Shown: in pieces, positions 1-34,010 of the stretch
Layout: every line of letters starts with the position of its first letter
How positions within the stretch are numbered: position 1 is the stretch's first letter
Assembly: GCA_016213895.1 (NCBI GenBank)
Contig: JACQZJ010000141.1
Location: 1 to 34,010, forward strand
Direction of reading: 5' to 3'
DNA length: 34,010 nt
Source: Planctomycetota bacterium
Lineage (GTDB): Bacteria; Planctomycetota; B15-G4; JADJEK01
The notes under the pieces: model-generated
Seen by the model: only the letters and a program-made list of their open reading frames with translations
Told to the model about the DNA's origin: nothing
Databases searched by the model: none
Program-made: the position numbers and the translations under genes

Positions 1-2
1 CG

Positions 3-113
3 CCGCGCGTGGGCGCGGCCACGGGCGCAACGGAAGCCGAGCCCGCGGCGCAGGACGCGGATCCCGCCGAGCCCGAACCCGCGGCGCCAGGACAGGGCGC
101 GGGCGGGAAGTGA
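3..113 (+). CDS. C-terminal end of an unknown protein (5' truncated by window edge)
   Basis: Frame 3 is open from the window edge to a TGA at 111-113 and encodes about 36 residues rich in Ala, Pro, Glu and Gln (for example EAEPAAQDADPAEPEPAAP). Third codon positions are almost all G or C. Such Ala/Pro/Glu-rich tails are common at the ends of high-GC bacterial proteins. The other two frames also stay open this far, so the frame choice rests on composition and on the stop followed by non-coding-looking sequence. No function can be assigned. The gene would converge on the minus-strand protease gene ending at 211. Confidence 0.35.
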   Translation, partial: PRVGAATGATEAEPAAQDADPAEPEPAAPGQGAGGK

Positions 114-210
114 CCCCGTCTCCCGCCCCCGGGTCGCGCAGCGGGCACGCCGCCCCCGGCACGCTCCTCTCTTCCGCGCCTCCCCGGCCGACCAGACCAC
201 TTCGCCCCCA

Positions 211-1104
211 TCAACTCATCCCCGACTCGCTCTCCTCACCGCGACCAACAAGGCACACCGCCCGAGCCTCCCAGTGCACCAGGTACGCGACAGCGCCAGC
301 CACCCACAGCAGGCCTTTCGCCAAATACCAGAGCATCGGTCTCTCCGGGTCGAATAGCACCATCTGCGCCACAGATAGCAGGTTCGCCAGCCCGTGAGCC
401 AGCATCACCGCGATGATGCTCTGTCCCGTCCATTGGTAGAGGCGGTAGAGAATCACAGACATCGGCAGGATACCGGACCCAAGAGACAGCAGCGAATCCG
501 GAAGACTCAGGAAGGCCCACCTGCCAGACCACATCGCCATAGGGACCCAGGCGAAGTAATGCCACAACCACCAAAGACCCGCAACCAGCACACACGACAC
601 CAAGTCACCGAACTGGGTCTTCAGGCGTGGTTGCAGGAAAGCTCTCCATCCAATCTCCTCACCGAATGCGGGAACAATCAGCCCTATCCACGCAATAGTG
701 CTAATGCCGCTGACGGAGAATCTCCCAGATCCCCGAACTGGGTCCCCAAGAGCCACCCCTACCAAGACAGGCGCCAAGTAGTAGACGGGCATGGCTGCCA
801 ACACAACGGCCAGGACTCCCCAACTACTCGCCCGCCTGACAGGGCAGTGTAGCAGGATCTTCACCCCTGCTCTCCCATTCATCCGGCTGGCGACGATGAG
901 CGCGGCGCCACTCGGACCACAGCATGCTATCACGAAAAGAGCTTCTTGAGCTCCTTTGATCCACTGGATTGCATTCTCGGTGACTCCTCCCAGCGCAAGA
1001 TAGGGAAGCACAACCCAACAAGCGAAGGAGCATGCCGTGGTTATCGCGACGGCAAGAACATAGAACGCAACGATGCCGTGTCCTGCAGCTTCATCTCTTC
1101 CCAT
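211..1104 (-). CDS. CPBP family intramembrane metalloprotease (CAAX protease-like)
   Basis: A polytopic membrane protein of 297 residues. It has the CPBP/Abi signature: EEIGWR near residues 149-154, a WHYF histidine near 182, and an AHGLAN motif near 236-241. In this family these Glu and His residues form the intramembrane active site. Members cleave prenylated or other membrane substrates, or serve in bacteriocin self-immunity; the substrate here is unknown. I chose the ATG at 1104 because GGAGG lies 5 bases upstream; the frame stays open further but the added N-terminus (Arg-rich, no RBS) looks non-coding. The gene has more A/T at third codon positions than its neighbours, suggesting acquisition. 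Family assignment is firm; role is open. Confidence 0.85.
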   Translation of the reverse strand: MGRDEAAGHGIVAFYVLAVAITTACSFACWVVLPYLALGGVTENAIQWIKGAQEALFVIACCGPSGAALIVASRMNGRAGVKILLHCPVRRASSWGVLAVVLAAMPVYYLAPVLVGVALGDPVRGSGRFSVSGISTIAWIGLIVPAFGEEIGWRAFLQPRLKTQFGDLVSCVLVAGLWWLWHYFAWVPMAMWSGRWAFLSLPDSLLSLGSGILPMSVILYRLYQWTGQSIIAVMLAHGLANLLSVAQMVLFDPERPMLWYLAKGLLWVAGAVAYLVHWEARAVCLVGRGEESESGMS

Positions 1105-1486
1105 ACACCCTCCGAATAGCCTCTCGTAAGCAGCGGTTCCCTCGTCGCTCCTGGTCATGATTGGCGAAGGTCCTGCCGCGCGCGACATGACCGGATGGCT
1201 TTGGCGCCATGCACACCCCCACCGCGCACACCTCCTCGTCAACCTCGGTCGGCGAGCCTGCGAATGACCGCGATGCACAAATGACCCCAGCCGGCCGCCC
1301 AGGAGCATCTGATCGCGATTGCGCTGGATCCTTCACACGGCGGCATGGATCCGCAGGAGTTCATCCGAGGGATCGCCGGGGTCCTCGTGCAGAAGCAGAC
1401 GGCCGGGCCGTGGCCAAGGAAGGCCGCGGGGAGGCGGACGCGCGCCGGCTCGCTGTCGTACGGAACGTCATGCGGCCGAACCCTAG
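1105..1486. other. Intergenic stretch without a convincing gene
   Basis: About 380 bases between the start of the protease gene and the end of the M28 peptidase gene. It should hold the protease promoter, but I see no clear -10/-35 pair. A frame on the + strand is open from 1285 to about 1520 without a start codon near its beginning; its middle part reads like protein (DPSHGGMDPQEFIRGIAG), so a gene remnant is possible. I do not recognise it. Confidence 0.4.
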
Positions 1487-3010
1487 TCACGGCTCCCGAT
1501 CCGCGATGTAGAAGGCCGTGAGGAAAGCCAGCCGCGCGACGTCCGCCAGCATGTCCGGGTTGATGCGGTAGATCGTATCGCCGGGCTGGTGGTAGTGGAG
1601 GTGCGGGCCGTTCGCCCAGAAGGCGATGCACGGCGCGCCGAAGAAGTAGAAGGGCGCGTAGTCGCTGCTGCGCACTCCCGGCGGGCCTTCGAACTCGCTG
1701 CACTGGCGCACCGCGCCCACGGCCGCGTCCGCCCGCTCGACCGCCTCCCGCAGCTCAGGAAAGCCGGGCCGGAGCACCGCGCCCACGCCGTCCCCCTCGC
1801 CTTCCATGTCCAGGTTGATCATGGCGGCGAGGCGCTCCACGCACGGCGGCAGGTGGTCGACGAATTGCCGCGAGCCCATGAGCCCGCGCTCCTCGCCGCC
1901 GAACAGCACGAAGACGAGCGAGCGGCGCGGGCGCCGCTCCAGGGCAGAGGCGGCACGCGCTGCCTGCAGCACGCAGGCGCTGCCGCTGGCGTTGTCGTCC
2001 GCTCCCGCGAAGAGCAGGCCGAGGTGGCGGCCGCAGTGGTCGAGGTGCGCGCCGACGATGACGCATTCGCCGCGGAGCGCCGCGTCCGCTCCCGGCACCC
2101 ACCCGATCACGTTGTGCGCCACGGCGTCCGGGAAGTGCTCGGCCTGCACCTTCAGGCGCGCACGCGCGCCCGTGGCGAAGGAGCGCGGCTGGCGCGTCTC
2201 GCTCAGCACGGCACGCAGGTCGCGCGCGCGGTTTCCTCCCGCGGCCAGCAGCCGATCGGCCTCAGCCTCGCTGATCATGGCCGGCAGGAAGCCCGGCACC
2301 AGGTCGCCGTTCGGGTTCGCGCTCACCTCCGGGTAGATGTACAGCAGACCGACCGCACCCTTCTCCTGAGCGGTGCGCATGCGCGTGCGATGCTGGTCGT
2401 GCTCCTCGAAGGCGCGGTTCGCAACGTCCGGCGTGCCGCGAAAGCAGGCCACGAAGCGGCCGCGCACGTCCACGCCCTGGTAGTCGTCGTAGCCGAGGTC
2501 AGGCGCCGAGATTCCCCAGCCCGCGAAGACCACCTCCCCCTCCGCCTCGCCGCTGTCGCTGAAGAGGAGCGGCAGGAAGTCCTTGCCCGGCTCGAGGACG
2601 ATCTGCTCGTGGGCGCCCGGGCCGCCTTCGGGCGCGGGGACCTCGAGCGTCAAGGAACCCTCGTGCACGAGCGTGTAGGGCGACGGATACGCCTGCAGGA
2701 AGCCACCGGCGTCGCCCGCGGGCTCGAGACCCCATTCCGCGAAGCAGGAGGCCGCCCATTCGCACAGCTGGCGGTACTCCGGAGTCCCCGGGTACCGGCC
2801 CGCGTAGCGCGGCAGCGCCAGCCACTTGCAGGTGTTGTAGGCGTCCGCGGGCCGGATCAGCCCGCAGGCGCGGCCGAGGTCGGGTCCCAGGTTCTTGGGA
2901 GCAGTCTCGCGCGCCAGCTCGCGCTCGAGGAAGGGCGCGCGCTGCGCCTGCAGGGCGCAGGAGAAGCACAGAAGAGGCGCGGCGAGCAGCAGCGCGGTAT
3001 CAGCCTTCAT
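1487..3010 (-). CDS. Secreted M28 family zinc aminopeptidase with PA-like insert
   Basis: A 507-residue exported peptidase. Residues 1-23 form a signal peptide ([14 protein letters not shown]... ending ALQAQ). Residues about 115-280 resemble a protease-associated (PA) domain, and residues about 295-500 form the M28 catalytic domain. The co-catalytic zinc ligands are visible: H322 (VGAHLDH), D338 (AGADDNASG), E373/E374 (FGGEERG), D401 (INLDMEG) and H474 (HYHQPGD). M28 enzymes remove N-terminal residues from peptides in the periplasm or outside the cell. The ATG at 3010 is preceded by GGAGG at 8 bases and starts the signal peptide; the longer frame would bury it. The start overlaps the end of the ferredoxin gene by 11 bases, so the two are probably translationally coupled at the tail of the respiratory cluster. 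Confidence 0.92.
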
Positions 3011-3404
3011 GTGCCGCCGCCTCCGGCGTGCCAGGTCGCGCGATGGCCAGGTCCTCCACGATCCGCCCGCCCAGGAGGTGTTCGTCGATGATGCGGTCCA
3101 GTCCTTTGCGCGTGCACCGGCCGTACCACACTCCCTCGGGATAGACCACGGCGATGGGCCCATCCGCGCAGACTCCCAGGCAGTCGCACCTGCTCACGAG
3201 CACCTGGCCGCCGCCAGGCAGGTCAATCCGCTTCACGCGGCGCTTCAGGTGCTCCCAGGACTTCGCCAGCTTCTTCGCGCCTGCGCACCGTGCGCGCTTG
3301 CGATCGCCGCACAGCAGCACGTGGTGCCGCGCCGCCGCATTGCCGCGCCGGCAGGCGCTGCCCCCGCTCTTCGCCCGCGACCCAGGCTTGCCTTCCACGT
3401 TCAT
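3000..3404 (-). CDS. [2Fe-2S] thioredoxin-like ferredoxin domain protein
   Basis: A 134-residue protein with a basic, low-complexity first 25 residues followed by a thioredoxin-like [2Fe-2S] ferredoxin domain. Cysteines in [12 protein letters not shown] and SRCDCLGVC match the two cluster-binding loops of this fold, which is related to NuoE and to stand-alone (2Fe-2S) ferredoxins. The GVWYG segment after the second loop is also typical. The spacing between the first two cysteines is longer than usual, and one extra cysteine precedes the CLGVC pair, so exact ligands are uncertain. The ATG at 3404 has GAGG 5 bases upstream and lies 7 bases after the NTF2-like gene. The protein is probably a soluble electron carrier, but its partner is not shown by the sequence. 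Confidence 0.85.
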
Positions 3405-3411
3405 GTGAACC

Positions 3412-3825
3412 TCACTTCTCGTTCTGCTCCGCGGCGCGCTCGCCCGCCGCCGGCCAGGTCAGGGAGAGCGCCTCCGTGTCCAGGTAGTCTTGGATCTGCG
3501 CGATCCGGCCCTCCCGGAAGAGGAACACGGTCACCCCGCGGTTCCGATACTCCGCGCCCGCGCGCGTGACTCCCGCGTTGGTCCACTGCACGACTCCGCG
3601 GTCGCCGGCGACGCCGGCCCAGTGCACCTGGAACTTGAGCCCGTTGCGGAAGAGCCGCTGGTTCTGGCGCATGAAGACCGTCACCGCGCGCCGGCCCGTG
3701 AACGTGCCGCCGAAGCGGCGGCCGGGAAACTCCAGGACGACGTCCTCGTTGAGCCGCGCCGAGACGCGCTCGAAGTCGCCGGCGCCGAGCGCGTCGAAGA
3801 AGTCATGAAGGTCCGCCGTGTCCAT
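3412..3825 (-). CDS. NTF2-like / SnoaL-like protein
   Basis: A 137-residue protein with the NTF2-like fold pattern: an N-terminal helix ([21 protein letters not shown]), then [19 protein letters not shown], and strand-rich segments ending in [17 protein letters not shown]. This fits SnoaL-like/DUF4440-like small proteins of 120-150 residues, which act as ligand-binding proteins or small-molecule enzymes; no activity can be inferred. The start is ambiguous: ATG at 3825 or the in-frame ATG at 3840 five codons upstream, neither with a strong ribosome binding site. It follows ctaB by about 60 bases and runs 7 bases into the ferredoxin gene. Confidence 0.75.
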
Positions 3826-3886
3826 GCCGCAATCTACCATACCCGCGCCGCGGCCCGGCCGCTCGCTCGCGGCGGCCCCGGACGCG

Positions 3887-4741
3887 TCACCAGAGCGAGC
3901 TCCCGGAAAGGAAGAGCGCCACGAGCAATGCATAGGCGTTGACGCGCACGAAGGCATGAAGGCACGCGTTCGCCGCGAAGTTCTCCCTGAGGAAGGGGAA
4001 CGCCCTGAAGAACAGCCAGGCCGAGGCCGCGAGGATCCCCACGTTCCAGGGCAGGTGGACCTTGCCGGTGACCGCCAGCAGTGGTCCGGTCAAGGCGAGC
4101 GCGACGATCCACATGCACGTGATGCGCCCCACCTGGGCGCGCGACAGAATCCGTGTCAACGAGGGCAGCCCGGCGCGCTCGTAGTCCGCGCCGTGGAGCA
4201 GCAGCAGGAGCCAGAAGTGCGGGATCTGCCAGATGAAGAAGAAGAAGGCCACGTCCAGGATGGCGCGGTCGGAAAGCAGGCCGCCGCCCGCGGCCCAGCC
4301 GATGAGCGGCGGCAGCGCGCCGACCAGTGCGCCGGGCACCACCGCGAGCGCGGTGAAGCGCTTGAGCAAGGCGTAGACGCCATTGTACCAGAGCACGGCG
4401 AGAGCGGCGAGGCCGAGGATGGTGAGGGTGTGGGCCTCGATGAAGGACAACACGGAGAAGGCCGCGCCCATGAAGAGCACGGCGATGAACAGCGCCCAAT
4501 CCGCGCCGATGCGCCCCGCGGGGATGGGACGCCGCGCAGTGCGCTGCATGAGCCGATCGACGCGCGCGTCCTGCACCTGGTTCAGCGCCGCAGAGCCGCA
4601 GGCGAGAAGGAAGACCCCGGCCATGGGCAGGAGCAGGCCCCAGGTGAACGCTCTCGTGAACAGCAGGTGGCCGGCCGCCACCGAGAGCGTCACGGCGATC
4701 GTGATCCGCACCTTGGTCAGGTCGAGAATGGCCGCCAGCAC
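3887..4741 (-). CDS. ctaB: Protoheme IX farnesyltransferase (heme O synthase)
   Basis: A 284-residue UbiA-family prenyltransferase that adds a farnesyl group to heme b to make heme O for heme-copper oxidases. It is an integral membrane protein with about nine hydrophobic segments. The family motif NQVQDARVDRLMQRT (near residues 54-68) supplies the Asp residues that bind Mg-diphosphate, and RRPIPAGRI follows directly, as in CtaB/CyoE. The second Asp-rich loop is represented by the ADYERAGLPSL region. The start is a GTG at 4741 with AGGAG about 11 bases upstream, 54 bases after the corrected end of ctaC. No ctaA (heme A synthase) is present in the window, so conversion to heme A would need a gene elsewhere. 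Confidence 0.93.
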   Translation of the reverse strand: MLAAILDLTKVRITIAVTLSVAAGHLLFTRAFTWGLLLPMAGVFLLACGSAALNQVQDARVDRLMQRTARRPIPAGRIGADWALFIAVLFMGAAFSVLSFIEAHTLTILGLAALAVLWYNGVYALLKRFTALAVVPGALVGALPPLIGWAAGGGLLSDRAILDVAFFFFIWQIPHFWLLLLLHGADYERAGLPSLTRILSRAQVGRITCMWIVALALTGPLLAVTGKVHLPWNVGILAASAWLFFRAFPFLRENFAANACLHAFVRVNAYALLVALFLSGSSLW

Positions 4742-4795
4742 CGTTGCTTCCGCTCCTTGCCGCGGCCGCTCCGTGCCGCCGCGGCGTGACTCTGT

Positions 4796-5802
4796 CTATC
4801 CGCCCACGCGACCGCCGTTGGCCGGGCTGTTTGCGCCGCCGGCGTCCTGGACGTACGCCCTCTTCGCCTGTTCAATGGGAATGGTCCGTCGCGGCTCCTG
4901 CTTCTCGCCCAGACGGAAGTCCAGGTTGAGCTGCTCGACCTCCGCGGCCGTGGCTTGCGGCCGGTCGCCTCCCTTGTAGAACGCCGCCACGTGATGCGCC
5001 AGCGCGAACTGCGCTTCCAGCCCTCGAGCTTGGTGAAGTCGCGCGCGTTCTCGACCAGACCGCCGAGCCCCTCGGGGCCGTGGCACGACACGCAGAACGT
5101 CTTGAAGAGCGCCGCGCCGTCCCGCTCCTTGATCTCCGCGGAATCCGGGTCCATGGCCTGAGCCATGACCACGGGCTTGTTGCGGTCCGAGACCTTCCTC
5201 CCCAGCCACGCCAGGTACTGCTCCGGCGAGAGCACGACCAGCTCGGTGATCATGCGCGAGTGGTCCTTGCCGCAGTACTCGGCGCAGAAGATGTGATACC
5301 TCCCCTCCTGCTCCGGCTGGAACCAGAGGTAGCTCTTCTTGCCGGGAACGCAGTCTTCCTTCACGCGGAAGGCCGGCAGATAGAGGCTGTGCACCACGTC
5401 GTCCGCGGGGGCGGTCATCTCCAGCTTGATCGGCCTGCCCACGGGCGCATACAGCCGGTCGGAGGTGATCCCCTGCTCCGGGTAGATGAAGGTCCAGAAC
5501 CAGCGCTGCCCCACGACCTCGACGACCTGCGCGTCCTCCGGCACGGCGCGCATGAGCTTGAAGCCTTCGTAGCCCTTGAAGAACATGAACAGCACGATCA
5601 GCGTGGGGACCACGATCCAGGTGACCTCGAGGGGAAGGCTTCCCTCGATCTGCACCGCCTCCGGGCGGCGCGCCCGCCGGTATCTGATCACGAAGAGCAC
5701 CATCACCGCGGTGATGCCGATCAGCAGGACGACGCAGATGCCGCCGATCCAGTAGAAGGCCGCGTCCACCTGTCTCGCGATTTCAGAAGCGCCGGAGTAC
5801 AT
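4796..5802 (-). CDS. ctaC: caa3 cytochrome c oxidase subunit II, frameshifted in the cytochrome c domain
   Basis: Two transmembrane helices (about residues 15-40 and 58-78) precede a CuA cupredoxin domain. Visible CuA ligands are H138 (VVHSLYLP), C173, E175, C177, H181 and M184 (FCAEYCGKDHSRM). A fused cytochrome c domain begins with CVSCH at 237-241. At about 5013, after the residues LEGWK, the frame breaks: the original frame runs on as Arg/Ser-rich nonsense to 4717, overlapping ctaB. The next frame instead reads FALAHHVAAFYKGGDRP and continues for about 70 plausible residues to a stop at 4796. Compared with ActE, some 25-30 residues, including the Met heme ligand, are missing at the break. 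This could be a real mutation, or a sequencing or assembly fault. Coordinates cover the joined gene. Confidence 0.8.
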
Positions 5803-5811
5803 GGCTCACGC

Positions 5812-6102
5812 TCACCGGTTCGCGTAGTCCACGAACGTCAATCCAATGTAGATGCCGTAGGTCGCCAGGAGCACGAGGATCATCACCGCGAAGATCGGCT
5901 TCTCGAAGCGCACGTGCATGAAGTAGAGCACGACCAGCCCGGCCTTGGCCGTGGCGATGAGCAGGGCCGCGAAGATGGCCAGGTGCTGCAGGTCGGTGTA
6001 CTTTGCGCTCACCGTGATTCCGGTCAGGCTGAGCAGCGCCACCCAGACCCAGACGTACAGCGAATCGGGGACAACGTGGCGTTCTTCCGTGCGGCTGTTC
6101 AT
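5812..6102 (-). CDS. ctaF: caa3-type cytochrome c oxidase subunit IV
   Basis: A 96-residue protein with three hydrophobic helices (about residues 15-33, 40-62 and 70-90). The second helix carries ATAKAGLVVLYFMHVRFE, the recognisable core of prokaryotic COX4/CtaF small subunits. Its position between the subunit III and II genes, with gaps of 7 and 9 bases, supports the call. The ATG at 6102 lacks a strong ribosome binding site, so translation is probably coupled to ctaE. The subunit is an accessory part of the oxidase with no redox centre. Confidence 0.9.
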   Translation of the reverse strand: MNSRTEERHVVPDSLYVWVWVALLSLTGITVSAKYTDLQHLAIFAALLIATAKAGLVVLYFMHVRFEKPIFAVMILVLLATYGIYIGLTFVDYANR

Positions 6103-6109
6103 GGCGCCA

Positions 6110-6761
6110 TCAGCTGATCAAGTAGAAGAGCGGGAAGAGGTAGATCCACACCAGGTCCACCAGGTGCCAGTAGAGGCCGGCGTTCTCCAGGAACACGCAG
6201 CGCTCCGGGTTGACCGCTCCCGTGCGCGCCCTGCTCGCGCCCCAGAGGATCAGCGGAATGCCCACCAGCACGTGCAGGGCATGCAGCCCGGTCATGGTGA
6301 AGTACAGTCCGAAGAAGATGATCTCTCCCTTGGTCTGCTCGAGGAGGAAGCCGGCGCCCGGATACACGCCGTGCGTGAATTTGCCGGCCCACTCGAAGGC
6401 CTTGATCGCCAGGAAAGCGCCGGCGCAGCCCACGGTGGCGAACAGCAGGCGCAGCGCCCGCACCTGGCGCGCGCGCCGCAGCGCCGCGATGGCGAGCGCC
6501 ATCGTCAGGCTGCTGGTCAGGAGGATGGCCGTGTTCACCGCGCCCACCGGGATGCTGAGCCGGGCGGAGCCCTGGCGGAACTGCCAGGTGAAGCCGTGCA
6601 GGTAGACGCCGTAGACGATGAAGAGCGCGCCGAAGAGCAGCACCTCGGTGAAGAGGAACAGCCACATGCCCATCTTCGCGGCCATCGGGTCGTAGCCGCC
6701 GGCGTGCGCCCCGCCCTCGGCGCCACCCGCGCCCGCCGCGCTCGTCCTGGCGGCGCCGGCG

Positions 6762-6769
<8 letters not shown>
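6110..6769 (-). CDS. ctaE: Cytochrome c oxidase subunit III
   Basis: A 219-residue membrane protein of the heme-copper oxidase subunit III family, in the short five-helix form common with caa3 oxidases. Recognisable segments are [19 protein letters not shown] near the N-terminus, an AFEW segment, and [18 protein letters not shown] followed by [19 protein letters not shown] at the C-terminus, where the Glu and His residues are typical. The start is a GTG at 6769, with GGGAG 7 bases upstream, overlapping the end of ctaD by 8 bases. The first 25 residues are Ala/Gly-rich. The subunit has no metal centre and stabilises subunit I. Confidence 0.93.
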
Positions 6770-8371
<1,602 letters not shown>

Positions 8372-8372
<1 letters not shown>

Positions 8373-9178
8373 CACGTCGCCTCCCGCCCGGCGGCCGGGC
8401 TCTTCCTGCGCAGGAGCAGGACTGCAAGGAACACTGCCACGATGAACAGCGTCACCGCGAGCACGATGCGGTTGACCTTGAAGACGTAGGTCTTCGCGTC
8501 CGAGTCGAAGGAGTAGCACAGGCGCTGCAGCTTCAGCATGAGGCGGCGCGGCGTGCCCGCGGCCGCGTCGATGAGCGCCATCTTCACGTCCGCCGGAAGC
8601 AAAGTCAGGCCGGGCAGGTAGCGCACGATCTTCCCCGCGGGCGAGAGGAAGATCACCGTTCCGGCGTGCACGAAGTCCTGCTTCTCGCGGCGGAAACGGA
8701 AGCCGGCCGCGTCGGTCAGCCGGCTGATGTTCTCCTCGCCGCCGGTGAGGAAACGCCAGCTCTCGGGCGGAATGCGCCGCTCCATGGAAGCCAGCAGGTT
8801 CGCCTTGCCGGTCTTCGCCAGCTCCGGCGTGTCGCTCGTGTCGAAGCTCACCGTGATCAGGTCGAAGTCAATGCCCGGCTCCACGTCCAGCTTGTCCACC
8901 GTGGCCGCCACCTCGCGCAAGAGCGGGCTGCAGATGTTCGGGCAGCGCAGGTAGACGAGCATGAGGATCGTGGGGCGCGTTATCAGAGACCCGAGCGAGA
9001 CGGTCTTGCCCTCCTCGTCCAGGAACGTGACATCGAGCGGCACCGACTCGCCGAGCTTCTCCTCGATGCCCGGCCTCTCGGCCTGCGCGTAGTCGGTCTT
9101 CGCGGAGTCCTGCGCGCTCGCGATCGCGGCCGACGCGAAGACAAGCAGCGCGGCCCGCAGTTCCTTGCACACGGCCAT
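8372..9178 (-). CDS. sco: SCO1/SenC copper chaperone for the CuA site
   Basis: A 268-residue protein with an N-terminal signal sequence (residues 1-22, cleaved near IASAQ), a thioredoxin-like SCO domain (about 35-205) and a C-terminal membrane helix (about 236-256) ending in Arg/Lys. The copper ligands of the family are present: a CxxxC pair in RCPNICS (C79, C83) and H171 in DFVHAG. The segment before the C-terminal helix (LMLKLQRLCYSFD) resembles that of SCO proteins in other act/caa3 clusters. It delivers copper to CuA of CtaC. The ATG at 9178 follows GAGGAG by 7 bases and lies 11 bases after actF; it shares its last base with ctaD. Confidence 0.93.
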
Positions 9179-9189
9179 TGCCCGGCTCC

Positions 9190-10410
9190 TCACAGATGAA
9201 AGGCGCACGACTTGCTCAAGAAAGGATCGCCCACCGCCATCGGCCGATGCTTCCCCAGGAAGCGCGCGACATGCAGCAGAAGCGCGCCCGCCAGAAAGAG
9301 CGGCGGTCCCAGCTCCTGCCAGCCCAGGCGCGGGCCATCCTCGTGCAGCTGCGGCATGATCAGCCAGTAGAGGTCCAGCAGCTCGCCGGCCAGGACGATG
9401 AGCGCGGTCACGACCAGCCGCCGCGGCGACCTCTTCGCGTCGCGGCTGAGCAGCAAGAAGAAGGGCAGCGCGAAACGCAGCGCGACCAGGAGGAGCGCCA
9501 CGGCCAGCCAGGCGCCGCCGCGGCGCGCGAAGTAGACCGTCTCCTCGGGCAGGTTGCCGTACCAGACCAGCATGAACTGGCTGAAGGCGATGTAGGCCCA
9601 GAAGCAGGTGAAAGCGAACAGCAGACCGCCGAGGCTGTAGAGGTGATCGTCGCTGACGATTCCCTGGCCGAGGAGGCCGCGGGCGCGCAGCCAGAGCACG
9701 GCCAGGGTGATGGCCGCGAGCGCGGCCAGGGCCATCCCCGCAAAGACGTACACGCCGTACATCGTGCTGTACCAGTGCGGGTCCTGGCTCATGAGCCAAT
9801 CGAACGAGGCGAAGGTCACGGTCAGAGCGAAGAGGATCAGGAAGGGCGCCGCGACGCGGCGCATCCGCGCGGTGCGCGCCGCGCCGCCGCCCGCGTCCTG
9901 CTTCAGGGACTGGCGCACGAAGAAGGCGGCGAACCCGCCCCAGCAGGCGAAGAAGAACAGCGCGCGGACCACGAAGAACGGCACGTTCAGGTACGGGGCC
10001 TTGCCCTGGAGGACGTGGTCATCCCGCACCAGGTCCGCGTTCGACCAGGGAAACGGGGCGCAGTGATCCGTGAAGAGCAAGAGCAGCAGCACCGGCGCGA
10101 AGAGGACCCCGAGCAGTCCGGCGGGCGCCGCGAGCGCCTCGGCCACGCGGCGGATGACGACCGACCAGACGGCGCGCGTGACGTGCTGCAGGGCCACGAA
10201 GAAGAGGCTGCCGAGCACGATCGCCCAGGCGAAGGAGAAGCCCCAGAGATAGGCAAAGGAGAAGCGCTCGAGCCCGCCCTCGCTGAGGAGCGTCGTGGCG
10301 CACAGTACTGCCCCGCAGAGGATCAGCGCCAGGGACGCCCGCGCCAGGCCGGCGCTCCGCAGCGGAGCGAGCGCCAGCAGCTCCGCGCCGCCGTCTCCGC
10401 CGCCGCTCAT
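9190..10410 (-). CDS. actF: Alternative complex III subunit F (quinone-binding membrane subunit)
   Basis: A 406-residue polytopic membrane protein with about ten hydrophobic segments, an NrfD/PsrC relative homologous to ActC. Family-typical stretches are FASFDWLMSQDPHWYSTMYG, LGGLLFAFTCFWAYIAFSQF and LVWYGNLPEET. In ACIII this subunit holds part of the membrane arm; a quinol site has been proposed in ActC and ActF. The ATG at 10410 overlaps the actE stop in an ATGA arrangement; the longer upstream frame is the shadow of actE. Confidence 0.92.
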   Translation of the reverse strand: MSGGGDGGAELLALAPLRSAGLARASLALILCGAVLCATTLLSEGGLERFSFAYLWGFSFAWAIVLGSLFFVALQHVTRAVWSVVIRRVAEALAAPAGLLGVLFAPVLLLLLFTDHCAPFPWSNADLVRDDHVLQGKAPYLNVPFFVVRALFFFACWGGFAAFFVRQSLKQDAGGGAARTARMRRVAAPFLILFALTVTFASFDWLMSQDPHWYSTMYGVYVFAGMALAALAAITLAVLWLRARGLLGQGIVSDDHLYSLGGLLFAFTCFWAYIAFSQFMLVWYGNLPEETVYFARRGGAWLAVALLLVALRFALPFFLLLSRDAKRSPRRLVVTALIVLAGELLDLYWLIMPQLHEDGPRLGWQELGPPLFLAGALLLHVARFLGKHRPMAVGDPFLSKSCAFHL

Positions 10411-11051
10411 TTCTCCAGGTCCTCCGCCTTCGGGTTCTGCGAGCGCTGCAGCGCGCGCACGTAGTGGACGATGGCCCACCTCTCCCGCGGCGAGAACTTG
10501 TCCGCATACGACGGCATCTTGTTCTGCCCCCGGCTGATGATGTGGAAGATCCTCCCGTCCTTGAAGGCGCGGGCCGAGTCCGTGTGCAGCGAGGGCGGCG
10601 CCGGGAAGCGCTCCGGGCCGATGATGGGCCCGTTGGCGTAGCCCTCCTTGCCGTGACAGGTCCAGCAGTAGTAGTTGAAGTGCTTCTCCCCTTCATCGAC
10701 CGCCGCCAGCGTGGCCGGAAGCGGATTCGCCAGGCTCTCCTCGGCGAGCTTCGCCGTGGCCTCGTCCTTGCCTTCCAGGTGGTACGGGTAGTAGTCCATG
10801 GGCATGGACCGCGCCGCCGGCGGCCTCTCGACGATGCGCGCCTCGCCCTCGAACCAGCCGTAGTACCCCTGCGCCTTGCCCTTGGGCTGCACGGCCATGT
10901 CGTTCAGGATGTCCAGGTAGGGCAGCGCCAGCACGCCGAGGGGAACGGCGAAGGCGGCCGCCACCACGGCGACGAGGAAGGCCTTGAACCAGGCCGGCGA
11001 GAAGCGCGGCGACCAGTTGCGCAGCCGGTTCTGCATGCTGCCCGGAGTCAT
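10407..11051 (-). CDS. actE: Alternative complex III subunit E (monoheme cytochrome c)
   Basis: A 214-residue membrane-anchored cytochrome c. A single hydrophobic segment (about residues 24-45) precedes the periplasmic domain, which has one heme-binding site, CWTCH at 129-133, and a Met ligand in NKMPSY at 179. The C-terminal helix ends RERWAIVHYVRALQ. In ACIII ActE relays electrons from the ActA/ActB side to the oxidase. The ATG at 11051 overlaps the actD stop by four bases (ATGA), as does its own stop with actF. I see no lipobox at the N-terminus, so it seems anchored by the helix here. Confidence 0.94.
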   Translation of the reverse strand: MTPGSMQNRLRNWSPRFSPAWFKAFLVAVVAAAFAVPLGVLALPYLDILNDMAVQPKGKAQGYYGWFEGEARIVERPPAARSMPMDYYPYHLEGKDEATAKLAEESLANPLPATLAAVDEGEKHFNYYCWTCHGKEGYANGPIIGPERFPAPPSLHTDSARAFKDGRIFHIISRGQNKMPSYADKFSPRERWAIVHYVRALQRSQNPKAEDLEK

Positions 11052-11611
11052 ATGAGCGATCCGTCCTCCTCCCGCTCGTACAACGGCCGCACCTCCCGGC
11101 AGCCAGAGCGCGCGAGCAGCGCCGCCGCCTCCTGCTCGGCGAAGAGGCGGTCCTCCTGGCGCAGCACCACGGCGAACCGATCGCTCGTCACCAAACGCAT
11201 GACGTCCGAGTCATGCAGCGGAGAATGCCAGCGGCCGAGCCGGCACAAGACGAGGACGCAGCACACGGTCGCGAGCGCGGAAAAGAGCACGAACAGCTCG
11301 AACACGATCGGCACGAAGGCCGGCCACGAATAGAGCGGCTTGCCGCCGATGCGCACCGGGTAGTCCACCGCGCTCATCCACCACTGCATGAGAAGCGCGA
11401 CGCCGGCGCCGGCGAAGCCCGCGGCCAGGCAGATCGCCGGGATCGGTGAGGCCTTGAGTCCCATGGCGCGGTCCAGGCCGTGCACCGGATAGGGCGTGTG
11501 GCAGTCCCATTCGCGATAGCCGGCGGCGCGCACCGCGCTCGCGGCGCGCAGCAGGGACTCCACGTCGTCGCACAGGCCCACCACGCCGGCCAGGTTCCGC
11601 CCCTCAGCCAT
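11048..11611 (-). CDS. actD: Alternative complex III subunit D (DUF3341)
   Basis: A 187-residue protein matching the DUF3341/ActD layout: a cytoplasmic start that reads like a predictive-sensor fold (GLCDDVESLLRAASAVRAAG), the conserved CHTPYPVHGLD segment, then two helices (about 55-78 and 98-125) separated by a GGKPLYSWPAFVPI loop. The GGKP...WPAF signature is typical of ActD. It has no cofactor motif and helps assemble the membrane arm. The ATG at 11611 overlaps actC by 8 bases. Confidence 0.94.
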   Translation of the reverse strand: MAEGRNLAGVVGLCDDVESLLRAASAVRAAGYREWDCHTPYPVHGLDRAMGLKASPIPAICLAAGFAGAGVALLMQWWMSAVDYPVRIGGKPLYSWPAFVPIVFELFVLFSALATVCCVLVLCRLGRWHSPLHDSDVMRLVTSDRFAVVLRQEDRLFAEQEAAALLARSGCREVRPLYEREEDGSLI

Positions 11612-13012
11612 GGCCGTCCCCTCCCGGCCGCGCTCCTTGCCGCGCCCGCGGCTGGCTGCCCGGCAGAATGGCCTTGGTCTCGGCCAGGGAAACCGCGGGC
11701 AGGAAGCGCGCGAAGAGGAGCATGAGCGTCAGGAAGACGCCGATGCTCCCAACGAACAGGCTGACGTCCACCCACGTCGGCGAGAACACGTCCCAGCTCG
11801 ACGGCAGGTAGTCGCGATGCAGGCTGGTCACCACGATCACGAAACGCTCGAACCACATGCCGACGTTGACCAGGATGACGACCGGATAGAGCAACAAGAC
11901 CGTGCGCCGCACCTTGCGGATCCACAGCACCTGCGGGATCACCACGTTGCACGCCACCATCGTCCAGTAGGCCCAGGCGTAATGCCCGAACGCGCGGTTC
12001 ACGAACACGTAGCGCTCGTACGCCGCCCCGCTGTACCAGGCGATGAACACCTCCGTGGCGTACGCGTAGCCCACCATCAGGGACGTGGCGATGATGATGC
12101 GGTTCATCACGTCCAGGTGGTCCTCGGTGACCACGTGCTCCAGGCGGAAGAACTTGCGCATGATGACGATCAGGGTGGCCACCATGGCGAAGCCCGAGAA
12201 GATGGCGCCCGCCACGAAGTAGGGCGGGAAGATCGTGGCATGCCAGCCCGGGATCACCGAGGTCGCGAAGTCGAACGACACGACGCTGTGCACGCTCAAG
12301 ACCAGCGGCGTGGACAGTCCGGCGAAGAGCAAGTAAGCCTTCTCGTAGTGGCTCCACGCCCGGTTCGAGCCCTGCCATCCCAGGCTGAGGATGCCGTAGA
12401 TCGTCCGGCGCAGGCCGTGGCGCGCGCGGTCCCGCACCGTTGCCAGGTCCGGCAGGAGCCCGGTGTACCAGAAGAGGAACGACACCGTGCCGTAGGTAGA
12501 GACGGCGAACACGTCCCAGAGCAGGGGAGAGCGGAAGTTCACCCAGATGCCGTTCGCGTTCGGCAGGGGCAGGAGCCAGTAGGCCAGCCAGGGGCGGCCG
12601 GTGTGCACCAGCGGGAACTGCAGGGCGCAGATCACGGCGAAGACGGTCATGGCCTCGGCGAAGCGCGCGATCGCGGTGCGCCAGCGCTGGCGCAGCAGGA
12701 AGAGGATCGCGCTGATGAGCGTGCCGGCGTGACCGATGCCGATCCAGAAGACGAAGTTGGTGATGTCCCAGGCCCAGCCGACCGGGTTGTTGTTGCCCCA
12801 GGCGCCGATGCCGGTGAAGACTGTATGCAGGAAGGCATAGACGAAAAGCGCCGCCAGCAACCCGGTGCACGAGATCGCGATCCACCAGCGCCGCGTGGGG
12901 AAGGACTCGAGCGGACGGTTGATGTCGTCCTCGAGCTTCCTGAAGTCGACCTCGCCGAGCACCAGGGGCCCGGCCTCGAGCGAGGACACCGCCACGACCG
13001 CGCTCTCCGGCG

Positions 13013-13016
<4 letters not shown>
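11604..13016 (-). CDS. actC: Alternative complex III subunit C (NrfD/PsrC-like quinol-oxidising subunit)
   Basis: A 470-residue membrane protein of the NrfD/PsrC family with about ten helices. The N-terminus (DFRKLEDDINRPLESFPTR) and the helix beginning GIGHAGTLISAILFLLRQRWR are typical of ActC. ActC carries the main quinol-binding site and donates electrons to the iron-sulfur centres of ActB. The ATG at 13016 overlaps the actB stop (ATGA); the 70 codons of open frame upstream are the actB shadow. Confidence 0.95.
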
Positions 13017-15934
<2,918 letters not shown>

Positions 15935-15959
15935 GGCTCGCTTCCGCTCCGGGCGCTCT

Positions 15960-16553
15960 TCATCGATGGCACGTCGAGCAATGAATGGGCGCTCGCGTCT
16001 TCTGCCACGGGGGGCTGCCCGCGGGCGGCGGCTCCATGTGGCAGTCCAGGCCCCATCTCATCTTGAGGGAGTACACGCGCTCGACGCGGTCCATGGTCTC
16101 CACCTTGCCGTGGCAGTCCACGCAGTCGAGCTTCGCTGCCGCCGTCAAGTGCCGGCTGTGGTCGAAGTAGACGAAGTCGGCCAGGTCGTAGACCTTCTCC
16201 CAAGGGATCGGCGTCTTCTCCTCCCAGTACTTCAAGAGCTTCTGGATGTTGGCTTTGACCGCGCCGCGCGCGTCCTTGGTCTGGATCTCCGTGTGGCACT
16301 TCATGCATGTGGAGGTCGGCGGGATGGTGGCGTGCGCCGACTGCTCGGCCCGCGAATGACAGTAAATGCACTCGATCTTGAACTGGCCGGCCATGATCGC
16401 ATGGGAAAACTCGATGGGCTGGGCGGGCTGATAGCCGATCTCCAGGTTGGCGGGCCAGAGCGCGTACGTGCCGAAGGAGACGCCGATCGTCAGGGACGAG
16501 ACGACCACCGCCGCGGCGATGTAGATGCGTCGCTCGAACTTCCTGGTGAACAT
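15960..16553 (-). CDS. actA: Alternative complex III subunit A (multiheme cytochrome c, one heme motif degenerate)
   Basis: A 197-residue cytochrome with one N-terminal membrane helix (about residues 9-33) and a periplasmic multiheme domain. Four full CxxCH motifs are seen: CIYCH 62-66, CMKCH 83-87, CVDCH 144-148 and CSTCH 192-196 at the extreme C-terminus. A fifth site reads GLDCH at 168-172; ActA is normally pentaheme and this site is usually CxxCH, so its first Cys is replaced by Gly. I placed the start at the ATG at 16553, giving MFTRKFERR; an in-frame TTG eight codons upstream is possible, and neither has a strong ribosome binding site. The 76-base gap to the radical SAM gene shows no obvious promoter. 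Confidence 0.93.
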   Translation of the reverse strand: MFTRKFERRIYIAAAVVVSSLTIGVSFGTYALWPANLEIGYQPAQPIEFSHAIMAGQFKIECIYCHSRAEQSAHATIPPTSTCMKCHTEIQTKDARGAVKANIQKLLKYWEEKTPIPWEKVYDLADFVYFDHSRHLTAAAKLDCVDCHGKVETMDRVERVYSLKMRWGLDCHMEPPPAGSPPWQKTRAPIHCSTCHR

Positions 16554-16629
16554 CGACTCGACACGCCGCCGGCACAACGTCCGCCGCGCACGCCCGGAGC
16601 GCGCGGCGGACCGGCGGTCCTTCCTTGCG

Positions 16630-18150
16630 TCAGGTGGCCGCCGCTTCCGCCTCCGCCTTCTCGTACTTGTCCGCGATCCTGCGCATGGTCTCCTTGCGGT
16701 AGAAGCACCACGAGCAGAACGGCACGGTCTTCAGCTCCTCGGTGTCCGGATCGAGGTAGGCGAACTCGACCGAGCAGCCCTCGAGGCGCGCCGATTCGAT
16801 GGAGTGCGGCTCCTCGAAGGGCAGGATCACCGCGAGCAGCGAGTCCTTGATCATCGTGTGGGCAAGAACCTGCTTCTTCAGGCTGCCGCCGCCGACCACG
16901 CCGGCCAGGATCTTGACCACGCCCCAGAACGGGCTGCCGCCGAAGATCTTCCGCAGGTCGAGCGCGCCGAGCAGCATGCCGCCGAACGTCTTCAGCACCA
17001 GCAGGCGGCCGCGCCAGCGCTGCAAAAAGCGTCCGGGATCGAGCCGATCCAGCGCCGGGTTGACCTTGCGCGCGCGCACCACGAAATCCTCGGCCAGCTC
17101 GTCGAGCGGGCGCTTCAAGTAGGCGCTCGGCGCGTGATAGCGCTCGCCGTCCGAGTAGAAGTAGGTGAACGACTCGCAGTTCGGATGCACGCCGCCGAAG
17201 CGCAGGCGGTGCTTGCCGAAGAACTTGTACGCCGGCTCCATCATGCCCGAGATGCCGGCCGGGATGAACTCGACCTTGTCGGGCATGGCCGCGGCGACGA
17301 TCTTCTCGGCGTCCTCGGGCGTGGTCATCTCGGCGCGCTCGTACTCCCCTTCCTTCCACATCTCGGTGAGCGGCAGGAAGTTGAAGCGCTTGATGATGGC
17401 CCGGTGCTGGTGCACGAAGGCGATCAGGTCTTTCATGTGCCGTTCGTTGAGCGAGCGCGCGACCGTGCACGCCACCGTGTGGCGCAGCTTGCTGTGCTTG
17501 GCGAGGTTCTTGAACGCCTCGAGCTTCTTCTCGTAGGCCGCGGCGCTGCCGCGCATGCGGCGGTAGATCTCCGGGTCGAGCCCGTCGAAGGCGATGAGGA
17601 GGTGCGTCTTGGTCTCGCACAGCCTCTTGCAGAACTCCTCGTCCGCGAGCTTCAGCACGTTGCTCGCCATGGTGAGCGGCAAGCCCAGGCGATCGGCCAT
17701 GGCGATGATCTCGAAGAGGTCCTTGCGCATGGTCGGCTCGCCGCCGAAGAGCTGGACCCGGGGCTTCTGCTTCCATGTCGCCAGCTTCTCGAAGATCTTC
17801 TCGAAGTAGGAGAGCGGCGGATGGAACTCGAAGCCCATCCCTGGGATGTTGGCGATGCAGATCGGGCAGTTCAGGTTGCAGCGGTTCGTGACGTCCAGGA
17901 AGATCAGGCGCGGGTGGTGGTCGATCGCGCAGTGGTCGCACTTCAGCGAGCAGGAGATCTTGGCGTCGGGATCGTAGTGGTAGATCTCCCGCTTGCGCCG
18001 CCACACCGCGGCGTCGTTGCTCACCAGGCCGTCGTTGTCGCCGCAGTCGGGGCAGTGCTTGCGCAGGAAGACCTTGCCGTCGAGGATGACGTGCTCGGCG
18101 GGAACGCGCTTCTCGCACCCGCTGCACACCCCGGTGTTGATGGCTGCCAT
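16630..18150 (-). CDS. Radical SAM protein of the Tes/MJ0619-like type
   Basis: A 506-residue protein. The N-terminus has two CxxC pairs (C9/C12 and C33/C36) around a short strand region, as in the rubredoxin-like part of Tes-type enzymes. A Cys group at 67, 71 and 74 (CSLKCDHC) precedes the radical SAM motif CNLNCPIC (C91, C95, C98) within FLDVTNRCNLNCPIC. GGEPT at 136-140 is the SAM-binding motif. The C-terminus has further Cys (ESFTYFYSD region; FCSWCFYRKE), possible auxiliary cluster ligands. Relatives include tetraether lipid synthase and MJ0619-like methylases; I infer the class, not the substrate. The ATG at 18150 has GGAGG 7 bases upstream. It lies 76 bases ahead of actA on the same strand and may head the respiratory transcript. 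Confidence 0.85.
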   Translation of the reverse strand: MAAINTGVCSGCEKRVPAEHVILDGKVFLRKHCPDCGDNDGLVSNDAAVWRRKREIYHYDPDAKISCSLKCDHCAIDHHPRLIFLDVTNRCNLNCPICIANIPGMGFEFHPPLSYFEKIFEKLATWKQKPRVQLFGGEPTMRKDLFEIIAMADRLGLPLTMASNVLKLADEEFCKRLCETKTHLLIAFDGLDPEIYRRMRGSAAAYEKKLEAFKNLAKHSKLRHTVACTVARSLNERHMKDLIAFVHQHRAIIKRFNFLPLTEMWKEGEYERAEMTTPEDAEKIVAAAMPDKVEFIPAGISGMMEPAYKFFGKHRLRFGGVHPNCESFTYFYSDGERYHAPSAYLKRPLDELAEDFVVRARKVNPALDRLDPGRFLQRWRGRLLVLKTFGGMLLGALDLRKIFGGSPFWGVVKILAGVVGGGSLKKQVLAHTMIKDSLLAVILPFEEPHSIESARLEGCSVEFAYLDPDTEELKTVPFCSWCFYRKETMRRIADKYEKAEAEAAAT

Positions 18151-18261
18151 GCTTGCGCCTCCAGACCGTCCGCCTCATGGACCGCGGCCGCCGGTCCCCG
18201 CCCGGCGAAGACCCGCTTCCCAGCGCCTATCTCACGGCGCTGAAACGCTTTGAATAGCACA

Positions 18262-18287
18262 ACCGCCCGGGGCGGTCAGGCGTTTTT
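18262..18287. terminator. Hairpin followed by a T-run (candidate terminator)
   Basis: ACCGCC at 18262-18267 pairs with GGCGGT at 18271-18276 around a 3-base loop, and five T follow at 18283-18287 on the + strand. An outer AAACGC/GCGTTT repeat brackets it. No + strand gene ends here, so a terminator role is doubtful; on the minus strand it could be part of the leader or promoter of the radical SAM gene. Confidence 0.25.
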
Positions 18288-18362
18288 CTGCCGGACGAAA
18301 GGCCCGCGGCCCCGACCCTGGCGCGAGACAGGCATCGTAGAGGCAGCCCCGCGCCGCGCAAC

Positions 18363-18383
18363 CCTCCCCGGGGGGCCGGGAGG
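18363..18383 (-). terminator. GC-rich hairpin 3' of the lipoprotein gene
   Basis: CCTCCCCGG at 18363-18371 pairs with CCGGGAGG at 18376-18383, with one bulged C and a GGGG loop. It lies about 235 bases after the lipoprotein stop and lacks a T-tract, so it may be only a structured 3' end. Confidence 0.2.
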
Positions 18384-18617
18384 CCGCTCGCCAGCCCCGC
18401 GTGCCCGCGGCGCAACGCCCCACGGGGGCCGAGCCGGCCCCTCCTGCCGGCCGCGTCGGCGGCTGCGCCGGCGACACCTTCAGTGTCAGCGTCTTCGAGA
18501 TCCCCGCCCGCGGTGCACGCTTCTCCGTGAGCTTCCGCACGCACCCCGCAGCCGGTGGCCGCGCGGCGCTCCGCCGCGGCGGCCTCCGTCACCCGCCTCA
18601 GACGCGCCCGCCCGAGA

Positions 18618-19913
18618 TCACGTTTCCGCCGTGGGGAAGGGAATGCGCCAGATCCCCTCCATGAAACCCCGGTTCGACACGAAGTAGATGTACTTGCCGT
18701 CCGGCGACACGATGGGGTAGTCGTCCTCGGAGCCATTCGTGGTGAGCTGCCGCAGGCCCGTGCCGTCCGCCCTGATGATCCAGACGTCGTAGTTCGCCAC
18801 GTCCCGGTTGTCCTTGCCCACGTCCGAGGCGAACACGAGGTGCTGGCCGTCCGGGCTCCAAGACGGGTTCTTCTTGCCGTCCTTGTTCACCGCCTCGGAC
18901 GTCAACTGCACCGGGTTCTGCCCGCCCGCGGGCACCACCCATAGCTGCTGATCCTCGCCGATGTAGGCGATGGACTCGCCGTTCCCGGACACGGCGGACA
19001 TGCTCCCCACGCGAAGCTGCGTCGGGTATTCGTTCACGCCGCCGATGGACCAGATCTGCCGCACGCCCTGCGCGCCGCCCTGGTAGCGCGGCAGGAAGGT
19101 GAAGGAGAGCAGCCCGTTGTTCGCCAGCGACGGCTGGTAGTTCGCCCCCTCGGCGGTTTGCCGGATGACGGCGATTCCCCCGGTCTTCTCGGTCGAGATC
19201 CGGAACAGGTCCGGCTTGTCGAACTGCATCCTGTTGGAGTTGAACACCAGGTGGCGGCCATCCGCGCTGCAGCAGGGATTCGCGTCGAGCCACTGGCCGC
19301 TCGTGACCTGCGTGATGCCTCCCCCGGTCACGCGCACCGACCGGATGTTGGCCATGATCTTCTCGCGCCCCTGTGCGTCCTTGATCTCCTCGGCCAGCGA
19401 GAAGTACATCGTCTGAGCGTCGGGCGCCATCGTCAGACCGAGAGCCGACTGTCCTTCGCCCAGGCGGACCACGCTCGACGCCGCCATCCCCTCCCGCTCG
19501 ATATCCTCGACCCAGGAGCGCACCCGCTTCGTTTCCAGCGCGTAGCCCTTCTCCGGCGACACCACCAGGACGTGGCGCGGGATCTCCTTCACGACCTCTG
19601 GCTCGAGAGTGACGTCCAGCGAGGTGCGCCCATCCTCGCCCCTGATGGACACCGTCTTGGCTTCGTGTCCCGCGAGCGAAAACTCGACGTTGTAGAGCGT
19701 CGGGCCATCCGCGGCCCTGTCACCGAACAGGAACGAGTAGGTGAACGGAGTCACGCCCACGCGGAAGTCACGCGGTCCATTTGCATTCGCCGTCACCTTC
19801 ACCGTGGCGCCGGTTGGGTGCGAGGTCAGACTGACCACCCTCGTGGTGGTGGTGCTGCACCCCGCGAAAAACAACATGGCCGCCGCGGCCGCAGACGCTC
19901 TCATCACCCTCAT
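18618..19913 (-). CDS. Lipoprotein with PEGA domain and TolB-like beta-propeller
   Basis: A 431-residue predicted lipoprotein. The N-terminus is hydrophobic and ends in a lipobox (FAGC, Cys19). Residues about 26-105 form a PEGA-like domain (SLTSHPTGATVKV...GVTPFTYSF). Residues about 150-430 contain PD40/WD40-like repeats as in TolB, for example NPSWSPDGQHLVFASD and DYPIVSPDGKYIYFVSNRG. Such propellers usually bind proteins or envelope polymers; the target is unknown. The ATG at 19913 has GGAAGGA 7 bases upstream, with a second in-frame ATG three codons on. It follows the beta-helix gene by about 100 bases, separated by a strong hairpin, so the two are probably separate units. Confidence 0.88.
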   Translation of the reverse strand: MRVMRASAAAAAMLFFAGCSTTTTRVVSLTSHPTGATVKVTANANGPRDFRVGVTPFTYSFLFGDRAADGPTLYNVEFSLAGHEAKTVSIRGEDGRTSLDVTLEPEVVKEIPRHVLVVSPEKGYALETKRVRSWVEDIEREGMAASSVVRLGEGQSALGLTMAPDAQTMYFSLAEEIKDAQGREKIMANIRSVRVTGGGITQVTSGQWLDANPCCSADGRHLVFNSNRMQFDKPDLFRISTEKTGGIAVIRQTAEGANYQPSLANNGLLSFTFLPRYQGGAQGVRQIWSIGGVNEYPTQLRVGSMSAVSGNGESIAYIGEDQQLWVVPAGGQNPVQLTSEAVNKDGKKNPSWSPDGQHLVFASDVGKDNRDVANYDVWIIRADGTGLRQLTTNGSEDDYPIVSPDGKYIYFVSNRGFMEGIWRIPFPTAET

Positions 19914-19954
19914 CGCTCGATCCTTCCGTTCACTTTCGTCCTCTTCGACGTCCT

Positions 19955-20001
19955 CCGCGTCCCCCGGCGGCCGGCGCGCGCCCGCCGCCGGGAAGACGCG
20001 G
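19955..20001 (-). terminator. Long GC-rich hairpin after the beta-helix gene
   Basis: CCGCGTC (19955-19961) pairs with GACGCGG (19995-20001), and CCCGGCGGC (19963-19971) with GCCGCCGGG (19984-19992). Only one C on the left and two A on the right are unpaired. The 12-base loop can itself form a GGCG/CGCC stem. It starts 12 bases beyond the beta-helix stop, as an intrinsic terminator would, but has no T-tract. A terminator or RNA-stabilising 3' structure is likely. Confidence 0.5.
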
Positions 20002-20012
20002 CGCCCTTGAGT

Positions 20013-21950
20013 CTACGGCGAGACCGAGTAGATCGCGTTCGAGCAGGACGCGGTTCCGTTCGGCGAGCCCGGATCGTAGATCAGCGCCTGCCAGAAGACC
20101 TGGAAGCCAGACGGCACGTACGGCCACGAGAAGGGCACATCCAGCCCGCCCGAGGCATTCGTCGAGGCCGTCATGATCACCGCGGGCATGGGCACGATCA
20201 GCAGGTCCAGGTAGTCCGTGTACCACATGGGCGCAAAGCCGAAGAGCAGGACCATGGGCGCGGACGGCGCCGCGTTGGTGAGCGAGAGGAGCGTGGGCGA
20301 GCCCGGGACGAGAGTCCCGCTCCCCGTCAGCACCGGCACGCCCGTGGTGCCCCGCATCTCGCCGCCCACGCTGTAGAGCGGATCGCTCGTCGCGATGCCC
20401 ACTCCCATCCCGTAGTCCACGAACACGACCAGCCCCAGGCTCGAGTTGTCGAAGAAGTCCCAGATCATGGCCGGCACGGCCCCGACGTTGGTCGTCCCCC
20501 AGCACACGTGAGTGGCCGAGAGGTTCGCGCCGTAGGCGGTGTTGAGGAACACGGCCGAGCCCCTGGTCGCGCTGTTGTCCACGATCGTGTTGAAGACGTT
20601 GGCCACTGGGTCGCCCGCGATCTGCAGACCGGCCGCGTTGACGTAGAAACCGCCACCGTCCGTGGCGGTGTTCAGAGCGATGCCGCAGTTGGTGAGGGTC
20701 AGACCACCGCCGGCGAAGTATACCGCGCCGCCCTTTCCTGCGGCAACGTTGTCGCTGAAATGAGAATCCACCACTGTGCAGGAGTTGGAATCGGCCACAT
20801 ACAACCCGCCGCCGTTGCTGCCAGCAGAATTGGCGGCAATGCTGTTCCGGGACAGTTGAGTGCTAGACACGTTCGTAGTCAGCGACAGCCCCCCGCCCGA
20901 GGAGCCGGCATGGTTGCCGACAATCGTGTTGTCAATGATTGTTGCGTTGCTCAGGAACCATGTCACCCGGATCCCACCTCCATTGTCCGCACTGTTCCCA
21001 ACGACGAGGTTGCGGACTACGCTGCAGCCGTTGCTCCCGTAGATACAGAGTCCGCCTCCCCCGGAGCTACAGGTGTTCATACGGACGACATTGTCTTCGA
21101 CAGCTGCGTTTCCGCAGGAATCTACGAGGGCCCCGCCACCCCAAGATGAGCCGGAGTTCTCGGCGAAGGAGTTTCTGGAGACAGTGATATTCGCCGAGCT
21201 CACGATGGATAGGCCTGACCCGGAGGAGTTTCTCTCGATGATGTTCTCCGTCACCAGGCTACTGGGACAACTGCTCATCGACAGTCCATGACCACCGGTA
21301 TTGTCGTGAATCTCGTTGCCCCTCACCTCGTGGCCGGTACCGCCCGACACCTCAACGCCACCTTGAGCGCAGTTGTGAATCTCGCAGTCGGTCAGCCGCA
21401 GGAGAGGAGTCGTCGTCGTGCCGTTGGTCATGTCCGCCTTGAGTCCGCGCTTCGTGCTGCGGCGGATGATCGTGTCCCTGAGGTACGGCGACGACTTCTC
21501 CAGCATGACCGCCGGAGAGCTGTTGCCGCCGTACTCGACGACGCAGTGCTCGAGCGCCGAGCCGGACAGGTACTGGCCGCTTCCACCAACCGCCGCGTCC
21601 ACGGCGTAGTCAGAGAAGACGAGCTGGTTCCAGAATCCCGGCGCTCCGGTGCCGTCGGCGGTGAAGGTGATCTGCTGCGAGGCGCTCCCGCGCGCCACGA
21701 GCGTGCCGGGCCCGAACATGGACGAGCCCACGACCAGGCCGGTCAGGGTCGCAAACCTGACCTGGACACCGTGATCGATCGTGACCGTGGCGTTGGCGCC
21801 GATGATGATGCTCTGCGTGACGATGTAGGGGCTTCCGGCGAAATTCCAGGTCTCGTTGGCCAGGATCAGACCGCCCTTGTAGGTCTGCGCGCTCGCGCCG
21901 GCCGCGAGCAGGGCAAGAAGCAGGACGGGAAGCACGGCATGTGGTTTCAT
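20013..21950 (-). CDS. Secreted right-handed beta-helix protein with planctomycete-type C-terminal domain
   Basis: A 645-residue exported protein. Residues 1-22 are a signal peptide (MKPHAVLPVLLLALLAAGASA). Residues about 120-460 form repeated beta-helix coils of about 22-30 residues, with Asn/Ser ladders and GGGL turns (NSAGSNGGGLYVADSNSCTV; GNHAGSSGGGLSL). The final 115 residues (from about GTTGVPVLTGSGTLVPGSP, with LSLTNAAPSAPMVLLFGF and FSWPYVPSG) resemble a C-terminal domain I know from many secreted proteins of large-genome Planctomycetota; that link is recall, not a search. The fold suggests an adhesin, polysaccharide-binding or lyase-like surface protein, but no catalytic motif is visible. 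The ATG at 21950 has GAGGT 7 bases upstream. The DNA of the repeat region is less GC-rich than the ends. Confidence 0.87.
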   Translation of the reverse strand: MKPHAVLPVLLLALLAAGASAQTYKGGLILANETWNFAGSPYIVTQSIIIGANATVTIDHGVQVRFATLTGLVVGSSMFGPGTLVARGSASQQITFTADGTGAPGFWNQLVFSDYAVDAAVGGSGQYLSGSALEHCVVEYGGNSSPAVMLEKSSPYLRDTIIRRSTKRGLKADMTNGTTTTPLLRLTDCEIHNCAQGGVEVSGGTGHEVRGNEIHDNTGGHGLSMSSCPSSLVTENIIERNSSGSGLSIVSSANITVSRNSFAENSGSSWGGGALVDSCGNAAVEDNVVRMNTCSSGGGGLCIYGSNGCSVVRNLVVGNSADNGGGIRVTWFLSNATIIDNTIVGNHAGSSGGGLSLTTNVSSTQLSRNSIAANSAGSNGGGLYVADSNSCTVVDSHFSDNVAAGKGGAVYFAGGGLTLTNCGIALNTATDGGGFYVNAAGLQIAGDPVANVFNTIVDNSATRGSAVFLNTAYGANLSATHVCWGTTNVGAVPAMIWDFFDNSSLGLVVFVDYGMGVGIATSDPLYSVGGEMRGTTGVPVLTGSGTLVPGSPTLLSLTNAAPSAPMVLLFGFAPMWYTDYLDLLIVPMPAVIMTASTNASGGLDVPFSWPYVPSGFQVFWQALIYDPGSPNGTASCSNAIYSVSP

Positions 21951-22008
21951 GAAGACACCTCGTTCCGACAGGTTGGGTCGAAGCACTGTTCACGCCAGAA
22001 AGCAATCC

Positions 22009-22038
22009 GGGGGGTGCAAGCCCCCCAGGGGAATCCCC
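22009..22038 (-). terminator. Tandem hairpins, possible terminator of a small ORF or leader of the beta-helix gene
   Basis: GGGGGG at 22009-22014 pairs with CCCCCC at 22021-22026 over a TGCAAG loop, and GGGG at 22028-22031 pairs with CCCC at 22035-22038. On the minus strand the pair sits directly after the stop of the small ORF and about 60 bases before the beta-helix ATG, followed by a short T-containing stretch (GCTTTCTGG). Confidence 0.35.
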
Positions 22039-22290
22039 TCATCGCGGCGCACCCTCCTCCGCCGGAGCGCTCGCGGCCTCCCACGCGCCGGCGCGGTACT
22101 CTGCAGCCGCCCGGCCGAGACTCGCCCGGCGATCACCCTGGTACTCCTGGTCCCATGCGCGCGCATCCGGCGCGGCGCTGAGGCGCGCCTTCGCGACCTG
22201 GCCGCTGGTTTGGCCGTTGGCGGGCGGCGAGCGCCGAAGGACGTGAGGCGGCACGGCCAGGACGGGGGTGAGTCCGATCATCCAGGCCAT
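22039..22290 (-). CDS. Possible small hypothetical protein
   Basis: An 83-residue frame from an ATG at 22290, with GAGGA 8 bases upstream and an in-frame TAG just before it. Codon positions 1 and 3 are clearly richer in G/C than position 2, as in real genes here, and the stop is followed at once by two strong hairpins. The predicted protein (MAWMIGLTPVLAVPPHVL... then a charged Ala-rich half with WDQEYQGDRR) has a mildly hydrophobic start and no motif I recognise. It could equally be chance in GC-rich DNA. Confidence 0.3.
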   Translation of the reverse strand: MAWMIGLTPVLAVPPHVLRRSPPANGQTSGQVAKARLSAAPDARAWDQEYQGDRRASLGRAAAEYRAGAWEAASAPAEEGAPR

Positions 22291-22459
22291 CTACTCGATC
22301 CTCGCCCACGCTCCGGCAACCGCGAGCCGTGCCCCGCTTCGTCCTGACCAGCGCTGCCGGGACAACAGTGCCAGGTGTACCCTCCGGGCCCGAGCAGGAA
22401 GAGACGGCGGCGAGCCGGGGATTACGCGCCTTTCGAGAGTTCCTCGCATGTCCCGCCAG

Positions 22460-22465
22460 TAGGAT
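22460..22465 (+). promoter_or_regulatory. Candidate -10 element (TAGGAT) for the plus-strand ECF gene
   Basis: TAGGAT matches the TAnnnT core and lies 35 bases ahead of the proposed ATG at 22500. This spacing recurs before several + strand genes in the window. No convincing -35 is seen. Confidence 0.3.
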
Positions 22466-22499
22466 GGGCCGAGGACGTTCCGCCCTCGGGATCGACACG

Positions 22500-23108
22500 A
22501 TGCGCGACTCCAATGTCCAGCCCCACCATGACGAGCGTCTCGAACTGCTGAGGCGCTGGCAGGAACAGGGCGAGGAGGAGGCCCTCGACGGCCTCCTGCG
22601 CCTGGAGATGCCGGAGCTGAAGTCGCGGCTCCGCGGCAAGGGGAGGACCATCGTCACCTCGCCCGGCAGCGTCTCCGACGTGGCCCAGGAGGCCGTGCTG
22701 CGCATCCTGCAGGTCGGCGAACTGCCGCGCTTCGCTTCTCCCAAGGCGTTCAGCGCCTATTTGTGGCGCACCGCCTGGCGCCTGCTGCTCGATCGGCTGC
22801 GACTGCGCCGTGCGCCGCCGGTCAGCATCGACTCCGGCTCGAGCGAGCGCGTGATAAGGGCGTTGGAGAAGAGCCGCGGCGAGAGTCCGGCCGAGAGAGA
22901 CGAAGCTCAGACGCAGATCGCGTTCGTGCTCACGCTCATGCCACCGCCCGATCGACGAATCCTCGAACTCCGTTACTTCAGAGAAATGTCGTTCCGGCAG
23001 ATCGGCGTTGAGCTGGGTCTCGACCCGGACACCGCACGCGGGCGCCTCTCCCGCGCCAAGCTGCGGCTGGCAAAGAAGTTGAAGGAGTGGCGCCAAATCC
23101 TCTCGTGA
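22500..23108 (+). CDS. ECF-type RNA polymerase sigma factor
   Basis: A 202-residue sigma-70 family protein with only regions 2 and 4. Region 2 spans about residues 15-105, with the core-binding segment SDVAQEAVLRILQ and YLWRTAWRLLLDRLR. Region 4 spans about 137-195, with LMPPPDRRILELRYFREMSFRQIGVELGLDPDTARGRL, a clear helix-turn-helix. The N-terminus is helical and charged. The frame is open upstream to 22329; I chose the ATG at 22500 because the added residues look non-coding and a -10-like element lies at 22460. No anti-sigma gene is adjacent; the nearest regulators are the second sigma gene, convergent at 23246, and the kinase at 24023. Confidence 0.88.
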   Translation: MRDSNVQPHHDERLELLRRWQEQGEEEALDGLLRLEMPELKSRLRGKGRTIVTSPGSVSDVAQEAVLRILQVGELPRFASPKAFSAYLWRTAWRLLLDRLRLRRAPPVSIDSGSSERVIRALEKSRGESPAERDEAQTQIAFVLTLMPPPDRRILELRYFREMSFRQIGVELGLDPDTARGRLSRAKLRLAKKLKEWRQILS

Positions 23109-23245
23109 GGGAACCCGCCCGAACCGCCGGGCTGATCGATCAACCAAGGCGCGATGGACGTGTGGTAGACGGTGAGCGGGGCACGGAATCGTGCGGCGCT
23201 CTGCATCGTGGGCCCAGGGGAGGGCCGCTCCCTGGCCGCCATCGA

Positions 23246-23896
23246 CTACTCCAGGTCCGCCGGCTCGAAGCCCCGCTTTCTCAGGCAGTCGGACAGCTCG
23301 CGGCAGGCGCGGAACAAGCAGACCGACACGGTGTTGCGGCGGGCGCCGAGCCGCGTGGCGATCTCCTCGACGGTCAGGTGTTCGTCGTAGCGCATGGCCA
23401 GCACGAGGCGGTACGGCTCGCGCAGGCTCTCCCGGCATTCGTGGAGGATCCGCTTGAGCTCGCGCCGCGACACCTCGCTGGCCGGCTGCTTCTCGCCGGA
23501 CGCGGTCAGCAGGTTCTCATCCACGGGAAGCGCCTCCGCGTCCCGGTTGTCTCTCCGGTAGGTAGAGATCACGCCCTTCACTCTCCAGCGCAGGAAGTTG
23601 GTGAACTGCTCCGGCGGCTGCTCGTGCCGGTCGAGGTAGCGGAGGACGGAGAGCCCCACCTCCTGCATCACGTCCTCGCCCACCTGCACCAGGTCGCGCC
23701 GGCAGCGGAGCAGCGCGCTCGCCACGGACAGGGCCCGGCGCGCGATGTAATCCCGAGCTTCCGCGTGCCCTTGCCGGGCCGCCTTCCACCAGTCCGCGCG
23801 GTCTCCGGTATGATCCCGCGCCGCGCACTCCGTGGTCCTCGTCCTGGTCTCCTTCCGTCGTGTCTCCTGCTCCGAAGACGGAGCGATGACCGTCAA
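23246..23896 (-). CDS. ECF-type RNA polymerase sigma factor (second)
   Basis: A sigma factor of about 200 residues with region 2 (VQVGEDVMQEVGLSVLRYLD; FTNFLRWRVKGVISTYRRDN) and region 4 (LREPYRLVLAMRYDEHLTVEEIATRLGARRNTVSVCLFR). The start is uncertain. The frame is open to an ATG at 24031 that would overlap the divergent kinase gene; no ATG lies between that and region 2. I give a TTG at 23896 as a compromise with a weak GGGA upstream; a GTG at 23968 is another option. It converges with the first sigma gene (138-base gap) and diverges from the kinase gene, so it probably shares a regulatory region with the kinase. Confidence 0.82.
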   Translation of the reverse strand: MTVIAPSSEQETRRKETRTRTTECAARDHTGDRADWWKAARQGHAEARDYIARRALSVASALLRCRRDLVQVGEDVMQEVGLSVLRYLDRHEQPPEQFTNFLRWRVKGVISTYRRDNRDAEALPVDENLLTASGEKQPASEVSRRELKRILHECRESLREPYRLVLAMRYDEHLTVEEIATRLGARRNTVSVCLFRACRELSDCLRKRGFEPADLE

Positions 23897-23977
23897 GCGA
23901 ACGCGGATTCCCGGGAATCCCGCAGTCCCGTCCCCGCTCGGACGCCTTGCGCCGCTGGCGGCCTTCACTCCGCGTGG

Positions 23978-23983
23978 TAGGCT
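23978..23983 (+). promoter_or_regulatory. Candidate -10 element (TAGGCT) for the kinase gene
   Basis: TAGGCT fits a TAnnnT core 40 bases ahead of the kinase ATG at 24023, at a spacing similar to other + strand genes here. No good -35 is visible. It would sit in the 5' region of the divergent sigma gene. Confidence 0.25.
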
Positions 23984-24022
23984 CGCAGAGAGGAAGCCCG
24001 ACGCTTCAAGGGATGCAGCTCG

Positions 24023-26968
24023 ATGGTCCATTCCCTACCCGGGGCGGGAGACGCCTCGCCCGCCGAGATCGCCTTCCTCGAGTACGTTCATCTCGAGGAG
24101 CGCGGCCTGGCTCCCGATTTCGATGCCTTCTGCGCCGAGCGGCCGGAGATCAGAGAGGACCTCGAGAGCCTGCGCGACGCCTGGCGCCTCGTGTCCCGCG
24201 TGCTCGAGAGCGGCCGCGGCGGTTTCTCGTTGGCGCGGGCCGCCGGGCGCGGGAGCGGCGCCGCGAGCAGCCGGGACGCGCCCGCCGGTGTCGAGGCGCC
24301 GGTCGCCGAGCTGTTGCGGAAGCTCGAGACCAACAGCCCGCGGGAGCCGCGCTACCAGGTCGTGGAGCGCCTCGCCCGCGGCGGGATGGGGGTCATCCTG
24401 AAGGCGTGGGACGAGAGCCTGCGCCGCAACCTCGCCATGAAGGTGATCCTCGGCAGGGGCGAGGCGGAGCCGCCAGGTGGGACGCGTCAAGTCGATCCGC
24501 GGCTGCTCAGCCGCTTCCTGGAGGAAGCGCAGCTCACCGGGCAGCTCGAACACCCCGGCATCGTCCCGGTCCACGAGCTGGGCATCGACCAGAACGGGTC
24601 GGCCTACTTCACCATGCGCCTGGTCAAGGGGCGCGACCTGCGCGAGATCTTCGAGCTGGTCAAGGAAGGCGCGGAGGGATGGTCGGTCACGCGCGCCCTG
24701 GCGGTGATCCTCCAGGTGTGCGACGCCATGGCCTTCGCCCACGACAAGCACGTGATCCACCGCGACCTCAAGCCGTCGAACATCATGGTCGGCCGCTTCG
24801 GCGAGACCTACGTGATGGACTGGGGGCTGGCGCGGGTCCTGGGGCGGCGGGAAACCAAGGACATCCGCATCCGGCCGCGCGGGCACGCGGAGCCGGGCGC
24901 GTCCGCGGTCTTCACGGAGCGCGATGGACCGGACTCGCCGCTTCTGACCATGGACGGCGATGTGGTCGGCACGCCGGCCTACATGGCGCCGGAGCAGGCG
25001 CGCGGCCGTGTCGACGAGGTCGGTCCCACGGCGGACGTCTACTCGGTCGGGGCGATCCTCTACCAGCTTCTGGCCGGCCGCGCGCCGTACCTCGACGCCG
25101 CGCGGCCGGTCGCGCCGCAGGTCGTGCTGGAACGCGTGGCGGCCGGCCCGCCGCGGCCGGTTCACGCCCAGAATCCCGAGGTGCCGGCCGAGCTCGAGGC
25201 GATCTGCGACAAGGCGATGGCGCGCGACCTGGGCGAGCGCTACGCCGGCATGGAGGAGCTGGCGGCCGATCTGCGCGCCTACCTCGAGCGGCGGGTCGTG
25301 GCGGCGTACGAGTCCGGGCCGCTCGCCGAACTCAAGAAGTGGGTCATCCGCAACAAGGCCGTGGCGGCCACGGTCGCGGCCGCGATCCTCGTCATCGCGG
25401 CGCTGTCGTCGTGGGCCTTCCAGCGCATCGCCCTGGAGCGCAACGCCGCGCTCACCGAAAAGGCGCGCGTGATGCGCCTGTCCGCCACGGAAACCCTCTC
25501 CCGCCTGAAGGAGAGCATGGCGGCGCTCTGGCCCGCCGTGCCAGCCCAGGTCGCGGCCATGGAGGATTGGCTCGAGGGGGCGCGCGCGCTGCTCGCGGAC
25601 CTGCCCTGGCACGAGGAGACGCTGTCCCAGCTCCGCGCCAGAGGGACGCCGGCCCGCCACGCGCTCGAGGGGGATCTCGAGCGGCTGCGCGCGAGGCAGG
25701 CGGAGCTGGAGGGCGCCTTGGCGCGCGCCCAGGAGACCGCGAGCGCGGCGTCGATCGAGAAGGAGCTCGGCGACCTCCGCGCGCGCATCCCGCTCCTGAA
25801 GGCCGCCATCGAACGGGAGCGGCCCTTCGACTTCGCCGACCAAGATGACGGCTGGTGGCACCGCACGCTCGTGGCGCTCGTGTCCGACCTGGTTGCGCTC
25901 TCGGCCGACGACCCGCATGGTGAGACCGTGAGCAGCATGGAGGCGCGCCTGGAGTTCGCGAGAGGCGTGCGGCACCGCACCCTCGAGGAGCCGCGCGCCG
26001 AGTGGGAGTCCGCCATCGCGGCGATCGCTGATCGGGACCGCTGCCCGCGCTACGCGGGACTGAAGATCGTGCCGCAGCTCGGCCTGATACCGATCGGGCC
26101 GGACGTGGACTCGGGTCTCTGGGAGTTCCACCACGTGCAGAGCGGCGCGAGGCCCGAGCGCGACGCGAACGGCCGGCTGCTGATCACTCCCGAGAGCGGC
26201 CTGGTCCTGGTGCTCATCCCCGGCGGGACGTTCTGCATGGGGGCGCAGAAGCGCGACGAGGCGCTTCCGAACTTCGATCCCGCCGCGCAGGAAGACGAAG
26301 AGTACGCGGCCAGTGAAGTCCTCGAACTGACCCTCGCTCCCTTCTTCCTGGCCAAGCACGAGATGACCCAGGCGCAGTGGGAGCGTTTCTGCGGCGCCAA
26401 CCCATCCTGGTTCGCGGCGTCCTTTCCCGAGTACACGCGGCCGACCTGTCCGGTGGAGCAGGTCCACTGGGAGGAGTGCGACGTGCTGACCCGGAGGCTG
26501 GGGCTCTTGCTGCCGACGGAAGCGCAGTGGGAGTACGCCTGCCGCGCGGGGACGACCACCCCCTGGTCGAGCGGAGCGGAGCGCGAGAGCCTCGCGGGCG
26601 CCGCGAACACGCGCGACCGGCGCTTCGGAGCGATCTTCAACTACGCGCGGCCCGGCGATTGGGAGGATCGCGACGACGGCTGGGGGCCGCCGGCTCCGGT
26701 CGGCTCCAAGGAAGCGAGTGCCTTCGGCCTGCACGACATGCACGGCAACGTGTACGAGTGGTGCCTCGACGGCTATCGCGGCTACGTGAACCCCGCCCGC
26801 GCGGGAGACGGAGCGCGCGAGTCGGAGCCGGGCACGCTGCGCGTCGCGCGGGGCGGTTCCTATGACTCCTGGGCGCCCGAGGCGCGCTCGGCCGCCCGCC
26901 ACCGCGCCACGCCGCTCAACCGGTCCGCTCGCTGCGGCCTGCGTCCGGCGCGTTCCCTCGACCCCTGA
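24023..26968 (+). CDS. Membrane Ser/Thr protein kinase fused to a C-terminal SUMF1/FGE-like domain
   Basis: A 981-residue protein. The N-terminal 100 residues are helical (FLEYVHLEERGLAPDFDAFCAERPEI). The kinase domain spans about 110-425: ARGGMG loop 118-123, K140 (AMKVIL), a Glu in FLEEAQLTGQLEHPGIV, HRDLKPSN 246-253, DWG 266-268 in place of DFG, and APE 322-324. One membrane helix lies at about 446-465, then a helical, probably coiled-coil region to about 600. Residues about 724-978 resemble the formylglycine-generating/SUMF1 fold (LVLIPGGTFCMGAQ, LPTEAQWEYACRAGT, GLHDMHGNVYEWCLDGY, RGGSYDSW). The SUMF1-like part is expected to face the periplasm and may sense a ligand. Nearby ECF genes are candidate phosphorylation targets. 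Confidence 0.93.
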   Translation: MVHSLPGAGDASPAEIAFLEYVHLEERGLAPDFDAFCAERPEIREDLESLRDAWRLVSRVLESGRGGFSLARAAGRGSGAASSRDAPAGVEAPVAELLRKLETNSPREPRYQVVERLARGGMGVILKAWDESLRRNLAMKVILGRGEAEPPGGTRQVDPRLLSRFLEEAQLTGQLEHPGIVPVHELGIDQNGSAYFTMRLVKGRDLREIFELVKEGAEGWSVTRALAVILQVCDAMAFAHDKHVIHRDLKPSNIMVGRFGETYVMDWGLARVLGRRETKDIRIRPRGHAEPGASAVFTERDGPDSPLLTMDGDVVGTPAYMAPEQARGRVDEVGPTADVYSVGAILYQLLAGRAPYLDAARPVAPQVVLERVAAGPPRPVHAQNPEVPAELEAICDKAMARDLGERYAGMEELAADLRAYLERRVVAAYESGPLAELKKWVIRNKAVAATVAAAILVIAALSSWAFQRIALERNAALTEKARVMRLSATETLSRLKESMAALWPAVPAQVAAMEDWLEGARALLADLPWHEETLSQLRARGTPARHALEGDLERLRARQAELEGALARAQETASAASIEKELGDLRARIPLLKAAIERERPFDFADQDDGWWHRTLVALVSDLVALSADDPHGETVSSMEARLEFARGVRHRTLEEPRAEWESAIAAIADRDRCPRYAGLKIVPQLGLIPIGPDVDSGLWEFHHVQSGARPERDANGRLLITPESGLVLVLIPGGTFCMGAQKRDEALPNFDPAAQEDEEYAASEVLELTLAPFFLAKHEMTQAQWERFCGANPSWFAASFPEYTRPTCPVEQVHWEECDVLTRRLGLLLPTEAQWEYACRAGTTTPWSSGAERESLAGAANTRDRRFGAIFNYARPGDWEDRDDGWGPPAPVGSKEASAFGLHDMHGNVYEWCLDGYRGYVNPARAGDGARESEPGTLRVARGGSYDSWAPEARSAARHRATPLNRSARCGLRPARSLDP

Positions 26969-26988
26969 GCCCGCTCAACCCCGCGGGC
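26969..26988 (+). terminator. Hairpin directly after the kinase gene
   Basis: GCCCGC at 26969-26974 pairs with GCGGGC at 26983-26988 over an 8-base loop, starting right after the TGA. A second small stem (CGTCC/GGACG) follows near 26993-27006. There is no T-tract, so this is a weak terminator candidate. Confidence 0.3.
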
Positions 26989-27128
26989 GGTCGCGTCCTC
27001 GCGGACGGCGAGGGCACCACGCCGTGGTCGTCCTCGAGCACAGCCCCTTCGCGCTGCTTTCCGGGTCGAAGGCGGCGCCAGCGCTGCTCGTTCCCTGAGG
27101 CCCCCGCCCCCCTCCGCCTCAAGGCGCG

Positions 27129-27142
27129 GGCGCTCGAGCGCC
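27129..27142. repeat. Perfect 14-base palindrome upstream of the NHL-type gene
   Basis: GGCGCTCGAGCGCC is an exact palindrome, ending 46 bases ahead of the ATG at 27189. It could be an operator or a leader hairpin, but palindromes of this kind also arise by chance in GC-rich DNA. Confidence 0.3.
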
Positions 27143-27188
27143 GACGAGACGCGAAGATATCGGAAGATCCCGCCCGGAGCCGACTGCC

Positions 27189-28454
27189 ATGAAACGTCTT
27201 CTGCGCCTCGTTCCCGCTCTCGTCGCCTGCCTGCTGGCTGCAAGGGCAGAGGCCGGCCAGTTCGCGGCCAACCACCTGTTCGCGACCGCGCCGCTCGACG
27301 GGAACATCCACGAGATCGACCAGAACGGCGACCTGGTCAGGACCTTCGGCCTGGGAGAGTTGAACTTCCCGGTCGGCCTGGCGTTCGGACCGGACGGGCG
27401 CCTCTGGGTCAGCGACTACAGCTCGCACCGGATCATCATCTTCGATGCGACGGGCGCGAAGGTGGACGAGCGCGTCGGCTACGGCCTCTCCCAGCCCTGC
27501 GGGCTCGCGTTCGGCCCGCTCGGCTCCCTCTACATCAACAACGCGCTCTCCGAGAAGGTGACCTGGATCGCCTGGCACGGCGCGCTCTACACGACCATCG
27601 ACCACAGCGCCTTCTGGGACGCCATCCAGGCGATCGCCCTTGGCCCGGCCGGCACGTTCTTCGTGACCGACAGGACGAATGGCCAACTGCACGAGATGGA
27701 CCCCGGCGGCGACTTGCTGCGCCCGTCGATCGCGGTCGGATCAGGGCTGAGCCAGGCGGTGGGGATCTGCCTCGGACCCAAGGGCACGATGCTGGTCACC
27801 TCCTGGAACCAGAACGAGGTGTACCACTTCAACGCGAACGGCTGGTGCACGGGCGCCATCGCCGGAGCGGTGCCGCTCAACGGGCCGGAGTTCATCGCCC
27901 GCGGGCCGGACGACAACTACTACATCGGCTGCGATTTGGGCAACGGCGGGCGCATCATGGGTCCGGGAGGCGAGGACATCGGCCAGATCGGCGGCGGCTT
28001 CAGCCCGCCGGCGTACGTGGGAGTCGCCTTCGCGCCCTTCCGCTTCAAGAGCCTGGTCACCGGGACCCTGACGCGCAGCGGCGAGAAGCCCAAGACCATC
28101 AAGGACACGAAGGCGGTGCTGTCCATCCAGCCCGGCCTGAACGTCGTGATGCTCGCATTGAAGGACGATCCGCAGGACACGAGCGACCTGCCTTCGATCT
28201 ACATGACGCCGCACCACGTCTTCGGCGGCTTCTACACCGACCACAACGCGGGCACGGCCACGCGCCGCTTCACCGGCCTGCAGCGCCTCCCGCCCGACTA
28301 CTTCGACGGCTACGCCTCCCTTGGCCTCAAGGTGAGCGGCAGGACCTCGGCGAACGGCATGTTCATCGTCGAATCGGCAAGCGGCACGCTGCACATCTCG
28401 GGCGAGAACGCCTCGTTCCAGGGGAAGGTCTCCACCGTGAAGCTGTTGAAGTAG
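27189..28454 (+). CDS. Secreted NHL-repeat beta-propeller protein
   Basis: A 421-residue exported protein with a signal peptide (MKRLLRLVPALVACLLAARAEA). Residues about 30-280 contain NHL/SMP-30-like repeats, for example LNFPVGLAFGPDGRLWVSDYS, LSQPCGLAFGPLGSLYINN and LSQAVGICLGPKGTMLVTSW. Residues about 285-421 form a separate beta-rich domain that I do not recognise (FKSLVTGTLTRSGEKPKTIKD ... ISGENASFQGKVSTVKLLK). No catalytic motif is seen; the propeller probably mediates binding in the periplasm or outside the cell. The ATG at 27189 has GGAG 9 bases upstream. It is preceded by about 220 bases of non-coding sequence, so it probably has its own promoter. Confidence 0.82.
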   Translation: MKRLLRLVPALVACLLAARAEAGQFAANHLFATAPLDGNIHEIDQNGDLVRTFGLGELNFPVGLAFGPDGRLWVSDYSSHRIIIFDATGAKVDERVGYGLSQPCGLAFGPLGSLYINNALSEKVTWIAWHGALYTTIDHSAFWDAIQAIALGPAGTFFVTDRTNGQLHEMDPGGDLLRPSIAVGSGLSQAVGICLGPKGTMLVTSWNQNEVYHFNANGWCTGAIAGAVPLNGPEFIARGPDDNYYIGCDLGNGGRIMGPGGEDIGQIGGGFSPPAYVGVAFAPFRFKSLVTGTLTRSGEKPKTIKDTKAVLSIQPGLNVVMLALKDDPQDTSDLPSIYMTPHHVFGGFYTDHNAGTATRRFTGLQRLPPDYFDGYASLGLKVSGRTSANGMFIVESASGTLHISGENASFQGKVSTVKLLK

Positions 28455-28490
28455 GCGCCCACCCGCGGTTCTTTTCGCGCCGGCCCCGGT

Positions 28491-28496
28491 TACACT
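28491..28496 (+). promoter_or_regulatory. Candidate -10 element (TACACT) for the gene at 28530
   Basis: GGTTACACTCGG lies 33 bases ahead of the GTG at 28530 and matches the similar GGCTACACTGGC at 30581. No clear -35 sequence is present. Confidence 0.3.
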
Positions 28497-28529
28497 CGGT
28501 GGCGTGAAACGAGCTGGAGAAGCGCGGTC

Positions 28530-29336
28530 GTGAACGGAGGCGTGGAGGCCGAGGGCGGGAGCATCGTGCGCTTTCCTCTGGAACGGCGCAGGGAGGAGAT
28601 CCGCCGCGCCGTGCTCGCGCGCCTCGGCGCGTGCCTGCGCCGCGGCGACGTCTCCGGCGCGCGCAACGCCCTGTGTGACGAGCCCGAGGGCGAGGAGGGG
28701 CTCTTGCTCTGGGGACACGTGCTGGAGAGGCTCCTCACCGGCGACGAGGAAGCCGCTCTGGACCTCCTCTTCCTGGCCCGCAGCGAGAGCCCGGAAGTGG
28801 AGGCGTTCGCGCGCGGAGACAGCGCGCCGGAGGCGTCCTCGGGCATCATCGAGAAGTTCCTCGCGCCGGCCTGGGCAGCCCATCCCCGGGCCGTGAGGTG
28901 GCTGCGCCTCCTTTCCGCGGCGGACGCGGAGCCGCCGGCCGCGCCCTTCGATCTGGAGCAGGATCCGTCCGCTCCCGGCTACGCCGAGCGTCTCGTCGAG
29001 CTGTTCGAGCAGTCGGAGGAGGCGCGCGCTCTCCGCGAGCGCGGCATCCGGCCGCGCTGGCTCGGGCTGTTCCTGGACTACCTGCTGGACCGCCTTCCCG
29101 CCGCGCCGCGAGCGCTGGACGCCGCGGGCCTGGAAGAGGTCATGCGCGAGATCCTGCCCGCGGGCAGCTCCGGCAGCGACGAGGACGCCGGCAAGATGCT
29201 CGCCGAGCTGATCGCCTTCTGCGATTTCCTGGGCCGCGAGTTCGGCCTGCCGAACACGGGACGGCTGCGCGCCGTCTTCGACGCCGGCGCCGCTGGCCGC
29301 CTGCACCAGGCTCTCCGCGAGCGCCGCGACGCCTGA
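28530..29336 (+). CDS. Unrecognised helical cytoplasmic protein
   Basis: A 268-residue protein, start GTG at 28530 with GGAGA 9 bases upstream. It is rich in Ala, Leu, Glu and Arg and appears almost all helical, with no signal peptide and no membrane segment. Segments such as RRREEIRRAVLARLGACLRRGDVSGARNAL, GDEEAALDLLFLARS and DAGKMLAELIAFCDFLGREFGLP resemble helical-repeat proteins, but I cannot place it in a family. It precedes the SIS gene by about 90 bases on the same strand, and each of these genes has its own TACACT-like element, so co-transcription is not required. Confidence 0.7.
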   Translation: MNGGVEAEGGSIVRFPLERRREEIRRAVLARLGACLRRGDVSGARNALCDEPEGEEGLLLWGHVLERLLTGDEEAALDLLFLARSESPEVEAFARGDSAPEASSGIIEKFLAPAWAAHPRAVRWLRLLSAADAEPPAAPFDLEQDPSAPGYAERLVELFEQSEEARALRERGIRPRWLGLFLDYLLDRLPAAPRALDAAGLEEVMREILPAGSSGSDEDAGKMLAELIAFCDFLGREFGLPNTGRLRAVFDAGAAGRLHQALRERRDA

Positions 29337-29383
29337 GCCGCGCCCGCGGCGCGGCCAAGTGGACGGGAACGAGCGCGGGCTGC

Positions 29384-29389
29384 TACCCT
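29384..29389 (+). promoter_or_regulatory. Candidate -10 element (TACCCT) for the SIS gene
   Basis: GCTACCCT lies 36 bases ahead of the GTG chosen as start at 29425, mirroring the placement of TACACT at 28491 and 30584. Confidence 0.25.
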
Positions 29390-29424
29390 CCAGCTCGAAC
29401 GGGCCATCCGCGCGAGGACCTCTC

Positions 29425-30546
29425 GTGAGCGCACGCGACGCCGAATCGACCATGCTGGCGGAGATCCGGGAGCAGGGAGACCTGCTCGAGCGCTGCCTGC
29501 CGCTTTGGCGCGAGGCCGTCGATCGCCTGGTCGAGGACCGCCCGGCGCGGCGCCTCCTGCTCGCCGGCTGCGGGGACATGCACTTCGCCGCCTGCCAGGT
29601 CGAAGCGCTTGCGCCGCACCTCTGCGGCGCCGAGGTGCGCGCGCTCCGGTCCATGGACCTGCGCTGGGCGCGACGCCTGCTCGCGCCCGGCGACCTGGTG
29701 GTCTGCGCCAGCGTGTCTGGAAGGACGCCGCGCACGGTCGAGGCGGCTCTCCTCGCCCAGAAGGCGGGAGCACGCGTGCTCGGCGTCACCGACAATCCCG
29801 GCTCGCCCCTCGCCGAGGCGCTCGCCGAAACGCTGGTCCTGGGCACGGCGCCGCCCCAGGAACTCGAGGCCGCGACCTACGCCGGCTATCGCCACGTCAT
29901 CGCCCAGACGCAGACGTTCACCTCCGTCCTGCTCGTCGAGCTGCTCCTGGCCGCGGCGCTCTCCGGCGCACGGCGCGACCTGGCGGCGGTCCCCGGCCAA
30001 GTCGGCGCCCTGACGCGCGCGCTCGACGAGCCCGCGCGCGCGGCGGCCGAGCGCTTGTTCGCCGGCGGCGACAAGGTCGTCGTGCTCGGCAGCGGCCCTC
30101 ACCTTCCCGCGGCCCGCTACGGCGCCGCCAAGTTCATCGAGTTCGCCGTGCCGGCCACGGCGCAGTGCCTCGAGGAGTTCAACCACCTGGAGTCGTTCGT
30201 GGCGGACGCGGGCACCCGGATCGTCGTGCTCGCGGCGGACGCGGAATCCGCGAGCCGCGCCGCCGAGCTCACTCCCGCCTGGAAGGAGGTCGGCGCGCGG
30301 AGCCTCGTCCTCGCGGCGCGCGGCCTGTTCCACGGCCAGGACGACCCCGTGCTGTGGCTCCCCGGCGGCGACCTCTTGGACGCCGTGCTGGCGGAGATCA
30401 TCGCGCTCCAACTCCTCGCCGCGGGCGGCGTGGCGGCCATGGGGCGGGATCCACGCTGCTGGCTCGGCGGCCTGCGCACCGACCAGGTCCAGGCGATGAG
30501 CAGCCGCGCCATCCGCTGCTCCCGCATCTGGACCCCCGCGGACTGA
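29425..30546 (+). CDS. Double SIS-domain protein, sugar-phosphate isomerase/deglycase-like
   Basis: A protein of about 373 residues with two SIS domains in the layout of the GlmS isomerase half and AgaS/FrlB-type enzymes. The start region TMLAEIREQGDLLERCL matches the MxxEIxEQ opening of that group. SIS 1 has LLLAGCGDMHFAACQVEAL and CASVSGRTPRTVEAALLAQKAGARVLGVTDNPGSPL, with the Ser-rich phosphate-binding loop. SIS 2 has VVLGSGPHLPAARYGAAKFIE followed by EEFNHLE, where Glu and His could be catalytic. The substrate is unknown. I chose the GTG at 29425 (AGGA 6 bases upstream); the frame extends to a GTG at 29359 whose extra residues look non-coding. No glutaminase domain is present, so it is not glmS itself. 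Confidence 0.83.
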   Translation: MSARDAESTMLAEIREQGDLLERCLPLWREAVDRLVEDRPARRLLLAGCGDMHFAACQVEALAPHLCGAEVRALRSMDLRWARRLLAPGDLVVCASVSGRTPRTVEAALLAQKAGARVLGVTDNPGSPLAEALAETLVLGTAPPQELEAATYAGYRHVIAQTQTFTSVLLVELLLAAALSGARRDLAAVPGQVGALTRALDEPARAAAERLFAGGDKVVVLGSGPHLPAARYGAAKFIEFAVPATAQCLEEFNHLESFVADAGTRIVVLAADAESASRAAELTPAWKEVGARSLVLAARGLFHGQDDPVLWLPGGDLLDAVLAEIIALQLLAAGGVAAMGRDPRCWLGGLRTDQVQAMSSRAIRCSRIWTPAD

Positions 30547-30583
30547 CGGAGGCGGCGGGGACCGCCCGCCCAGCGCGATCGGC

Positions 30584-30589
30584 TACACT
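30584..30589 (+). promoter_or_regulatory. Candidate -10 element (TACACT) for the DUF2270 gene
   Basis: GGCTACACTGGC lies 38 bases ahead of the ATG at 30627 and repeats the motif seen at 28491. It suggests an independent promoter between the SIS and DUF2270 genes. Confidence 0.3.
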
Positions 30590-30626
30590 GGCCCGCGAAC
30601 GCGCCGCCCACAGGAAGGACACGTTC

Positions 30627-31328
30627 ATGGACACGCCGCCGCAGGAGCCGCCCGCCGCCGATCGCGAACGGCTGTCGCGCCAGGAGTACATCTCTGCGAT
30701 GGTCCACTTCTATCGCGGCGAGATGCAGCGGGCCACCTCCTGGCGCATGCGGCTGGACCACACGACCAACTGGGCGATCATCTCCGCGGGAGGCCTGGTG
30801 ACCTTCGCGTTCGGGCACCCGGACATCCACCAGGTCATCCTCGTGCTCGGCCTGGCCCTGCTCATCTTCTTCCTGTGGATCGAGTCGCGCCGCTACCGCT
30901 ACTTCGACGTGTGGCGCAGCCGCGTGCGCAAGCTCGAGGAGAACTTCTTCAGCCCCATTCTCATGCGCAGGCTCGATTCCGCCGACCCTGGCTGGGCCGA
31001 GGTCGTGGCGTCCGACCTGGCGCGGCCGAGGTTCAAGATCAGCCACTGGCACGCCCTGCACCTCAGGCTGCGCTCGAACTACTTCATCCTCTTTTTGCTG
31101 ATCCTCGTGGCCTGGGTCGCCAAGATCCTGCTGCACCCCTTTCCCATGGACTCCTTCACGGACTTCAGGGACCGACTGGCCATCGGCCTCGTGCCCTGGT
31201 GGGCCACGCCGCTCGTGCTGGGCGTGACGTACGCCATCCTCACCGTGGTGTGCATCGTCCCGGGGAAGGTCACGGCCGCCCACGGCCACAGGTGGGACAT
31301 GGGTGAGGGAACGGAACAGTCGCTGTGA
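30627..31328 (+). CDS. DUF2270 family membrane protein
   Basis: A 233-residue protein with the DUF2270 core SRQEYISAMVHFYRGEMQRA, WRMRLDHTTNWAIISAGG and ESRRYRYFDVWRSRVRKLEENFF. It has two helices in the first half (about 50-63 and 70-88) and two in the second half (about 150-170 and 195-217). The family is uncharacterised; members are usually 200-240 residues. The ATG at 30627 has AGGAAGGA 7 bases upstream. The frame is open far upstream, but that is the SIS gene in another frame. The gene ends 25 bases from the convergent peroxidase-like gene. Confidence 0.88.
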   Translation: MDTPPQEPPAADRERLSRQEYISAMVHFYRGEMQRATSWRMRLDHTTNWAIISAGGLVTFAFGHPDIHQVILVLGLALLIFFLWIESRRYRYFDVWRSRVRKLEENFFSPILMRRLDSADPGWAEVVASDLARPRFKISHWHALHLRLRSNYFILFLLILVAWVAKILLHPFPMDSFTDFRDRLAIGLVPWWATPLVLGVTYAILTVVCIVPGKVTAAHGHRWDMGEGTEQSL

Positions 31329-31353
31329 GGAGACGGCGCCGCGCGCGGCCCGC

Positions 31354-31776
31354 CTACTTCAGCGGCTTGCCCCCGAGCTCTCCGGTCAGGGACTCGAGGA
31401 AGCTGGCGATGCTCTCCACCTCCGCGGAGGCCAGAGCAACGTCCGACTGGAAGCGCGCCGTGACGCGCACCGCCTCGCCCAGCTCGTTCACCGTGCCGTC
31501 GCGGAGGTAGGGCCAGGTGAGCGCCACGTTGCGCAAGGTCGGGACCTTGAACTTGTGGCGGTCGCAGTCCTTCTTCGTGAAGTTGAAGAGCCCGTGGTCC
31601 GCCTCCTGCACGCTGCCGCGCTTGGCGAAGTAGTCCTGGCGCAGGCCCATGTACTCGAAGGACTGGCCGCCGAGGATCCGGCCGCGGTTGTCCTGCGGCA
31701 GCACGAGGTTGAGGACCGGGAAGGCGAGGCCCGCGAGCACCACGACGGCGGCGAGCCCCAGCACCTTCTTCTTCAT
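31354..31776 (-). CDS. C-terminal half of a di-heme cytochrome c peroxidase family protein, with own signal anchor
   Basis: A 140-residue protein starting with a hydrophobic signal/anchor (MKKKVLGLAAVVVLAGLAF). The rest matches only the region of CcpA/MauG-type peroxidases after the second heme motif: GGQSFEYMGL, DYFAKRGSVQEADHGLFN, HKFKVPTLRNVALTWPYLRDGTVNELGEAVRV, and a closing helix ESIASFLESLTGE. Full-length members have about 300-400 residues and two CxxCH sites; none is present here, and the only Cys is in KKDCDRHKF. A good ribosome binding site (AAGGAG, 8 bases) precedes the ATG, and a TATCTT -10-like element lies at 31832-31837, so it looks like an expressed gene. The upstream 127 bases do not encode the missing half. 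Confidence 0.8.
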   Translation of the reverse strand: MKKKVLGLAAVVVLAGLAFPVLNLVLPQDNRGRILGGQSFEYMGLRQDYFAKRGSVQEADHGLFNFTKKDCDRHKFKVPTLRNVALTWPYLRDGTVNELGEAVRVTARFQSDVALASAEVESIASFLESLTGELGGKPLK

Positions 31777-31903
31777 GGACCAGTCTCCTTGCGGATTCGC
31801 GGGCGCGTCGAGACAGCGGCAAGCGCGGCCGAAGATAGCGCTTCCCGCGCCGCTGTACCGCCGCGGCTCCGGCCGCGAACGCCCGCGACAAAGCCCCCTC
31901 GCC

Positions 31904-34010
31904 CTACTTCTTCTTCAGCGTGAATGTCCCTTCCGCGTCCCCGTTCTCGCCCTCGAGCGTCCCCTTCATCTTGTCGCCGTCGACCTTGGCCTTGACCGAC
32001 CACTCGTACTTCTTGCCGGTGATCGGGCAGGTGTAGACCATCTCGCCTTCGAACTCGAGCTCGTCGGGATCGTCTCCAGCCTTGGCGTCCGCATCCACCT
32101 TCATCTCGCGATCGATCGTGGCGATCTTGCTGCACACGAAGGGCAGAACCGCCGTCATGTCCTCGAGCGTGCCGTCGCCGTCGTAGCTCTTGTTCTTGCC
32201 GTCGAGGTCCATCTCCATGTCGCCCTCGTCGGAGAAGCCGCCGCAGCCGTAGAAGTCGTAGTAGTCCAGCTCGTAGGTGCCCTCCCACTTGCCGTCCAGC
32301 GAGGGCAGGCTCGTGCTTTCCTCCATGTGCTTGATGGCCGAGATGATCTTCTTCCGGGAGCCGGCGAAACCCAGGTAGCCCCAGTCGACCGAGTGCAGGG
32401 CGCAGGGATTGACGTTCTTGGCGTTGGCGAGCGGGTTGTCCAGGTTGCCGCCCGGCGCGTCATCGAGGGTCACGACCGCGTCCCCCCTGAGCGTCAGGCG
32501 CTTGAACCAGGCGACGTCCTTCTTGGCCTGCTGGTACGGCGTGGGGCTGGCGATGGCCACCACGCCGACGTCATCGAGGATGTGCGGCACGTCGCCAGCA
32601 ACTTGGTCGATCGCCTTCTCCACCAGGTTGTTCCCCTGCGAATGCGCCACGAGGATCACCTTCTTGCCGGCGACCACCCCGCCCTCGATCTCCTCGGCGA
32701 GGAGTCCGGCCTGGCCGCTCTCGGTCGCCGCGTTCTCGATGTCCTCCGCGAAGACCTCGAGGCTCTCGTGGGCGGATCCGCATTCGTCGAACGGCCCCAT
32801 GCCGAGCGTGTACGTGTCGTGGAACGACTTCCAGATCGGCGCCATCTGCGGCGACACGTTGTCGGGGCCGAGCTTCAGCAGGTCCTCGCCGACCTGCAGA
32901 GCGAGGAAGACGCCGAGCGGCAGATACGAGCGCGCCACGATCTCCCCGGGCGGATCGCCCACGACGCTGCTCCGGTTGTAGAAGACCTCGAACGCGCAGT
33001 TCTTGACCATCCCCGGGTAGGCGTCGGTCATGGCCTTCATCAGGTGGCCGGCGGCGAGCAAGGCGTGCTCGGGCGGCGTGTGCAGCCCATTCACGTAGAT
33101 GATCAGGGTCTTCGGTTTGTTCTTGGCGTCCGGCGGCGGCGGCAGCTCGATGAAGTTGAGGGAGTTCTCGGCCGCCGTCGCGTCCGCCTGGACGTCCGCG
33201 CCCGTCTCGATGGCGCTCAGGATGGACGCCAGCAGGTCCATGTACGTGTCGCAGGGATCGCCGCGGTCGAGGTAGGCCTCGCCGATCTCCTCGGCCAGGG
33301 CCTTCAGCTCCGCGCTCGGATGCTCGGCGTCCGCGAGGACGTCCTGCATCGCGGACTTCACCTTGTTGATGACCGACGGCGTCTTGAAGCACTTGCTGCC
33401 GGTGTACTGGATGTCCAACGCCCCGCAGAGCGTGACCTGACCCGCCTTGTTCTTGACCGTGACGTTATGCAGGCCCTTGCCCGCGTTCGTGGAGAACTTG
33501 AAGACGATCTGGTTCTCCTGCCAGTCCTTGACCACGCCCTGGGTGCACCCCAACGACACGGACCCTTCCTTGGTGCCGAAAAAGGCGCCGGTCAGGGTCA
33601 CCAGGTCTCCGGGCGCGGGCGCGGCGGGCGCGACGCTGATGACGTCCGGGGCGCGGATCTCGAAGGCTTTCTTGAGCTTGATCGCTGCCGTCTGCTTGCC
33701 GGCCGGATCGAGCGACAGGTCGTAGAGTCCCTCCAGCCCCGTCTTCAGCTTCACCACGACCTGCGTGTCGTTGAAGGAGAGAATCTTCAGCTTCGGATCC
33801 GATCCCACGTACTCCGACGCAAGCGCCACGGCCGGCTCCTTGTCGCCGAAGCCGCTGCCGGCGATCGTGATCTCGGTGCCGTACGCTCCCTCCGCCGGAG
33901 TGACCGACGTGATCTCGCCGCCGCGCGCCGCCGAGGCCAGACCGAGAAGGAGAGCGAGAAGAGGCAGCAGGCGGAAGACCGCCGCGCCCGCGGCCGCTCT
34001 CTCAGCGGAA
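31904..34010 (-). CDS. Secreted TIG-domain protein with lipase-like alpha/beta hydrolase (5' end beyond window)
   Basis: The frame is open from 34009 to the stop at 31904, giving about 701 visible residues; the start codon is outside the window. The visible N-terminus contains a signal peptide core (RLLPLLALLLGLASA). Two IPT/TIG-like domains follow (ITSVTPAEGAYGTEITIAGSGFGD; ISVAPAAPAPGDLVTLTGAFFG). The middle has an alpha/beta hydrolase-like part: TLIIYVNGLHTPPEHAL, then VILVAHSQGNNLVEKA, with the nucleophile Ser encoded near 32640, and ALHSVDW as a possible His site. The last 120 residues form an Asp/Gly-rich beta domain (GKWEGTYELDYYDFYGCGG ... GTFTLKKK) that may be a small barrel. The Ser elbow is AHSQG, so a lipase or esterase role is plausible but unproven. 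Confidence 0.82.
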   Translation of the reverse strand, partial: SAERAAAGAAVFRLLPLLALLLGLASAARGGEITSVTPAEGAYGTEITIAGSGFGDKEPAVALASEYVGSDPKLKILSFNDTQVVVKLKTGLEGLYDLSLDPAGKQTAAIKLKKAFEIRAPDVISVAPAAPAPGDLVTLTGAFFGTKEGSVSLGCTQGVVKDWQENQIVFKFSTNAGKGLHNVTVKNKAGQVTLCGALDIQYTGSKCFKTPSVINKVKSAMQDVLADAEHPSAELKALAEEIGEAYLDRGDPCDTYMDLLASILSAIETGADVQADATAAENSLNFIELPPPPDAKNKPKTLIIYVNGLHTPPEHALLAAGHLMKAMTDAYPGMVKNCAFEVFYNRSSVVGDPPGEIVARSYLPLGVFLALQVGEDLLKLGPDNVSPQMAPIWKSFHDTYTLGMGPFDECGSAHESLEVFAEDIENAATESGQAGLLAEEIEGGVVAGKKVILVAHSQGNNLVEKAIDQVAGDVPHILDDVGVVAIASPTPYQQAKKDVAWFKRLTLRGDAVVTLDDAPGGNLDNPLANAKNVNPCALHSVDWGYLGFAGSRKKIISAIKHMEESTSLPSLDGKWEGTYELDYYDFYGCGGFSDEGDMEMDLDGKNKSYDGDGTLEDMTAVLPFVCSKIATIDREMKVDADAKAGDDPDELEFEGEMVYTCPITGKKYEWSVKAKVDGDKMKGTLEGENGDAEGTFTLKKK

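Follow-up and report, generated by a model that had tools for sequence, protein, structure and literature searches.

The stretch of planctomycete DNA analysed here, 34,010 nucleotides long and referred to below as the window, carries a gene for a radical SAM protein resembling the archaeal tetraether synthase (Tes) directly ahead of the genes for an ACIII-caa3 respiratory supercomplex. Surveys list bacterial Tes homologues among the potential, unproven producers of membrane-spanning lipids. Two questions are raised by this locus: is the protein, which we call TesL, a Tes, and what ties it to the respiratory genes that follow it? A draft genome of 5.5 Mb (G000) includes the window as its contig C78, and the sister genome of the same genus (G001) includes contig DYIW01000121.1 from a metagenome assembly; a scan of genome contigs found this sister species alone. 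The respiratory link is found at the level of one genus; of wider interest is that TesL belongs to a Tes-like clade of its own with SufS-like and Cys/Sec lipoprotein partners, which are not visible from the window alone and were missed by the preliminary description of this DNA.

The TesL gene and its cysteines

TesL and its predicted metal-binding residues are located as follows.

16630..18150, minus strand: TesL, Tes-fold radical SAM protein, 506 aa (open reading frame and translation, Pfam and NCBIfam, hmmsearch to 7TOL)
18040..18126, minus strand: four-Cys site (rubredoxin/zinc-ribbon), C9, C12, C33 and C36 (Pfam and alignment)
17929..17952, minus strand: N-terminal auxiliary cluster ligands C67, C71 and C74, equivalent to Tes C73, C77 and C80 (alignment)
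17857..17880, minus strand: radical SAM motif CNLNCPIC, C91, C95 and C98 (translation and alignment)
16712..17178, minus strand: C-terminal auxiliary cluster ligands C325, C459 and C479, equivalent to Tes C338, C455 and C470 (alignment)

The motifs first read in this protein (a four-Cys element, a CxxxCxxC group, CNLNCPIC and a C-terminal Cys) are all present in the 506-residue translation, with the spacing C9xxC12...C33xxC36, C67xxxC71xxC74, C91NLNC95PIC98, C325, C459 and C479. Pfam identifies Radical_SAM (6e-20) and Zn_ribbon_HMPTM (2e-11). The best match among solved structures is Tes (7TOL), and a full-length profile made from an alignment of 17 TesL (A1) matches it in hmmsearch at 222 bits (E=1e-64), profile positions 4-487 aligning to 7TOL residues 26-500 across all four domains. 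Each of the nine cluster Cys of Tes, three for the N-terminal, three for the radical SAM and three for the C-terminal cluster, is present in the window TesL. An AlphaFold2 model reached a mean pLDDT of only 51 (input: the window TesL, the ortholog of the sister species in two pieces, and the N-terminal portions of related phage proteins).

The TGA stop of the window TesL is its true terminus, as no homology continues beyond it; an internal UGA (Sec) was considered and rejected, all UGA found in TesL sitting at the C-terminal end. The ortholog of the sister species is 93% identical. It has an in-frame TAA at codon 267 (L023 14108-14110), which is either an error in a low-coverage assembly (the contig name gives 3.8x) or a true inactivation.

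Distribution of TesL and its relationship to tetraether synthase

Five full-length TesL are carried by G000, namely the window gene and four others that are 38-49% identical to it. Among 392 sampled genomes of the phylum, close TesL (at least 40% identity) occur in six: the two of this genus, G023, G107, G151 and G283. A distant TesL (33% identity) is found in G066, and further members in G392 and G399. With five copies in G283 and seven in G151, the clade reaches up to 5-7 copies per genome and is found in a few Planctomycetota families. Twelve Cys are invariant across the 17 TesL of A1 (C9, C12, C33, C36, C67, C74, C91, C95, C98, C325, C459 and C479), and C71 is kept in 16, the G066 homolog having Phe. 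In both species, one TesL paralog of the genus has an aldehyde ferredoxin oxidoreductase gene behind it in the same orientation (L021 10140-11957, L025 3984-5801).

That the enzyme is of the tetraether synthase type, as had been proposed, holds in part. In NCBIfam as among structures the best match is Tes, not another radical SAM family, and TesL shares with archaeal Tes (GDGT-MAS; MJ0619; PDB 7TOL and 7TOM; NF045702) the four-domain length, the rubredoxin-like site and the cluster Cys. However, the window TesL scores 169 bits against NF045702, far under the cut-off of 450, and neither it nor any other TesL, including all five of G000, passes, whereas a true Tes from the same phylum (G045), serving as positive control, passes with 576 bits. 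The second-best NCBIfam match is TrsS (NF045646), at 142 bits against a cut-off of 490.

With residue numbering checked by aligning the Mj Tes sequence, Met439 of Tes corresponds to Leu443 of the window TesL and Tyr459 to Phe463; Leu occupies the first site in 16 of the 17 TesL and Phe the second in 13, while G045, which has phylum and fold in common with TesL, keeps both Tes residues. Tes His36 is replaced by Cys in 17 of 17, C9, C12 and C33 being kept, so that the rubredoxin site is not of the Tes type. In a tree with Mj Tes, the G045 Tes and planctomycete relatives of about 30% identity, the 17 TesL form one clade (support 100/100) that stands apart both from the grouping of Mj Tes with G045 and from those relatives.

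Because the cut-off is missed, Met439 and Tyr459 are absent and the clade is its own, TesL is, as judged from sequence, a distant and separate cousin of archaeal tetraether synthase, not Tes; it differs also in being multi-copy and in a SufS-like fusion described below, and as a separate family the clade should not be counted as Tes. Met439 and Tyr459 are invariant among 1,000 archaeal Tes, yet the mutants M439A and Y459F stay active (PMC9433317), so the loss of these residues counts against membership in Tes and does not exclude a Tes-like reaction.

Two other groups were considered as family members and rejected. The planctomycete relatives of about 30% identity belong to another clade and mostly lack the C-terminal cluster Cys (11 of 12 have Asp where Tes has Cys470). 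Radical SAM proteins on viral contigs (IMG/VR, L098-L149) are about 350 aa long without a Tes-like C-terminus; many of these phage contigs encode one such protein or two neighbouring ones, with a TesL-type N-terminal ribbon and CxxxCxxC core.

Recurrent partners of TesL

When the genes within 6 kb of TesL were compared across all loci, two families recurred across taxonomic families; in the window, neither of them adjoins TesL. The first is a class-V PLP enzyme that follows TesL in G000, G001, G151 and G399; in G023 and G107 the two form one protein, with the enzyme joined to the C-terminus of TesL. It matches TIGR01979 (SufS/CsdA cysteine desulfurases, Sec lyases) over its length, at 291 bits and thus under the cut-off of 475, and is distinguished by adjoining or being fused with TesL. 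Homologs of at least 47% identity occur in 7 of the 392 phylum genomes, namely the six with close TesL and G243.

The second is a lipoprotein of about 160-260 aa, encoded directly beside TesL in six genomes of three families (G023, G107, G151, G283, G392 and G399). Matches to its profile with E below 1e-27 are limited to the six genomes that have close TesL and to G165, which belongs to the family of G151; in 21 further genomes the matches are weak only. Like TesL it is multi-copy, with at least five copies in G000, four in G001, seven in G283 and eight in G151 (up to eight candidates being scored per genome), and no Pfam or NCBIfam model matches the read-through protein.

Reading the lipoprotein genes with UGA open revealed an in-frame UGA in eight copies (G000:C78, G000:C198, G001:C15, G001:C79, G151:C5, G151:C684, G151:C769 and G165:C111), at one otherwise near-invariant Cys column within the motif [C/U]x[HK][YF]...HxG. 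Homology runs past the UGA in seven of the eight; the remaining copy, G151:C769, degenerates after it. Just downstream of the UGA, seven of the eight have a hairpin of 8-9 bp that is built on an ATA or GTA codon six or seven codons on; its loop is mostly GGC or GGT (CCACGTA-GGC-TACGTGG type). Both codons are rare (ATA is 1.7% of Ile codons and GTA 0.9% of Val codons in the window genes), and at this position neither occurs in any of 22 Cys copies, from which the hairpin is missing. One UGA copy lies on the same contig as the window, just outside it:

G000:C78, about 34484-35260 (L202 4485-5261), minus strand: likely Sec lipoprotein, with the UGA at C78 34798 and a SECIS-like hairpin behind it

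As for the machinery for Sec, a tRNA-Sec whose anticodon is TCA is encoded in G000, G001, G151 and G283, and SelB exceeds its cut-off in these four only among ten genomes tested; in G023, G107, G392 and G399, which are without SelB, only Cys copies of the lipoprotein were seen. G283 has the machinery and Cys copies, and in G165 (61% complete) neither tRNA-Sec nor SelB was found, although a UGA copy is present. G000 has two tRNA-Sec matches over the gathering score and two SelB over the cut-off (C97, C214, C82).

The pairing of UGA with Cys and the hairpin immediately downstream are as in known prokaryotic selenoprotein families, as these are presented in a 2026 review (PMC13188914), and a text search of that review returned no lipoprotein and no planctomycete selenoprotein. 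The lipoprotein beside TesL seems to represent a selenoprotein family not described before. A selenium theme is common to TesL and the radical SAM (seleno)protein TrsS; TesL differs in having no internal UGA, Sec sitting in the partner lipoprotein instead.

Proposed chemistry of TesL

In Tes, the substrate is bonded during the reaction, through a carbon, to a sulfide of the C-terminal cluster; attack of a second radical on the held chain then gives the C-C bond, and when SAM is limiting a sulfur-bearing lipid builds up (PMC9433317). The position of the SufS-like fusion, just after the C-terminal cluster of TesL, suggests that cluster sulfur is consumed or needs repair, and so points to C-S chemistry or to frequent rebuilding of the cluster. 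A testable idea follows from the fusion, namely that the carbon-sulfur intermediate of Tes has been turned into sulfur chemistry.

The reading that we put first, tentatively and knowing that it may well prove wrong, is that this separate multi-copy clade acts on a long aliphatic chain by radical chemistry, its C-terminal Fe-S cluster being served by the SufS-like enzyme. As in Tes, cleavage of SAM would give a 5'-deoxyadenosyl radical, which would take hydrogen from the chain of a membrane lipid or a lipoprotein anchor; the carbon radical would be trapped by one of the sulfides of the C-terminal cluster, to which the SufS-like enzyme would keep delivering sulfur, and the product would be a C-C or a C-S bond. 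The Cys/Sec lipoprotein could be acceptor, redox partner or modified product. In this genus, one TesL copy would have become the first gene of the ACIII-caa3 run and would therefore probably be made together with the respiratory supercomplex. It counts against this chain chemistry that a cytosolic TesL could encounter a lipoprotein destined for export only while the latter is still inside the cell, that TesL proteins miss the Tes cut-off, that G000 gives no match to DUF2229 (see below) and that neither recurrent partner adjoins TesL in the window.

Although we think it unlikely, TesL could instead mature the partner lipoproteins, much as radical SAM maturases modify peptides, by forming a bond at the conserved Cys/Sec or close to it prior to export, with the SufS-like enzyme giving S or Se. 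The two families are multi-copy in the same genomes (five TesL and at least five lipoproteins in G000), they adjoin in the six genomes listed above, and the lipoprotein has one near-invariant Cys/Sec column; against this, no peptide-maturase family matches TesL better than Tes does, the closest fold binds lipid, and several of the lipoproteins stand alone. Less probable again is a new three-part system in which TesL, the SufS-like enzyme and the exported lipoprotein, whose Cys/Sec would be catalytic or serve as a link, would together add sulfur or selenium to membrane lipid chains or lipoprotein anchors through C-S or C-Se bonds, one copy having been recruited to the ACIII-caa3 operon.

We consider it distinctly improbable that TesL is a working bacterial synthase of tetraether or membrane-spanning lipids, joining fatty-acyl tails and placed ahead of ACIII for membrane reasons. 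Full-length homology and the metal sites of Tes speak for such an enzyme, and Tes homologues of Planctomycetota have been proposed, without proof, as makers of these lipids (PMC11868695). The separateness of the clade and its score, set beside that of the true planctomycete Tes of G045, argue otherwise, and 5-7 paralogs with sulfur- and selenium-linked partners would be unexpected for a lipid coupler with a single reaction. Moreover, G000 has no match to DUF2229, which we take to be a marker domain of the Ger/PlsA ether-lipid enzymes.

Linkage of TesL to the ACIII-caa3 genes

TesL is the first gene of a tight run of 13 on the minus strand (TesL, actA-F, SCO, coxA, coxC, coxD, coxB and ctaB), in which actABCDEF and then the caa3 oxidase genes follow in order. 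The run and its flanking sequence comprise these features:

18151..18309, minus strand: conserved block upstream of TesL, likely the promoter or leader of the run, without a sigma-70 consensus match (alignment with the sister species)
16554..16629, minus strand: gap between TesL and actA, 76 bp; 38 bp in the sister species (promoter/terminator scan, alignment)
15960..16553, minus strand: actA, multihaem cytochrome with four CxxCH and a fifth motif GLDCH (Pfam)
13013..15934, minus strand: actB, molybdopterin-like and Fe-S subunit, lipobox-like GC behind a twin-Arg signal (Pfam/NCBIfam)
11604..13016, minus strand: actC, NrfD family (Pfam)
11048..11611, minus strand: actD (Pfam ActD, 2.5e-57)
10407..11036, minus strand: actE, monohaem cytochrome c (Pfam)
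9190..10410, minus strand: actF, no Pfam match (gene order and ActF matches in the ACIII loci of relatives)
8372..9178, minus strand: SCO1/SenC
6762..8372, minus strand: coxA
6110..6769, minus strand: coxC
5812..6102, minus strand: coxD, COX4_pro (COX4-like)
4717..5802, minus strand: coxB with cytochrome c domain, caa3 type
3887..4741, minus strand: ctaB-like UbiA prenyltransferase, last of the tight run

The preliminary description had counted 76 bases from TesL into actA and seen no promoter. The gap to the actA ATG at 16553 does measure 76 bp (later gaps are at most 25 bp), and neither a promoter-like site (sigma-70 scan) nor a minus-strand terminator-like site was found in 15500-19500. The gap does contain a GC-rich hairpin, but this lacks a T-run, its stability does not exceed that of shuffled sequences (z = -0.45), and the sister species does not have it in its gap of 38 bp. 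In G001 the TesL ortholog again stands directly ahead of actA despite different genes upstream, and about 160 bp ahead of TesL is kept between the two genomes. This conserved upstream block, the short promoterless gaps in two species and the change of upstream genes indicate that TesL probably heads the ACIII-caa3 transcript in its own genus.

Outside the genus the association is absent in the genomes sampled. ActB was not found in seven other TesL genomes (G023, G107, G151, G283, G392, G399 and G066); it is present in 8 of 12 other genomes of the order (G002, G003, G004, G005, G007, G009, G010 and G012), and no TesL occurs in the ACIII loci read from those eight. Since there are TesL genomes without ActB and ACIII loci without TesL, the link is real yet, as sampled, confined to the genus: of the respiratory link that had been suggested, a probable transcript head and adjacency to actA in both genomes of the genus stand, with nothing comparable elsewhere. 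TesL next to actA is a lineage-specific arrangement and not an obligate partnership. A literature search for ACIII together with radical SAM enzymes gave a single paper, whose abstract shows no link of this kind.

The same distribution makes it very doubtful that TesL works directly for ACIII-caa3, perhaps through a modification of the lipid anchor of ActB, the quinone or a haem, as its co-directional position, short gap and persistence in two species across the upstream rearrangement might otherwise suggest. Nor do we give much credence, and if anything less, to a chance insertion in which a common promoter is all that joins TesL to ACIII and the linkage is meaningless; restriction to one genus and two sampled genomes would fit this, but adjacency and the leader of about 160 bp have outlasted the rearrangement of the upstream genes. 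The pterin (class D) methylase that had been offered as an option, following the former annotation of MJ0619, is scarcely credible: the N-terminal Pfam domain is named for such proteins, but MJ0619, their founding member, was shown to be a tetraether synthase whose pocket suits lipid and not pterin (PMC9433317).

Two minor features of the run deserve mention. One haem motif of actA lacks its first Cys (GLDCH, where the sister species has CLKCH), which is either a real loss of Cys or a sequencing error. In coxB the C-terminal part seems to be out of frame, a possible frameshift, and the true end of the cytochrome c domain may lie in the overlapping open reading frame at 4796-5209.
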